Source: an uncultured Woeseiaceae bacterium
GTDB taxonomy: Bacteria; Pseudomonadota; Gammaproteobacteria; Steroidobacterales; Woeseiaceae
DNA: 64,000 nucleotides
Reading direction: 5' to 3'
Assembly: GCA_905182415.1 (NCBI GenBank)
Contig: CAJJBK010000002.1
Span: 124,001 to 188,000 of the forward strand
Shown piece by piece: positions 1 through 64,000 of the stretch. The notes beneath the pieces were generated by a model. The model made no database searches and was not told where the DNA came from. It saw nothing but the letters and a program-made list of their open reading frames with translations. The position numbers and the translations under genes are program-made. Position 1 is the stretch's first letter, and every line of letters starts with the position of its first letter.

Positions 1-2
1 CA

Positions 3-812
3 GATAAGCAAAATCTTCAAAAAAAGCGAGATGCTTGGATCAGCAATGCCTACGAAAATCATCCCAAAGGTAATGAAGCAATACTTCTGCTCCAAGCTAA
101 ATTTCAACTGTCTGACCGAAACTTCGAAGGAGCAAGTACGACATTAAATAAAATCAAAAAAATAAACAATAACAGCATAGAAACCCTAAATCTTTTAAAA
201 AATTTGTATATTGAATTAAAAGATTGGCAAAAAATATTGGATATATTACCTTCACTGAGAAAGTTCGAAACATCGAATATATCATCTTTAGAAAAGATAG
301 AATCCATAGCCTATATTCATATTATGAATACTACTAATGATACAAAAAAACTAAATCAAATTTGGAGTAGAGCACCTAAAACCCTCAAAAATAATGTCGA
401 ATTCACTAAAGTCTATTGCCAAAGATTAATTACAGATAATCAAGAAGATCTAGCATCAAAAACAATAACTTCTTTTTTAAACAAAGACTATGATTACACT
501 TTAGTATCAATGTATTCGCAAATGAATATTGATAATGCTGAAATCAGTCAAAAAAATATAATGCGATGGATGAAAACTCATGGCAAACGCGATGAATTAT
601 TAATTGCTGCAGCAGCTATCTGCAATAAAGAAAAATTGTGGGGACAAGCCAGTCGCTATCTTGAAGAATCAATAAGCATATCTCCCTCTTCTGAAGCTTT
701 ATTTAAACTCGGTGAAGTGCTCTCTCATCTTGGTAAAACCAAGGCAGGAAATTTCGCTTTTGAAAGGGCCTTAAAAATCCAATCTAACTTAGAAATGAAT
801 AACCAAATATGA
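3..812 (+). CDS. hemY: HemY C-terminal part (5' end outside window)
   Basis: The reading frame is open from base 3 to the stop at 812, giving 269 residues without the N-terminus. HemY is an inner-membrane TPR protein encoded beside the haem genes hemC/hemD/hemX; its exact role is unsettled. The C-terminal part is helical and TPR-like: near the end, 'LWGQASRYLEESISISPSSE' is followed by 'ALFKLGEVLSHLGKTKAG', the repeat pattern typical of HemY C-termini. The membrane segments expected at the N-terminus lie upstream of the window. A TTG at 204 is internal and not the real start, since TPR-like sequence continues upstream of it. The stop overlaps the next gene by 4 nt (ATGA), indicating translational coupling. 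Confidence 0.8.
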   Translation, partial: DKQNLQKKRDAWISNAYENHPKGNEAILLLQAKFQLSDRNFEGASTTLNKIKKINNNSIETLNLLKNLYIELKDWQKILDILPSLRKFETSNISSLEKIESIAYIHIMNTTNDTKKLNQIWSRAPKTLKNNVEFTKVYCQRLITDNQEDLASKTITSFLNKDYDYTLVSMYSQMNIDNAEISQKNIMRWMKTHGKRDELLIAAAAICNKEKLWGQASRYLEESISISPSSEALFKLGEVLSHLGKTKAGNFAFERALKIQSNLEMNNQI

Positions 813-1642
813 AATTTGTCATCGCAGGAGCCGGTTACACCGGTTTATCCGTAATAAAAAGATTATCAAAAGAAAATACGACTTACATTTCTAGAACCAA
901 GCATGATTTTCCTGACTGTAATTGTAAAATAATTGATCTCGATAATGAGATCAATCCAATACAGCTTGAGACTCCTTATGTACTTCTTTATACCATCCCG
1001 CCTAACCCATCAATGGACATTGATATTAGACTCTCATCATTACTAAAGAATATTTCACCATCGCCAAAAAGAATAGTCTATATGAGCACTAGTGGTGTTT
1101 ATGGCAATCAAGATGGAAAATTGATCAATGAGCTCATAAAACCAAACCCAAAAACCAACAGAGCGAAAAAAAGATTGGCAGCAGAGCAATTTTTGTATCA
1201 TTGGTGCTCAATAAAAAATATCGAACTAATTATATTGAGAGTTTCTGGAATCTATGGCCCAGATCGTCTGGGATTGGATAGAATAGATAAAGATTTCACT
1301 ATAATTAATGAACATGAAACTACCTCAAGCAATCGAATACATATTGAGGATTTAACAACTTGCTGTATCGCCGCATTAGAGAATATAAATGCCTCAGGTA
1401 TTTATAATATTTCGGATGGTGATTTTAGGAGTAATACATGGTTTATTAAAAAACTATGCGAATTGAAAAATCTACCGCCACCAAAAGAAATCAAGCGCGA
1501 AGAAGCGCTGTCTTCTTGGAGTAAAAAGAGAATCTCGTTCCTTGAAGAATCGAGATGCCTAGACACTAAAAAATTACACAAAGAACTAAAAATTAAGTTA
1601 CTTTATGGCAATGCCGAAAAAGGGATAAAGGCCAGTATTTAA
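809..1642 (+). CDS. NAD(P)-binding epimerase/dehydratase-family protein (YeeZ-like)
   Basis: A 277-residue Rossmann-fold protein of the extended SDR / NAD-dependent epimerase family. It opens with the dinucleotide-binding motif GAGYTG (residues 7-12), has 'VYMSTSGVYG' where family members carry the catalytic Ser/Thr strand, and 'ILRVSGIYGP' further on, as in YeeZ-like proteins. The canonical YxxxK pair is not obvious, so catalytic activity and substrate are unknown. The ATG overlaps the hemY stop (ATGA), so it is probably co-transcribed with the haem genes. An 80-nt gap follows before the DUF484 gene. Confidence 0.7.
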   Translation: MKFVIAGAGYTGLSVIKRLSKENTTYISRTKHDFPDCNCKIIDLDNEINPIQLETPYVLLYTIPPNPSMDIDIRLSSLLKNISPSPKRIVYMSTSGVYGNQDGKLINELIKPNPKTNRAKKRLAAEQFLYHWCSIKNIELIILRVSGIYGPDRLGLDRIDKDFTIINEHETTSSNRIHIEDLTTCCIAALENINASGIYNISDGDFRSNTWFIKKLCELKNLPPPKEIKREEALSSWSKKRISFLEESRCLDTKKLHKELKIKLLYGNAEKGIKASI

Positions 1643-1722
1643 AAATAGTTATTAAAACTATTAAATATTGTCAAAATATACATCGATAGTATTAATTCAG
1701 TTAATTGAGGAACTCGAATCAA

Positions 1723-2412
1723 ATGACAAAGAAAAAAATCTCACAAAACAATCAATTAAATGAAAAAGAAGTTGAAATATATTTAGAGGAACATCCAGAT
1801 TTTTTTATCAATAAAAACCAACTATTAAGCTCACTTCATCTTCCGCATAGCAAGAAAGGAAGTATTTCACTGGTTGAAAAACAAATGACTTTGTTAAGAG
1901 AGGAAAATAAGCGACAAAAGAACACTTTAAACGAATTTATAATTACAGCGACAGAAAATGATGCACTTACAAGTAAAATTCAATCCTTAACTATTCAATT
2001 AATTTCTACTGAAGACTTAAAAACAACCCTTCAAATCTGTCACGATACTTTAATAAATGATTTTAAAATCGATACTTGTAAATTTATTTTATTCACGGAG
2101 ATGAATGTCAAGAAATGCAACTATGTGGATTGTCTCAAGAAAAATGATAGCTCATTAAAATCATTCCAATCTTTTTTAAAAAGTAAATCACCACGCTGTA
2201 ATAAGTTAACCGTTGATCAATATAAATTCTTATTTACGAAATCAATAAATATTGCCTCGAGTGCTCTGATCCCACTTAATACAGAAAAGACATATGGTTT
2301 TCTTGCCCTCGGAAGTCTTAATGCTGATCACTTCAATCCCAGTATGGGTACGGATTATCTGTCTTTAATAGGGACTTTGATTTCAAAATCAATCGAACGA
2401 GATACTATTTAA
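1723..2412 (+). CDS. DUF484 family protein
   Basis: A 229-residue protein of the DUF484 family, which is GAF-like and commonly encoded directly upstream of xerC in gammaproteobacteria. The N-terminus has the family hallmark 'VEIYLEEHPDFFINKNQLL' followed by 'LPHSKKGSISLVEKQMTLLR' and a short coiled coil. The C-terminal half resembles a GAF fold ('ASSALIPLNTEKTYGFLALG'). I chose ATG 1723 because a GAGG Shine-Dalgarno at 1707-1710 fits it. A TTG at 1705 would contain that site and is less likely. xerC starts 12 nt after its stop. The molecular function of the family is not established. Confidence 0.85.
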   Translation: MTKKKISQNNQLNEKEVEIYLEEHPDFFINKNQLLSSLHLPHSKKGSISLVEKQMTLLREENKRQKNTLNEFIITATENDALTSKIQSLTIQLISTEDLKTTLQICHDTLINDFKIDTCKFILFTEMNVKKCNYVDCLKKNDSSLKSFQSFLKSKSPRCNKLTVDQYKFLFTKSINIASSALIPLNTEKTYGFLALGSLNADHFNPSMGTDYLSLIGTLISKSIERDTI

Positions 2413-2424
2413 TAAGAAATAGAA

Positions 2425-3342
2425 ATGAAAGATAAAAATAATAAACAACAACGCTGGATAGAAAAATTTATTGAGCACATAAAATATGAAAAAAGATTAT
2501 CGCCGCATACGTGTAAGAACTATTCACGTGATTTGAATATCTTTTTAGTTTATTGCTTAAACAACAAACTTCAATCTTGGCATATCGTTGATGCAGAACA
2601 TATTAGAGCTTTTAGTGCCTCACAATATAGAAAAGGTTTAAATCCCAAATCAATTCAACGTAATTTATCTTCAATAAGATCCTTCTTTCGTTATCTAATA
2701 CGTGAAAATGAAATAAAAAATAATCCAGCACAATCCATCCGATCACCAAAAGTAGGAAAAAGATTACCTGAGAATCTTGATGCAGATAGCATGTCAAAAC
2801 TTTTAGACATTAAAGACACGGGTTTTATTGCCGATAGAGATAAAGCAATTTTAGAGCTATTGTATTCCTCAGGACTAAGATTAGCGGAGCTTATAAATCT
2901 TAATATCACTGATATTGATTTGGCGGATGCCACAGTTAATGTTCTTGGTAAAGGTAATAAAGAGCGAATTATTCCAATAGGACGTTATGCGTTAGCTTCA
3001 TTGCAAAAATGGCTCAATACAAAAAAGAACATTAAAACAATTGATTATGATGCATTATTTATCAGTAAAAGAGGTAGCCGCATAAGCCCAAGATCAGTTC
3101 AATCAAGGCTTAATTATTGGGCCAAGAGGCAGGGTATAACCACTAAAGTATACCCTCATCTCTTAAGGCACTCATTCGCAAGTCACCTTCTTGAATCCAG
3201 TCATGATTTAAGGGGTGTGCAAGAATTATTGGGTCATGCCAATATAAGCACTACTCAAATATATACACACCTTGATTTTCAGCATCTTGCCCAAATATAT
3301 GATGAAACTCATCCGCGAGCTCGTATAAAGCGGAATAAATAA
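2425..3342 (+). CDS. xerC: Tyrosine recombinase XerC
   Basis: A 305-residue site-specific tyrosine recombinase that, with XerD, resolves chromosome dimers at dif. The N-terminal SAM-like core-binding domain covers residues 8-95 ('YEKRLSPHTCKNYSRDLNIF'). The catalytic domain carries the full set: Arg152 (SSGLRLAEL), Lys176 (LGKGNKER), His245 and Arg248 (HLLRHSFASHLL), His271 (LLGHANISTTQIYTH) and nucleophile Tyr280. Length matches the family (about 300). XerC rather than XerD is favoured by the DUF484-xerC arrangement. No phage or integron context is present, so this is the housekeeping enzyme. Confidence 0.92.
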   Translation: MKDKNNKQQRWIEKFIEHIKYEKRLSPHTCKNYSRDLNIFLVYCLNNKLQSWHIVDAEHIRAFSASQYRKGLNPKSIQRNLSSIRSFFRYLIRENEIKNNPAQSIRSPKVGKRLPENLDADSMSKLLDIKDTGFIADRDKAILELLYSSGLRLAELINLNITDIDLADATVNVLGKGNKERIIPIGRYALASLQKWLNTKKNIKTIDYDALFISKRGSRISPRSVQSRLNYWAKRQGITTKVYPHLLRHSFASHLLESSHDLRGVQELLGHANISTTQIYTHLDFQHLAQIYDETHPRARIKRNK

Positions 3343-3397
3343 ATCTGTAATAATTAACTGGTTCTAAACCAATAGATTACTAACACAGGGGATAAAA

Positions 3398-3937
3398 ATG
3401 GATCAATTCCGAGGCACAACTATCGTTTCAGTCCGTCGTAATGGAAAAGTTGCCATAGCGGGTGATGGTCAAGTCAGTTTAGGAAATACCATAATGAAAG
3501 GTAATGCCAAAAAAGTCAGAACCCTCGCTTCAGGTAAAGTTATTGCTGGTTTTGCAGGTGGAACAGCCGATGCTTTTACATTGTTTGAATTATTTGAAAG
3601 CAAGATTGAGCAATACGGTAATTTAACTAGAGCCGCAATTGAGCTCGCAAAAGAATGGCGTACTGATCGTCGCTTAAGACGCTTAGAAGCACTTCTATGC
3701 GTAGCTGATAAGGAATCTTCTTTTATAATTTCAGGCAATGGTGATGTAATTGAACCTGAAAATAATATTATGGCCATCGGATCTGGTGGAGCATTTGCTC
3801 AAGCTTCGGCACTAGCTTTGATAAACCATACCAAATTAGACGCAGCCACAATAGTTAAAGAATCATTAAAAATAGCCGGCGAGATATGTGTTTATACAAA
3901 TCACAGCATTACTGTTGAAGAATTAGCTGGCAAATAA
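3398..3937 (+). CDS. hslV: ATP-dependent protease peptidase subunit HslV
   Basis: A 179-residue Ntn-hydrolase subunit of the HslVU (ClpQY) protease. The conserved core '[20 protein letters not shown]' begins at Thr7, which would be the catalytic N-terminal threonine after removal of the short propeptide MDQFRG. The E. coli protein starts directly at this Thr after Met. '[18 protein letters not shown]' and '[15 protein letters not shown]' are family hallmarks. A strong AGGGGA ribosome site (3387-3392) precedes ATG 3398. hslU follows after 19 nt, forming the usual operon. I see no recognisable sigma-32 promoter in the 55-nt gap from xerC. Confidence 0.95.
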
Positions 3938-3956
3938 CCCATACGGAAAAATAATT

Positions 3957-5291
3957 ATGTCGCAAATGACACCAAGAGAAATAGTTCAAGAACTTGATAA
4001 CCATATTATTGGTCAAGATGAAGCAAAGAGAGCGGTAGCGATTGCTTTAAGAAATCGCTGGAGAAGAATGAATGTTGATGAACCATTAAGAAGTGAGATC
4101 ACTCCTAAAAATATCCTCATGATCGGGCCTACGGGTATTGGCAAAACAGAAATTTCAAGACGACTTGCGAAATTAGCTAAAGCGCCTTTCATCAAAGTTG
4201 AAGCCACAAAATTCACCGAGGTAGGTTATGTTGGTCGTGAAGTGGATAGTATTATTCGTGACCTCGTAGATATTGCCGTGAAAATTACACGTGAAACTGA
4301 AATGGAGAAAGTTCGGCATCGTGCTGAAGACTCTGCAGAAGAAAGAGTGCTTGATGCTTTACTGCCCCCCTCACCAAATAATAATGAAACTCATACCGAT
4401 ACTAAAGAAAATATGCCGGGTACAAGGCAAAAATTTCGCAAGATGCTCAGAGAAGGAAAATTAGATGACAAAGAAATTGAACTAGAAATTCAAGCTGCTC
4501 CTGTGGGCATAGAGATTATGGCCCCGCCAGGAATGGAAGAAATGACTAATCAATTACAAGGAATGTTTCAAAACCTTTCTAACAACAAAACAAAAACTCG
4601 AAAACTAAAAGTTCAAGATGCAATGAAAATCTTGATTAACGAAGAAGCAGCTAAAATGCTTGATGAAGAAAAATTAAAAGCTCAAGCTATCGATTCAGTT
4701 GAACAACAAGGCATAGTTTTTTTAGATGAAATAGATAAAATCGCCAGGCGTTCAGAGGGGATGGGAGCCGATGTCTCAAGAGAGGGTGTGCAAAGAGATC
4801 TTCTACCCCTTATTGAAGGCTCCACAATTAATACCAAATATGGAATGGTAAAAACAGACCATATTTTATTCATCGCCTCTGGCGCATTTCATGTATCAAA
4901 ACCATCTGATTTAATCCCTGAGCTACAAGGACGTTTCCCAATTAGAGTCGAATTAAAATCACTCAAGACGGAAGATTTTGTTCGTATTTTGACGGAACCA
5001 GATGCATCTCTGACAACTCAGTATATGGCATTAATAAAAACCGAAGGCGTACATTTAAAATTTACCAGTGGAGGAGTTAAACGTCTGGCTGAAGTTGCTT
5101 TTCATGTGAATGAAAATACTGAAAATATTGGTGCCAGAAGATTGCACACTGTTTTGGAAAGATTATTAGAAACAATCTCATTTGAAGCTTCAGAAATAGA
5201 AGGCAGCAATATCAAGATAGATGAAGATTATGTTAACAAGCATCTTGCTGAATTATCGAAAGATGAGGATTTAAGTCGCTATATTTTATAA
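3957..5291 (+). CDS. hslU: HslU unfoldase, ATPase subunit of HslVU
   Basis: A 444-residue AAA+ unfoldase that feeds substrates to HslV. Visible are the N-terminal '[20 protein letters not shown]', Walker A GPTGIGKT at residues 57-64, the pore loop GYVG at 90-93, a variable I-domain roughly 110-235, Walker B IVFLDEID at 253-260, the sensor-2 region '[17 protein letters not shown]', and the conserved C-terminal tail ending SRYIL that docks into HslV. Length equals the E. coli protein (443). It is co-transcribed with hslV (19-nt gap), and a DUF971 gene follows 25 nt downstream, as in Pseudomonas. Confidence 0.96.
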
Positions 5292-5316
5292 TAAAATTCT
5301 AGCCTAAACATACCCA

Positions 5317-5685
5317 ATGATAACCTCGCCAATCGAAATTAAACTACGCAATAAATCAAGATTGCTCTCAATTGAATTTAAAGATAATGAGATTTTTGAG
5401 CTATCTTTTGAGTTTCTGCGAGTTCATTCACCCTCTGCTGAAGTCAAGGGACATAGCCCTAGTCAAGCAGTGCTCCAGCTAAATAAACATGATGTAATGA
5501 TTAAAGATATAGAACCCATAGGCCATTATGCGATAAGATTAATTTTTGATGATGGGCATGATAGTGGCCTCTATACATGGAAATATCTTTATGAATTAGG
5601 CCGGGATCATGGGGTACTATGGCAAGCTTATCTCGACCAACTTCTGGCTTCTGGATATAATCGCCCTAAAGTAACAGATGATTAA
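5317..5685 (+). CDS. DUF971 protein (gamma-butyrobetaine hydroxylase-like N-terminal domain)
   Basis: A 122-residue single-domain protein of the DUF971 family, related to the small N-terminal domain of gamma-butyrobetaine hydroxylase. Diagnostic segments are 'FEFLRVHSPSAEVKGHSP', 'DIEPIGHYAIRLIFDDGHDS' and 'GLYTWKYLYELGRDH'. The hslVU-DUF971-ubiE order is widespread in gammaproteobacteria. A role in iron-sulfur or cofactor handling has been suggested for relatives, but nothing here demonstrates it. It ends 3 nt before ubiE, so the two are surely co-translated. Confidence 0.85.
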   Translation: MITSPIEIKLRNKSRLLSIEFKDNEIFELSFEFLRVHSPSAEVKGHSPSQAVLQLNKHDVMIKDIEPIGHYAIRLIFDDGHDSGLYTWKYLYELGRDHGVLWQAYLDQLLASGYNRPKVTDD

Positions 5686-5688
5686 TTA

Positions 5689-6432
5689 ATGGATAAAAAA
5701 ACAACTCACTTTGGTTACAAAACTATTGCCAGAGAAGAGAAAGCAGCGCATGTAAAAGATGTCTTTGACTCTGTGTCAAGTCGATACGATATTATGAACG
5801 ACTTAATGTCGGTTGGCTTACATAGGCTATGGAAGAAATATACTATTGAAAAAGCAGCAGTAAAACGCGATCAAATAATTTTAGATCTGGCTGGAGGTAC
5901 TGGTGATCTTGCAAAAGCTTTTTCTAAGCAAGTCGGTGAAGACGGTCATGTTATATTGGCTGATATTAATTTATCAATGCTCAAAGAGGGGCGCGCTCGA
6001 TTAATTGATGCTGGTGTATCAAAAAATCTATCGATAGTTCAATTAAATGCTGAAAACCTTCCATTTCCAAAAAATAGTTTTGACCTAATCACAATAGCTT
6101 TTGGTCTTCGAAACGTAACTGAAAAACAACTAGCTTTAGAATCAATTTACAAAGCCTTAAAACCTGGTGGCAAGCTATTAATTTTAGAATTCTCAAAACC
6201 CATAAGTATAATGCAACCTCTATACGATCTTTACTCATTCAAAATCTTACCTTTTCTTGGTGAATTAGTAACTAATGATGCTGAAAGTTATCGTTATTTA
6301 GCAGAATCAATTCGCATGCATCCTGATCAAGATACCTTGATTGGAATGATGAAAAATTCAGGATTAGAGCGTTGCCGTTACCAGAATTTAACTGGTGGAA
6401 TTGTAGCGCTTCACGAAGGGTATAAATTCTAG
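5689..6432 (+). CDS. ubiE: Ubiquinone/menaquinone C-methyltransferase UbiE
   Basis: A 247-residue class I SAM-dependent methyltransferase performing the C-methylation in ubiquinone (and menaquinone) synthesis. The UbiE signature '[17 protein letters not shown]' lies near residues 25-41, followed by 'HRLWKK'. SAM motif I is '[14 protein letters not shown]', and the late signature is '[17 protein letters not shown]'. Length matches E. coli UbiE (251). It is the first of three ubiquinone genes (ubiE-ubiJ-ubiB). Its TAG stop shares one base with the GTG start of ubiJ. Confidence 0.95.
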
Positions 6433-7034
6433 TGAATATTTTTGATAAAACATTACAACCATTTATAAATATGGTTAATAGGCAGATTGCAGAAAAAACT
6501 CCGGCCTTCGACCTTAGCAAAGAACTTGAAGGTAAAGTAATTTCAATGAAAATAAGAGACACTGAGCATCATCTAGATTTCATTATGATTGAAAATAAAC
6601 TTCAAGCGGTTAATGATTCAGATGATCATGATGTACAGATAACGGGCTCGTTACTGACTTTTACGAGCTTAATCAAAAATAGTCCAGAAGAGGCTGTCAG
6701 AGATGGCTTATTAAATTTTCAAGGTGATATCGGTACAGGACAAAAGTTTCAAGAACTAATGCGATATGCAAAGCCTGACTTTGAAGAAGAATTATCACGA
6801 GTATTTGGAGACATGGCAGCACAAAATATTGGAAAGGTAAATTCTAAAGTATCTCATTGGGTAAAAGATTCAAAAAATATCTTAGAACAAAATATCTCTG
6901 AATATCTTCAAGAAGAGCAAAAAATACTACCGAGTCAATACGAGTTTAATAAATTTCAAGTAGCCGTAAATAAGTTACGTGATGACGTTGATCGTATTGA
7001 AATTAAATTCAAAAAAATAAATCATCTCGATTAA
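6432..7034 (+). CDS. ubiJ: Ubiquinone biosynthesis accessory factor UbiJ (SCP2 domain)
   Basis: A 200-residue protein of the UbiJ family. The SCP2-like lipid-binding domain (about residues 15-110) includes 'VQITGSLLTFTSLIKNSPEE' and 'FQGDIGTGQKFQELM', typical of UbiJ. A helical C-terminal tail follows, with coiled-coil potential ending in 'VNKLRDDVDRIEIKFKKI'. UbiJ with UbiK organises the soluble ubiquinone-biosynthesis complex by binding isoprenoid intermediates. GTG 6432 is chosen because it overlaps the ubiE stop (TAGTG). ubiB begins 7 nt after its stop. Order and length agree with ubiE-ubiJ-ubiB operons elsewhere. Confidence 0.88.
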   Translation: MNIFDKTLQPFINMVNRQIAEKTPAFDLSKELEGKVISMKIRDTEHHLDFIMIENKLQAVNDSDDHDVQITGSLLTFTSLIKNSPEEAVRDGLLNFQGDIGTGQKFQELMRYAKPDFEEELSRVFGDMAAQNIGKVNSKVSHWVKDSKNILEQNISEYLQEEQKILPSQYEFNKFQVAVNKLRDDVDRIEIKFKKINHLD

Positions 7035-7041
7035 ATAAAGT

Positions 7042-8661
7042 ATGTCTTCATTTAAAAATTTAAAAAGGTTAATAAAAATCCAGCATGTTCTTGTTGGTTA
7101 TGGTCTTGATGAATTGATTGATAAAACTGGATATTTAAAGCCTTTAAAGTATCTATTTTTATTATGGCCAAAAAGAGTTAATAAGAAACTCCCACTGGGA
7201 CAAAGAATACGAAAGGCGCTTGAAGAACTGGGACCAATTTTTATTAAATTTGGTCAAGCCATCTCCACTCGACGTGACCTGCTCCCTCTAGAAGTAGCAG
7301 ATGAACTTGCAAAGCTTCAAGACCAAGTGCCCCCATTCCCAAAAGAACAGGCTTTAGAGATGCTGGCCAAAGAATACGATCAACCACTCGATGAATTATT
7401 TTCAAGAATTGATAATGAACCATTAGCAGCAGCTTCTATTGCACAAGTTCATAGTGCGGCACTCATGGATGGTCAAGAAGTAATCATAAAAATTTTACGC
7501 CCAAATATTAAAAATCTTATCGAAAGTGATGTTGCCGTTCTTCATATATTGGCTCGTTTGGCACAAAAATACTGGCATGAAAGCGAACAAATTAAACCCA
7601 TAGAAATAGTAAATGAATATGAAAAAACAATAATCAATGAATTAGATCTTAAACGCGAAGCAGCCAATACCACGAAATTAAAAAGGAATTTTTCTGGCTC
7701 TGACCTACTTTATGTTCCTGAAATATACTGGGATTTCTGCCGAACAAATATTTTAGTACAGGAGCGTATTTTTGGTACCTCAATACGTGATATTGATACC
7801 TTGAAGTCGAGCAACATGAATTTTAAAGTCCTCGCTGAAAATGGAGTAGAGATATTCTTTACACAAGTATTTCGACATAATTTTTTTCATGCGGATATGC
7901 ACCCGGGAAATATTTTTGTTCTACTTGATGATCCAGAGAATCCAAAATATGCCGCTGTCGATTTCGGAATAATCGGTACGCTTACTGAAAATGATCAATA
8001 CTATTTAGCTGAAAACTTTTTAGCTTTTTTTGAAGAAGATTATAGAAAAATTGCTCAATTACATATTGATTCAGGGTGGGTACCTCCCGATACGAGAGTT
8101 GATGAATTAGAAATTGCTGTACGTACCGTGTGTGAGCCAATTTTCAATAAACCATTATCTGAAATCTCTTTTGCTAAAGTATTAATAAGTCTATTCAACA
8201 CAGCTAGGCAATTTAATATGGAAATACAACCTCAACTCATTTTATTGCAAAAGACTTTATTCAATATCGAGGGTCTTGGTCGACAGTTATACCCTGAATT
8301 GGATCTCTGGAAAACCGCCTATCCAGTCCTAAAAGAATGGATGGGAGAGCAAATGGGTCCTCGAGCGATTCTTAAAGATTTTCGAAACAATCTTCCTTTA
8401 ATGAGACAAACAGCTCGTAACTTTCCTAAAATTCTAAAACATCTCTCACAGCAAGCGGCGGGTAAAAATGACAACGATATTCAGTTAATTCAAATACAAC
8501 AACAAATATCCCAACAACAACAAAAACAGTTTTATATCGGTCTTGGAATAACAGCCATTCCATCGAGCGTTCTAATTTATTATCTGGCATCACTACCTTG
8601 GATTGCTTATTCACTGCTTTTAATTGGAGTAATTAGTTTATATAAAGGCAAACCAACCTAA
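7042..8661 (+). CDS. ubiB: UbiB, atypical kinase-like ubiquinone biosynthesis protein
   Basis: A 539-residue ADCK/UbiB-family protein. The family KxGQ motif is in 'KFGQAISTRRDLLP'. An alanine-rich loop ('AAASIAQVHSA') replaces the kinase P-loop, and kinase-like 'HADMHPGNIFVL' and 'VDFGIIG' carry the catalytic-loop and DFG equivalents. The C-terminus has two hydrophobic membrane segments ('IGLGITAIPSSVLIYYLA' and 'LPWIAYSLLLIGVISLY') preceded by a Gln-rich stretch. UbiB is an ATPase thought to aid access to membrane-bound quinone intermediates. Its stop at 8661 abuts the GTG of trmB with no gap. Confidence 0.95.
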   Translation: MSSFKNLKRLIKIQHVLVGYGLDELIDKTGYLKPLKYLFLLWPKRVNKKLPLGQRIRKALEELGPIFIKFGQAISTRRDLLPLEVADELAKLQDQVPPFPKEQALEMLAKEYDQPLDELFSRIDNEPLAAASIAQVHSAALMDGQEVIIKILRPNIKNLIESDVAVLHILARLAQKYWHESEQIKPIEIVNEYEKTIINELDLKREAANTTKLKRNFSGSDLLYVPEIYWDFCRTNILVQERIFGTSIRDIDTLKSSNMNFKVLAENGVEIFFTQVFRHNFFHADMHPGNIFVLLDDPENPKYAAVDFGIIGTLTENDQYYLAENFLAFFEEDYRKIAQLHIDSGWVPPDTRVDELEIAVRTVCEPIFNKPLSEISFAKVLISLFNTARQFNMEIQPQLILLQKTLFNIEGLGRQLYPELDLWKTAYPVLKEWMGEQMGPRAILKDFRNNLPLMRQTARNFPKILKHLSQQAAGKNDNDIQLIQIQQQISQQQQKQFYIGLGITAIPSSVLIYYLASLPWIAYSLLLIGVISLYKGKPT

Positions 8662-9330
8662 GTGCGTACCATAAAAAGTTATGTCAAACGCAAAGGAAGA
8701 ATCACTGAAGGTCAAAACCAAGCGATTAATACACTGTGGACAAAATATGGAATTGACTATTCAAAAGAATTCTTAAATTTTCCTTTTATTTTTAATAACA
8801 ACAATCCAGTACATTTAGAAATTGGTTTCGGTGATGGAGAATCATTGATTAAGCAAGCAGTCTCTAATTTTGAAAAAAATTATATCGGCATTGAAGTGCA
8901 TGACCCAGGAATTGGTCGTTGCCTAATGAATATTAAAAAACATAATCTAACTAATATAATGATTTCTTCTCATGACGCTATTGAAGTTATCAATGATCAA
9001 ATAAAAGAAAACACACTGGAAAGAATTAATCTCTATTTTCCAGATCCATGGCCAAAAAAACGCCACCATAAACGTCGAATCGTGCAGCCCGCGTTTCTGG
9101 ATATGATCGCGAATCGCCTAAAAGAAGGCGGCACACTTAACATTGCAACGGACTGGGCGGCCTATGCAGAGCATATCGACGAAGTTTTTTCCCATTCGGA
9201 TCACTTTATCTGCACCGAGCGTCGCGAACACGACGGTGAGCTGCCATTCAAGCGTCCTCGAACAAAATTCGAACGTCGCGGACTAAAGAAAGGTCATCGA
9301 ATATGGGATTGGTGTTTTAAAAAAATCTAA
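8662..9330 (+). CDS. trmB: tRNA (guanine-N7-)-methyltransferase TrmB
   Basis: A 222-residue SAM-dependent enzyme forming m7G46 in tRNA. The SAM motif is 'LEIGFGDGESLIKQA' and the TrmB signature 'YFPDPWPKKRHHKRRI' is intact. 'ATDWAAYAEH' and C-terminal 'FERRGLKKGHRIWD' complete the family pattern. GTG 8662 directly abuts the ubiB stop. The base composition changes inside the gene: up to about 9055 the DNA is AT-rich like its neighbours, and from about 9060 (just after the codons of the conserved PDPWPKKR motif) it is clearly richer in G+C. This suggests a recombinant gene whose frame was preserved. Confidence 0.95.
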   Translation: MRTIKSYVKRKGRITEGQNQAINTLWTKYGIDYSKEFLNFPFIFNNNNPVHLEIGFGDGESLIKQAVSNFEKNYIGIEVHDPGIGRCLMNIKKHNLTNIMISSHDAIEVINDQIKENTLERINLYFPDPWPKKRHHKRRIVQPAFLDMIANRLKEGGTLNIATDWAAYAEHIDEVFSHSDHFICTERREHDGELPFKRPRTKFERRGLKKGHRIWDWCFKKI

Positions 9331-9433
9331 TACTTAAATAAGCTTGCGCTTCGTCTTCCCCAATCGAAAACTCACGACAATCCGGATCATCAAGTTCGTT
9401 TAACTTACCTACCGTTATTTCAACGTCATGCAT
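9317..9433 (-). pseudogene. Possible truncated Rieske [2Fe-2S] protein gene, N-terminal fragment
   Basis: Reading the minus strand, an ATG at 9433 overlaps the ampG stop by 8 nt and opens a 38-codon frame ending at 9317 inside the 3' end of trmB. The peptide includes 'VGKLNELDDPDCREFSIGED', which resembles the start of small Rieske ferredoxin-like proteins (a 'LDEL-DP-x-REF-x-G' pattern). The C-x-H / C-x2-H cluster motifs are absent because the frame ends first. The overlap with ampG is the kind of start seen in a real operon. I infer a third gene of the xthA-ampG operon that was cut off. The match is short and could be fortuitous. Confidence 0.4.
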
Positions 9434-10697
9434 TGGTCCGATTCTCGTTCCATGGCGCCACCTTGATTAGTAGCAACATACCTGGAATCGCAAAAACCAT
9501 ACAGAGTAAAAAGAAATTCGTCCAACCAGTTTGCTCAACAATCACTCCCGTAACCGAGTTTGCGAATACTCGTGGAACTGCTGCAATCGCGGTAAATAAG
9601 GCGAGCTGCGTTGCAGCAAATGCCGGATTCGTTGTACGCGCCATAAATGCAATCAAAGCCGCTGTGCCAAGACCAACACCAAGGTATTCGAAAAAGACGG
9701 CTATGCCGAGCATCCATGGGTTGGGGCCTACTTCTGACAATATAACGAACCCAAGAATACTAACGATTTGCACGATGCCGAACAGCCAAAGAGCACGATT
9801 GATTGGCAACTTCACCATGATTATTCCGCCCACTATTCCACCGAGAATTACGGCGACGAGACTCGCCATCTTCGAGATCGTACCGATCTGCGTCCCGGTA
9901 AATCCCAGGTCTATGAAGAAGGGCGTCTGCAGCGCGGTCGCCATATTGTCACCGAGTTTGTAGAGAAATAGAAAAGTCAGGACTAGCAACGCGGAGCGTA
10001 ATCCAGCACGTCCAAGGAAGTCTCGAAATGGCTCTATCACTGAATCTCTTAAGGTTTTCGGTGGTGTGGGTTCGGCTATCGCTTCGTCAATGACAAGAGT
10101 TGCAATGATTCCAACCAACATGAACAAGGCCACAATTACGAACACCATATGCCAAGGCAGATGATCCGCCAGAATGAAACCAAGTGCACCAGGTATTAAC
10201 CCGGATAGTCGATAGGCCTGTACATGAATTGAATTTCCCAACCCAAGCTCTACGTCCGGTAACAATTCGCGCCTGTAAGCGTCAAGCACAATATCCTGAC
10301 TAGCGCTGAAGAACGCGACAGCAATAGAAAGATAAGCGATGCTCCAAATCGACACGTCAGGCTTGAAAACTCCCATCGAGCCCATGGAAAACAACAAGGC
10401 CACTTGCGTGACGAGCATCCAACCACGGCGGTGACCCAGAAATGGCAAGGTGAAGCGATCAATAATCGGCGACCAAATAAACTTCCATGTAAAGGGAAAC
10501 TGAACGAGCGCAAAGAAACCGATCTCAGCCAGACCGACACCCTCCATTCGTAACCAGCCTGGAACCAACTGAAACAATAGGTACAACGGCAGTCCCGATG
10601 TAAAGCCTGTGAAAACGCAAATCAACATTCGTCGATTCAGAATCGCTTCTTTGAAGCTTTCCGATCGCGAGCGATCATGTATGGCGTTATTTATCAT
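9426..10697 (-). CDS. ampG: AmpG-like major facilitator transporter (muropeptide permease family)
   Basis: A 423-residue polytopic MFS protein with about 12 membrane segments. The AmpG pattern is clear: 'FTGFTSGLPLYLLFQLVPGW' at residues 29-48, then 'FFALVQFPFTWKFIWSPIID' and 'RFTLPFLGHRRGWMLVTQ', the loop 2-3 signature of AmpG permeases. AmpG imports anhydro-muropeptides for cell-wall recycling. This protein is shorter than E. coli AmpG (491), lacking its C-terminal extension, so the substrate is likely but unproven. The start overlaps the xthA stop by 11 nt. The gene lies entirely in the G+C-rich patch. Confidence 0.8.
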   Translation of the reverse strand: MINNAIHDRSRSESFKEAILNRRMLICVFTGFTSGLPLYLLFQLVPGWLRMEGVGLAEIGFFALVQFPFTWKFIWSPIIDRFTLPFLGHRRGWMLVTQVALLFSMGSMGVFKPDVSIWSIAYLSIAVAFFSASQDIVLDAYRRELLPDVELGLGNSIHVQAYRLSGLIPGALGFILADHLPWHMVFVIVALFMLVGIIATLVIDEAIAEPTPPKTLRDSVIEPFRDFLGRAGLRSALLVLTFLFLYKLGDNMATALQTPFFIDLGFTGTQIGTISKMASLVAVILGGIVGGIIMVKLPINRALWLFGIVQIVSILGFVILSEVGPNPWMLGIAVFFEYLGVGLGTAALIAFMARTTNPAFAATQLALFTAIAAVPRVFANSVTGVIVEQTGWTNFFLLCMVFAIPGMLLLIKVAPWNENRTNA

Positions 10698-11469
10698 GAA
10701 TCCAATCGTAATCCATCGTTATGGGTGCGTGGTCAGAAAATCGTTCGTCACGGTAAATCGCGGAGTTTTTAACTTTATTCTTCAGTCCTGGCGTGACGGC
10801 GTGGTAGTCGAGGCGCCACCCGACATTATTATCCCAAGCGCGACCGCGGTTGGACCACCAAGTGTATTGCTCATCATCCTGCGACAACACCCGGAACGCG
10901 TCTGTAAACCCGTACTCTCCATATACCTTGTCTAGCCAAGCACGTTCCTCGGGTAGGCACCCTGAATTTTTCTGGTTTTGCTTCCAGTTCTTGATATCAC
11001 CTTCTTTATGGACGATATTCCAATCACCGCATAAGATATATTCAGAATGACGCCGCCTCAATTTTATTAAATGCTCCGCAAATGCCTTTAAACATTTCAT
11101 CTTAAAAGCTTGACGAACATCTCCGGAAGAGCCAGAAGGTAAGTAAACTGAAACAATATTAATCGAACCAAGTCTAACTTCAATATATCGCCCTTCATCA
11201 TCGAATTCTTTAAAGCCAATACCAAAAATAACTTTCTTAGGTTTGTGTCGAGTGTATATCGCCACTCCGCTGTAACCTTTTTTTAGAGCATCCTTGTAAT
11301 AACAAAAATAATCAGTCGGTTTGAAGCATTCGTCCACAAGTTGAAATTCTTGTGCCTTTGTTTCTTGAATGCATATGACATCTGCATTTTGCATTTTTAA
11401 CCACTCAAAGAATCCCTTCCTTGCAGCAGCCCTAATACCATTTGCATTTAAACTAATAACACGAAACAA
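10687..11469 (-). CDS. xthA: Exodeoxyribonuclease III / AP endonuclease
   Basis: A 260-residue ExoIII-family nuclease for base-excision repair. Motifs are 'SLNANGIRAAARKGFFEWL' (residues 5-23), the metal-binding Glu in 'ICIQETKAQ', 'GYSGVAIYTR', 'ILCGDWNIVHKEGDIKNWK', 'YTWWSNRGRAWDNNVGWRLD' and the catalytic His in 'RFSDHAPITMDYDW'. Length and motifs match the ExoA/XthA branch. The 5' half (high coordinates) is AT-rich like the chromosome, while the 3' half below about 11000-11060 is G+C-rich like ampG, so the gene looks chimeric though intact. It is divergent from pyrE across a 135-nt gap that must hold both promoters. Confidence 0.93.
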   Translation of the reverse strand: MFRVISLNANGIRAAARKGFFEWLKMQNADVICIQETKAQEFQLVDECFKPTDYFCYYKDALKKGYSGVAIYTRHKPKKVIFGIGFKEFDDEGRYIEVRLGSINIVSVYLPSGSSGDVRQAFKMKCLKAFAEHLIKLRRRHSEYILCGDWNIVHKEGDIKNWKQNQKNSGCLPEERAWLDKVYGEYGFTDAFRVLSQDDEQYTWWSNRGRAWDNNVGWRLDYHAVTPGLKNKVKNSAIYRDERFSDHAPITMDYDWIHDK

Positions 11470-11604
11470 TTTTCATTCCCTTTGGGTGCGTTTTATTATA
11501 AGACTTGGGTTAACTAACAATCCTACTGACTTCGACCTATAATAGGAATTATATCTTGGCATAATATTATATCGACGTAACAGAAACTATAGTGATCTCA
11601 CAAA

Positions 11605-12252
11605 ATGCAAATGTATAAAAGAAATTTTCTCGAATTAGCTATAAAATTAGGTGTTCTTAAATTCGGAGAATTTACCTTAAAATCTGGTCGAAAAAGTCCT
11701 TATTTTTTTAATGCAGGGCTTTTTAATACGGGTCAAGCAGTCGCAGATTTAAGTCAATACTACGCAAATGCTATAGTCGATTCTGGAATAAAATTTGATA
11801 TGATATTTGGTCCTGCTTATAAAGGCATACCACTAGCTACTCTATCAGCGGCAGCACTTGCCGAGCACCACCAAATAAATAAACCGTTTTCCTATAATAG
11901 AAAAGAACAAAAGAAACATGGTGAAGGTGGAATTATTGTTGGTGCACCTCTAAATGGTCGGGTACTAATCATTGATGATGTAATTACTGCTGGCACAGCT
12001 GTAAGGGAAGCGTTCGATTTAATCGAAAATTCAAATGCAAAGATTGCTGGATTGGTAATTTCAATAGATAGACAAGAAATAGGGGTAAACGGAAAATCAG
12101 CTATTCAAGAACTGGAAGACAATCTTAATATACCAGTTGTCAGTATTGCCAAACTTGATGATCTTATCGAACTAATGAAAATATCGGGTGACTTAAAAGT
12201 TCACTTGCCATCAATAATTCAATATCAGCAACAATACGGCATCACAGTTTAA
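11605..12252 (+). CDS. pyrE: Orotate phosphoribosyltransferase
   Basis: A 215-residue enzyme making orotidine 5'-phosphate from orotate and PRPP in pyrimidine synthesis. The N-terminal '[20 protein letters not shown]', the flexible catalytic loop '[13 protein letters not shown]', and the PRPP-binding motif '[17 protein letters not shown]' are all intact. E. coli PyrE has 213 residues. ATG 11605 or ATG 11611 could both serve as start. The usual gammaproteobacterial neighbours argB and algC are absent, and an ornithine cyclodeaminase-family gene lies convergent instead, 28 nt away. Confidence 0.95.
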
Positions 12253-12280
12253 ATAGGCTAGTATTCCGCTCAAATAAAAT

Positions 12281-13177
12281 CTATATTTCGCGCATCATGT
12301 CTAATACAGCAATATTTTGCATTGGGGTTCCAGTAATTCTTAAGATATTCTTTTTTTCTGCCATATTTAAAGTCACATCAACATCCAAAATATCTTTAAG
12401 AAGAGTCACTTTTTTAAGATATCCAGCCTTATCTGCAATTCGCATATCCGAAGTAAATGACCGCGTGAGATCATAGTCAAATAATACGTTTACATCTTTA
12501 CGCCCATAGACTTCGCCGGTAATTTCACCAGTTTGAGAGGTCGTACACAGCGAAGCAACAACTGCTCCATTTTTGATGGATTCTATATTTTTATCATCTA
12601 TTAAGCATTCAGAGGTATTGGTCACCATAATAACGGTGTCGTAATCACTTAGGTCCATGACATCTTGAAATTTAGCACTTATACCTAAATCATTACATGA
12701 GGTCTCAAATGTATCAGCACGTTGATTTCTGGCATGATAATCAATGCAATCAATTAAAGGAAAGGCATAATTAAGATATCGAATTACCTCAATCGCCAAT
12801 TTTCCTGCCCCTATTATTAGAATTTTATTTGGTTTATGTTTTAAACTTTCAAAGAATAAACAAACCATTGCAGCAGTTCGCTGTTGAATCTGTTCCTTAA
12901 TATTACACTCAAAGATACATTGACCTTTTTCATAAATTCGACCAATAGTTGCGTATTCATTACTTATAACATCATAAGGGCCAGATACTTCATAAATCAA
13001 CGGAGCCTGATTATCGCGTAAAAGAAAAGTCGTTTCAAAAACATTATCACCCAAAAAACTTCCGTCTATATTTTCGAATTCCAATAAAGCACGTTGGTAT
13101 TTTAAGCGATGATTATTTATTAATAGTTGTCGAATATTAGCTATTAATCTTTCTTTATTAAGAATAATTTCACTCAT
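12281..13177 (-). CDS. Ornithine cyclodeaminase / mu-crystallin family protein (divergent)
   Basis: A 298-residue protein recognised from the NAD-binding half: 'QQRTAAMVCLFFESLK' followed by 'KILIIGAGKLAIEVIRYLNY' matches the RTAA(A)-GAG-x-LA pattern of the ornithine cyclodeaminase/mu-crystallin family. A later segment, 'YDTVIMVTNTSECLI', sits where family members carry 'DIIVTATxS'. The N-terminal substrate-binding half is weakly conserved, so the substrate (ornithine, alanine, a ketimine or other imino/amino acid) cannot be assigned. It is downstream of coaBC-dut on the same strand with a 63-nt gap after dut, and may be read from that operon. Length is a little short for the family (about 310-350). 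Confidence 0.65.
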   Translation of the reverse strand: MSEIILNKERLIANIRQLLINNHRLKYQRALLEFENIDGSFLGDNVFETTFLLRDNQAPLIYEVSGPYDVISNEYATIGRIYEKGQCIFECNIKEQIQQRTAAMVCLFFESLKHKPNKILIIGAGKLAIEVIRYLNYAFPLIDCIDYHARNQRADTFETSCNDLGISAKFQDVMDLSDYDTVIMVTNTSECLIDDKNIESIKNGAVVASLCTTSQTGEITGEVYGRKDVNVLFDYDLTRSFTSDMRIADKAGYLKKVTLLKDILDVDVTLNMAEKKNILRITGTPMQNIAVLDMMREI

Positions 13178-13240
13178 ATATTTCTTTTTGAATTAAACTG
13201 TTAATTATTAATTTGAAATAACAGAGAGCTTACAAATCAA

Positions 13241-13696
13241 CTAAGATCTTCCAGAATGTCCGAATCCACCTTCGCCTCTATCGGTTTCTTCAAACTCATC
13301 AACTACCTCAAATTCAACTCTCACGACAGGAATAAAAACCATTTGAGCAATTCGGTCACCGGGTTTAATAATATAAGCCTTACCACTTCGGTTCCAACAA
13401 GAAATAAAAACTTGGCCTTGGTAATCCGAATCAATTAAACCTGTTAGATTACCCAATACCAATCCATGTTTATGGCCTAATCCTGACCTCGGTAACAATA
13501 TGGCTGCTAAATTATTGTTGGCTATATAAATAGCTAAGCCTGTTGGAATTAGATGGGTTTCACCCGATTCAACCACCAATTCCTCATCAATACATGCTCG
13601 CATATCCATACCCGCTGATCCATCGGTTGCTAAATGTGGCAATGGAATATCAACACCAATCCGCGGATCTAATATTTTTAACTGTATGGATTTCAT
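13241..13696 (-). CDS. dut: dUTP diphosphatase
   Basis: A 151-residue trimeric dUTPase that removes dUTP and supplies dUMP for thymidylate. All five family motifs are visible: '[12 protein letters not shown]', '[15 protein letters not shown]', '[15 protein letters not shown]', '[14 protein letters not shown]' and the C-terminal '[13 protein letters not shown]'. I chose ATG 13696, which gives the usual [10 protein letters not shown] start and the E. coli length. A TTG at 13708 would add four residues. It follows coaBC by 12 nt, reproducing the conserved coaBC-dut pair. Confidence 0.95.
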
Positions 13697-13708
13697 ATTT
13701 TTTTCCAA

Positions 13709-14941
13709 TCAACGAATAGAGGTTATATTTGAAGGATTTGTTTTTTTTTGTTCAAATTTAATTTGAAATTTTTCTGTAATTAAGAGTACTAATTTTTTTG
13801 CTAGAATTTTTTTTGGCATTTTTTTAAATATTTTTCCTGACGCTCCCCAGAAGACATGCACAGCATTATCATCTTGATCAAATCCATGATCTGGACCGAC
13901 TTTATTCGCAATAATCATATTCAATGATTTGTCATTGAGTTTTTTTAAAGCATATTCTTTCAATCGGTGTGTTTCAGCAGCAAATCCAACAGTGAACGGT
14001 GCTATTTCTAATTTACTAACGGATGAAAGCACGTCTTCAGATTTTACTAACTCAATGATTAAATCATTCTTCATTTTTTTAATTTTATTCTTGTGAATGA
14101 CAACTGGGCGATAATCTGCCACTGCTGCTGCTGCCACAAATATATCCACATCATTTATGTTTTTGTGTACAGCTTTAAGCATATCATCAGCGGTTTCTAT
14201 ATAGGTAAGTGCCATATGTTCAGGCTTAGGTAAATTAGTTGGCCCACTGACTAAGTGAACGTCTGCGCCTGCGGCTCTGAATTCGGAGGCAAGTGCATAC
14301 CCCATCTTTCCTGAGCTTCTATTAGTAATATAACGAATTGGATCAATAGATTCTCGAGTTGGACCAGCCGTGATAAGAACTTTCTTACCTGTTAACGGCC
14401 TATCAATATTCATCACCTTATTGATTAAAAACGCTACTATGAATTCGGGTTCAGGCATTCGACCAATACCGGTTTCTCCACAAGCTTGATCCCCAGTTTC
14501 TGGATCAATAATCACTATCCCTCTGTTTAGAAGAATATTTCTATTTTCCTGAACAGCTGAATTCCCCCACATCACATGATTCATTGCAGGCGAAATTACA
14601 ATCTTCGCTTTTGTGGCCAAACATAATGTGGTCAATAAATCGTCGGCTGATCCTCGCGCAATTTTTGCCATAAAATTAGCTGTAGTTGGAGCAATTAATA
14701 TGTAATCAGCCCAGCGAGCTAATTCAATATGATTCATCACTGCTTCGGCTTCTTTATCCCATAAATTAGATCTCACGGGATTTAATGACACAGCTTGGAG
14801 AGTTGTTTCCGTAACAAATTCCTTGGCACTCTCAGTTAATACTACCTTTATTGAAAACCCATGTGCGCGCAACTGCCTCACTAACTCTGGTGATTTATAA
14901 GCTGCAATACTTCCAGTGACGCCGAGTAATATATTTTTCAT
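13709..14941 (-). CDS. coaBC: Bifunctional phosphopantothenoylcysteine decarboxylase / phosphopantothenate-cysteine ligase
   Basis: A 410-residue enzyme for two steps of coenzyme A synthesis. The N-terminal flavoprotein CoaC domain (residues 1-185) shows 'GSIAAYKSPELVRQLRAHG', the catalytic-His segment 'MNHIELARWADYILIAPTTA', the PAMN motif, and the Cys-containing substrate clamp 'QACGETGIGRMPEP'. The CoaB domain begins at 'GKKVLITAGPTRESIDPIRY' and includes 'NRSSGKMGYALA' and the Lys of 'VIHKNKIKKMKNDL'. Length matches the family. It is divergent from rpmB across 265 nt. radC, which often sits in this gap, is absent. Confidence 0.95.
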   Translation of the reverse strand: MKNILLGVTGSIAAYKSPELVRQLRAHGFSIKVVLTESAKEFVTETTLQAVSLNPVRSNLWDKEAEAVMNHIELARWADYILIAPTTANFMAKIARGSADDLLTTLCLATKAKIVISPAMNHVMWGNSAVQENRNILLNRGIVIIDPETGDQACGETGIGRMPEPEFIVAFLINKVMNIDRPLTGKKVLITAGPTRESIDPIRYITNRSSGKMGYALASEFRAAGADVHLVSGPTNLPKPEHMALTYIETADDMLKAVHKNINDVDIFVAAAAVADYRPVVIHKNKIKKMKNDLIIELVKSEDVLSSVSKLEIAPFTVGFAAETHRLKEYALKKLNDKSLNMIIANKVGPDHGFDQDDNAVHVFWGASGKIFKKMPKKILAKKLVLLITEKFQIKFEQKKTNPSNITSIR

Positions 14942-15206
14942 AGTATAAATAAATTCAATAATTTCTTACATTAAATGCAAGCTTATACGCTGCTGTACCT
15001 ATATTTCCAGTAAATTAAATAATTAATTAATACTTAATAAAATAGTTCTTTCTATTATCCGAAAAATAAGAGGCTTAAAAATTCAAGATAAATCAGGTAG
15101 AATCCTCTTATTAACCTTGATTACACATCAAGGTACTGGTATAAAGTTCCGCTGCTCGCTACTTATTAAGCGACTATCTTTTAACAACACAGCAAGAGAC
15201 TGAGCC
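14942..15206. promoter_or_regulatory. Divergent intergenic region coaBC / rpmB
   Basis: This 265-bp AT-rich gap is the largest gene-free stretch in the window. It must carry promoters for coaBC-dut (minus) and rpmB-rpmG (plus). A TAGAAT hexamer at 15098-15103 could be a -10 box for rpmBG, but no convincing -35 stands 17 bp upstream. No ORF with coding character, no RNA gene and no strong hairpin was seen. The function as a double promoter is inferred from gene orientation. Confidence 0.4.
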
Positions 15207-15443
15207 ATGTCTAAAATTTGTCAAGTTACAGGCAAAAGCCCAATGAGCGGAAACAATGTTTCCCACGCTCACAATAAAACTCGTCGTCGTTTTCTGCCTA
15301 ATCTTCAAAATAAAAGATTTTGGCTAGAGAAAGAGAAGCGATTTGTTAGACTAAAAGTGTCAGCAAAAGGTCTAAGAATTATTGATAAACATGGCCTAGA
15401 GAAAGTCCTAGCTGATATGCGCGCACAAGGTCAGCGCGTTTAA
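15207..15443 (+). CDS. rpmB: 50S ribosomal protein L28
   Basis: A 78-residue ribosomal protein L28 with the family start '[20 protein letters not shown]' and the core '[19 protein letters not shown]'. It has the same length as E. coli L28 (78). No zinc-binding Cys pairs of the alternative form are seen. It is followed by rpmG after 19 nt, the conserved rpmBG pair. Confidence 0.97.
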
Positions 15444-15462
15444 TTTTATATCGGAAACTAAA

Positions 15463-15618
15463 ATGAGAGAAAAAATAAAATTAGTCTCAAGCGCAGGAAC
15501 CGGTCATTTTTATACAACAGATAAAAATAAGCGTGTTCATCCAGAAAAAATGGAAACCAAAAAATACGATCCTACAATTCGAAAACATGTTCTTTATAAA
15601 GAAGCAAAAATCAAATAA
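15463..15618 (+). CDS. rpmG: 50S ribosomal protein L33
   Basis: A short ORF of 51 residues starting '[20 protein letters not shown]' and ending 'VLYKEAKIK', which aligns end to end with E. coli L33 apart from a missing leading MAKG. It lacks the CxxC pairs of zinc-containing L33, so it is the C- form. It lies 19 nt after rpmB, and a GGAAA ribosome site (15453-15457) precedes the ATG. mutM follows after 71 nt. Confidence 0.95.
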
Positions 15619-15689
15619 GCCTTTGTATTGATCGATCTATTGTTAGATGAAATAGACTTTTCCTGAAATAATTCAATCTTTAAAATCAA

Positions 15690-16502
15690 ATGCCTGAATT
15701 GCCAGAAGTCGAAACCACGAGACTAGGCATAATTCCTTGGGTCCTCTCAAAAAAAATTACTGATGTCCAAATAAGAGAGCCTCGATTGCGGTGGCCGATA
15801 CCTGCAAAGATTAAAGATCATCTAGTAAACAAAAATATTCTCTTTGTAAAGAGACGTGCAAAATATTTATTACTCGAGACGATTAATGGATCTGCCATCA
15901 TTCATCTTGGAATGTCAGGTAGTTTAAGAATTATTAAAGATTCTGAGCCTGCCGGCAAACATGATCATTTTGATATTATATTCAGTGATGGCTTGGCCCT
16001 AAGGTATAGAGATCCACGACGATTTGGTTCTTTTTTATGGTCAATAGACCCTCTTTCGCATCCTTTATTAATTAAACTTGGACCTGAACCACTTGAAAAT
16101 CTTTTTACTGGTAACTATCTCTGGAATAAGGCGTATAAGCGCAAAGTATCCATCAAACAATTTATCATGAATGCTCAAATCGTTGTTGGTGTTGGTAATA
16201 TTTATGCCAGTGAGTCACTCTTTATGGCTGGCATAAATCCTAAACGTCAAGCTGGTAGGGTTTCAAAAATACGTATGGAGAAATTAGTGGCTTCAATTAA
16301 AAAAATCTTATTACAGGCAATTGAAGCTGGTGGCACGACTTTACAAGACTTTCATACCACGGATGGAGGTGATGGATATTTCAAAGCTAAGCTCAATGCC
16401 TACGACCGGAGAGGCAAGCCATGTCTATTTTGTTCTTCTGCAATATCGATGATTGTTATTGGACAGCGATCAACATTCTACTGCAAAAACTGTCAAACTT
16501 AA
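15690..16502 (+). CDS. mutM: Formamidopyrimidine-DNA glycosylase
   Basis: A 270-residue bifunctional glycosylase/AP lyase removing 8-oxoguanine and Fapy lesions. The invariant N-terminus MPELPEVET supplies the catalytic Pro2 and Glu3. Other hallmarks are 'HLGMSGSLRI', 'RYRDPRRFGSFLW', 'VGVGNIYASESLFMAGINP' and the C-terminal zinc finger CLFC...CKNC (four Cys). E. coli Fpg has 269 residues. Its last 4 nt overlap the convergent coaD gene. Confidence 0.97.
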   Translation: MPELPEVETTRLGIIPWVLSKKITDVQIREPRLRWPIPAKIKDHLVNKNILFVKRRAKYLLLETINGSAIIHLGMSGSLRIIKDSEPAGKHDHFDIIFSDGLALRYRDPRRFGSFLWSIDPLSHPLLIKLGPEPLENLFTGNYLWNKAYKRKVSIKQFIMNAQIVVGVGNIYASESLFMAGINPKRQAGRVSKIRMEKLVASIKKILLQAIEAGGTTLQDFHTTDGGDGYFKAKLNAYDRRGKPCLFCSSAISMIVIGQRSTFYCKNCQT

Positions 16503-16987
16503 TTCTTGGATTTATTAAAACGATCAACAAGAATCCTCTCTACAACTGGCGCAACAAAACTGCTCACATTACCACCCATATTGGCAACTTCACGAACTAA
16601 ACTAGAGGTGATAAATGCATATTCGGTTGGAGTTAGAAATGCCGTTTCAATCTCCTTAGCTAAATATCGATTCATATTCGCAAGCTGCAGTTCATATTCA
16701 AAATCTGACACAGCACGCAAACCTCTAACTATTACTGTAACGTCATTTGCCATAGCAAAATCCACAGTCAATCCTGAATAATCACAAACTTCAACATTAT
16801 TTAAATCCTTCAAGACAGACTTGGCCATATCGACTCTTTCTTCCAATGAAAACATTGGATTTTTTTCAGGATTTGCAGCAATAGCCACAACAACCTTGTC
16901 AAAAATTTTTGACGCACGAATTGCCAACTCTCTATGACCAAGTGTCATTGGGTCGAATGTTCCAGGATACATCGCTTTTACTGTCAT
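16499..16987 (-). CDS. coaD: Phosphopantetheine adenylyltransferase
   Basis: A 162-residue nucleotidyltransferase for the penultimate step of CoA synthesis. The nucleotide-binding motif is 'YPGTFDPMTLGHRELA' (the (T/H)xGH site at residues 15-18), with 'VIVRGLRAVSDFEYELQLAN' and the ISSS/T-type motif 'FITSSLVREVANMGG'. Length matches E. coli CoaD (159). It lies 28 nt downstream of rsmD on the same strand, the conserved rsmD-coaD pair. Confidence 0.96.
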   Translation of the reverse strand: MTVKAMYPGTFDPMTLGHRELAIRASKIFDKVVVAIAANPEKNPMFSLEERVDMAKSVLKDLNNVEVCDYSGLTVDFAMANDVTVIVRGLRAVSDFEYELQLANMNRYLAKEIETAFLTPTEYAFITSSLVREVANMGGNVSSFVAPVVERILVDRFNKSKN

Positions 16988-17015
16988 TAAAAAATCCTCG
17001 CTCTGTTTATAATAA

Positions 17016-17606
17016 CTAATTCACTTTTATTAATGCAAAACAAACTTTGCCAATATTCTTTTGATGAGTAATTGCCCAATTCTCTGGAAGGACTGGAAAC
17101 TCTTGTTTAATGTCAAGCTCAACATATATTTTAGCGTCAGGCGATAACCATTGACTATGATATAGAAGTCCAAGCACATCGGTTAATGTATTATCGGCAA
17201 AAGGAGGGTCCAAGAAAATTAAATTGAATGTTTGATTTACTTTAGATTTTAAAAAAAACAATGCTTTCTGATTATAAATGTTTAAATTTTTTGCCCCAAG
17301 TAACTTAGCAGTTTCATGCAAATAACTATTTGCCACCTTAGAATTTTCCACAAATGTTACTGATGAAGCGCCTCTTGATAGTGCTTCGAATCCTAAACTT
17401 CCAGTTCCAGCGAATAAATCTAAACATTGCGCATTTTCAATATCAGGGGCCAGCCAATTAAATAGAGTTTCCCTGATACGTTCAGATGTAGGGCGTAAAT
17501 TTTCTAAATTAGCAACTTTCAAGAAGCGATTACGCCATATTCCGGATACAATTCGGATACGCCCCGGATAATGATTGTTGTGTAATGTATTTTTCTTTTT
17601 TGACAT
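17016..17606 (-). CDS. rsmD: 16S rRNA (guanine-N2)-methyltransferase RsmD
   Basis: A 196-residue SAM-dependent enzyme methylating G966 of 16S rRNA. It shows 'RIVSGIWRNRFLKV', the RPTSERIRETLFNWL block, SAM motif 'LDLFAGTGSLGFEALSRGA' and catalytic 'LIFLDPPF'. ATG 17606 is chosen, since a TTG at 17615 would add only three residues. It is divergent from ftsY across 53 nt, an arrangement shared with E. coli. Confidence 0.93.
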   Translation of the reverse strand: MSKKKNTLHNNHYPGRIRIVSGIWRNRFLKVANLENLRPTSERIRETLFNWLAPDIENAQCLDLFAGTGSLGFEALSRGASSVTFVENSKVANSYLHETAKLLGAKNLNIYNQKALFFLKSKVNQTFNLIFLDPPFADNTLTDVLGLLYHSQWLSPDAKIYVELDIKQEFPVLPENWAITHQKNIGKVCFALIKVN

Positions 17607-17659
17607 AAAGAACAAATTATTTTTATATAATCAATAAATCTAAAACTAGGAATATACCA

Positions 17660-18628
17660 GTGACTAACGAACATAATGACATAGATGATAAGCCAAAAAA
17701 CTTTTTTTCAAGGCTAACTAGTGCCTTAAAAGGGAAAAAAGACGTTCTAAAAAATAACTTAGTCAATATTCTAACAACAAATAAAATCAATGAAGATCTA
17801 TTGGAAGAAATTGAAACTGAACTTATCATCGCGGATATTGGGGTTCATACTACCCAAAAAATAATCAATCAATTAAAAGAAAAAAGAAAGAAAAATTCTA
17901 AAAAAAATGAAGATCTAAAGCACAATATTAGAGATATTATGTTATCTATATTGGAGCCAGTAAGCACTCCACTTATTATAAAAAATAATGATGATCCTTT
18001 CGTGATTCTAATGATAGGAGTAAATGGAGCTGGAAAAACAACCTCTATTGGAAAATTATCACGGTACTTTAAAGATCAAAATCATTCAGTAATATTAGCT
18101 GCCGGTGATACATTTCGTGCAGCTGCTATAGAACAACTTCAAGTTTGGGGTCAAAGAAATAAAATTGAAGTAATATCTCAAGAAACTGGCGCTGATCCTG
18201 GTGCCGTAATTTTTGATGCTCATGCATCTGCTAAAGCAAAAAAAATTAATGTACTTCTAGCGGATACCGCAGGTCGTTTGCATACACAAACAGGTCTAAT
18301 GGATGAATTAGTTAAAATAAAAAAAATTCTTAACAAACAATCCGATGCAGCACCGCATGAAGTTATGTTAGTTCTCGATGCCAGCCTTGGTCAAAATGCA
18401 TTAATACAAGCTGAAAAATTCAATGAAGCACTAGGTATAACTGGACTAATTGTCACCAAACTCGATGGCAGTGCCAAGGGTGGAATCGTATTAAGTATCG
18501 CGGATAAACTAAAAATTCCAATCCGTTTTATTGGTATAGGCGAGAAACTTGAGGATATGCAAGTCTTTAATCGTCATGATTACGTCAATGCTTTATTGAA
18601 TCTACCTCAAAATCATCAAAATAATTAA
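17660..18628 (+). CDS. ftsY: Signal recognition particle receptor FtsY
   Basis: A 322-residue SRP-family GTPase that receives SRP-ribosome complexes at the inner membrane. The NG domain is complete: P-loop 'GVNGAGKTTSIGKLSRY', 'AAGDTFRAAAIEQLQVWG', 'LLADTAGRLHTQTGLMDEL' and 'VTKLDGSAKGG'. The acidic A domain is reduced to a short lysine-rich leader (about 35 residues), much shorter than in E. coli (497 residues in total). GTG 17660 is supported by an AGG at 17648-17650. Unlike most gammaproteobacteria, ftsE and ftsX do not follow; rpoH is next. Confidence 0.94.
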   Translation: MTNEHNDIDDKPKNFFSRLTSALKGKKDVLKNNLVNILTTNKINEDLLEEIETELIIADIGVHTTQKIINQLKEKRKKNSKKNEDLKHNIRDIMLSILEPVSTPLIIKNNDDPFVILMIGVNGAGKTTSIGKLSRYFKDQNHSVILAAGDTFRAAAIEQLQVWGQRNKIEVISQETGADPGAVIFDAHASAKAKKINVLLADTAGRLHTQTGLMDELVKIKKILNKQSDAAPHEVMLVLDASLGQNALIQAEKFNEALGITGLIVTKLDGSAKGGIVLSIADKLKIPIRFIGIGEKLEDMQVFNRHDYVNALLNLPQNHQNN

Positions 18629-18780
18629 ACTTTTTAAAAATGAGTAAATTTACGCATTTATCAAGTAAATTTTTTAGTATTTTATTGAAACTTCCTCATA
18701 TCTTTAAACAATAAACTACTGATTTATATAGTTATTATTACTTATAGATGTATCTATTTGTAAAATCATTCACCATATTA

Positions 18781-18807
18781 TTAGCACTCAATCTTGCTGA
18801 CTGCTAA
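18781..18807 (+). promoter_or_regulatory. CIRCE-like operator (HrcA site) upstream of rpoH
   Basis: The left arm TTAGCACTC (18781-18789), a 9-nt spacer and the right arm GACTGCTAA (18799-18807) reproduce the CIRCE consensus TTAGCACTC-N9-GAGTGCTAA with one mismatch in the right arm. Spacing is exact. CIRCE is the operator of the heat-shock repressor HrcA. Here it lies 37 nt upstream of the rpoH ATG, so it probably falls in the promoter or early leader. No hrcA gene is in the window, so repression by HrcA is inferred. Confidence 0.75.
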
Positions 18808-18844
18808 AATGTGTATCTTATTGATTAATATAGACATTGAATTT

Positions 18845-19708
18845 ATGGACATAGCTCTACCAAAAGTAAATTATGATTTAATACAGGCAGGCCCTGTTGG
18901 AAGCCTTGATGCTTATATTCAAGGCATAGGTATTATTCCTGTTCTCAGTAAAGAAGCTGAACAAAAACTTGCGCGCAAATATAATAATGAAGAAGATCTT
19001 CAAGCAGCAAGAGAACTAGTAATGGCGCATCTTCGCTTCGTCATCCATATTGCAAAAGGTTATAAAGGCTATGGCCTTCCATTAGAAGATCTAATTCAAG
19101 AAGGTAATGTTGGGCTTATGAAGGCTGTAAAACGCTTTGATCCTGATTTTGGAGTGCGCCTAGTCTCATTTGCCGTACACTGGATTCGAGCTGAAATTCA
19201 TGAGTATGTGCTTCGTAACTGGCGTATCGTGAAAGTCGCTACAACAAAAGCGCAACGTAAATTATTCTTTAATCTTCGTAAGCAAAAAAAGAGTTTGAGC
19301 TGGTTGTCCTCGGAAGAAACCAAAGCCGTAGCAGACGATCTTGGCGTCTCAACAACTGAAGTATCAGAAATGGAAAAACGTCTAAGCTCTCGCGATATGA
19401 CATTTGATCCAACACCTAGCGATAATGATGACAGTAACAACTATAATCCTTCGGCTTATCTACCAAATCCTGATAGTGATCCAGCAACAGCGGTCGAAAA
19501 TGAACAATGGCATAATAATGCTGTCAGTAAAATGCAAGAATCTTTAGCATCGCTCGATAATCGTAGTCAAGATATTCTTCGTAGTCGTTGGTTAGCAGAA
19601 AAGAAAGAAACATTGCATGAATTAGCCGATAGGTATGATGTCTCTGCGGAAAGAATAAGGCAAATTGAAGCCAATGCTATTAAGAAACTTCGTCACTCTA
19701 TGCAATAA
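18845..19708 (+). CDS. rpoH: Heat-shock sigma factor RpoH (sigma-32)
   Basis: A 287-residue group 3 sigma factor directing heat-shock transcription. The RpoH box 'TKAQRKLFFNLRKQKKSL' is present. Region 2 is 'HLRFVIHIAKGYKGYGLPLE' with 'DLIQEGNVGLMKAVKRFDPD', and region 4 ends in 'ETLHELADRYDVSAERIRQI'. ATG 18845 gives the E. coli-like length (284). An in-frame TTG at 18794 lies inside the CIRCE-like element and is rejected. The leader is very AU-rich. A CIRCE-like operator 37 nt upstream suggests HrcA control. Confidence 0.95.
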   Translation: MDIALPKVNYDLIQAGPVGSLDAYIQGIGIIPVLSKEAEQKLARKYNNEEDLQAARELVMAHLRFVIHIAKGYKGYGLPLEDLIQEGNVGLMKAVKRFDPDFGVRLVSFAVHWIRAEIHEYVLRNWRIVKVATTKAQRKLFFNLRKQKKSLSWLSSEETKAVADDLGVSTTEVSEMEKRLSSRDMTFDPTPSDNDDSNNYNPSAYLPNPDSDPATAVENEQWHNNAVSKMQESLASLDNRSQDILRSRWLAEKKETLHELADRYDVSAERIRQIEANAIKKLRHSMQ

Positions 19709-19738
19709 AAAATCCACTTTTAAATAGAAATTAATTCT

Positions 19739-19759
19739 CTAAAATTATTTAGTTTTTTT
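19739..19759 (+). terminator. Weak candidate terminator after rpoH
   Basis: About 30 nt after the rpoH stop, CTAAA and TTTAG form a 5-bp stem around a 4-nt loop, followed directly by seven T (19753-19759). The stem has only one G-C pair, so strength is doubtful in DNA this AT-rich. Confidence 0.25.
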
Positions 19760-19781
19760 AATTCCATTAAAATATATTCAT

Positions 19782-20252
19782 ATGAATGATCCACATAAAT
19801 GGTTAATTGACTATGGCAATAGTCATGAGAATATTCGATATCCAGTATTTTTTTGGTCGGCTGTAATTTTATTTCCAATTAGCTTGATAGGAATTTTATG
19901 GCATATAGAAATGCCGGTTTCTTTTTATATTTCTGTCTCACCAATAATCAATTGGGGGGTAATGTTTCTTTTGGCAACCATTATTTACTATTTTATTATT
20001 TCCATAACACTAGCAATTGGTATGATACCTCTCATTGTATGTATAATTGCTTTTTTTCTTTGGTTGGAAAACATAAATTACCCAATAATATCAATCTCGA
20101 TTGGAATCAATATAATCAGTTTGTATGGTCTCTATCGAGGGAAAGATAAGCACACTAATTTTAACAATTTATGGCAAGACATACAGATGACCATAATTGG
20201 TCCAATTTGGATGCTGTCAAAAATATATAAAAAACTTGGAATACCTCAATAA
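19782..20252 (+). CDS. DUF962 / Mpo1-like integral membrane protein
   Basis: A 156-residue protein with four hydrophobic segments. The N-terminal 'WLIDYGNSHENIRYPVFFW' resembles the 'YaesHxNPxN' opening of the DUF962 (yeast YGL010w/Mpo1-like) family, and the C-terminal 'LWQDIQMTIIGPIWMLSKIY' fits its 'DLQxLLIGPxWLL' ending. Yeast Mpo1 is a dioxygenase of fatty-acid alpha-oxidation; the bacterial members are uncharacterised and no such role is shown here. It sits 22 nt upstream of glutaryl-CoA dehydrogenase and may be co-transcribed. Confidence 0.65.
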   Translation: MNDPHKWLIDYGNSHENIRYPVFFWSAVILFPISLIGILWHIEMPVSFYISVSPIINWGVMFLLATIIYYFIISITLAIGMIPLIVCIIAFFLWLENINYPIISISIGINIISLYGLYRGKDKHTNFNNLWQDIQMTIIGPIWMLSKIYKKLGIPQ

Positions 20253-20274
20253 TAGAATAATATCTGGAGAAATA

Positions 20275-21468
20275 ATGTCTACGCCAACAAAAGATAGCAA
20301 AAAAATAAATAATTTAGATCCTCTTGATCTATTAGATATAAAGGGTGATTTAACTGAAGAAGAATCTATGGTTCAAGATTCTGTGGCTCGTTTTGTGGAT
20401 GACAAGATTCTACCCATGATTCAGTCATCTTTTGAAGATCATACTTTTCAGTCAGAATTAATTAAAGAAATTGCAGATCTTGGTCTGCTTGGCAGTTCTA
20501 TAGAAGGTTATGACTGCGCTGGTTTAAATAGTATTTGTTATGGCCTAATTTGCCAAGAACTAGAGCGTGGTGATAGTGGATTCAGAAGTTTTGTTTCCGT
20601 CCAAAGTAGCTTGGTAATGTACCCGATTTATACCTATGGATCAGAAGATCAAAAAAATAAATGGTTACCGTCATTAGCTAGAGGTGAATCCATTGGCTGT
20701 TTTGGTTTAACAGAACCACACGGTGGCTCCGATCCCAATAATATGAAAACGCATGCGAAAAAAGATGGTGATGATTGGATTCTAAATGGATCAAAAATGT
20801 GGATAACTAATGGCTCTATTGCAGACATTTGTATTGCATGGGCTATGACAGATCAAGGAGTAAAAGGATTTATTGTTGAAAAAGATATGCCTGGCTTTGA
20901 TACTCAAGAAATCCATAATAAATTTTCTCTAAGAGCGTCTGTAACAGCAGGACTTTTCTTTGATAATGTCAGAGTTCCAGACGCTAATGTATTGCCTAAT
21001 ATAGTAGGAATGAAAGGTCCTTTAAGCTGCTTAAGCCAGGCACGTTATGGAATTTCTTGGGGAGTTATTGGTGCTGCACAAGCTTGTCTAAATGAAGCAC
21101 TAAATTATACCAATGAACGTATATTGTTTAATAGACCTGTCTCTCATACTCAAACTATCCAAATAAGACTCGCAGAAATGGCTCGCAGAATCACAACTGC
21201 CCAGCTACTCTCCTTCAAGCTTGGTAAACTTAAAGATTCTGGAAAAATCACCCCATCGCAAATATCTATTGCTAAATGGAATAATTGCCGGATGGCTCTC
21301 GATATAGCCAGAGATGCCAGAGATATTCTTGGTGGTAGTGGTATAAGCGCAGAATATGTTCCCATCCGTCATATGTTAAATCTCGAGAGTGTTATAACTT
21401 ATGAAGGTACTGAAACTGTTCATCAGCTAATTGTAGGTAAAGAGTTAACAGGCGTTAATGCCTTTTAA
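20275..21468 (+). CDS. gcdH: Glutaryl-CoA dehydrogenase (acyl-CoA dehydrogenase family)
   Basis: A 397-residue FAD enzyme converting glutaryl-CoA to crotonyl-CoA in lysine/tryptophan breakdown. Strong matches to GcdH: 'SFVSVQSSLVMYPIYTYGSE', 'GCFGLTEPHGGSDPNNMKT', 'GSKMWITNGSIADICIAWA' and C-terminal 'TYEGTETVHQLIVGKELTG', in which Glu377 is the catalytic base. ATG 20275 is preceded by GGAG (20265-20268). The ORF remains open upstream to 20197 but that would overlap the DUF962 gene. A MATE transporter follows after 35 nt. Confidence 0.92.
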   Translation: MSTPTKDSKKINNLDPLDLLDIKGDLTEEESMVQDSVARFVDDKILPMIQSSFEDHTFQSELIKEIADLGLLGSSIEGYDCAGLNSICYGLICQELERGDSGFRSFVSVQSSLVMYPIYTYGSEDQKNKWLPSLARGESIGCFGLTEPHGGSDPNNMKTHAKKDGDDWILNGSKMWITNGSIADICIAWAMTDQGVKGFIVEKDMPGFDTQEIHNKFSLRASVTAGLFFDNVRVPDANVLPNIVGMKGPLSCLSQARYGISWGVIGAAQACLNEALNYTNERILFNRPVSHTQTIQIRLAEMARRITTAQLLSFKLGKLKDSGKITPSQISIAKWNNCRMALDIARDARDILGGSGISAEYVPIRHMLNLESVITYEGTETVHQLIVGKELTGVNAF

Positions 21469-21503
21469 ACGAGTAAATTAATACTTTAGATTTAAATAAA
21501 AAC

Positions 21504-22787
21504 ATGTGGCGTATCGCAGCGCCCATGATTTTATCTAATATTTCTATACCTCTTGTTGGAATTACAGATACTGTCATTACAGGGCATCTAGAGAACCCAG
21601 AGTATATTGCTAGCATCGCTGTGGCCACAACGATAATTGGCTTCTTTATTGCTAGTATGAATTTCCTAAGAATGGGAACCACAGGAATAACCGCCCAATA
21701 CTTTGGGGCGCAAGATCAAAATGGATTAAAAGTAATACTCGGACAAACATTACTTGTCGCCTTGTTGATTTCTTTTTTGGTCCTTTTGCTGCAATCCGAT
21801 ATAAATAAAATTGGATTAATGCTAATTGGTTCGAATGAGAGTGTCGCTTATTATGCAAGTCAATATTTCTATATTAGAATTTGGGGAATACCAGCTACAC
21901 TCATAAATTTCTCCTTAATTGGATGGTTTATCGGTCTTCAAAATGCATCCGTGCCACTTAAAATAGTAATCGCGACAAATATTACCAATATCGTATTGAG
22001 TTTAACTTTTGTATTAATTTTTAATATGCAAATTAATGGCATCGCTCTAGCATCAGTCATAGCTGAAATTATTGGTATGTTAATTGGTTTTTACTATATA
22101 AAAAATGAACTAGCAAAATATCCAGGTGAGTGGCTTTACAAAAGCATTTTCCGATTAAGTACTTATAAACGATTTATTAAAATCAATACAAATATATTTA
22201 TTAGAACTATTGCCCTTATTTTTACCTTTGCATTCATAACAGCCCAAGGCGCTAGATATGGAGGAGTCATTTTAGGGGCAAATGCCCTTCTCATGAATCT
22301 TCAAAGTCTTCTAGCTTATATGCTTGATGGTTTTGCTCATGCAGCAGAAGCATTAGTAGGAAAAGCTGTAGGTAAAAAAGATAATCAATTATTTAAAGCT
22401 GCTGTTAAAATTTGCTTAAAATGGTCAGTCTATATCGCGATTATTTTTACTCTACTCTATGCTATTACAGGTAAACATCTAATCTCCTTAATGACTCATC
22501 ATCAAATTATTCGTGATACCGCCATCGAATATCTGCCATGGATGATTATCTCACCAATTGTTTCAGTCTGGTCTTTTTTATATGATGGAGTCTTCATTGG
22601 AGCTACTCGCTCTAAAGATATGCGAAATGCAATGCTAGGCTCATTATTTTTAGTTTTCTTACCGAGCTGGTATTTTCTTCAACCTCTTGGCAATCATGGT
22701 TTATGGTTGGCATTCACTCTATTTATGATCAGTAGAGGCGTCACTATGCATATACTTTATAAAAGAATCGGTCTTACTAGCGATTAA
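21504..22787 (+). CDS. MATE family efflux transporter (DinF-like)
   Basis: A 427-residue polytopic protein with about 12 membrane segments. The N-terminal 'IAAPMILSNISIPLVGITDT' and 'MGTTGITAQYFGAQD' are typical of the DinF subgroup of MATE Na+- or H+-coupled multidrug exporters. This is the first of three MATE genes in the window, and they differ clearly from one another. Substrate cannot be predicted. It ends 67 nt from the convergent flavoprotein gene. Confidence 0.85.
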   Translation: MWRIAAPMILSNISIPLVGITDTVITGHLENPEYIASIAVATTIIGFFIASMNFLRMGTTGITAQYFGAQDQNGLKVILGQTLLVALLISFLVLLLQSDINKIGLMLIGSNESVAYYASQYFYIRIWGIPATLINFSLIGWFIGLQNASVPLKIVIATNITNIVLSLTFVLIFNMQINGIALASVIAEIIGMLIGFYYIKNELAKYPGEWLYKSIFRLSTYKRFIKINTNIFIRTIALIFTFAFITAQGARYGGVILGANALLMNLQSLLAYMLDGFAHAAEALVGKAVGKKDNQLFKAAVKICLKWSVYIAIIFTLLYAITGKHLISLMTHHQIIRDTAIEYLPWMIISPIVSVWSFLYDGVFIGATRSKDMRNAMLGSLFLVFLPSWYFLQPLGNHGLWLAFTLFMISRGVTMHILYKRIGLTSD

Positions 22788-22854
22788 TAATAATTAGTTT
22801 TCTGTACTTAAATGGCATTTTCAAAGTACCTTTGATCATTTGATTTAACAAAGG

Positions 22855-24744
22855 TTATGACGTTTGTTCTTCCACAGCTCGCCATGCCGAATCAATTGCC
22901 GCATTGACATATGCATATGCTTCAGAGTCTGAATTTGCGATAGAGATATTTCCAAATTGTGCACGCCCTATTTCATGTGGTGCTTTCCCTTCTTCCCATT
23001 CCGGGTCATATAACGATGAATACTCATAAGCATAGCCATGCGGCCAACGGTTTACCGTAATAGCCCTGATATCAGTCTCATGATTGAAACCATGAGGCCC
23101 TAATAATGCTTGAAGCTGATCGCGTATTTGCTGCTCATAGGTAGCAAATGATGTTGAATACACAGCATGACGACCTGCTTTATATAATTCTCGTGCAGTT
23201 TCTTTGCCAGTTGCTTTTATCTCTGGAATGCTCATCATAAAGATTACCATTGAATCACTGGGTTTTTTAGGTGGCTGATATCCACCTGTTGAAGTGTAAG
23301 GAGGCGTTGTAACTACAACAAAAGGATCTTTTGGACAGTCAATTCTATTAACACCAAACTCAGAGAATGCAATGCCATCTTCTAAATGGATATTAGCCCA
23401 AACAAGTGGAACTTTTTCAGCATAACGAAGACCGTCTTTTTGTGATTCAGGTAACTCTGGGCATAGGTGAGGAATCATATTGTTGTAACAAGCTAAAATG
23501 CTGTGCTTCCCTATAACCCTTGATGCCTTGCCCTCCTTTACATAATCCACTTCTACCCTATTATCTTCTGTTTGTCGCACACCAACTACCGTGCTATTGA
23601 GTCTTAATCGGACTGATTGTTCATTTCTGTCAAGGACATTGTAATTAAAATGACTGGTAGAAATATTAGTAAAATCTACATCACCCAAGGTTACTGCTGG
23701 AATCAATTTCTTTACCAATAATCTTGGTAAAGAGGCATTTCCATCGGGAAAATATAAGGATTCACCGCCACTCATTGTCCGTAATAAAATTTTTTGCAAG
23801 AATTTTGCCAGCCTACCCATTCCTTGCATACCAGGTGCACCAGTTGCAAAAGCATCCATAATGCTAATATTTTTTCCGCCAACACCCCAAATTAATTTCA
23901 TAAGTGAATAGAATATCGATGAGGTTTCATCATCTAAACCAACTCGATCTGATAAAAAATCTCCGTAACTTACAGACTGAACATATCGATATGATTCACG
24001 AAGAGAAAGATCATCTAGATAGTCTCGCCCTCCGCTTAAAAATTCTATTAATTTATCTTGCTCAATGACTGATATTGGCAATGCTTTAACAGCAGTCTCA
24101 ATATCACCTTCACCTTGGTTTAAAGACATCCAATTAGCTTTAATAGTTACATGACCATCTGGACCTGGTATTGATAAAGCACTTTTTCCATCAATACTCG
24201 TTAGTGATTCATAACCATCACTTTCATTATCTTTCATAGCATCTAAATCAATACCTAAGTCCTGAAGCAACCCTTTTGCTTCCTTACTGTAATCTCTTGG
24301 ATTTTCTAGATTGACAGATCCGCCAATACCCAATAATAATTTTCCATCATGCTCAAATTCATTACGTTTCGCGTGACCACCAAAATCATCATGATTATCC
24401 AATAGTAAAATGCGTGCATCTTGGCCCATTTTTTGTTGATAAAACCACGCTGCCGCAAGGCCACTGATACCCGCACCCACCACCACAAGATCATATTCTT
24501 GATCATGTTGATTGTAAGAGGACGGTTTTTGACCTGTCCATGCTAGTGCATGCGCTACCTCAAAAGAACCTTGATGGCTACCACGCATACCATTAAGCAT
24601 GGGCGGGTAATTAGAGAAGGATTCACCTAATTCATGAGTCAATAAATCACTCTGTCCAAATAAATTAAGAGGACTGAGAACATTAACTCCTGTACCAATG
24701 ATCACACCATTACAGAAATCTCGCCGTGTTACATTTTTCTTCAT
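22855..24744 (-). CDS. Tat-exported FAD-dependent oxidoreductase, spermidine dehydrogenase-like
   Basis: A 629-residue flavoprotein. A twin-arginine signal (TRRDFCNG, Arg7-Arg8 with start at 24744) precedes a hydrophobic stretch. Then 'NYPPMLNGMRGSHQGSFEVA' and the FAD-binding 'DLVVVGAGISGLAAAWFYQQ' match spermidine dehydrogenases (SpdH type) of Pseudomonas and relatives. 'FGGHAKRNEF' and C-terminal 'IANSDSEAYAYVNAAIDSAW' complete the amine-oxidase-like fold. It probably oxidises a polyamine or related amine in the periplasm, but many relatives have no proven substrate. It is divergent from a TetR regulator that may control it. Confidence 0.75.
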   Translation of the reverse strand: MKKNVTRRDFCNGVIIGTGVNVLSPLNLFGQSDLLTHELGESFSNYPPMLNGMRGSHQGSFEVAHALAWTGQKPSSYNQHDQEYDLVVVGAGISGLAAAWFYQQKMGQDARILLLDNHDDFGGHAKRNEFEHDGKLLLGIGGSVNLENPRDYSKEAKGLLQDLGIDLDAMKDNESDGYESLTSIDGKSALSIPGPDGHVTIKANWMSLNQGEGDIETAVKALPISVIEQDKLIEFLSGGRDYLDDLSLRESYRYVQSVSYGDFLSDRVGLDDETSSIFYSLMKLIWGVGGKNISIMDAFATGAPGMQGMGRLAKFLQKILLRTMSGGESLYFPDGNASLPRLLVKKLIPAVTLGDVDFTNISTSHFNYNVLDRNEQSVRLRLNSTVVGVRQTEDNRVEVDYVKEGKASRVIGKHSILACYNNMIPHLCPELPESQKDGLRYAEKVPLVWANIHLEDGIAFSEFGVNRIDCPKDPFVVVTTPPYTSTGGYQPPKKPSDSMVIFMMSIPEIKATGKETARELYKAGRHAVYSTSFATYEQQIRDQLQALLGPHGFNHETDIRAITVNRWPHGYAYEYSSLYDPEWEEGKAPHEIGRAQFGNISIANSDSEAYAYVNAAIDSAWRAVEEQTS

Positions 24745-24784
24745 AACCAAATCCGATGTTTTACTTTATCAAGTTCATAGTCTA

Positions 24785-24802
24785 ACATGTCATATGACAT
24801 GT
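24785..24802. promoter_or_regulatory. Perfect 18-bp palindrome over the tetR start, candidate operator
   Basis: The half-sites ACATGTCAT and ATGACATGT form a perfect 18-bp inverted repeat with no spacer. It covers the first possible ATG of the TetR gene and lies 40 bp from the divergent flavoprotein start. TetR proteins usually bind such palindromes in the shared divergent promoter. Autoregulation and control of the flavoprotein gene are inferred. Confidence 0.6.
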
Positions 24803-25392
24803 CAAATAATAACCAATCAATAACTGAACGAAAAATTCAAATAATCCAAAATGCTGTAGATATTATTGCTCATCAGGGTTATTCGCAATTAAGTATGCGA
24901 GCAGTGGCGCGAAAGAGTGAATTAAAGTTAGGCGCCTTACAGTATCATTATCCAAAATGGGAAAACCTACTTAAAGCTATAGCCGACTATATAATTCAGG
25001 TTTATTATTTAGATGCCAAGCAAGAATATAAAGGCTCAATGAATCTCGAAGAAATACTCATATTCATTTTAGATGACCCGCTAAAACACACAATACCAAC
25101 AGATAAACTATTTCCACAACTATGGGCGATGACTCAAGTTGAGCCAATCATGAAAAATCTCATGAATGAAATTTATGAGATGTACTTTAATGAATTAAAA
25201 AAGCTATTAGAAAAAGGTGGCGCTGTAAAACCGCGAATCCAAGCACTTGTTCTTATGTCCTTCTTAGAGGGAACAACCTTATTTATTAGCAAAGACTCTA
25301 AATGGGAAAATGATGCTGATAAAGTGAAAGAATTTGCCCTTGATTACATAAAAAATATGAATAACTTTAATAAAGAAAAAAGAAATGATTGA
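24787..25392 (+). CDS. TetR/AcrR family transcriptional regulator
   Basis: A 201-residue repressor-type protein. The N-terminal HTH is clear ('AVDIIAHQGYSQLSMRAVAR' then 'KSELKLGALQYHYPKWENLL'), with the family 'GxLYYHFxxKxxL' region as GALQYHYPKWENLL. The C-terminal ligand domain is not assignable. It is divergent from the SpdH-like flavoprotein, so an amine-responsive role is plausible. Two in-frame ATGs (24787 and 24799) are possible; the second would leave most of the palindromic operator untranslated. The stop overlaps a small ORF by 8 nt. Confidence 0.85.
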   Translation: MSYDMSNNNQSITERKIQIIQNAVDIIAHQGYSQLSMRAVARKSELKLGALQYHYPKWENLLKAIADYIIQVYYLDAKQEYKGSMNLEEILIFILDDPLKHTIPTDKLFPQLWAMTQVEPIMKNLMNEIYEMYFNELKKLLEKGGAVKPRIQALVLMSFLEGTTLFISKDSKWENDADKVKEFALDYIKNMNNFNKEKRND

Positions 25393-25486
25393 AAAAATAG
25401 AAACGATAATTCTCAACTCATTAGTTGAGATCAATGACGAACTCGAAGGAAATCTCATTACAGCTATCCCATTCCCAAGTATATGA
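25385..25486 (+). pseudogene. Truncated small ORF coupled to tetR
   Basis: An ATG overlapping the tetR stop (8 nt) opens 33 codons: 'MIEKIETIILNSLVEINDEL' and a short tail, stopping at 25486. The peptide looks like the first helix of an acyl-carrier-type domain but is far too short to be one. The overlap is typical of a genuine operon gene. The DNA becomes G+C-richer just after it, so I infer a host gene cut at the left edge of the cassette that follows. A different frame then reads 'PKYMNQAQREALVGKIVS' to a stop at 25530, which looks like the C-terminus of another protein. Confidence 0.35.
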
Positions 25487-25563
25487 ATCAGGCGCAGCGT
25501 GAGGCTTTAGTTGGAAAGATCGTCAGTTAAGTGTAGAACCTAAGTTAATATTTTGGAGTTAAT

Positions 25564-26991
25564 ATGAACAGTAACGAGACAATAGTTGAACAAGCTGCGA
25601 ACCTGCAGCGTTTGCTTGGGGGTCAACGTGTGGCCCAGTTAAAGGACCCTTATCCTACCCTTGAGCTTCGTCTAGATCGTATTAACCGCATGATCGATAT
25701 GCTAGTTCGTCATGAGCAGCGCCTGGTAGAGGCGGTGAAGGAAGATTTTGAAAATCGTTCTCATCTGATGACGCGTGTGTCTGATATCGTGCCGACATTA
25801 GAGAACCTCAAATATGTTCGTAAACATATCAAGCGGTGGATGAAGCCGGAGAAGCGCAAGAGTAAATTTCCCTTAGGATTATTGGGAGCTAAATCCAAGG
25901 TGGAATATATACCGCTCGGCATCGTGGGCAATATCTCACCCTGGAATTTCCCGGTACAGCTCGCTCTTGGGCCGATAGCGGAAATTTTTGGCGCGGGCAA
26001 TCGAGTCATGTTGAAACCTTCTGAGCTTAGCCCCCAGACCTCCCAGGCGATGGCAGAGATCATTGCAGGCAGTTTCGATGAAACTGAATTCTCGGTGGTG
26101 TTGGGTGGCCCAGAGATAGCGGCAGAATTTTCCAAATTGAAATTTGATCATCTATTGTTTACCGGATCAACCAACGTCGCGCGCCTGGTTTCTCAGTCCG
26201 CAGCACCGAATTTAGTGCCAATGACGTTGGAACTGGGAGGAAAGAATCCCGTGGTTATTTCCTCTACTGCAGACATTAAGCTAGCAGCAGATAAAGTGAT
26301 GTTTAGCCAAACCTTTAATGGCGGCCAAATTTGTCTGTGTCCTGATACGGTATTTGTACCTGAACACTTGGTGGAAGAGTTTGTGACGGCGTGCCAGGCG
26401 AGTGTAAAAAAAATGTATCCTGATATTGCCAATGATGAAACCTATACCCATATCATTACCCAGAGGCATGCTGACCGCCTCAGGGAGTTGGTTGCCGAGG
26501 CCAAAACTACGGGTGCTCGGGTAGTCCCATTGTACGATACTGAAAGCAGTGGGCGTCGGGTATTACCGTCTTTAATTTTGAATGCCGACATGAACAGCCG
26601 GATCATGCAAGAGGAAATCTTCGGAGCTCTTTTACCGATAGTTGGGTACACGGAGATGCACGAAGTGGTCGACTATATCAACGAACGACCAAGACCTCTT
26701 GCCTTGTACTATTTTGGACACAATAAGCAAGAGATAGAAAAGCTCACTTTTCAGACTACGTCCGGCGGCATGGTGGTGAATGATATGGCTGCGCATTTCT
26801 TGCAGTCAGACCTACCATTTGGTGGTGTGGGAGAAAGTGGTATGGGGGCCTATCACGGCTTTGATGGCTTTAAGAACTTTAGTCATGCTAAAGCCGTTTA
26901 TGTCCAGTCGAAGCTGGATCCTTTCAGACTGCTTCGCCCACCTTATGGGAAGTTTTTTGAATCTGCTGTTAGCAAGCAGATAAAGCCATAA
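25564..26991 (+). CDS. Aldehyde dehydrogenase, coniferyl-aldehyde-dehydrogenase-like
   Basis: A 475-residue NAD(P)-dependent aldehyde dehydrogenase of the class 3 / coniferyl aldehyde dehydrogenase group. Residues seen: 'IVGNISPWNFPVQLALGP' (oxyanion Asn), 'FTGSTNVARLVSQSAAPNLV', general-base Glu223 in 'TLELGGKNPV', and catalytic Cys257 in 'FNGGQICLCPDTVF'. The C-terminal 'PFGGVGESGMGAYHGFDGFK' and a hydrophobic-basic tail match the group. The aldehyde substrate is unknown. A GGAG ribosome site (25554-25557) precedes the ATG. It is the first gene of the G+C-rich cassette. Confidence 0.88.
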   Translation: MNSNETIVEQAANLQRLLGGQRVAQLKDPYPTLELRLDRINRMIDMLVRHEQRLVEAVKEDFENRSHLMTRVSDIVPTLENLKYVRKHIKRWMKPEKRKSKFPLGLLGAKSKVEYIPLGIVGNISPWNFPVQLALGPIAEIFGAGNRVMLKPSELSPQTSQAMAEIIAGSFDETEFSVVLGGPEIAAEFSKLKFDHLLFTGSTNVARLVSQSAAPNLVPMTLELGGKNPVVISSTADIKLAADKVMFSQTFNGGQICLCPDTVFVPEHLVEEFVTACQASVKKMYPDIANDETYTHIITQRHADRLRELVAEAKTTGARVVPLYDTESSGRRVLPSLILNADMNSRIMQEEIFGALLPIVGYTEMHEVVDYINERPRPLALYYFGHNKQEIEKLTFQTTSGGMVVNDMAAHFLQSDLPFGGVGESGMGAYHGFDGFKNFSHAKAVYVQSKLDPFRLLRPPYGKFFESAVSKQIKP

Positions 26992-27068
26992 AAATGATGT
27001 TCCTCAGGTGTACAACACCATGTTGATCCGAATCTGCCGAACCTAAATATAAATAAAAAGGAAAAAAT

Positions 27069-27794
27069 ATGAGCACGAAAATCACACTAGATTACCAAAT
27101 CAACCGGTTGGGCTTTTGGTCCGCCATTCTGCTGATCGTCTCGGGGGTGGTCTCCATGTATTTACCACTGGATATCCCCGGTGGTTCCACAGCGGAACAC
27201 GCAGACCGTGTGGCCTGGCTGAGTACCAACCGAGGTGCATTTATCGCGGGCTGGGCAAACCAGATTGTCGCTATGTTCTGTGCATCTGGCGTTTTATTTG
27301 GGATTACCTGGCAGATTAGGGAGAGGAATCCACTGACCGCAATACTCGCGGCGATGGTGGTTCTGGTGTCCGTTATTGCCTATATTATCCCGAAGTTTAT
27401 GGCGGTGTGGACCATACCTTTGTTAGTAGAAGTCCTTTCAAGCGGTGTGACGGGTGCTGGTGCTGAGTTGGCTGATCCCCTACTTCGCATACTGAATGTG
27501 AGCGCACACTTTTCGCTATATGCGGCTCTCGAGGAACTTGGTTTCTGGATGTGGGCGGTTTTTGGTCTGCTAGTGGCGGTCCCACTGTATGGCGATTCAG
27601 TGGCTTCAAAAATTGCGGCAGTTACTCTAGGATATATTGGTATTTCCTATCACGTTCTGGTGGCTGCGTTGCTGGTCGGTATTGTAGATCTGCCCTCGAT
27701 TTACGGCTACCTCGAATTCTCGTTCAATATCATAGTAATCGTAATAATCGCAATGGGCTTTCAATTCAAAGCAGCGCTGGCTGCTTCTCGATAG
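27069..27794 (+). CDS. Polytopic membrane protein of unknown function
   Basis: I do not recognise this 241-residue protein. It has about six or seven hydrophobic helices, beginning with 'LGFWSAILLIVSGVVSMYLP' and ending 'FNIIVIVIIAMGFQF'. A short polar loop 'STAEHADRVAWLSTNRGA' follows the first helix. No signal for a transporter, enzyme or sensor motif was seen. It lies 77 nt after the first aldehyde dehydrogenase with a clear AGGA ribosome site and shares its base composition, so it belongs to the same cassette. Similar small integral proteins are sometimes found beside oxidoreductases, but no function is claimed. Confidence 0.75.
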   Translation: MSTKITLDYQINRLGFWSAILLIVSGVVSMYLPLDIPGGSTAEHADRVAWLSTNRGAFIAGWANQIVAMFCASGVLFGITWQIRERNPLTAILAAMVVLVSVIAYIIPKFMAVWTIPLLVEVLSSGVTGAGAELADPLLRILNVSAHFSLYAALEELGFWMWAVFGLLVAVPLYGDSVASKIAAVTLGYIGISYHVLVAALLVGIVDLPSIYGYLEFSFNIIVIVIIAMGFQFKAALAASR

Positions 27795-27970
27795 ATGGCT
27801 AGACTTGTGATCATTGGATAACTTATTGATATGAACTGGATGAAAATACTGTTTTGGGATAGCGTCTTGAATCTTTGCAAGATACAGTCGATCAAAGCCG
27901 AAGTTATAGCTCCTAGCAAGGCGTCAATCGCACAGCGATCAACTTTTGGATAATAAGGAACATAAACGAC

Positions 27971-28996
27971 ATGAAAGCTACGCAAAATAACTGTCTATTA
28001 AAAAAGCTCGCCGTGAGACTTGTCCTCGCCACCAGCTTGGTAGCCTTCTCCCTGAACGCCTCGGCACTCAATATCATGCTGAGTAACGACGACGGCCTGA
28101 CCAGTAACATTAAAGCGCTCTACAAGACTCTCAAAACCGCAGGGCATGATGTGATTGTTTCAACCCCCTGTCAGGGCCAAAGCGGCATGGGTGCTGCAAT
28201 ATTACTTCTTGAGCCGCTCACACCGCTTACCAAAGCCTGCCTGAATAATGCAGCTACCGCTGGTGATGCGGGCGCAGGCCCAGTGAGTAAAGTCGAGAAA
28301 GGCTTTAACTACAGCGACTTCTCATATGTTAACGGCACTCCCATCATGGCCACCGCCTATGGCCTGGACATTCTTGCACCCGCGCGCTGGGGCAGCGCAC
28401 CGGACCTAGTGATCTCTGGCCCAAATCAGGGTCAGAATGTGGGAAGCATCGTCGTTAGCTCCGGTACGGTTAGTAACGTTCAGTTTGCTGCCAGCAGAGG
28501 GATCTCAGCAATTGCTTTAAGTGCTGGCTTAAACACCGAAGGTAAAGAAGACAAATCCGGTAATCATGCCAACAACCGCTTATCGCTCATTGTCGCGGAT
28601 CACGTCGTAGCACTGCTGAGCGAGTTAGTGAAAAAATCGAGAGATAAGCCAATTTTACCGGTCGGCTTGGCCCTCAATGTAAACTTTCCAGACGAGGTAA
28701 CTTCGGCAAGCGCTTGGTCTTTCTCGCGAATTGGTAGCTATAACGCCTTCGGGGCCGTGTTTACTAAAGACTTGTCCAAGGACCCAGTTGCACAAAGTTA
28801 TGGCTTAAAGGGAGTGGCTTACCCAGGTATTTCTATAGCCTTCAACACCAAAAAACCCACCCCCGAACAACGGGAAGACGAGGCTGTTGTCTACAAAACC
28901 ATGATCGCTGTCAGCGCCATGCAGGTCGCATACGACCATAGCCCTTCAGGCCAGCAATGGCTGCGTAATCGCTTGCAAGGCCTGTTTGATCAATAA
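27971..28996 (+). CDS. Exported SurE-like 5'/3'-nucleotidase (acid phosphatase SurE family)
   Basis: A 341-residue SurE-fold protein with a Sec-type signal peptide (basic start, hydrophobic 'LVLATSLVAFSLNASA', cleavage near residue 32). The metal-binding start 'LNIMLSNDDGLTSNIKALYK' has the Asp pair at 40-41. 'VNGTPIMATAYGLDIL' and 'PDLVISGPNQGQNVGSIVVS' are the SurE active-site blocks. Cytoplasmic SurE is about 250 residues, so this exported form is longer, with an insertion after the first strand. Periplasmic dephosphorylation of nucleotides is likely; the substrate is not proven. AAGGAA (27955-27960) is the ribosome site. Confidence 0.85.
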   Translation: MKATQNNCLLKKLAVRLVLATSLVAFSLNASALNIMLSNDDGLTSNIKALYKTLKTAGHDVIVSTPCQGQSGMGAAILLLEPLTPLTKACLNNAATAGDAGAGPVSKVEKGFNYSDFSYVNGTPIMATAYGLDILAPARWGSAPDLVISGPNQGQNVGSIVVSSGTVSNVQFAASRGISAIALSAGLNTEGKEDKSGNHANNRLSLIVADHVVALLSELVKKSRDKPILPVGLALNVNFPDEVTSASAWSFSRIGSYNAFGAVFTKDLSKDPVAQSYGLKGVAYPGISIAFNTKKPTPEQREDEAVVYKTMIAVSAMQVAYDHSPSGQQWLRNRLQGLFDQ

Positions 28997-29205
28997 GGAA
29001 TATTTGGGCATAAATGAGTAGCTATGGAGTGGAATAAATTTAAGTAATTGATTATAAAAAAGTTACAAAATAAAAAAATTACCTCTGTACAATTGTTTTC
29101 ATGATTTCAAATTAGTTGCGATCAAGAAGAGGGCGAGAGACCACCGCAATAATAATGAGAGATGCCTGCGGCAACTCGATTTAATTAAAAGAATAGAGGT
29201 TTAAA

Positions 29206-30630
29206 ATGTCAGAATTAAATGAGCAAGTTAAGCTAGATATTGATAATGCTTTTGCGCGTCAACAGAGCTATGCCTTAGAACTTCGAAAGTCAGATTACAA
29301 AAGAAGAATTGCGGTGCTTGATTGCTTTGAACAGGTATTTCGAGCCTCAGAAGAAAAAATATACAAGTCTGCCGCCGACGATTTTGGCAAGCCACAAGCT
29401 GAAGTGGATATGGCGGAGATAATGCCAGTTCTGATGGAGCTTAAGCATGTACGTAAAAACCTGAAAAAATGGATGAAGCCGGTTCCAGTTAGGGCGACCA
29501 TGATGCTATTTGGCACTTCATCGAAAATTGTCAAGGAGCCAAAGGGCGTAACCTTGATAGTATCACCTTGGAATTATCCCTTTTACCTGACTTTTGGCCC
29601 TATGATCTGTTCTATTGCGGCAGGTAATACAGTCATCATTAAGCCTTCGGAGATGACGCCTAACATGTCTGCTATTATCAGTGAGATTGTCGAAAAAGCA
29701 TTCAGTCCAGAGGAAGTTTGTCTATTTCAAGGAGAAGCTGACGTGGCCAGTTATTTAACTAGCTTACCCTTTGATCATATTTTCTTCACGGGTAGTCCGG
29801 CGGTTGGGAAACACGTGATGGCGGCCGCGGCGAGAAATCTAACGTCAGTAACGTTAGAGTTGGGCGGTAAAAGTCCGGTAATCGTCGACAAGTCGGTAGA
29901 CATTAAAAAAGCCGTGAAGTCCATTGCCTGGGGTAAGTTTGTCAATAATGGACAAACTTGTATCGCGCCAGATTACCTCTATGTCCATGAGTCAATTAAA
30001 GGTGAATTTGTTACAGAAATGGTGGCCTGTGTTGATAAGCAGTATGGCCTAGGTAATGATGCTAAGGATAATGATGATTATTGCCAGGTCGTCAATGATA
30101 GTCACTACCAACGTATTAAACGGCTGTTGACCGATGCGCAGGCACAAGGTGGCAAGCTGATTACAGGAGGTCAAACTGATGATGCGGGACGATTTATAGC
30201 ACCAACATTGATTGAAGGAATGTCGAGGAATTCAGCTATCATGAGTGAGGAGATATTTGGTCCTTTATTACCGATAATTACTTTTACTGATCTTGATGAA
30301 GTGATCTCATATGTCAACAGTAAACCTAAACCCTTGGCCCTATATATTTTTAGCAAAGATAGTCGCAATATTGAAAAAATACTGACTGAAACCAGCGCGG
30401 GTGATTCCTGCGTCAACCAAACGATGATGCATAATGCGCACCAGAACCTGCCGTTCGGTGGGGTTAACAATAGTGGCATTGGTAAGTCGGGAGGTGTATG
30501 GGGCTTTGACGCCTTTAGTCATGAACGAAGTGTATTAACTGATAAATTTAGCTCTGCATCAATGCTGCAACCACCGTACACGCCGAAGGTCAGGAAATTG
30601 ATCAAAATGGCTATTAAGATGATGTCTTAA
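29206..30630 (+). CDS. Aldehyde dehydrogenase (class 3 type), second copy
   Basis: A 474-residue NAD(P)-dependent aldehyde dehydrogenase. It contains 'GVTLIVSPWNYPFYLTFGPM', 'FFTGSPAVGKHVMAAAARNL', Glu218 in 'VTLELGGKSPV' and catalytic Cys252 in 'VNNGQTCIAPDYLYVHE'. 'NLPFGGVNNSGIGKSGGVWG' lies near the C-terminus. It belongs to the same broad class as the aldehyde dehydrogenase at 25564 but differs throughout, so the two are not a recent tandem duplication. A 209-nt gap with an AT-rich centre precedes it, so it may have its own promoter. TAGAGG (29193-29198) serves as ribosome site. Confidence 0.88.
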   Translation: MSELNEQVKLDIDNAFARQQSYALELRKSDYKRRIAVLDCFEQVFRASEEKIYKSAADDFGKPQAEVDMAEIMPVLMELKHVRKNLKKWMKPVPVRATMMLFGTSSKIVKEPKGVTLIVSPWNYPFYLTFGPMICSIAAGNTVIIKPSEMTPNMSAIISEIVEKAFSPEEVCLFQGEADVASYLTSLPFDHIFFTGSPAVGKHVMAAAARNLTSVTLELGGKSPVIVDKSVDIKKAVKSIAWGKFVNNGQTCIAPDYLYVHESIKGEFVTEMVACVDKQYGLGNDAKDNDDYCQVVNDSHYQRIKRLLTDAQAQGGKLITGGQTDDAGRFIAPTLIEGMSRNSAIMSEEIFGPLLPIITFTDLDEVISYVNSKPKPLALYIFSKDSRNIEKILTETSAGDSCVNQTMMHNAHQNLPFGGVNNSGIGKSGGVWGFDAFSHERSVLTDKFSSASMLQPPYTPKVRKLIKMAIKMMS

Positions 30631-30640
30631 TTAATTTCAA

Positions 30641-30811
30641 ATGCTGTTCAGCTTATTTAAAGGCTTCCAGCTAGCAAAAATTGAAGCATGTATAGTCAAT
30701 TCAGGTTTGCATAATCTTAGTGAGATTTTTAATTATGCCTCAAATCAGGCGGCACACACAAAAGGTGAACTAGAAGTTATGCATTGCAATCAACTCATCT
30801 TTTCGATCTGA
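30641..30811 (+). CDS. Small hypothetical ORF at the right edge of the cassette
   Basis: An ATG ten bases after the aldehyde dehydrogenase stop opens 56 codons, beginning 'MLFSLFKGFQLAKIEACIVN', and overlaps the 3' end of the convergent MATE gene by 22 nt. No family is recognised and no good ribosome site is seen. It could be a remnant of a gene cut at the cassette edge, or chance. Confidence 0.2.
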   Translation: MLFSLFKGFQLAKIEACIVNSGLHNLSEIFNYASNQAAHTKGELEVMHCNQLIFSI

Positions 30812-32142
30812 CCTTGTACTGAATTATTAGCCCATTTGTATGCAATCACAGCAGAAAATATATTAGCTATGGCATAAGCCATAAAAATACCGCTTATCCC
30901 ATAGAAATATCTCAACAAATAAGCCAACGGAAGATACATAATAATCATTCGTGCCACACTAATAACAACTGCCGGTCCTGGCTTTCCCATGCCATTAAAT
31001 GATGCATTCATAACCATAACAATTCCATAAGCTCCATAACTAATAGGCGCTATCAGTAAAAATAATCTAGCGGTCTCCGTCACTGTAGGGTTTTTACTAA
31101 ATAATGACGGTAAAAATTCACTAAAGCACAATAAGAAAACGGCCATACCTATTCCTGACAAAAGACAGAACCTTGAACATAAACGCAAAGCTGAGTGTAT
31201 TCTTTCGGCTTTTGCAGCCGATAAATTTTGTCCTATAAACGGGCCAATAACAGCAGAAAGCGCATAAAACATTACTAACACTAATGATTCAATGCGACTG
31301 GCTACACCAAATCCAGCAACAGCTTCTGTTCCATACTGAGCTAACATTGCGGTTATCACTGCAGTAGCAACAGGAATAATGGCATTAGTACCTGCTGCAG
31401 GAATACCAACATGCAATATATCGCCCCAAGATGATCGCAGTTCATCGAATTTAGGCACTCTAAAACTCAGCATATTTATGCGCTCATGCATCAAATAAAT
31501 TGTCCCCAGAAATATAGCGCCTCGGGCTATTAATGCGGCCATTGCAGCACCTTTCAGTCCCATCGCGGGGATTGGGCCAAGACCAAAAATCATTATTGGA
31601 TCTAATATAATATTTGCGATTGAAGCAATAATCATTAACAAGCTCGGTAACCGAGTATCTCCGGTTGCCCGCATACTGCTCATACCAACCATACCAACTA
31701 CTACGAACGGAACTCCAACATACAAAACTTGCATGTATTCTTTAATCAAAGGAATCATATCGCTCGGTGCGCCCAAAGCGGTAAATAAAAAATCGATGGA
31801 TAAAATTCCAACAAAACAAAAAGCGGCGGTAATCAAAAAAGACAGTAAGAGACTGTCTGTCGCCAATCTAGCGGCACGTTCGACTTTATTCGCACCGATC
31901 GCTCTTGCCACAACAGATGAAGTACCTGCACCTAATCCAATAGCAACACTTGTTACAATCATAAGAATGGGAAAAGCAAAACTGAGTGCAGCTAGTTCAC
32001 GATCACCCAACATGCCAATAAAGAAAGCATCAACAAAACCCTGCAACATCATCGCAAAAACACCAAAAAAAACAGGGACTGTCATTTTGACTAAATGATT
32101 ACCTACTGGGCCCGAAGTAAGGCGAGCTTGGTTTGATGCCAT
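30790..32142 (-). CDS. MATE family efflux transporter
   Basis: A 450-residue multidrug and toxin extrusion transporter with about 12 membrane helices. The start 'LTSGPVGNHLVKMTVPVFFG' and 'FVDAFFIGMLGDRELAALSF' match the MATE family, close to the broad MepA/NorM-like set. 'GLGAGTSSVVARAIGANK' is the characteristic motif after helix 2. It is the second of three MATE genes here. Substrate is unknown. It is transcribed alone, with 117 nt to gltD downstream. Confidence 0.87.
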   Translation of the reverse strand: MASNQARLTSGPVGNHLVKMTVPVFFGVFAMMLQGFVDAFFIGMLGDRELAALSFAFPILMIVTSVAIGLGAGTSSVVARAIGANKVERAARLATDSLLLSFLITAAFCFVGILSIDFLFTALGAPSDMIPLIKEYMQVLYVGVPFVVVGMVGMSSMRATGDTRLPSLLMIIASIANIILDPIMIFGLGPIPAMGLKGAAMAALIARGAIFLGTIYLMHERINMLSFRVPKFDELRSSWGDILHVGIPAAGTNAIIPVATAVITAMLAQYGTEAVAGFGVASRIESLVLVMFYALSAVIGPFIGQNLSAAKAERIHSALRLCSRFCLLSGIGMAVFLLCFSEFLPSLFSKNPTVTETARLFLLIAPISYGAYGIVMVMNASFNGMGKPGPAVVISVARMIIMYLPLAYLLRYFYGISGIFMAYAIANIFSAVIAYKWANNSVQGQIEKMS

Positions 32143-32259
32143 AGAGTTAACCGAGGAGAATTTATAATTTTATATTTTAGAGATTTACAAACCCATTATA
32201 ACGAGCTTGATATTTTTAAACACCCTAAGAATTAAATCAAAATAAAGTGATTGATACCC

Positions 32260-38135
<5,876 letters not shown>

Positions 38136-38336
38136 GTGTGCTCCGAGGCATCCTTTAATACAATTGCCTCATATTTATTTTTTCAAGTATCAGGTAACAA
38201 GCGTCACCGGTACATCGGATATATTTACCGACTCTCTTTAACAGAGAAATTCTTACGATGAGAATTTATTTTATTAAAAATGAAATAAATCTAAGCTTGT
38301 AAGTATATGATAATCTGGCACTTAACTCCAGTTGAG

Positions 38337-39689
38337 TTAATTACTACAAGATAAGATATGCTTTCTTGAGACACGATTGAATCGCCATGTTAATAAGCAT
38401 GCTCCCACAGACAGTCCCAATATAAATCCGCACCAAATATAATTTGCCGGTAATTTATAGATAATGCCAAACAAATAAGATAATGGAAAAGCTAAAACCC
38501 AATATGAAATTATATTTACAAACATGGGTATTTTTGTATCTTTATAGCCTCGAAGTGCACCTGCTGCTCCAATTTGAACCCCATCAACAATCTGAAAGAC
38601 TGCAGCAACCAACAACAAACTCATGGCCATCTCTTTTATTAAAACATCAGTTGTGTATAAATCTACGATGTATTGTCTGAACATCAGCAAGAAACAAGCC
38701 GAAAGAAACATAAATAAAGCGCACATTAAGATTCCTGTGGAGCCAAATAATCTTGCTGCCCTCACGTCATTAGAACCTAGAGATTGGCCAACCTTAACAG
38801 TAATAGCGGCACTAATACCAAGCGGTATCATAAACATTGTGGTAACAACATTTAAAGCTATCTGATGTGCACCTGTTATATTTGTGCCCAATGTTCCAAT
38901 CATTATTGAAACAGCAGAAAACAAACCAGCCTCAGCCGTAACAGTAATAGAAATTGGTAACCCTAATTTTAATATTTCTTGCATGACAGATAAACGAAAT
39001 GCAGTCATTCGATTGAATATATTTAATTCTTCATATCGTGAATCAAAATACACATACAGTGATAAAAAACAAAAAACAAGCCACATGGAGATAGCACTAG
39101 CGACTCCACAGCCGAATACTCCCAAGGCAGGCATTCCAAGATTACCAAACATAAAAATATAATTTAAAAATACATTTAATACCAAAGCAACTAGAGAGGC
39201 ATACATGACTGGGCGGGTATAGCCAATACCTTCGGTGGTATATCTGAAAACAAGAAATAAATATATTCCAGGAGCGCCGAAAATAATTGCTTTGAGATAA
39301 TCGACAACCAAGTGACGAAACTCAATATCTATTCCAATGATATCCATGATTGAGATAACATAATTATGCATAATAAATACTACAAAAACTCCAACCACTA
39401 AACTCATGCAACATGCTTGTCGAGTATATCGACCTACTAATGCAGCTTGTTTTGCCCCATAAAGCCTTGCCACAATTGGTGAGATGGCCATCAATAAACC
39501 ATTATAAAACTGGAAAATAAGAAACCATATACTTCCACCGACAGCAACTGCCGCAAGTTCTTTTGAACCAAGACGTCCCGACATCACTGCATCTGTAAAT
39601 TGAATACCCGCAATCGCAAGATTATTAACTATCAAAGGAGTCGCTAACTTCAATAAAGATAGAGCATTTTGATATCTAATTTTTAGCAC
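38337..39689 (-). CDS. MATE family efflux transporter (NorM-like)
   Basis: A 450-residue polytopic transporter with a GTG start at 39689. It shows 'LLKLATPLIVNNLAIAGIQF', 'TDAVMSGRLGSKELAAVAVG' and 'AISPIVARLYGAKQAALVGR', the NorM-type MATE pattern of Na+/drug antiporters. Late helices carry 'QIVDGVQIGAAGALRGYKDT', also family-typical. It is the third MATE gene in the window and the closest to NorM. A 7-bp hairpin (TTAACTC / GAGTTAA, 38322-38340) overlaps its stop but has no T tract. The divergent thiolase gene begins 123 nt away. Confidence 0.88.
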   Translation of the reverse strand: MLKIRYQNALSLLKLATPLIVNNLAIAGIQFTDAVMSGRLGSKELAAVAVGGSIWFLIFQFYNGLLMAISPIVARLYGAKQAALVGRYTRQACCMSLVVGVFVVFIMHNYVISIMDIIGIDIEFRHLVVDYLKAIIFGAPGIYLFLVFRYTTEGIGYTRPVMYASLVALVLNVFLNYIFMFGNLGMPALGVFGCGVASAISMWLVFCFLSLYVYFDSRYEELNIFNRMTAFRLSVMQEILKLGLPISITVTAEAGLFSAVSIMIGTLGTNITGAHQIALNVVTTMFMIPLGISAAITVKVGQSLGSNDVRAARLFGSTGILMCALFMFLSACFLLMFRQYIVDLYTTDVLIKEMAMSLLLVAAVFQIVDGVQIGAAGALRGYKDTKIPMFVNIISYWVLAFPLSYLFGIIYKLPANYIWCGFILGLSVGACLLTWRFNRVSRKHILSCSN

Positions 39690-39811
39690 AAAGTTTTTAT
39701 ATCCAAATATATTAATAACTTTTATTTATCAAAAGCCGAAGATTCGTTAGGATTCATGTAATGTTAACCGTTGATAAATAAAATTGAAGATATTTCTAAG
39801 GAGAATAACGC

Positions 39812-41095
39812 ATGCTTAATGATGGAAAATCAAACAGAGTAGCTGTAATTGGTGGCTCAAGAATTCCATTTTGCAGAGCTAACACAGGATACAAAGATTC
39901 CTCAAATCAAGAAATGATGACCGCCACCATGAAAGCAATGGTCGAAAAATTTCATTTACATAATAAAATATTAGGTGATGTTGCGCTGGGTGCCGTAATA
40001 AAACATTCGAGTGATTGGAATCTATCTAGGGAATGCATTATTGATTCGGGTTTGTCTATAAATACGCCCGGCGTTGACATGCAAAGAGCATGTGGTACCA
40101 GCTTAGAGACCACCTTAAACATAGCAAATAAAATTGCCTTGGGGCAAATTGAGGCAGGCATCGCTGGTGGTGTTGATTCAATTAGTGATGCTCCCATCGT
40201 TTATAATGATAACTTTAGGAAAATTTTGTTGGCTAGTGCTCATGGTAAATCAATCCAAGAAAAAATTAAGCCATGGTTAGGCATGAAACTTCGGTTTTTG
40301 AAGCCAAAGTTGCCTGGTGTCAAAGAACCCAGAACTGGATTGTCTATGGGAGAAAGTACAGAAATTATCGCTAAAACATATAACATCAGTCGACAATCCC
40401 AAGATCAGCTCGCACTGGAAAGTCATGAGAATGCCGCAAAAGCATATGATGAAGGTTTTTATGATAATTTAGTGCACTCATTCAAGGGTGTAAGTGAAGA
40501 CAATATCATTCGTCGAAATATTGCTATCGATAAACTCAATGCATTAAAAACAGTTTTTGATAAAAGCGAACAAGGTACAATGACGCCGGGAAACAGCACT
40601 TCATTAACCGATGGTGCTGCTGCGGTTCTGCTAAGCTCTGAAGAATGGGCGCATCAAAATAATCTCCAAATAGAAGCCTACCTATCTCATTGCGAGATTG
40701 CGGCTATTGACTATATTAATGATGAAGGCTTACTCATGGCTCCAGCATATGCTGTATCAAGTATGTTAAAAAAAGCAAACCTCAACCTTCAGGATTTTGA
40801 TTTTTACGAAATCCATGAGGCTTTTGCCGCCCAAACACTTGCCACTATAAAAGCTTGGGAATCGGCAGATTTTTGTCGCTCGAAACTCAATCGAGATAAT
40901 CCTATGGGCTCAATAGATAAAAGCAAACTTAATATAAAAGGCGGAAGTCTTGCCATTGGGCATCCTTTTGCAGCAACTGGAGCCAGAATAATCGCAACAA
41001 TGGCAAAACTTCTTAACGATAAAGGTTCTGGTAGAGGTTTAATTTCAATTTGTACAGCCGGTGGTATGGGAATTACAGCTATCATGGAAAAATAG
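39812..41095 (+). CDS. Acetyl-CoA acetyltransferase / 3-ketoacyl-CoA thiolase (FadI-like)
   Basis: A 427-residue thiolase. The nucleophile is Cys94 in 'DMQRACGTSLETTLNIANK'. 'AGGVDSISDAPIVYND', 'PGNSTSLTDGAAAVLLSSEE', catalytic His in 'EIHEAFAAQTLA', 'IKGGSLAIGHPFAATGARII' and the second Cys in 'ISICTAGGMGITAI' are all present. Length and motifs are nearest to FadI-type enzymes of beta-oxidation, and it could pair metabolically with the glutaryl-CoA dehydrogenase nearby. It ends at a TAG. The next gene continues in the same frame immediately afterwards, without a standard start codon. Confidence 0.88.
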   Translation: MLNDGKSNRVAVIGGSRIPFCRANTGYKDSSNQEMMTATMKAMVEKFHLHNKILGDVALGAVIKHSSDWNLSRECIIDSGLSINTPGVDMQRACGTSLETTLNIANKIALGQIEAGIAGGVDSISDAPIVYNDNFRKILLASAHGKSIQEKIKPWLGMKLRFLKPKLPGVKEPRTGLSMGESTEIIAKTYNISRQSQDQLALESHENAAKAYDEGFYDNLVHSFKGVSEDNIIRRNIAIDKLNALKTVFDKSEQGTMTPGNSTSLTDGAAAVLLSSEEWAHQNNLQIEAYLSHCEIAAIDYINDEGLLMAPAYAVSSMLKKANLNLQDFDFYEIHEAFAAQTLATIKAWESADFCRSKLNRDNPMGSIDKSKLNIKGGSLAIGHPFAATGARIIATMAKLLNDKGSGRGLISICTAGGMGITAIMEK

Positions 41096-42766
41096 ATTCA
41101 TGATCTTAATACGGTAAATTTTATCGAAATTTTCAGACAAATCCTCACATCTATTAACAGTGTTCTCTGGAATGAGACTTGGATTTTCATCATTGCTGGA
41201 ACAGGACTTGTCTTTACTATCTGGTCGGGTTTTGCACAATATCGGATAATCCTCGACAGTCCAAAAATTATTCGAGGTGATTTTAGCAAGCCAAATGACC
41301 ATGGTGTTATAACTCATTTTCAAGCCCTTACTGCAGCTTTATCTGGCACTTTAGGCCTCGGTAACATCAGTGGCGTTGCTTTGGCGATAACTTTAGGTGG
41401 TCCAGGAGCTATATTTTGGATGTGGATTGTCGGGTTTCTAGGTATGTCTATAAAATTAATTGAAGTCACTTTATCCATGCTTTATCGAGATACGAAAGAT
41501 CCAGATAATCCTCATGGCGGTCCAATGTGGGTAGCAGAAAAAGCTTTTAAAAAAAGTTTTCCAGAGATGGCTTATGCAGGAAAAATTTTAGGTGTTGTTT
41601 TCTCAATCAGTGTCATAGCTTCTGCTATAACCGGTGGAAATATGTTCCAAGCATGGAGTGTTGCTGATATTACTTATGAATATTTTGGTCTAGAAGGATG
41701 GATCACTGGCGCACTACTGTCTCTTATAGTTGGTACCGTGATTATTGGAGGAATTAAAAGGATTGGGGCAATTACTGCAACGATCGTTCCATTAATGGTA
41801 TGCCTTTATTTATTTGCAGGCTCTTATATTCTATTTATCCATTTTAATGAGATACCAAATTTATTTAGATTGATCATTGCCTCAGCATTTAATGAGACTC
41901 AAGCAACTGGGGCATTTATTGGAGGTACCGCTATTTCTGCTTTTATGTTTGGTATGAAGCGAGCTGTGTTCTCAAATGAGGCCGGCCAAGGATCCTCAGC
42001 AATTGCACATTCCGCAGTAAAAACAAATGAGCCCGTCCGTGAAGGTTTGGTTGCAGGTCTAGAGCCATTAATAGACACACTGGTGGTATGTACTTTCACT
42101 GCATTGATCATTTTATCTACAGGAATCTGGAATCGTGCACCGGATATAATGTTTGAACAATTACCGAATATTAATAAACAATCTGATCATTGGTCATTCA
42201 CAAATACAAAATACATTGGGGATTCAGGCAAAGTTGGGGACCCTGTGATCATGCTAGTTGAAGCATCTGCAAATAAACAAACAGGCCAAAATATTCATAA
42301 AATAGCAGGTATTATTACAATAAATCAGAACGACCTAGAAATAGAATGGGGTTCATTTACTTCAAATATCCCACCAAGAATATATCTGGAAGGTTATTTT
42401 TATGATTATGTAGGTGCCACTTTAACGGCAAAAGCTTTTGACACTGTTGGTATAGGTTTAGGTAAGTGGTTAATCACCATTGCGTCTTGGTTTTTTGCGA
42501 TCTCAACCATAATGGCTTGGGGTTATTACGGTGAACAAGGAATAATTTATATCTTTGGTAAAAAAGGCATTAATTCGTTCAGATTGATTTACTGTTTATT
42601 AATATTTGTTTCTACATTGGGATTCATAGAAACCAGTATTGATTTGGATAATTTAAGTGGTATAGGTTTAGGTATCATAGTTTATGCAAATCTACCGATT
42701 TGTTGGATATTTGGATATCAAGCAATTAAAGCATACAAACAATATGTTACAAAAAATACAACTTGA
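41096..42766 (+). CDS. Sodium:alanine symporter family protein (AGCS), no canonical start codon
   Basis: The frame is open from 41096, right after the thiolase TAG, to 42766 (556 residues). Upstream of TTG 41381 there is no ATG, GTG or TTG, yet the translation there is plainly AGCS N-terminus: 'SINSVLWNETWIFIIAGTGL', 'FTIWSGFAQYR' and the signature 'ALSGTLGLGNISGVALAI' that continues into 'GGPGAIFWMWIVGFLGM'. The likeliest start is ATT 41096, 7 nt after a GGA (41086-41088). A polar insert of about 90 residues ('KQSDHWSFTNTKYIG' to 'LEGYFYDYVG') lies between late helices, presumably extracytoplasmic. It imports small neutral amino acids with Na+; the substrate is unproven. Confidence 0.8.
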   Translation: MHDLNTVNFIEIFRQILTSINSVLWNETWIFIIAGTGLVFTIWSGFAQYRIILDSPKIIRGDFSKPNDHGVITHFQALTAALSGTLGLGNISGVALAITLGGPGAIFWMWIVGFLGMSIKLIEVTLSMLYRDTKDPDNPHGGPMWVAEKAFKKSFPEMAYAGKILGVVFSISVIASAITGGNMFQAWSVADITYEYFGLEGWITGALLSLIVGTVIIGGIKRIGAITATIVPLMVCLYLFAGSYILFIHFNEIPNLFRLIIASAFNETQATGAFIGGTAISAFMFGMKRAVFSNEAGQGSSAIAHSAVKTNEPVREGLVAGLEPLIDTLVVCTFTALIILSTGIWNRAPDIMFEQLPNINKQSDHWSFTNTKYIGDSGKVGDPVIMLVEASANKQTGQNIHKIAGIITINQNDLEIEWGSFTSNIPPRIYLEGYFYDYVGATLTAKAFDTVGIGLGKWLITIASWFFAISTIMAWGYYGEQGIIYIFGKKGINSFRLIYCLLIFVSTLGFIETSIDLDNLSGIGLGIIVYANLPICWIFGYQAIKAYKQYVTKNTT

Positions 42767-42836
42767 TAAAATCTTAATTAGATCTATTGTGCTAAATTAA
42801 AATAAATGCATTTAAATTTGAAAATAGAAGATACTA

Positions 42837-43976
42837 ATGTCACGTTATAATTCAAAACCACAATACAAACATGGCGACAATGATGCTGTCGGGGTTTTGA
42901 TGGTTAATCTTGGTACACCTGAAAAACCAACAACCAATTCAGTACGAACATACCTCAGGGAATTCTTATCAGATCCGCGTGTTATCGAAATACCAAAAAT
43001 TCTCTGGTTAATAATATTATACCTCTTTATTTTACCTTTAAGACCGTCTAAATCTGCCGAAGCCTATAAAAAAATATGGACAAAAAAAGGGTCGCCTCTA
43101 CTTTTTAATTCTTTAGATATTGCAAAAAAAACAAAATTAAATCTTAATAAAAGTAATAATAAAAATATTCATGTAGAACTAGCAATGTCATATGGCTCAC
43201 CCTCAATTAATGAGGTTCTAAATGGATTTCATGAAAAATCAATTCGACAAATTCTACTCCTACCTTTATATCCACAATATTCAAGTACCACCACAGGATC
43301 GGTATTTGAAGCCGTATCTAAATCTCTATTCACACGTCGTTGGATTCCTGAATTTAGATTCATCAATCACTACCACAATCTACCTATGTATATTGAAGCA
43401 GTAGCGACCAGTATTGAATCATATTGGGAGGTAAATGGTCGTGGCGAAAAACTACTTTTTTCATTTCATGGCCTACCACAAAAAATGCTTATGGATGGCG
43501 ATCCCTATCATTGTCAGTGTCAAAAAACCGGTAGATTAATAGCTGAAAAACTATCGCTTAAAGACGAAGAATGGTTTATCAGTTTTCAATCTAGACTAGG
43601 TCGAGCAAAATGGCTTGAACCCTACACTGACGAAACCCTGATTAATTGGGGAAAAGAAAAAAAAGGGACAATAGATGTTGTTTGTCCTGGGTTTGCTGCG
43701 GACTGTTTAGAAACACTTGAAGAAATCGCAATGCAAAATAATGAATTTTATGTGGAAGCTGGAGGTGAATCGTTGCGCTATATCCCCGCATTAAATTCCC
43801 AACAAAGTCATATTTCCTTTTTAAGTGAATTAATTAATGAAAATATATCAGACTGGTTAAAAAATGATGCCCTTAAAAATTCAGATGCACATGATCTTGA
43901 ACTTCAAAAATCATGTCAAAGAGCAGCTCAAAAAGGCGCTAAAAATTTATTAGGTATTAATCAATCTGATTCTTAA
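42837..43976 (+). CDS. hemH: Ferrochelatase
   Basis: A 379-residue enzyme inserting Fe2+ into protoporphyrin IX, the last step of haem synthesis. Visible motifs: 'GVLMVNLGTPEKPTTNSVRT', 'YLREFLSDPRVIEIP', 'LLLPLYPQYSSTTTGSVFEA', metal-site His in 'LLFSFHGLPQKM', and 'VVCPGFAADCLETLEEIAMQ'. The C-terminal tail carries only a few Cys, so a 2Fe-2S cluster is not evident. Its last 20 nt overlap the convergent exonuclease gene. Confidence 0.95.
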   Translation: MSRYNSKPQYKHGDNDAVGVLMVNLGTPEKPTTNSVRTYLREFLSDPRVIEIPKILWLIILYLFILPLRPSKSAEAYKKIWTKKGSPLLFNSLDIAKKTKLNLNKSNNKNIHVELAMSYGSPSINEVLNGFHEKSIRQILLLPLYPQYSSTTTGSVFEAVSKSLFTRRWIPEFRFINHYHNLPMYIEAVATSIESYWEVNGRGEKLLFSFHGLPQKMLMDGDPYHCQCQKTGRLIAEKLSLKDEEWFISFQSRLGRAKWLEPYTDETLINWGKEKKGTIDVVCPGFAADCLETLEEIAMQNNEFYVEAGGESLRYIPALNSQQSHISFLSELINENISDWLKNDALKNSDAHDLELQKSCQRAAQKGAKNLLGINQSDS

Positions 43977-44844
43977 TTCTTTCTGCTTGCCTTCTAAGAG
44001 CTGTACCAATACCAAGTTGATCATACATTGCATTAATACCTTCGATATCTGGAGTCGATGGCTTAAGATCAATATGTTTACTTTCAAATGGCGCATGACA
44101 ATCAATTCCTGTTAATTTTCTTGCCAAAACTGCAGCTCCTTCATGCTGCTCAAGTTTTTTACCTAAAGTTTTAGCACCTCTAATATCAACTTTATCAATT
44201 ACAGATAAGTTGGCATATATTTCCGGTAGATCTTTAAAGTAACTTAATAATGCTATTGCTGTCTTTTTCCCTACTCCTGGCACACCCGGAATATTATCAA
44301 CACTGTCTCCAGCCAAGGCTAAAAAGTCAGCAACTTGCTCAGGCCATACACCAAAAACATCGGGTATCTTCTGATAATTAATTTTCCCTTTGCCGGCATA
44401 ATCCCAAAAAATATCATCCTTACCCACCAATTGAGCCAAATCTTTATCACGCGTCACTATAGTCGATGAGCACCCATTCTCTCTTCCAATTCGTGTCAAA
44501 GTACCGATTAAATCATCAGCTTCATAGCGAGGATGACTCCAATTCATTAATCCTAATAATTTAACAAATTCTCGACACTGGATAAATTGCTTTTTTAACT
44601 CGGGGGGGGCTGGCTCTCGATTTGCTTTATAGGGCGGGTATATTTCTGAACGAAAAGAAGGGCCTTGGCCATCATCAAATAAAACTGCAATATATTTTGG
44701 ATTTATTTGCTCCATAAAATCACCGATAAAACGACAAAATCCATAAAAAGCATTTATTGGATTCCCTTCATTATCCACTATATCTTCCGGCATAGAATAG
44801 TGAGCTCGAAAAATATAAACGCTGGCATCAATTAAATATTGCAT
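43957..44844 (-). CDS. 5'-3' exonuclease (Pol I N-terminal-like, flap nuclease family)
   Basis: A 295-residue stand-alone flap/5' nuclease. Acidic metal ligands occur in 'YLIDASVYIFRAHYSMP', 'IAVLFDDGQGPSFRSEIYPP', 'RYEADDLIGTLTRIG' and 'TIVTRDKDLAQLVG'. The helix-hairpin-helix 'GDSVDNIPGVPGVGKKTAIA' binds DNA. It is longer than E. coli Xni/ExoIX (251) and has the complete set of acidic residues, resembling the Pol I N-terminal domain. Such stand-alone nucleases process RNA primers and flaps. An HNH nuclease gene lies directly upstream on the same strand (26-nt gap), so the pair is probably co-transcribed. Confidence 0.85.
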   Translation of the reverse strand: MQYLIDASVYIFRAHYSMPEDIVDNEGNPINAFYGFCRFIGDFMEQINPKYIAVLFDDGQGPSFRSEIYPPYKANREPAPPELKKQFIQCREFVKLLGLMNWSHPRYEADDLIGTLTRIGRENGCSSTIVTRDKDLAQLVGKDDIFWDYAGKGKINYQKIPDVFGVWPEQVADFLALAGDSVDNIPGVPGVGKKTAIALLSYFKDLPEIYANLSVIDKVDIRGAKTLGKKLEQHEGAAVLARKLTGIDCHAPFESKHIDLKPSTPDIEGINAMYDQLGIGTALRRQAERIKNQID

Positions 44845-44870
44845 ATTATTTTTTTATTTTCCTAGTGCTA

Positions 44871-45512
44871 TTAAATATTTTCATTTACTACAGACTGATT
44901 TAAATAACTTTTAATTCGAGTATGCAATGGACTAGATCTTGGCATATGAGCCAGTAGAAATTGCATTTGGTCAGCCAATACCTGTCTTCCTTTTAAATAA
45001 ATATATTCTGCGTATGTGGGTGTAAATGGAACTGCGATCAACTTCATCTTAGCTTCTTCTGGTGTTTTTCCGCCCTTATGATTATTACAACGACGACATG
45101 CGGTTGCTACATTGGTCCATAAATCAAGTCCACCTTTTGATAGCGGTGTAATGTGATCCCTAGTCAATAAATCAACCTCAAAGTGAAGACCACAATATAA
45201 ACAAATTTCAGCATCACGCTTAAATAGAGTCCGATTATTCAATGGCGGCATGTATTTATCTCTAGTAAAAGACAGTCCTTTACTGCGAGTTCGTGTTGAA
45301 ATTATAGAATTAACATCAATTGAGCTACGGATACCAGTTACAGCCGAATAGCCACCATGAACAGTATATAACCTAGAACCAGATGAATACGCAACCTGCT
45401 TAGTGTGATAGAGCCTGATTGCTTCTCTATAATCAATCCATTCTAATGGCATGCCAGCAACATCCGTTCTAAGGACTTGTTGGTTAAGATCGCTTGATAC
45501 ACCCAGCAACAT
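44871..45512 (-). CDS. HNH endonuclease
   Basis: A 213-residue protein with a C-terminal HNH domain. 'AEICLYCGLHFEVDLLTRDH' supplies the first CxxC and the HNH Asp-His, followed by 'ITPLSKGGLDLWTNVATACR' and 'RCNNHKGGKTPEEA' with the second CxxC and Asn-His. The zinc-bound beta-beta-alpha metal fold is thus complete. The N-terminal 80 residues have no recognised domain. Free-standing HNH proteins of this group (COG1403) are common in proteobacterial chromosomes, and their biological target is unknown. There is no restriction, toxin or intron context. Confidence 0.85.
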   Translation of the reverse strand: MLLGVSSDLNQQVLRTDVAGMPLEWIDYREAIRLYHTKQVAYSSGSRLYTVHGGYSAVTGIRSSIDVNSIISTRTRSKGLSFTRDKYMPPLNNRTLFKRDAEICLYCGLHFEVDLLTRDHITPLSKGGLDLWTNVATACRRCNNHKGGKTPEEAKMKLIAVPFTPTYAEYIYLKGRQVLADQMQFLLAHMPRSSPLHTRIKSYLNQSVVNENI

Positions 45513-45640
45513 TTATTTATTCTTACATATCATACTGATACCTATAAACTAATAAAATATAAACCGAAAAAAAGAGGTTCCGAATTATTGACTGTTATGT
45601 CATGATAAAATTGAAAAAAATAATTTTTTCGACAAATAAC

Positions 45641-45660
45641 AATATACCTAAATATACCTA
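45641..45660 (+). repeat. 10-bp tandem direct repeat upstream of the pnt operon
   Basis: AATATACCTA occurs twice in direct succession, 44 nt before the pntAA start. A 7-bp inverted repeat (GAAAAAA / TTTTTTC, 45613-45630) lies just upstream. Together they could be a regulatory region or chance in AT-rich DNA. Confidence 0.4.
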
Positions 45661-45704
45661 AGAATGATTTATTTTCTCAACAATAATAAATATGGAGAAA
45701 GACG

Positions 45705-46835
45705 ATGTCACTAACCATTGGCGTATTAAAAGAAAGTGCCATAGAGGAGACACGTGTTGCCTTAACTCCTGAAATTGCAAAAAAACTCATTCAGTTGAAT
45801 GCCACTATTGTCATGGAAGAAGGTGCGGGAGAGCTCTCAAATCACCTTGATGAGGAATATGAGGGGGTAGAGTTTTGTGATGCACAAAGCGTTCTCAAAA
45901 AAGCAAATTTATTGTTGACGGTACAACCAATTACCAAGGAACAATCCAATCAACTTGGTCAAGGATCATGTGTTGTTGGTATGATTTTTGGTCATTTAAA
46001 TAAAGAAGTTGTTTATTCTCTAAAGGAGAAAAATCACACCAGTTTTGCTATGGAATTAATGCCAAGAATTTCAAGAGCTCAAAGTATGGACGTGCTGTCC
46101 TCGCAAGCGGCGGCGGCAGGATATCAGTCAGTTTTAATCGCTGCAACTACACTTGATAAATTCTTCCCAATGCTAACAACGGCAGCCGGTACCATCAGAC
46201 CGGCACAAATCCTAATTATTGGTGCCGGGGTTGCTGGTTTACAAGCAATTGCTACCGCCAAAAGACTTGGTGCTATTGTTAAGGGTTATGATGTAAGAAG
46301 TGCAACAAAAGAACAAATTGAATCTCTGGGAGCTAAATTCGTCGATACGGGTGTATCAGCCGATGGCGAAGGTGGTTATGCCAGGGAATTAACCAAAGAA
46401 GAAAAATCGTCTCAGCAAGCAGCACTTGAAAAAGAAATTGCTAATAGTGATGTAGTTATTTCTACTGCCGCCATTCCCGGAAAACCAGCTCCTAAAATAA
46501 TCAGAGCTGAGGCTGTGAGAGCTATGAAACCAGGTGCCGTTATTATAGACCTTGCGGCAGAAACGGGAGGTAATTGTGAGCTAACCCAAGCCGGTAAAAC
46601 AATTATCGAAAATAAAGTTAAAATCGTAGGACCAATTAATCTGGCAGCATCACTAGGAAAGCATGCCAGTGAAATGTATTCGAGAAATTTGTTTAACTTT
46701 ATAGCGCCAGCAATTAATGATGGTGAATTGAAAATTGACTGGGAGGATGAGGTTTTTAGCTTATCTAATCTCACCCGCGATGGAAAAATAATTCATGCTT
46801 CCTCCAAAGAAGCAATTGAGGGAGGTTCAAAATAA
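45705..46835 (+). CDS. pntAA: NAD(P) transhydrogenase alpha subunit, part 1
   Basis: A 376-residue soluble NAD(H)-binding domain (dI) of the proton-translocating transhydrogenase. The N-terminal 'VLKESAIEETRVALTPEIAK', 'PRISRAQSMDVLSSQAAAAG' and the Rossmann motif 'ILIIGAGVAGLQAIATAKRL' followed by 'AIVKGYDVRSATKEQIESLG' are diagnostic. It lacks the membrane region, which is encoded separately next door, the three-gene arrangement known from Rhodospirillum. GGAG (45693-45696) precedes the ATG. Its TAA shares a base with the next ATG (TAATG). Confidence 0.95.
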   Translation: MSLTIGVLKESAIEETRVALTPEIAKKLIQLNATIVMEEGAGELSNHLDEEYEGVEFCDAQSVLKKANLLLTVQPITKEQSNQLGQGSCVVGMIFGHLNKEVVYSLKEKNHTSFAMELMPRISRAQSMDVLSSQAAAAGYQSVLIAATTLDKFFPMLTTAAGTIRPAQILIIGAGVAGLQAIATAKRLGAIVKGYDVRSATKEQIESLGAKFVDTGVSADGEGGYARELTKEEKSSQQAALEKEIANSDVVISTAAIPGKPAPKIIRAEAVRAMKPGAVIIDLAAETGGNCELTQAGKTIIENKVKIVGPINLAASLGKHASEMYSRNLFNFIAPAINDGELKIDWEDEVFSLSNLTRDGKIIHASSKEAIEGGSK

Positions 46836-47143
46836 TGGATCAAATTATACAGATTGACGGATTCATAGCGCTCTATATATTTATGCTAGCGGGTTTTGTC
46901 GGACACGAGATTATTGGAAAAGTACCAGCAATCTTACATACCCCGCTTATGTCTGGTTCAAATTTTATTCATGGAATCGTCCTAGTTGGTGCCATGGTTG
47001 CACTTGGTCGTGCCGTTACCCCATTAGAACAAACAATTGGTTTCATCGGAGTATTTCTTGGCGCGGGTAATGCTGTCGGTGGATATGTCGTTACAGAAAG
47101 AATGCTAGAGATGTTCAAACGTAGTAAGGATAAAAAATCATGA
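46835..47143 (+). CDS. pntAB: NAD(P) transhydrogenase alpha subunit, part 2 (membrane)
   Basis: A 102-residue membrane protein with three hydrophobic helices and the family segment 'FVGHEIIGKVPAILHTPLMS' followed by 'GSNFIHGIVLVGA'. It forms part of the dII proton channel with PntB. It starts one base inside the preceding stop (TAATG) and ends in a 4-nt overlap with pntB (ATGA), so the three subunits are tightly coupled. Confidence 0.95.
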   Translation: MDQIIQIDGFIALYIFMLAGFVGHEIIGKVPAILHTPLMSGSNFIHGIVLVGAMVALGRAVTPLEQTIGFIGVFLGAGNAVGGYVVTERMLEMFKRSKDKKS

Positions 47144-48516
47144 ATATCTTAAATATGGCATTGATAATTGATGTGAGTTATTTTTTAGCTGCTGTTCTTT
47201 TCATTTACGGACTAAAAAGAATGGGCTCACCAATGACTGCCAGAGGCGGTATAGTATGGGCTGGAGCTGGAATGGTTCTCGCAACAGTTGTGACATTCTT
47301 ATTTCCTGGGATGTCTAACTATATCCTCATGATGATTGCAATCGGGCTTGGTGGGATCATCGCTTGGATTAGTGGAAAAAAAGTAGCAATGACCGATATG
47401 CCTCAAATGATTGCACTTTATAATGGAATGGGTGGAGGTGCTGCAGCGGCAATTGCTGCTGTAGAACTTTATGGCGGAAATGACCATGGACTGACATTTG
47501 GGATTTTAGCCGTCTTAGGAGGTTTTATTGGGGCTGTATCTTTTAGTGGAAGTTTGGTCGCATTTGCAAAATTACAGGGTTTTAAAAATACAACTTTAAG
47601 ATTTAAAGGACAACAAGTTCTTAATCTAGTCATACTAGTCAGCACACTAGTTATGGCAGTTATTGTCATTACTCAACCTGATACGGGCAATACCATTTCA
47701 ATATTCTTTGTTCTTGCACTGGCATTGGGCATAACTATGACGGTTCCCATCGGTGGGGCTGACATGCCAGTTGTTATATCCTTATATAATGCTTTTACAG
47801 GTCTAGCAGTAGCTTTTGAAGGTTTTGTGCAGCAAAATCCAGCTATGATTATAGCAGGAACAGTTGTAGGCGCTGCAGGTTCATTACTAACCCAACTAAT
47901 GGCCAAGGCAATGAATAGATCTCTTGCCAATGTGCTCTTCTCCGGATTTGGTGAAACAACTTCAGAAGAAACCGAAATCAATGGTTCAATGAAACCAATT
48001 GATGCCTCGGATGTGGGTGTTATGATGGCATTTGCAAATAAAGTTTTGATTGTACCTGGTTATGGTATGGCGGTAGCTCAAGCCCAACATAAAGTATGGG
48101 AATTAACGCAATTGCTTATTGATAGAGATGTAGATGTAAAATTTGCTATCCATCCTGTTGCAGGAAGGATGCCTGGGCATATGAATGTATTACTAGCAGA
48201 AGCTGGCGTCCCTTATGATATTATTTATGATGAAAATGAAATTAATTCTGAATTCGAATCAGCAGATGTAGCTCTGATCATAGGTGCCAACGATGTTGTT
48301 AATCCAGTGGCACGATCAGATCCATCCAGCCCCATTTATGGAATGCCAATTTTAAATGCTGATTATGCTAAGAATGTAATTGTAATCAAACGAGGTCAGG
48401 GAGCTGGTTTCTCGGGCATCGAAAATGCACTTTTCTTTTTGGATCAAACAAGAATGCTTTATGGCGATGGTCAAAAAATGGCGTCTGAATTAATTCAAGC
48501 TGTTAAATCATTATAA
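47140..48516 (+). CDS. pntB: NAD(P) transhydrogenase beta subunit
   Basis: A 458-residue protein combining the rest of the membrane channel (about residues 1-260) with the NADP(H)-binding domain dIII. Hallmarks are 'GADMPVVISLYNAFTGLAVA', 'VPGYGMAVAQAQHKVWEL' and 'FAIHPVAGRMPGHMNVLLAE' with 'IGANDVVNPVARSDPSSPIY'. The enzyme uses proton motive force to reduce NADP+ with NADH. Length matches E. coli PntB (462). It is followed directly by priA. Confidence 0.96.
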   Translation: MNILNMALIIDVSYFLAAVLFIYGLKRMGSPMTARGGIVWAGAGMVLATVVTFLFPGMSNYILMMIAIGLGGIIAWISGKKVAMTDMPQMIALYNGMGGGAAAAIAAVELYGGNDHGLTFGILAVLGGFIGAVSFSGSLVAFAKLQGFKNTTLRFKGQQVLNLVILVSTLVMAVIVITQPDTGNTISIFFVLALALGITMTVPIGGADMPVVISLYNAFTGLAVAFEGFVQQNPAMIIAGTVVGAAGSLLTQLMAKAMNRSLANVLFSGFGETTSEETEINGSMKPIDASDVGVMMAFANKVLIVPGYGMAVAQAQHKVWELTQLLIDRDVDVKFAIHPVAGRMPGHMNVLLAEAGVPYDIIYDENEINSEFESADVALIIGANDVVNPVARSDPSSPIYGMPILNADYAKNVIVIKRGQGAGFSGIENALFFLDQTRMLYGDGQKMASELIQAVKSL

Positions 48517-48538
48517 ACCAGCCAGATAGAGAGAAGGG

Positions 48539-50770
48539 ACGGCACCAGTCAATAAAAAACAAGCTAATGCAGATAACTGCATACTCAAAGTTGCAATAGA
48601 TGTTCCATTATTCCAATTATTTGATTATGAGTTAAATAAGAAAAATCAACATCTGCCAAAAATAGGTTGTCGTGTTTCAGTCCCGTTTGGGCGACAAAAA
48701 AAAATTGGTCTGATATTAGACATCGTTCAAAAAAGTGATCTACCTAAATCAAAATTAAAGCAATGCATCGATATTATTGATCAAGATCCTATATTCAATG
48801 ATTCAGATCTTTGGTTAATTTCATTTGCCAGCAAATACTACCAACACCCCATCGGAAGAGTCATATCAGCAGCGCTTCCCAGTCATTTAAAAAAAGGCAA
48901 GCCTGCCATAAACTTAATTGAAGCCATACAAATTACTAAAAAAGGCACTGAAGTAAATCCCAGCGAAATTAAGAAACGTGCACCAAAACAGGCGGTATTA
49001 CTTTCATATTTGAAAGGAAAAGAATCAATAACCATAGATATTTTGGATAAAGAAGCTATTGAATGGCGAGGTCAAAGAAAAAGTTTACTTAAAAAAGAAT
49101 GGATCAGAATATCTGATGTGAGATCGAATCTAAATGCAAAAATGAAAATGAGCACTCCAATTAAAGGGCCAGTTCTCAACTCAGAACAACAGTCAGCAGT
49201 AAATAATATAAATAAAGTACAGAATTTTGTCCCATTTTTACTTGATGGCATCACAGGTAGTGGTAAAACAGAAGTCTATCTGCAAGTTATCCTAGAGGTT
49301 CTAAAAAAAGGAGCTCAATGTCTGATACTTGTGCCTGAAATTGGATTAACAGCTCAATTCATAGAACGACTTATCAAAAGGATTGGAATTGAACCAGTCC
49401 TACTTCACTCGTCTTTATCAGAGCGTCAAAGATTCAAGGCATGGCAAAATATCAAAAATTCTCAAGCAAAACTTATTCTTGGTACCAGATCAGCAATTTT
49501 TGCTCCCATCCATAATCTTGGCATCATCATAGTTGATGAAGAAAACGATGTTTCTTACAAACAACAAGATGGATTTAGATACTCAGCGAGAGATTTAGCG
49601 GTAACAAAAGCAAAATATTTTAATATTCCAATCATACTAGGTTCTGCAACTCCTTCATTGGAAAGCTTAAGCCTTGTTAAGCAAAAAAAATATATACGAC
49701 TCGGACTTGAAAAAAGAGCTAGTAACGCTCAATTACCCTCTATGCACCTCATAGATATGACTAAAGATTATGCTCCAGACGGACTAAGTCCTTCTCTAAT
49801 TAGAATTATTAAACAGCATTTAAAAAAAAATGGGCAAATATTAATTTATATAAATAGAAGAGGTTTTGCACCCACCTTAATATGCCAATCCTGTAATCAT
49901 ATAGCTCAATGCTTAAGATGTGATTCTAGAATGACTGTCTATCTTTCAAGAAATAAACTGGTCTGCCACCATTGCGGTTCTTTTAGAAAATATACCGAGA
50001 AATGCATTATTTGTAATGCGGAATATAAAGCTCTAGGACAAGGAACTCAACGTCTAGAAGAAGTGCTCAATAATTATTTCCCTAACATTGCTATAAAACG
50101 TATTGACAGTGACTCAACCCGCTTAAAAGGAGCGATGGATGAAGCGCTCTCCATGGCCAATAGTGGAGAAGCAAAAATTCTAGTAGGCACTCAAATGTTA
50201 TCAAAAGGACATCATTTTCCCTCCTTATCTTTGGTTGCTGTAATCAATGCAGATCAAGGACTATTTAGTAGTGATTTTAGGGGTAGTGAGCGTTTAGCGC
50301 AAAGTCTTATACAAGTCTCAGGAAGAGCAGGCAGAGAAGATCAAAAAGGTCAGGTGGTTATACAAACTGAATATCCTGAACATCCGTTTTGGCAAGCACT
50401 ATTTGAAGGTGGCTATAAGAAAATTGCAGAAGATACAATGAAAGAAAGAGAAGCAGCATCATGGCCACCTTTTGCGTACCTTGCATTAATTAGAGCAAGC
50501 TCTCACAAGAAAGACTATACCTGGGATTTTCTAAACTCTGCAAATCAGATTATTGAAGAAGAAAAATTAAATGACGTCAATATTATGGGGCCTGTGAGTG
50601 CACCAATGGAAAGAAAAGCCGGGAAATATAGAGGACAACTTTTACTACATTGCGAGAATCGAAAATCATTACATCAACAAATATCATCATTTATTAAAAA
50701 GATAGAAAGAAATAAGAGTACTCACCGTGTAAAATGGTCTGTAGATATAGACCCAATCGAACTTTTTTAA
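48539..50770 (+). CDS. priA: Primosomal replication helicase PriA, no canonical start codon
   Basis: From 48530 the frame is open to 50770. No ATG, GTG or TTG occurs before TTG 49010, but the translation upstream is PriA N-terminal domain: 'ILKVAIDVPLFQLFDYELNK' and 'IGCRVSVPFGRQKKIGLI'. I propose ACG 48539 (743 residues, E. coli 732), next to a GAGAAGGG run (48531-48538) that would be too close for a normal site, so the start is uncertain. Helicase motifs are 'LLDGITGSGKTEVYLQVI', 'LIIVDEENDVSYKQQDG' and 'ILGSATPSLESL'; eight Cys in two zinc sites run from 'ICQSCNHIAQCLRC' to 'KCIICNAEY'. Walker B reads DEEN rather than the usual DEEH. Confidence 0.85.
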   Translation, partial: TAPVNKKQANADNCILKVAIDVPLFQLFDYELNKKNQHLPKIGCRVSVPFGRQKKIGLILDIVQKSDLPKSKLKQCIDIIDQDPIFNDSDLWLISFASKYYQHPIGRVISAALPSHLKKGKPAINLIEAIQITKKGTEVNPSEIKKRAPKQAVLLSYLKGKESITIDILDKEAIEWRGQRKSLLKKEWIRISDVRSNLNAKMKMSTPIKGPVLNSEQQSAVNNINKVQNFVPFLLDGITGSGKTEVYLQVILEVLKKGAQCLILVPEIGLTAQFIERLIKRIGIEPVLLHSSLSERQRFKAWQNIKNSQAKLILGTRSAIFAPIHNLGIIIVDEENDVSYKQQDGFRYSARDLAVTKAKYFNIPIILGSATPSLESLSLVKQKKYIRLGLEKRASNAQLPSMHLIDMTKDYAPDGLSPSLIRIIKQHLKKNGQILIYINRRGFAPTLICQSCNHIAQCLRCDSRMTVYLSRNKLVCHHCGSFRKYTEKCIICNAEYKALGQGTQRLEEVLNNYFPNIAIKRIDSDSTRLKGAMDEALSMANSGEAKILVGTQMLSKGHHFPSLSLVAVINADQGLFSSDFRGSERLAQSLIQVSGRAGREDQKGQVVIQTEYPEHPFWQALFEGGYKKIAEDTMKEREAASWPPFAYLALIRASSHKKDYTWDFLNSANQIIEEEKLNDVNIMGPVSAPMERKAGKYRGQLLLHCENRKSLHQQISSFIKKIERNKSTHRVKWSVDIDPIELF

Positions 50771-50802
50771 TATATCAAAATTATCTTATATAAGGCCTTA
50801 CT

Positions 50803-52548
50803 TTGAAAACAGCAATTATAAATCTAGTTAAATCAGGATTACAAAGGGTCCCTGAACTTGAGAAATTTCTAGACGATCATATAGCTGATAATGCCGTGGA
50901 AAGAACAAAAGATCTCATTCATGGAGACTTTAGCTCCAATATAGCGATGCGATTTGCCAAAGTAACAAAAAAAAATCCACGTGATCTTGCCAGCATCATA
51001 ATAAAAGAGATTCCTGAAAGTAATCTAGTTAAAAAAATAGAAATTGCCGGTCCTGGATTTATAAATTTTCATATGAGCGACTCAGCTTTCCATAAAGAAA
51101 TTTCTAAGATCATTAAAACCAAAAATCTTTATGGTAAATCGCAGAATAAGACAAAAGAAAAAATCCTTCTTGAATTTGTTTCAGCAAATCCAACTGGCCC
51201 ACTTCATGTTGGTCATGGAAGACATGCTGCTTATGGAGCTACCTTAGGCAATATTCTCGATGCAGCGGGATATTCAGTTAAACGTGAGTATTATGTTAAT
51301 GATGCCGGTCGACAAATGGATATTTTATGTGTCAGCGTAATAATTCGCATACTGGAAATTAATACGCCAGATATCGTAATGCCTGCAGCTGGATATCAAG
51401 GTGATTATATTGGAACAATTGCTGCATCATTAAATAAGAAAATTAACAGTAGCCTTATAAAAGTTTTCGTGCATTTACAAAATGAAAGTGCCAGTCAAGA
51501 TAAAGAACAGTTCATTGACTCACTAATAAAATCAGCCAAAGATACGTTAGGTTTAGAAGAATTTAATATAATAAAAAAAATCTCACTGGAACTAATCAGG
51601 AGTGATATTGAGGAAGATCTGAAGGAATTTGGGGTCACTTTTGATACATGGTTTTCAGAAAACAGCCTAGCTGAACAAGGTCATATTCAAACAACGTTAT
51701 CCTTGCTAAAAGATAAAGAATTATTATACAAAAAAGACGGTGCAATCTGGTTTAAAGCAACAGAATTTGACGATGAAAAAGATCGCGTTGTTACAAGAGA
51801 AAATAAAAATAATACTTATTTCACCTCTGATATAGCCTATCATCATAACAAAAAAGTACGTGGCTTTGACCATCTGATTGATATTCTTGGATCAGATCAC
51901 CATGGTTATATTGCTAGAGTCAGGGCTGGTCTTGTTGCAATGGGTCATCAGGCAACAGATCTTGAAGTTGAATTAGTTCAGTTTGTAAGTCTTTTTAGGG
52001 CGGGTGAAAAGCAGTCCATGTCCACAAGATCTGGCGAATTTATAACATTAAGACAACTTCGAGAAGAAGTTGGTAATGACGCAGCCCGCTTTTTTTATAT
52101 CATGCGCTCCAATGAACAGCATTTAGATTTTGATTTAGAGCTCGCTAAAAGTAAATCGAATGAAAATCCAGTTTATTATATACAATATGCTCATGCTCGT
52201 ATTGCAAGCGTATTTAGGCAGCTTGAAGAGAAAAAATACAATTATAATGAAGAAATAGGTATAGACAATATCTCCCTATTAGCAACAAATAAAGAGAAGT
52301 TAATAATGTCAGCATTATCTCGATTTCCCGAGGTAATTGAATTATCGGCCAACAACAGAGCTCCCCATAATCTAGCTCAATATTTAAGAGAGTTGGCCAA
52401 TGAATTTCACTCTTATTATAATGACAGTATCTTCATAGTTGAGGATAAAAATACAAGAAATGCTCGGATGTTACTCATCAAAGCAACACAATTGATTATA
52501 AAAAATGGCTTAGAACTGCTTGGTGTATCAAGCCCAAAATCAATGTAA
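50803..52548 (+). CDS. argS: Arginyl-tRNA synthetase
   Basis: A 581-residue class I synthetase. The N-terminal Add1 domain is followed by 'FVSANPTGPLHVGHGRHAAY' carrying the HIGH-type HVGH. 'YVNDAGRQMDIL', 'YFTSDIAYHHNK' and 'DILGSDHHGYIARVRAGL' are ArgRS-specific. The KMSKS site is 'GEKQSMSTRSGEFITLRQL' (no first Lys, as in many ArgRS). The anticodon-binding tail includes 'YYIQYAHARIASVFRQLEEK'. TTG 50803 has an AAGG site at 50792-50795. It sits after priA; in many relatives priA-argS continues into hslVU, which here lies 47 kb away. Confidence 0.96.
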   Translation: MKTAIINLVKSGLQRVPELEKFLDDHIADNAVERTKDLIHGDFSSNIAMRFAKVTKKNPRDLASIIIKEIPESNLVKKIEIAGPGFINFHMSDSAFHKEISKIIKTKNLYGKSQNKTKEKILLEFVSANPTGPLHVGHGRHAAYGATLGNILDAAGYSVKREYYVNDAGRQMDILCVSVIIRILEINTPDIVMPAAGYQGDYIGTIAASLNKKINSSLIKVFVHLQNESASQDKEQFIDSLIKSAKDTLGLEEFNIIKKISLELIRSDIEEDLKEFGVTFDTWFSENSLAEQGHIQTTLSLLKDKELLYKKDGAIWFKATEFDDEKDRVVTRENKNNTYFTSDIAYHHNKKVRGFDHLIDILGSDHHGYIARVRAGLVAMGHQATDLEVELVQFVSLFRAGEKQSMSTRSGEFITLRQLREEVGNDAARFFYIMRSNEQHLDFDLELAKSKSNENPVYYIQYAHARIASVFRQLEEKKYNYNEEIGIDNISLLATNKEKLIMSALSRFPEVIELSANNRAPHNLAQYLRELANEFHSYYNDSIFIVEDKNTRNARMLLIKATQLIIKNGLELLGVSSPKSM

Positions 52549-52573
52549 GTCTCTAATTTTTCGAAAATCAAAC

Positions 52574-52939
52574 TTAAAAAAGACGATTTCTTTTCACATA
52601 TTGAATTAATAAATAACTAAAAATAACAATATTAGTTACGCATATTGGCTCAAAATAACTCCCTAATATTGCTCTGTATTTAACACTAAAGAATAACGCA
52701 AAAAATAAATGCAGAGTAAATATAAAGAATAACCAAAATAAAATTTTCTTTGCTGACCTATTCTCTTTAAAGCCATAATAAGCAAGATTACCAAATATTA
52801 CTGAGAGGGTTAAAAAACCAGTTGGAATAATATAGTGATGACCCATAACGAAAGTTTGGACTACTAATAAAATGCCTGTAGTTACCAATAACGATACAAT
52901 TAAATCAAATGAATGGCTTAATGTGATGTAATTTTTCAT
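52574..52939 (-). CDS. Small integral membrane protein of unknown function
   Basis: A 121-residue protein with about four hydrophobic segments ('SLLVTTGILLVVQTFVMG', 'FLTLSVIFGNLAYYGF', 'ILFWLFFIFTLHLFFALFF', 'ICVTNIVIFSYLLIQYV'), separated by short basic loops and ending in a basic tail. I recognise no family. An AAGGAA ribosome site precedes ATG 52939. It follows ntrX by 36 nt on the minus strand and is convergent with argS, so it may be the last gene of the def-ntrYX operon. Confidence 0.7.
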   Translation of the reverse strand: MKNYITLSHSFDLIVSLLVTTGILLVVQTFVMGHHYIIPTGFLTLSVIFGNLAYYGFKENRSAKKILFWLFFIFTLHLFFALFFSVKYRAILGSYFEPICVTNIVIFSYLLIQYVKRNRLF

Positions 52940-52975
52940 GGTTATGTTCCTTGTTTATATCTCTTAATTATTATT

Positions 52976-54340
52976 TTATGTCTCTATTTTTGGTTCTAAA
53001 TTAATCTCAAGTGCCTTTAATTTACGATATAAATGAGTTCGTTCTACACCTACTCTTTTTGCCAACTGACCTACCTTCCCATCACACAAAATTAATTGCT
53101 GTTGAAGGTATGCACGTTCAAACTTTTCACGTGCTTCACGTAATGGTAGGGAGAGCAGATCTTGCTTTACAAAAGAATTGATAGATACTTCTTGATTTTT
53201 TAACTGACCTTCAATTTCATCAAGAGTGACATCATCATCACGACCTTCAATGAGCAATCTTCTTATAATATTCTTTAATTCGCGTAAATTATCCGGCCAA
53301 GGATAATTACGTAAGCGATTTTGTGCCCCAATACTAAAACGACGGAACGTTAATTGCTCTATCTCTACAAAGTAATCAACATAGAATTTTATAAAATCAG
53401 GAACATCTTCGGCATGATCTCTAAGCGCTGGAACTCTCAATGCCTGGATACTAATATTTGAAATTAACTCACGTTTTAATTTTCCCTCTTGCATATCACG
53501 TATATAATTTTCATCCACAACAGCTATTACTCGACACTTCATTTGTAATGAAGAATTACCATTTATTCTATTGTATTGGCCGTTTTCTAAAATATTATGT
53601 AAAAGTTGTTGTGCTCTTATATTAAGATCAGATAAGCCATTAATTACTAACGTTCCCTCTTTTGCTTGCTCAATAAAACCCGGTATAATTTCGTGATCCA
53701 TTTCTTTACCAAGAATCTGCTCCTCAGTATTTGTAGTAGTTAGTAAAACGGAAGCTAATTCGATACAAGGATTTATCGCTCTTTGGCTGATATCATGGAG
53801 ATAACGAGCAAATGCAACCCTTGCCGTTCCTGCTTCACCAATCAACATAAGATTAGAATCAAGCGAAGCGACATGTCTCAATTCTTTTCTAAATTTCTTT
53901 AAAAGATCACTGTGCCCAATTGAGATAAAAGAAGCTGCATTCCCAACTTTTGCATAATTTCCTTTTGGTTTTCTTTCTGCGAGCGCATCCTCTACTGTGC
54001 GTAGTAATTTTGCAATTGACAATGGTTTTTCGATAAAATTACTTGCCCCCAGATGCGTAGATTCAATTGCCGTGTCTACATTTCCATGGCCCGACATCAT
54101 TACTACCGCAGAATTCAATTGATCGTTATCAGACCACTCTTTTAATAAGGTAATACCGTCAGTTTCTGGCATCCATATATCAAGTAAAATAAGATCGAAA
54201 TTCTCTTTATCTCTTGCCATTTTTGCTTCAATAGCACTAGCTGCTGCTGTGACAATGTACCCTTCATCAGAAAGAATGTCTTGAATCAATTCTCGGATAT
54301 CGAGCTCATCATCAACAACTAAAATCTTTATCGACTTCAT
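52976..54340 (-). CDS. ntrX: NtrX-type response regulator with degenerate AAA+ domain
   Basis: A 454-residue regulator: receiver domain (residues 1-120; acceptor Asp54, Lys105), AAA+-derived central domain (about 140-385) and a C-terminal Fis-type HTH ('VGQLAKRVGVERTHLYRKLK'). The central domain has lost its nucleotide motifs. Walker A reads GEAGTARV (residues 168-175) with Arg for the invariant Lys. Walker B reads LVINGLSD (231-238) instead of the usual LFLDEI-type sequence. The sigma-54-contacting GAFTGA loop is not found. 'LRNYPWPDNLRELKNIIRRL' is retained. It is coupled to ntrY by a 4-nt overlap. It probably acts as a phosphorylation-dependent DNA-binding protein rather than a sigma-54 activator. 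Confidence 0.88.
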   Translation of the reverse strand: MKSIKILVVDDELDIRELIQDILSDEGYIVTAAASAIEAKMARDKENFDLILLDIWMPETDGITLLKEWSDNDQLNSAVVMMSGHGNVDTAIESTHLGASNFIEKPLSIAKLLRTVEDALAERKPKGNYAKVGNAASFISIGHSDLLKKFRKELRHVASLDSNLMLIGEAGTARVAFARYLHDISQRAINPCIELASVLLTTTNTEEQILGKEMDHEIIPGFIEQAKEGTLVINGLSDLNIRAQQLLHNILENGQYNRINGNSSLQMKCRVIAVVDENYIRDMQEGKLKRELISNISIQALRVPALRDHAEDVPDFIKFYVDYFVEIEQLTFRRFSIGAQNRLRNYPWPDNLRELKNIIRRLLIEGRDDDVTLDEIEGQLKNQEVSINSFVKQDLLSLPLREAREKFERAYLQQQLILCDGKVGQLAKRVGVERTHLYRKLKALEINLEPKIET

Positions 54341-56577
54341 CTTGAATCTCTCCCGTTATCTTGATGATTCTGAAGGTTTGAAATTATTGCTTCCCTGATC
54401 TGTTCATTTGGCGGCAACAAAATACTTATTAGTGCGCCTTGATTTTTTGTATTTTTTGCCTCAATGGATCCCATATGTTCTTCAACCAATTTTTTTACAA
54501 TAGCTAAACCCAATCCCGTTCCTTTCGGTTTAGAAGTAACATATGGATCAAATATTTGACCTAAAGATTCTTCTTTAAAACCACCACCATTATCTTCGAC
54601 TGTAATTTGAATCATTTCTCTTTGTTTAACATTTACTTGTTTAATATCTATTTTAATAAACCCATTCTGCCTAGTATCAATGGCTTCTATAGAGTTTCTA
54701 ATTAAGTTATGCATCATCTGTCTAATCCTTCCAGGGTCTGCATCAAAATCATCAATGGGAGTTTCTATATTAAACTGAATATTTATTGTTTTGGCTTGCT
54801 CTTTATACAAGTCAATGACTTCATTGATTAAATCTTCAATACTAAAAGAGCTTATATCCATATCAGGAGCTCGAGCGTAGTCACTAAAAGCATTTACCAT
54901 GTCTCTCATTGCGGCAACCTGCTCAACAATAATATGCGTTGACCGATCCAATATCTCACCATCTTCTGTACTCATGGTATCAAGATATTTTTTACGCAAT
55001 CGTTCGGCAGATAATTGAATAGGAGTCAAAGGGTTCTTTATCTCATGAGCTAATCGACGCGCTACCTCACCCCAGGCAGCATCACGCTGTGATTGTAATT
55101 GTAATGTAATATCATCAAAAACAACCACGAAACCAACCTCCTCGCCTGCTTCGCTTGATAAATTTGTACAAGCACAAGTCAATACTCTTCGTCCCTTAAC
55201 AGCATGCACTACTATTTGATCATGCCAAATAGTAACTCCTTTATCGAGTTGCCTTTTGACCACATCATAAAGTTCTTGCAATACCGAGTTACCTGTCGCC
55301 ATATCTGATAAAAGCTCTCCGGTTCGACCGTTAAAATCAACATTCAAGATTGCACCAGCAGCCTTATTAACGGTTCGAATCTTAAGATTTGATTCCAAAG
55401 AAATAACACCAGTAGATAGATTGGCCAATATAATTTCAAGATTAGCTCTTTCTGCCTCTACCAAATTTTGACTCATACTGGCTTGCTGCCTTGCCAATGA
55501 CAACCCTTTCGTCATCTCATTAAACGAATTAACAAGAAATCCTATTTCATCGCCCGTGGGAATTGGCAATTGAGTATCAAAGTCCCCTTTTGCCACCGCA
55601 CGTGTTCCCTCAACTAAATTTTGAATTGGCGAAACTAATCTTCTGGACAAAACAAAAGCACCATATATTGAAGCTAGCAAAGAGATCATCAGGACCACGG
55701 TTAGCGTTAAAGAGAATGTTCTTTTTAATGGTGCTCGTAAATAAACAATTTTTTTATAATCTGTATACGATGAATCGATGCTGTTAACCATTCTTCCAAT
55801 ACGTTGAGAAACTAAAAATCGTGACCTTATAGTACCTATAGCATCTAAATTCCTTCCCCCAATTAATGGTACAGCTGTTCTAATTTCATATGAGCCATCT
55901 GAAAGAGGGTCAAGGCTAACATAAGGGCGATTTTGCCTGACTTGCAATAAAAGCTCATCAGATAAACCCTTAGGTGCAATACCGGCAGTTTGATTAGAAT
56001 TAGTTGCTATCATTCGCCCGTTTCTTCCAAACAAAGTTAATTCACTAGCGCCAATTTCTTGACGCAAAGAACCAATCTCATAAATAAACTGTTTTTGGTC
56101 AGTCAGTCTTAATCGCTCAGCTATTTGTTCTGTAGCCGCTAAATGATCTCGCATTTGCATAGCTAGAGCATTTCGGCTTAAAGTCAATGCATCATCTAAG
56201 CCTGCTTCAACTTCAACATTAAACCAGGTATCAATGCCACGATTAATAAATTGCATTGAAAAATAAAAGACAATTAATAATGGAATAATTGCCAATCCAA
56301 CAAACATTCCTACCATTCTTGCTTTTAGCTTCGATCCAGGGACATGAGAACGATAATCTCGATAAAGTTTACTGAGATTACCGATCAGAAGGATCATCAG
56401 AACAAGCAAGCAAAGCACATTAACCCATAATATAGAATTCGCTAATTGATCAAAATTCTCTGAATTTTTTGCAACTTGACTGAGCATCAAAAGCGCTATA
56501 AATGAAAGGCCCACACCAAATGCGCCTAACATTCCATACAAAAGGGGCCTTATCTTCTGAGTTGCCATTCGAACCAT
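54337..56577 (-). CDS. ntrY: NtrY-type membrane sensor histidine kinase
   Basis: A 746-residue sensor. Two N-terminal helices and a third near residue 95-110 precede an extracytoplasmic region (about 115-285), then a helix at 288-310, HAMP (about 311-360), PAS (about 375-490), the HisKA phospho-acceptor His511 in 'RRLAHEIKNPLTPIQLSAER', and an ATPase domain with 'MHNLIRNSIEAID', 'VEDNGGGFKEE' and 'GTGLGLAIVKKLVEEH'. The Tyr/Asn-rich topology is typical of NtrY, which responds to nitrogen, redox or envelope conditions in other bacteria. ATG 56577 overlaps the DUF4390 gene by 28 nt. An alternative ATG lies at 56568. Confidence 0.92.
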   Translation of the reverse strand: MVRMATQKIRPLLYGMLGAFGVGLSFIALLMLSQVAKNSENFDQLANSILWVNVLCLLVLMILLIGNLSKLYRDYRSHVPGSKLKARMVGMFVGLAIIPLLIVFYFSMQFINRGIDTWFNVEVEAGLDDALTLSRNALAMQMRDHLAATEQIAERLRLTDQKQFIYEIGSLRQEIGASELTLFGRNGRMIATNSNQTAGIAPKGLSDELLLQVRQNRPYVSLDPLSDGSYEIRTAVPLIGGRNLDAIGTIRSRFLVSQRIGRMVNSIDSSYTDYKKIVYLRAPLKRTFSLTLTVVLMISLLASIYGAFVLSRRLVSPIQNLVEGTRAVAKGDFDTQLPIPTGDEIGFLVNSFNEMTKGLSLARQQASMSQNLVEAERANLEIILANLSTGVISLESNLKIRTVNKAAGAILNVDFNGRTGELLSDMATGNSVLQELYDVVKRQLDKGVTIWHDQIVVHAVKGRRVLTCACTNLSSEAGEEVGFVVVFDDITLQLQSQRDAAWGEVARRLAHEIKNPLTPIQLSAERLRKKYLDTMSTEDGEILDRSTHIIVEQVAAMRDMVNAFSDYARAPDMDISSFSIEDLINEVIDLYKEQAKTINIQFNIETPIDDFDADPGRIRQMMHNLIRNSIEAIDTRQNGFIKIDIKQVNVKQREMIQITVEDNGGGFKEESLGQIFDPYVTSKPKGTGLGLAIVKKLVEEHMGSIEAKNTKNQGALISILLPPNEQIREAIISNLQNHQDNGRDSR

Positions 56578-57137
56578 TCACTTTTTAAATCCCACTGATT
56601 CCGCCAAAAAAATAGCAACCTCAATGGTGCTGAATATTGTTTTGTACCCAGTAAAGCTTGCAGCCTAAAACGATAATTAGTTAGAGGGTCAAGCGAACTA
56701 TTTTGTGTCAAAACTAGATCTTGCACCTTTCCTAATTTATTGAGTGCAGAAAATAAAGTTGCATATGAATCCTGAGTACCTCCCTGGACATCCCTAACTA
56801 TATAACGTTGACTTAAAGGTCTATATTCAAGTTCATACTGGAATTGCAATTCATCTTCTTTCGCATCAGGCATAAATCGTCTGCTTCTAATTATTTCAAT
56901 ATTCAACTCAATTGTAAGAGGAACGCCACTATTCAGAGCATTTAACGCTTCATCGCTCAAAAATAATTGCAGGCGAGCATCCAGCAAATAATTTTGCTTA
57001 TCCAGTATTGTTGTTGCTGATCGAACATCAAAATATCCTTCATGATTCGGCCTCATCTGAGCGGAAACATTTAATGCGGAGAGAAATAATATCAGCGATA
57101 TTAAATTCACTAATTTTTTATGAAAATTCAGTCTCAT
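56550..57137 (-). CDS. DUF4390 exported protein
   Basis: A 195-residue protein with a signal peptide ('LVNLISLILFLSALNVSAQ', cleavage near residue 26). The mature part shows the DUF4390 pattern: 'LLDARLQLFLSDEALNALNS' with 'GVPLTIELNIEIIRSRR' and a C-terminal 'WRNQWDLKSEWFEWQLRR'. DUF4390 genes commonly sit between rsmB and ntrYX in gamma- and betaproteobacteria, so a periplasmic role linked to NtrY sensing is a reasonable guess but unproven. It overlaps ntrY by 28 nt. Confidence 0.85.
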   Translation of the reverse strand: MRLNFHKKLVNLISLILFLSALNVSAQMRPNHEGYFDVRSATTILDKQNYLLDARLQLFLSDEALNALNSGVPLTIELNIEIIRSRRFMPDAKEDELQFQYELEYRPLSQRYIVRDVQGGTQDSYATLFSALNKLGKVQDLVLTQNSSLDPLTNYRFRLQALLGTKQYSAPLRLLFFWRNQWDLKSEWFEWQLRR

Positions 57138-57143
57138 TATAAT

Positions 57144-58487
57144 TTACAAAATAGCCTTTTCTAAGTAGGAAAAATAAAAACCATCCATACCTTTTATTCC
57201 AGGAAGTAATTGATAGCCATAATTAGTCTTATGCATTACATCGCGGATGTTGTTATTTAGCAACAAATTATTTATGAGAATATCTGGATGCAGGAGTTTT
57301 AGTTTTTTTATCACCAAGTCATTTTCCTCTTCTAATACCGAACAAGTCACATAAAGTAATTTTCCACCTGGTTTTAATAAGTGCCATAATGAATTAATAA
57401 TATTTACCTGTATTTTATTCAAAGCATCGATATCTTTCTCTCTTTTTAGATGCTTAATATCTGGATGCCGTCTAATTACACCAGTTGCTGAACAGGGAGC
57501 ATCCATTAGGATCAAATCAAATAATTGTGAATCCCACCAGCTTTTAGTATCAGCAACATCGGCGGTAATAATTTTTGCTTTTAATTCAAGGCGCGAAAGA
57601 TTCTCTTTAATAATTTCAACTCTAAATGGATCTATATCAACTGCAGTAACCGTTGAATCATCATTAATTTTTTCTAGTAATTGACCTGTCTTTCCTCCAG
57701 GAGCTGCACAGGCATCGAGTATGTTCCCACCAAGATCGTTCAGTAAACATTCAACAGCAATCTGAGCGGCACCATCTTGAACAGAAACATAGCCATTATC
57801 AAAATCAGGTAATGATTTGACTGAAATCGGATTTTTCAAACAAATAGATTGATCTAAATCACCAATATACCCAATCTCATCAATAGATAAATTTTGAGAA
57901 TATGCTATTTTTTTCAGATAATCTTTTGTGGCAATCTTTTTATGGTTCACTCTTAGCCACATAGGTGCTTGTATATTATTATTTTCTATAATTTCTTGCC
58001 ATTTATGCGGCCAACTATTTTTCAACATTTTTATTAACCATGCTGGATGATTAAAAATAGCTTCTTCATTTGAATTAATACATTCTTTTGAGCTTGATCG
58101 AATAAAATTTCTCAAAACAGCATTAGCAAAAGCAGTTAAATTTGGTTTTTTTAGTAATCTCACCGCCTCTACTGTCTGAGCAACTATTGCATGAGAAGGA
58201 ATCCGTGTCTTCTTGATCTGAAAAAATCCAATAATAAGTAACGTCTCAATAATATTATCTTTTCTTTTTATTGGGCGAGAAATATATTGCCCTAATTGTA
58301 ATTTCAACTCCCAATAAAAGCGGATCGTTCCATAGCAAATGGCCTTAAAAAGTGATTTTTGAGAATTCGTTTCATCAATATTAGCCGTTTCTATGGCACG
58401 ATCCAAAGACCTTCCCTTATTAACAACCGCATCAACGACATGAGCAGCTTTCGCTCTAATCATTGCTCCATTATTATTAATTTGCAT
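57144..58487 (-). CDS. rsmB: 16S rRNA (cytosine-C5)-methyltransferase RsmB
   Basis: A 447-residue enzyme forming m5C967 in 16S rRNA. The N-terminal NusB-like RNA-binding domain (about 1-140) starts 'AKAAHVVDAVVNKGRSLDRA'. The SAM domain has 'ILDACAAPGGKTGQLLEKIN', the catalytic-pair Cys in 'LILMDAPCSATGVIRRHPDI' and 'LLYVTCSVLEEENDLVIKKL'. E. coli RsmB has 429 residues. It lies 6 nt after fmt and 6 nt before the DUF4390 gene. Confidence 0.95.
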   Translation of the reverse strand: MQINNNGAMIRAKAAHVVDAVVNKGRSLDRAIETANIDETNSQKSLFKAICYGTIRFYWELKLQLGQYISRPIKRKDNIIETLLIIGFFQIKKTRIPSHAIVAQTVEAVRLLKKPNLTAFANAVLRNFIRSSSKECINSNEEAIFNHPAWLIKMLKNSWPHKWQEIIENNNIQAPMWLRVNHKKIATKDYLKKIAYSQNLSIDEIGYIGDLDQSICLKNPISVKSLPDFDNGYVSVQDGAAQIAVECLLNDLGGNILDACAAPGGKTGQLLEKINDDSTVTAVDIDPFRVEIIKENLSRLELKAKIITADVADTKSWWDSQLFDLILMDAPCSATGVIRRHPDIKHLKREKDIDALNKIQVNIINSLWHLLKPGGKLLYVTCSVLEEENDLVIKKLKLLHPDILINNLLLNNNIRDVMHKTNYGYQLLPGIKGMDGFYFSYLEKAIL

Positions 58488-58493
58488 GAGATC

Positions 58494-59438
58494 TTAGGTT
58501 AATTGTAAATTTTTCAAATTAATTTGCCTACAAAACTCAGCAGCTGTGACTTTATTTCTGCCTGGGCGCTGTAATATTTTTATAATCAGGGTGCCTTGAA
58601 GACAAGCAACTTCTATCCCAGATTCTCCCGCATGAATGACTTTACCTGACTCACCACTTTCTTTATTTGTATAATCAGCCGACCAACACTTAATCATTTC
58701 ATTTTCTAAATTAAAATAAGCTCCTGGCGATGAATTATAAGCTCTGATGTGACGCGATATATAATCTGCTGGTTGATTCCAATTAATTTTTGCATCGGAT
58801 TTTTTTACTTTCTTTGTCAAAATCATTCCATGTTGATCTTGTTCATTTGACGGAATATGGCCGTTCAATATAGATTCAAAATCAGACTTCAAGGCCATCC
58901 CACCTAATTTCGCGAGACGCATATTTAATTTATCAGCTGTTTCTGTTCGTTCTATATCTATTTTATGCTGAGTGAAGATCGGACCAGTATCAAGTCCAAT
59001 CTCCATTTTCATAAGACTGATGCCGGTCTCATTGTCTCCATGCAGGATTGCCGATTGTATAGGTGATGCTCCCCTCCATCTTGGTAGTAGAGAAGCATGT
59101 ACATTTACACAACCAAATCTTGGGAGATTTAAAATCTTCTCAGGAAATATTGACCCATAAGCTGCAACAACAACAATATCTGGTTTAATGGATTTTATAT
59201 TTTTGATGAATTGAGAATCTGACAATGATAGTGGTTGCCAGACTTCTAGATTCTGCTCCTCTGCAAATACCTTAACTGGACTCTTAGTCAATTGCTTTCC
59301 GCGTCCCGCCCTTCTATCTGGTTGCGTAATAACTGCAATAGGAGAAATATCTAATTCTAATAAAGCTACGAGCGAAGGTAACGAAAAGTGTGGTGTACCT
59401 GCAAAAATTAGCCGACATTCATTTAAATTAATATTCAT
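58494..59438 (-). CDS. fmt: Methionyl-tRNA formyltransferase
   Basis: A 314-residue enzyme formylating the initiator Met-tRNA. Key segments are 'LIFAGTPHFSLPSLVALLEL', 'TQPDRRAGRGKQLTKSPVKV', the catalytic 'GCVNVHASLLPRWRGASPIQ' (Asn and His) and 'ISLMKMEIGLDTGPIFTQ' with the active-site Asp. The C-terminal domain has 'RHIRAYNSSPGAYFNLENE'. Length equals E. coli Fmt (315). It follows def by 16 nt. Confidence 0.96.
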   Translation of the reverse strand: MNINLNECRLIFAGTPHFSLPSLVALLELDISPIAVITQPDRRAGRGKQLTKSPVKVFAEEQNLEVWQPLSLSDSQFIKNIKSIKPDIVVVAAYGSIFPEKILNLPRFGCVNVHASLLPRWRGASPIQSAILHGDNETGISLMKMEIGLDTGPIFTQHKIDIERTETADKLNMRLAKLGGMALKSDFESILNGHIPSNEQDQHGMILTKKVKKSDAKINWNQPADYISRHIRAYNSSPGAYFNLENEMIKCWSADYTNKESGESGKVIHAGESGIEVACLQGTLIIKILQRPGRNKVTAAEFCRQINLKNLQLT

Positions 59439-59454
59439 AATTTAAATGCAAATT

Positions 59455-59976
59455 TTAAAGCACCATTGAGGAATCAGACTGGACTCGTTTTTGTTTATGT
59501 AATTTTTTTCTTACTTTTTGTCGTTTTGTCTCCGACAGGTAATCAACAAATAATTTACCATCGAGATGATCTATTTCATGCTGAACACATACCGCAAGCA
59601 TACCAGTCATCTCTTCTTCTTGTTGATTTCCGCCTCGATCCAAAAAACTAACACGGACTGTTTCTGCTCTTTTAACTGAATCAAAGTATCCAGGAACCGA
59701 CAAACAACCCTCTTCTGAGACCTTCGAGCCGTCCTTTTCAATAATTCTAGGGTTTATTAATACATATGGATCGTCTTTTTCAGATGAAACATCAGCCACC
59801 AAAAGACGTTTATGAAAATCTACCTGTGTTGCAGCCAAGCCAATACCAAGAGCTTCATACATAGTTTCAAACATATTATCAATAATGACTCGCAAGCTGT
59901 CATCAACCGTTTCAATAGGGACAGCTTTAATTCTTAGTTTTGGATCTGGAAATTCTAATATTCTTAATATAGTCAT
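59455..59976 (-). CDS. def: Peptide deformylase
   Basis: A 173-residue metalloenzyme removing the formyl group from nascent proteins. The three motifs are 'GIGLAATQVDFHKRLL', 'EEGCLSVPGYFDSVKRAE' (metal Cys) and 'VCVQHEIDHLDGKLFVDYLS' (two metal His and catalytic Glu). Length fits the family (168). It is the first gene of a seven-gene minus-strand run to the small membrane gene at 52574. In E. coli it faces dprA; here it faces smg directly. Confidence 0.96.
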   Translation of the reverse strand: MTILRILEFPDPKLRIKAVPIETVDDSLRVIIDNMFETMYEALGIGLAATQVDFHKRLLVADVSSEKDDPYVLINPRIIEKDGSKVSEEGCLSVPGYFDSVKRAETVRVSFLDRGGNQQEEEMTGMLAVCVQHEIDHLDGKLFVDYLSETKRQKVRKKLHKQKRVQSDSSMVL

Positions 59977-60218
59977 AATTTAAATAATAAATATTACGCA
60001 TTAGTTATCTGATAGGTAATTATATATAAACAATAAATCAGTTCATAGTTTCGTTTTTTTAAAATTTAGTAAAATTATTACTAAACGATATTGACGATTG
60101 CTGCAGATTACTACATGCTCCATGTTTTAGGATTTTACCATTCAATAATATCTAACTATTTGTAGTTATGATATTAAACAAGATAATGATTTGAGATATC
60201 AAAGGAATAACTAAAGCG
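59977..60218. promoter_or_regulatory. Divergent intergenic region def / smg
   Basis: A 242-bp AT-rich gap that must promote def-fmt-rsmB-ntrYX to the left and smg-topA to the right. dprA and a LysM gene, usual here in other gammaproteobacteria, are missing. No coding remnant of them, no RNA gene and no clear operator was seen. Confidence 0.4.
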
Positions 60219-60695
60219 ATGAAAGAAGATGTCCTCGATGTATTAATGTATTTATTCGAAACCTATATCGAGACGGAAGATGAACCTGAAGCCGATCAAA
60301 ATACACTCCGGATAGAGTTAATTAAAGCCGGTTTCAATAATAATGAAATTGACAAAGCTTTAGATTGGCTGGATGGTTTGGCGGAACATAATGAAAACTT
60401 CATAGAAAATAATGATACGGCCAATGCAACGAGAATTTATAATAGCGCTGAAATAAGTCAGCTTGATGTAAGTTGCCGGGGTTTTATCAGTTATCTTGAA
60501 CAAATTAATATACTCACTACCACCCAAAGAGAGCTTTTAATTGATCGATTGCTTGCACTTGATACCCAAGATATTAATGTTGATCAAATAAAATGGGTTG
60601 TACTGATGGTTTTATTCAGTCAACCAGACCAAGAAAAGGCATACTCTCAGATGGAAGACTTGATCTTCGACACAAAAAGTGATTTTCTTCATTAA
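60219..60695 (+). CDS. smg: Smg (DUF494) family protein
   Basis: A 158-residue protein of the Smg/DUF494 family, matching in length (E. coli 157) and start: 'KEDVLDVLMYLFETYIETED', then 'LRIELIKAGFNNNEIDKALD' and 'WLDGL'. 'CRGFISYLEQINILTTTQRE' and C-terminal 'IKWVVLMVLFSQPDQEKAY' are further family marks. It is acidic and helical. Function is unknown; it is linked to DNA-processing genes in many genomes. topA follows within about 20 nt. Confidence 0.9.
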   Translation: MKEDVLDVLMYLFETYIETEDEPEADQNTLRIELIKAGFNNNEIDKALDWLDGLAEHNENFIENNDTANATRIYNSAEISQLDVSCRGFISYLEQINILTTTQRELLIDRLLALDTQDINVDQIKWVVLMVLFSQPDQEKAYSQMEDLIFDTKSDFLH

Positions 60696-60716
60696 CCATG
60701 GATGATAAATAAAGTA

Positions 60717-63350
60717 ATGGCAAAGAATTTAGTAATCGTTGAGTCTCCCGCAAAGGCCAAGACTATCTCTAAGTATCTAGGCAATGATTATATTGTTAAA
60801 TCAAGCGTAGGTCACATTCGAGATCTTCCAAAAGGTAAATCTAGAGCACCAACGAAAAGAAATGAAATACCAAAAGATATTTCAGAGGCAGAAAAACTAA
60901 GGCTTAAAGCTTTAAATGAAAGATCTAGGTTGGTAAGAAGAATGGGCATCGACCCCGATAAAGACTGGGAAGTTGAATATCAGATCATTCCCGAAAAAGA
61001 AAAAGTTATTAAAGAGCTAAAAAAAGCATCCAAAAATGTCAGTCATATCTATCTGGCAACAGATTTGGATAGAGAAGGAGAAGCTATTGCTTGGCATCTA
61101 AAAGAGGCCCTTGGTCCAAATAAATATGAGTTCTCAAGAGTTAGATTTAATCAAATAACTAAATCAGCAATCCTTGCCTCATTTGCTGATCCTAAAGAGA
61201 TAGATATTGACCTTGTGCAAGCTCAACAGGCAAGAAGATTCCTAGATAGAGTAGTTGGTTTTGAACTTTCTCCTCTTTTATGGAAGAAAATTGCTAGAGG
61301 TCTATCTGCAGGAAGAGTTCAATCAGTGGCGCTGAGGCTTCTTGACGAAAGAGAACGACTAATACAAGAATTTAATCCCAAAGAATTTTGGGCAATTTCA
61401 ATGGATCTTTTGACTAGTAATAAGGAGAATATTTTATTCTCCTTATTAAGAAAAAATTCAGACCCATTACTCTTAGAGGAAGAAGCTAGAGAAATAGAAT
61501 CTCTAATCAAAAATAATCCATTAACAATTGATGAGATATCAAAAAAACCAATAAAAATAAAACCAAAACCACCATTCATCACCTCAACGCTTCAACAGGC
61601 AGCGTCAACAAGATTGAGCTTTAATGTAAAAAGAACTATGCGGGTTGCACAAAAGCTATATGAAGCTGGCTATATTACCTATATGCGAACTGATGCACCT
61701 AGTTTAAGCCCAGAAACAATCCAAGATGCCAGAAACTATATTACAGACAAAGTGGGTAAAAACTATTTACCAAGCAGCCCAAGAATATATTCGGGTAAAG
61801 AAAATGCCCAAGAAGCTCATGAAGCTATAAGACCGACAAATGCTTTTTTGACAGCTAATGATTTAGTTGGAGCTCGTGAAGAAGAAACTCGTCTCTATCT
61901 ACTAATATGGCAACAATATATTGCCTCTCAAATGCCAGATGCCGAATATCTTTCAACTTCAGCAAAAATTGCAGTAAATAAATATACATTCACCGCCAAA
62001 GGAAGAGAAATTGTCTTTGATGGATACACCAAAATTTCTAAAGATAACAATAAAAATTCCAATGAAGACATTTTACCCCATCTCTCAGAAGGTGAAGTTT
62101 TATCATTAGAGGAATTAAAACTTGAAAGAAAGCACACAAAGCCACCAGCGAGATTCTCTGAAGCTGCTTTAGTAAGAGAGTTAGAAAAAAAAGGGATTGG
62201 TCGACCATCTACCTATGCATCTATTATTTCCACAATACAAGATAGAGGCTATGTTGAGATCCTTAATAGAAGATTTTTTGTTAAAAAAATTGGCCACATT
62301 GTCGCCGAAAGATTGCTTGAATGTTTTGATGACATTATGAATTATGATTTCACCGCTAATTTTGAAAATGACTTAGATAAAGTGGCAAAGGGAGAGCTTG
62401 ATTGGAAGGTTGTACTTGATAATTTTTATCTAGCATTCAAAAAAGATTTACAATCTGCATCAAATGATGAAGGAGGAATGAGGGGGAACAAGCCCGTTAA
62501 GACAGATATCCTTTGTCCAGATTGTGGTAATCACACTATGGTGATTAGAAACTCTTCCAATGGGGTCTTTCTGGGCTGCTCTGGATATGAGAATACCGGT
62601 GAAGATCAGTGTAAAAAAACGTTGAATTTAACCTCAGGGGATGAAGCAGTTAGTGTTGACGATCAAGAGGAAGCTGAAAACCTCTTAATTAAAGAAAGGT
62701 GCGAGTCCTGCTCCACAAGCATGGATAATTTTTTAATTGATGAACATAGAAAATTACATATTTGTGGAAAAAATCCTGATTGCGAAGGAAATAAGATCGA
62801 AGACGGCCATTTCAAAATAAAAGGGTATGACGGCCCTATCTTGGAATGTCATAAATGCTCTACAGAAATGCAATTGAAAACAGGTAGATTCGGGAAATAC
62901 TTTGGCTGTTTAAATGAGGATTGTGGAACAACAAGACAATTACAAAGAAATGGAGAACCAAAACCATTAACGATGGAACCGATAAAACTGCCTGAACTTT
63001 TGTGCGTTAAATGTGAAGATCATTATTTACTGAGAGATAGTATGAAAGGTATATTTCTTGCTGCCAGTAAATTTCCAAAGAATAGAGAGACTCGAGCACC
63101 TAAAGTATCTGAAATTAATCATCTAAAAGATGAATTTGTCGAAGCATGTAAGTATTTACCTAATTCAGAAAAACATCTTTATCTCATGACTGCCCCGGAA
63201 CACGATAAGGATCAGAATCCTTATGTGATTCGATATAATAAAGCTGAAGATGTTCATTATTTAGCCTCAGAAAAAAATGGTAAAAAAACAAAGTGGATGG
63301 CTATTTATAACAACGGAACATGGGAACAAAAACACAAAGATAGTACCTAA
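60717..63350 (+). CDS. topA: DNA topoisomerase I
   Basis: An 877-residue type IA topoisomerase relaxing negative supercoils. The Toprim domain starts 'MAKNLVIVESPAKAKTISKY' and contains 'IYLATDLDREGEAIAWHLKE' (DxD metal motif as DLD). 'RRFLDRVVGFELSPLLWKKI' and active-site Tyr in 'GYITYMRTDAPSLSPETIQD' are present. Several C4 zinc-ribbon repeats make up the C-terminus: 'CPDCGNHT...CSGY...QC', 'CESCSTS', 'CHKCSTE' and a degenerate 'CVKCEDH'. ATG 60717 gives the E. coli-type start; ATG 60702 would add five residues. E. coli TopA has 865. Confidence 0.96.
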   Translation: MAKNLVIVESPAKAKTISKYLGNDYIVKSSVGHIRDLPKGKSRAPTKRNEIPKDISEAEKLRLKALNERSRLVRRMGIDPDKDWEVEYQIIPEKEKVIKELKKASKNVSHIYLATDLDREGEAIAWHLKEALGPNKYEFSRVRFNQITKSAILASFADPKEIDIDLVQAQQARRFLDRVVGFELSPLLWKKIARGLSAGRVQSVALRLLDERERLIQEFNPKEFWAISMDLLTSNKENILFSLLRKNSDPLLLEEEAREIESLIKNNPLTIDEISKKPIKIKPKPPFITSTLQQAASTRLSFNVKRTMRVAQKLYEAGYITYMRTDAPSLSPETIQDARNYITDKVGKNYLPSSPRIYSGKENAQEAHEAIRPTNAFLTANDLVGAREEETRLYLLIWQQYIASQMPDAEYLSTSAKIAVNKYTFTAKGREIVFDGYTKISKDNNKNSNEDILPHLSEGEVLSLEELKLERKHTKPPARFSEAALVRELEKKGIGRPSTYASIISTIQDRGYVEILNRRFFVKKIGHIVAERLLECFDDIMNYDFTANFENDLDKVAKGELDWKVVLDNFYLAFKKDLQSASNDEGGMRGNKPVKTDILCPDCGNHTMVIRNSSNGVFLGCSGYENTGEDQCKKTLNLTSGDEAVSVDDQEEAENLLIKERCESCSTSMDNFLIDEHRKLHICGKNPDCEGNKIEDGHFKIKGYDGPILECHKCSTEMQLKTGRFGKYFGCLNEDCGTTRQLQRNGEPKPLTMEPIKLPELLCVKCEDHYLLRDSMKGIFLAASKFPKNRETRAPKVSEINHLKDEFVEACKYLPNSEKHLYLMTAPEHDKDQNPYVIRYNKAEDVHYLASEKNGKKTKWMAIYNNGTWEQKHKDST

Positions 63351-63407
63351 AACTAAATTTTTTCATCAAAACTAAAAATAACTCACGAAAAAAATTGGTA
63401 AAGAATC

Positions 63408-63956
63408 ATTCCATCTGAATCAATAAAAAAAGCAAGTCGAGTAATACATGATGGGGGAGTAATCGCTTATCCTACTGAAGGTGTATTTGGGCTCGGTTGT
63501 AACCCGAATAATTCTGATGCTGTAAATCGTATACTTGATATAAAAAATCGTGACATAGCAATGGGGTTAATAATCATTGTCTCTAACCTAGAGCAGGTAA
63601 ATAAATGGGCCAAATTGAGCGCTACTGATGTTAGAACGATCATCGATGGTCCAAAAAATACAACATGGTTGGCTGAAAAAACAGATCACACTCCCCATTG
63701 GATTTCAGGCAAACATTCCAGCATAGCTATCCGATTCACTCATCACCCAATTGCAAGAGAACTCTGTATTCAGTCAAAAACTGCCCTAATTTCCACCAGT
63801 GCAAACGCATCAGGGGAAAACCCACCAAGAAACACCATCATACTACGCAGAAATTTTCGTGGCATAGTAGACTATATAGTGCCGGGTGAATGCTTTAAAA
63901 ATACTCCTGCATCGACCATAAAAATATTGAAAACTGGAAAAATTTTACGACCATAA
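63408..63956 (+). CDS. tsaC: Threonylcarbamoyl-AMP synthase TsaC, no canonical start codon
   Basis: The frame is open from 63402 to 63956. The first ATG (63561) is internal, because upstream codons encode the TsaC N-terminus 'ASRVIHDGGVIAYPTEGVFG' and 'LGCNPNNSDAVNRILDIKNR'. No ATG, GTG or TTG lies between the preceding stop (63399) and 63561. ATT 63408 gives 182 residues (E. coli 190); ATC 63405 is the alternative. Later motifs are 'HTPHWISGKHSSIAIRFTHH' and 'LISTSANASGENPPRN', as in YrdC-type enzymes. It makes threonylcarbamoyl-AMP for t6A37 of tRNA. hemF starts 2 nt after its stop. Confidence 0.85.
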   Translation: MPSESIKKASRVIHDGGVIAYPTEGVFGLGCNPNNSDAVNRILDIKNRDIAMGLIIIVSNLEQVNKWAKLSATDVRTIIDGPKNTTWLAEKTDHTPHWISGKHSSIAIRFTHHPIARELCIQSKTALISTSANASGENPPRNTIILRRNFRGIVDYIVPGECFKNTPASTIKILKTGKILRP

Positions 63957-63958
63957 TT

Positions 63959-64000
63959 ATGAATAATGAAACTCATTCCATTGATCTTGTAAAAAAATAT
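63959..64000 (+). CDS. hemF: Probable HemF start (truncated by window end)
   Basis: Only 14 codons are visible, 'MNNETHSIDLVKKY'. The 'IDLVKKY' segment resembles the first helix of oxygen-dependent coproporphyrinogen III oxidase, and tsaC-hemF-aroE is a common gammaproteobacterial order. The ATG lies 2 nt after the tsaC stop. The identification is therefore mainly contextual. Confidence 0.45.
   Translation, partial: MNNETHSIDLVKKY

Follow-up and report, generated by a model that had tools for sequence, protein, structure and literature searches.

A CIRCE element conserved before rpoH points to probable HrcA control of the sigma-32 gene in a Woeseiaceae genome and across hrcA-bearing Gammaproteobacteria

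HrcA/CIRCE and sigma-32 are textbook alternatives, or parallel systems, for the heat shock response, and control of sigma-32 is regarded as mainly post-transcriptional. Why, then, would an HrcA operator stand directly in front of rpoH? The question arose from a 64-kb stretch of DNA (the window) belonging to a 1.82-Mb genome (73 contigs, 99% complete) whose nearest named relatives are Woeseiaceae. The original prediction had described CIRCE-like arms with a 9-nt gap and one mismatch, 37 nt before the rpoH ATG, and each of these features was reproduced. The element reads TTAGCACTC-AATCTTGCT-GACTGCTAA (Table 1). Compared with TTAGCACTC-N9-GAGTGCTAA, it carries a single mismatch, G to C at the third base of the right arm; 17 of the 18 arm positions match the CIRCE consensus, the spacing is exactly 9 nt, and 37 nt lie between its end and the ATG at 18845. 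It is the sole CIRCE match at ≤3 mismatches in the 64 kb, where shuffled sequences predict 0.02. We rejected chance or a coding artefact as its origin. These observations confirm the sequence as a CIRCE element.

Table 1. Features of the ftsY-rpoH region, in window coordinates
Feature	Position	Strand	Remarks
ftsY, directly upstream of rpoH	17660..18628	+	
CIRCE operator, predicted HrcA-binding inverted repeat	18781..18807	+	1 mismatch; kept in relatives
Left arm, TTAGCACTC	18781..18789	+	first six bases, TTAGCA, double as a -35-like hexamer
Right arm, GACTGCTAA	18799..18807	+	genus-wide variant of GAGTGCTAA
Extended -10, TG-C-TAAAAT, sigma-70 type	18802..18810	+	consensus match; overlaps right arm
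Short rpoH 5' leader, predicted	18817..18844	+	start inferred ~7 nt after the -10
rpoH, sigma-32 homologue, 287 aa	18845..19708	+	region-2 motif QRKLFFNLR

Does the genome encode a repressor for this site? A single intact hrcA is present (open frame of 349 aa; PF01628, E = 3.4e-62), located in an hrcA-grpE-dnaK-dnaJ cluster. The original prediction also called for a genome-wide scan for operators: at ≤2 mismatches the whole genome contains exactly two CIRCEs, one before rpoH and the other, TTAGCACTC-N9-GAGTGCCAA, upstream of groES in groESL. A third CIRCE-like match, with 3 mismatches, falls inside a helicase-like coding sequence and was taken as chance; the reversed CIRCE pattern had no matches anywhere in the genome. 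No CIRCE at ≤3 mismatches was found before hrcA, unlike classical control of hrcA-grpE-dnaK-dnaJ. One relative from the order (L370, G042:C107) has a third CIRCE ~370 nt before its hrcA domain match, which indicates that hrcA autoregulation exists in some order members. Sigma-32-like promoters accompany both chaperone operons: CTTGAAA-N13-CCTTAT immediately 5' of the groESL CIRCE and CTTGAAA-N13-CCCCAT at dnaK.

Is the operator maintained in close relatives? CIRCE was present in 57 of 60 genomes of the genus, family and order, mostly exactly two in each, and the listed coordinates repeatedly fell just upstream of rpoH. Thirty CIRCE loci were retrieved from these relatives, with rpoH at 20 and groES at 10. 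The only genome of the 60 that is >90% complete and has no CIRCE (G047) is missing hrcA too. CIRCE stood before rpoH at each of the 80 closest named RpoH loci, from Woeseiaceae, Steroidobacteraceae, Nevskiaceae and other families: 60 were exact, 17 had one mismatch and 3 had two (≤1 in 77/80). The original prediction had named conservation of the arms and their spacing as support, and both are kept across relatives while the spacers diverge. Across 62 Woeseiaceae-like leaders the two arms are essentially invariant, a G-to-C change at position 21 (15%) being the sole frequent variation. A chance origin, or an operator for some other regulator, is favored by nothing beyond the inexactness of the site; the 0.02 matches expected per 64 kb, the 80/80 relatives and the co-occurrence with hrcA described below leave this reading a negligible probability, and chance alone is already refuted.

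Perhaps the operator is a decaying relic in a reduced genome, the G-to-C change having reduced HrcA binding and left rpoH effectively constitutive? One arm is indeed mismatched, and the sigma-E half of the rpoH promoter has already gone from the window's genus (see below). However, all six genus leaders retain both arms and the spacing amid diverged spacers and flanks. The GACTGCTAA variant is fixed in these six sampled members and reappears in distant, unrelated families that carry hrcA, which also rules out a sequencing error. We therefore consider a relic very unlikely.

To see how far the association extends, we took roughly one genome from each gammaproteobacterial family (124 in all) and could read the rpoH leader in 110, calling CIRCE at ≤3 mismatches within 600 nt before rpoH. 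hrcA was found in 87 of the 124. CIRCE preceded rpoH in 71 of 78 hrcA+ genomes and in 7 of 32 hrcA- genomes (Fisher p = 1.7e-12 with families treated as independent; families are not independent samples, and this and the later Fisher values serve as a guide). The reversed pattern, used as a control in the same leaders, never did better than 4 mismatches. Among the seven hrcA- carriers, G152 has a piece of hrcA at the edge of a contig and four come from genomes that are 62-85% complete. The remaining two, G075 (97% complete) and G133 (99%), have rpoH CIRCEs with 1 and 3 mismatches and no detectable hrcA; these are either assembly gaps or orphan operators. Conversely, seven hrcA+ genomes lacked a CIRCE in the 600 nt ahead of rpoH (G090, G171, G130, G179, G084, G095 and G072). 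G090 has two rpoH copies close together. We conclude that, judged by sequence, a CIRCE at rpoH is nearly the norm among Gammaproteobacteria with hrcA and no peculiarity of the window's organism.

The rule could not be extended to Alphaproteobacteria and was rejected there: just 3 of 27 hrcA+ genomes showed a CIRCE in the 600 nt ahead of their best RpoH homologue, and in one of the three it was >400 nt away. Two alphaproteobacterial loci, L345 (G314) and L359 (G189), do have a one-mismatch CIRCE close before the rpoH homologue; hence the wiring also occurs outside Gammaproteobacteria.

What would an operator at this position control? A conserved extended -10, TGCTAAAAT, overlaps the right arm, and an 18-nt spacer separates it from TTAGCA in the left arm. 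The AAT directly after the right arm is conserved in Woeseiaceae-like rpoH leaders and class-wide. It is missing after groESL CIRCEs, and the extended -10 is conserved only in rpoH leaders. The rpoH CIRCE thus overlaps the predicted promoter of a heat shock gene, as classical HrcA operators lie at or over theirs. One locus, L251 (G069), has tandem CIRCE-plus-TAAAAT units before rpoH, TTAGCAGTC-N9-GAGTGCTAAAAT followed by TTAGCACTC-N9-GAGTGCTAAAAT; no RpoE was detected in G069 above the family cut-off.

An inverted repeat might instead work in RNA, as a hairpin on ftsY read-through transcripts that alters rpoH mRNA stability or translation, with HrcA incidental. The gene order permits such transcripts: ftsY and rpoH are co-oriented and 216 nt apart, and a search for a terminator-like site between them found none. 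(In E. coli, by contrast, ftsE and ftsX separate ftsY from rpoH.) However, the predicted transcription start is downstream of the repeat, and the main transcript would then not contain it. In a comparison of secondary structure the leader and early coding region folded no better than shuffles (z = 0.53), and an Rfam search of the leader gave no match; neither result gave a sign of an RNA thermometer. The arms are invariant rather than covarying, and presence of the repeat tracks hrcA across families. On this evidence we regard an RNA hairpin as very unlikely and HrcA repression of the sigma-32 gene as the best reading; that part of the original prediction is supported by the intact hrcA together with the conserved arms and spacing.

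The 62 leaders held two further conserved blocks, a TAA that opens the spacer and a GGAAC that ends ~11 nt before CIRCE. Together they read GGAACTT-N16(17)-TCTAA, the -10 being assembled from the last bases of the left arm plus the spacer; by its consensus match this is a predicted sigma-E promoter. Most RpoE-bearing relatives have GGAACTT-N16-TCTAA either laid over the left arm or a short way 5' of it. If the assignment is right, the element should track rpoE, and we examined this in both the class and the relatives. With the register fixed, the sigma-E -35 occurred in 46 of 65 RpoE+ and 0 of 11 RpoE- families bearing CIRCE (p = 1e-5). Among relatives, the figures were 36/38 with RpoE and 1/10 without (p = 3e-7), the lone RpoE- case being a genome 82% complete. 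When any position within 300 nt 5' of rpoH was allowed, a sigma-E promoter was found in 47/74 RpoE+ families compared with 1/28 RpoE- families, against a rate of 1.5% in shuffled sequence.

How do the two elements lie relative to each other? Forty-three RpoE+ leaders have both, overlapping in 35 and with the promoter just upstream of CIRCE in 8, an arrangement that places the predicted start within or next to the operator. In L363 (G258) and L235 (G146) the sigma-E -10 is found mid-spacer or at the spacer end with the 16-17 nt spacing kept; such a shifted register fits two elements under separate constraint. One of the two is gone from the window's genus: RpoE was not found in nine genomes, and the GGAACTT -35 is absent from six leaders, that of the window included. 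CIRCE and the extended -10 remain there despite these losses.

We propose, as very probable, that this is a functional CIRCE on the rpoH promoter and that HrcA would occlude rpoH and repress groESL in parallel, within a feed-forward loop set by GroE. At normal temperature, HrcA kept folded and active by free GroE would bind the rpoH operator and so stop RNA polymerase at the extended -10 promoter that the operator overlaps. Once GroE is taken up by unfolded proteins, HrcA would become inactive, and rpoH and groESL would be derepressed together. Newly made sigma-32 would then add drive at groESL, which has CIRCE plus a sigma-32 promoter, and at dnaK. Because HrcA would act on groESL both directly and, with the same sign, through rpoH, the loop would be coherent; negative feedback through GroE would close it, and free GroE would set sigma-32 synthesis. 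In most RpoE-bearing relatives, HrcA would cap the rise in rpoH that envelope stress can bring about, whereas in the window's genus rpoE and the sigma-E element are lost and the HrcA branch is kept. Sequence comparison establishes the operator, its conservation and link to hrcA, its overlap with promoter elements, and the link between the sigma-E element and rpoE. That the promoters are active and that HrcA represses them is our inference; HrcA binding and its dependence on GroE are carried over from other bacteria, GroE being known to support HrcA in Caulobacter and Helicobacter (PMC8119881, PMC6032397). The original prediction had wired the two heat shock systems in series. In our reading the series connection through rpoH stands, and the HrcA operator on groESL adds a parallel one.

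The components are familiar from HrcA/CIRCE systems of Bacillus, Caulobacter, Helicobacter and others, which act on groESL and hrcA-grpE-dnaK-dnaJ: the repressor belongs to the same PF01628 family, and the operator sequence and 9-nt spacing are the same. The target differs. Classical systems control chaperone operons, whereas here the predicted target is rpoH, the gene of the rival heat shock regulator. In Geobacter sulfurreducens a CIRCE has been predicted before rpoH, at -51 relative to the translation start (PMC545781, Table 8), i.e., the same operator at the same target gene. Among the deltaproteobacteria of that study it is a single case, given with no promoter analysis (PMC545781), whereas the arrangement described here is found almost throughout the Gammaproteobacteria with hrcA, combined with sigma-E and extended -10 promoters. 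Our literature search for HrcA or CIRCE with rpoH or RpoE, which covered subscription literature in part, returned only the Geobacter prediction, and an earlier description is possible. Within the same partial coverage of subscription papers we found no statement of gammaproteobacterial generality or of operator/sigma-E overlap; HrcA is unmentioned in Leyn et al. 2016.

How does this compare with E. coli? There the sigma-E promoter of rpoH, P3, reads GAACTT-N16-TCTGA, sharing its 16-nt spacing with the element of the relatives, and rpoHP3-lacZ serves as a sigma-E-dependent reporter (PMC2215328). E. coli has neither hrcA nor CIRCE, whereas relatives with HrcA have the operator over or immediately behind a P3-type promoter and the window's genus retains the operator only. 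We somewhat favor the view that the ancestral gammaproteobacterial rpoH promoter was a composite gate, in which an HrcA operator, lying on or directly after a sigma-E promoter, was joined to an extended -10. At such a gate cytoplasmic chaperone capacity, acting by way of HrcA, would veto the envelope-stress input that sigma-E brings to sigma-32 synthesis. E. coli would then be derived, without the HrcA half, and the window's genus its mirror image, without the sigma-E half.

The predicted circuit is simple: a single operator would read GroE capacity and block rpoH transcription from the housekeeping promoter and the sigma-E promoter alike. Lineages in which rpoE was lost and then the sigma-E element alone are natural experiments that separate the two inputs. 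If the reading holds, one heat shock system would gate the other in most hrcA-bearing Gammaproteobacteria, and E. coli would be the exception and not the model.
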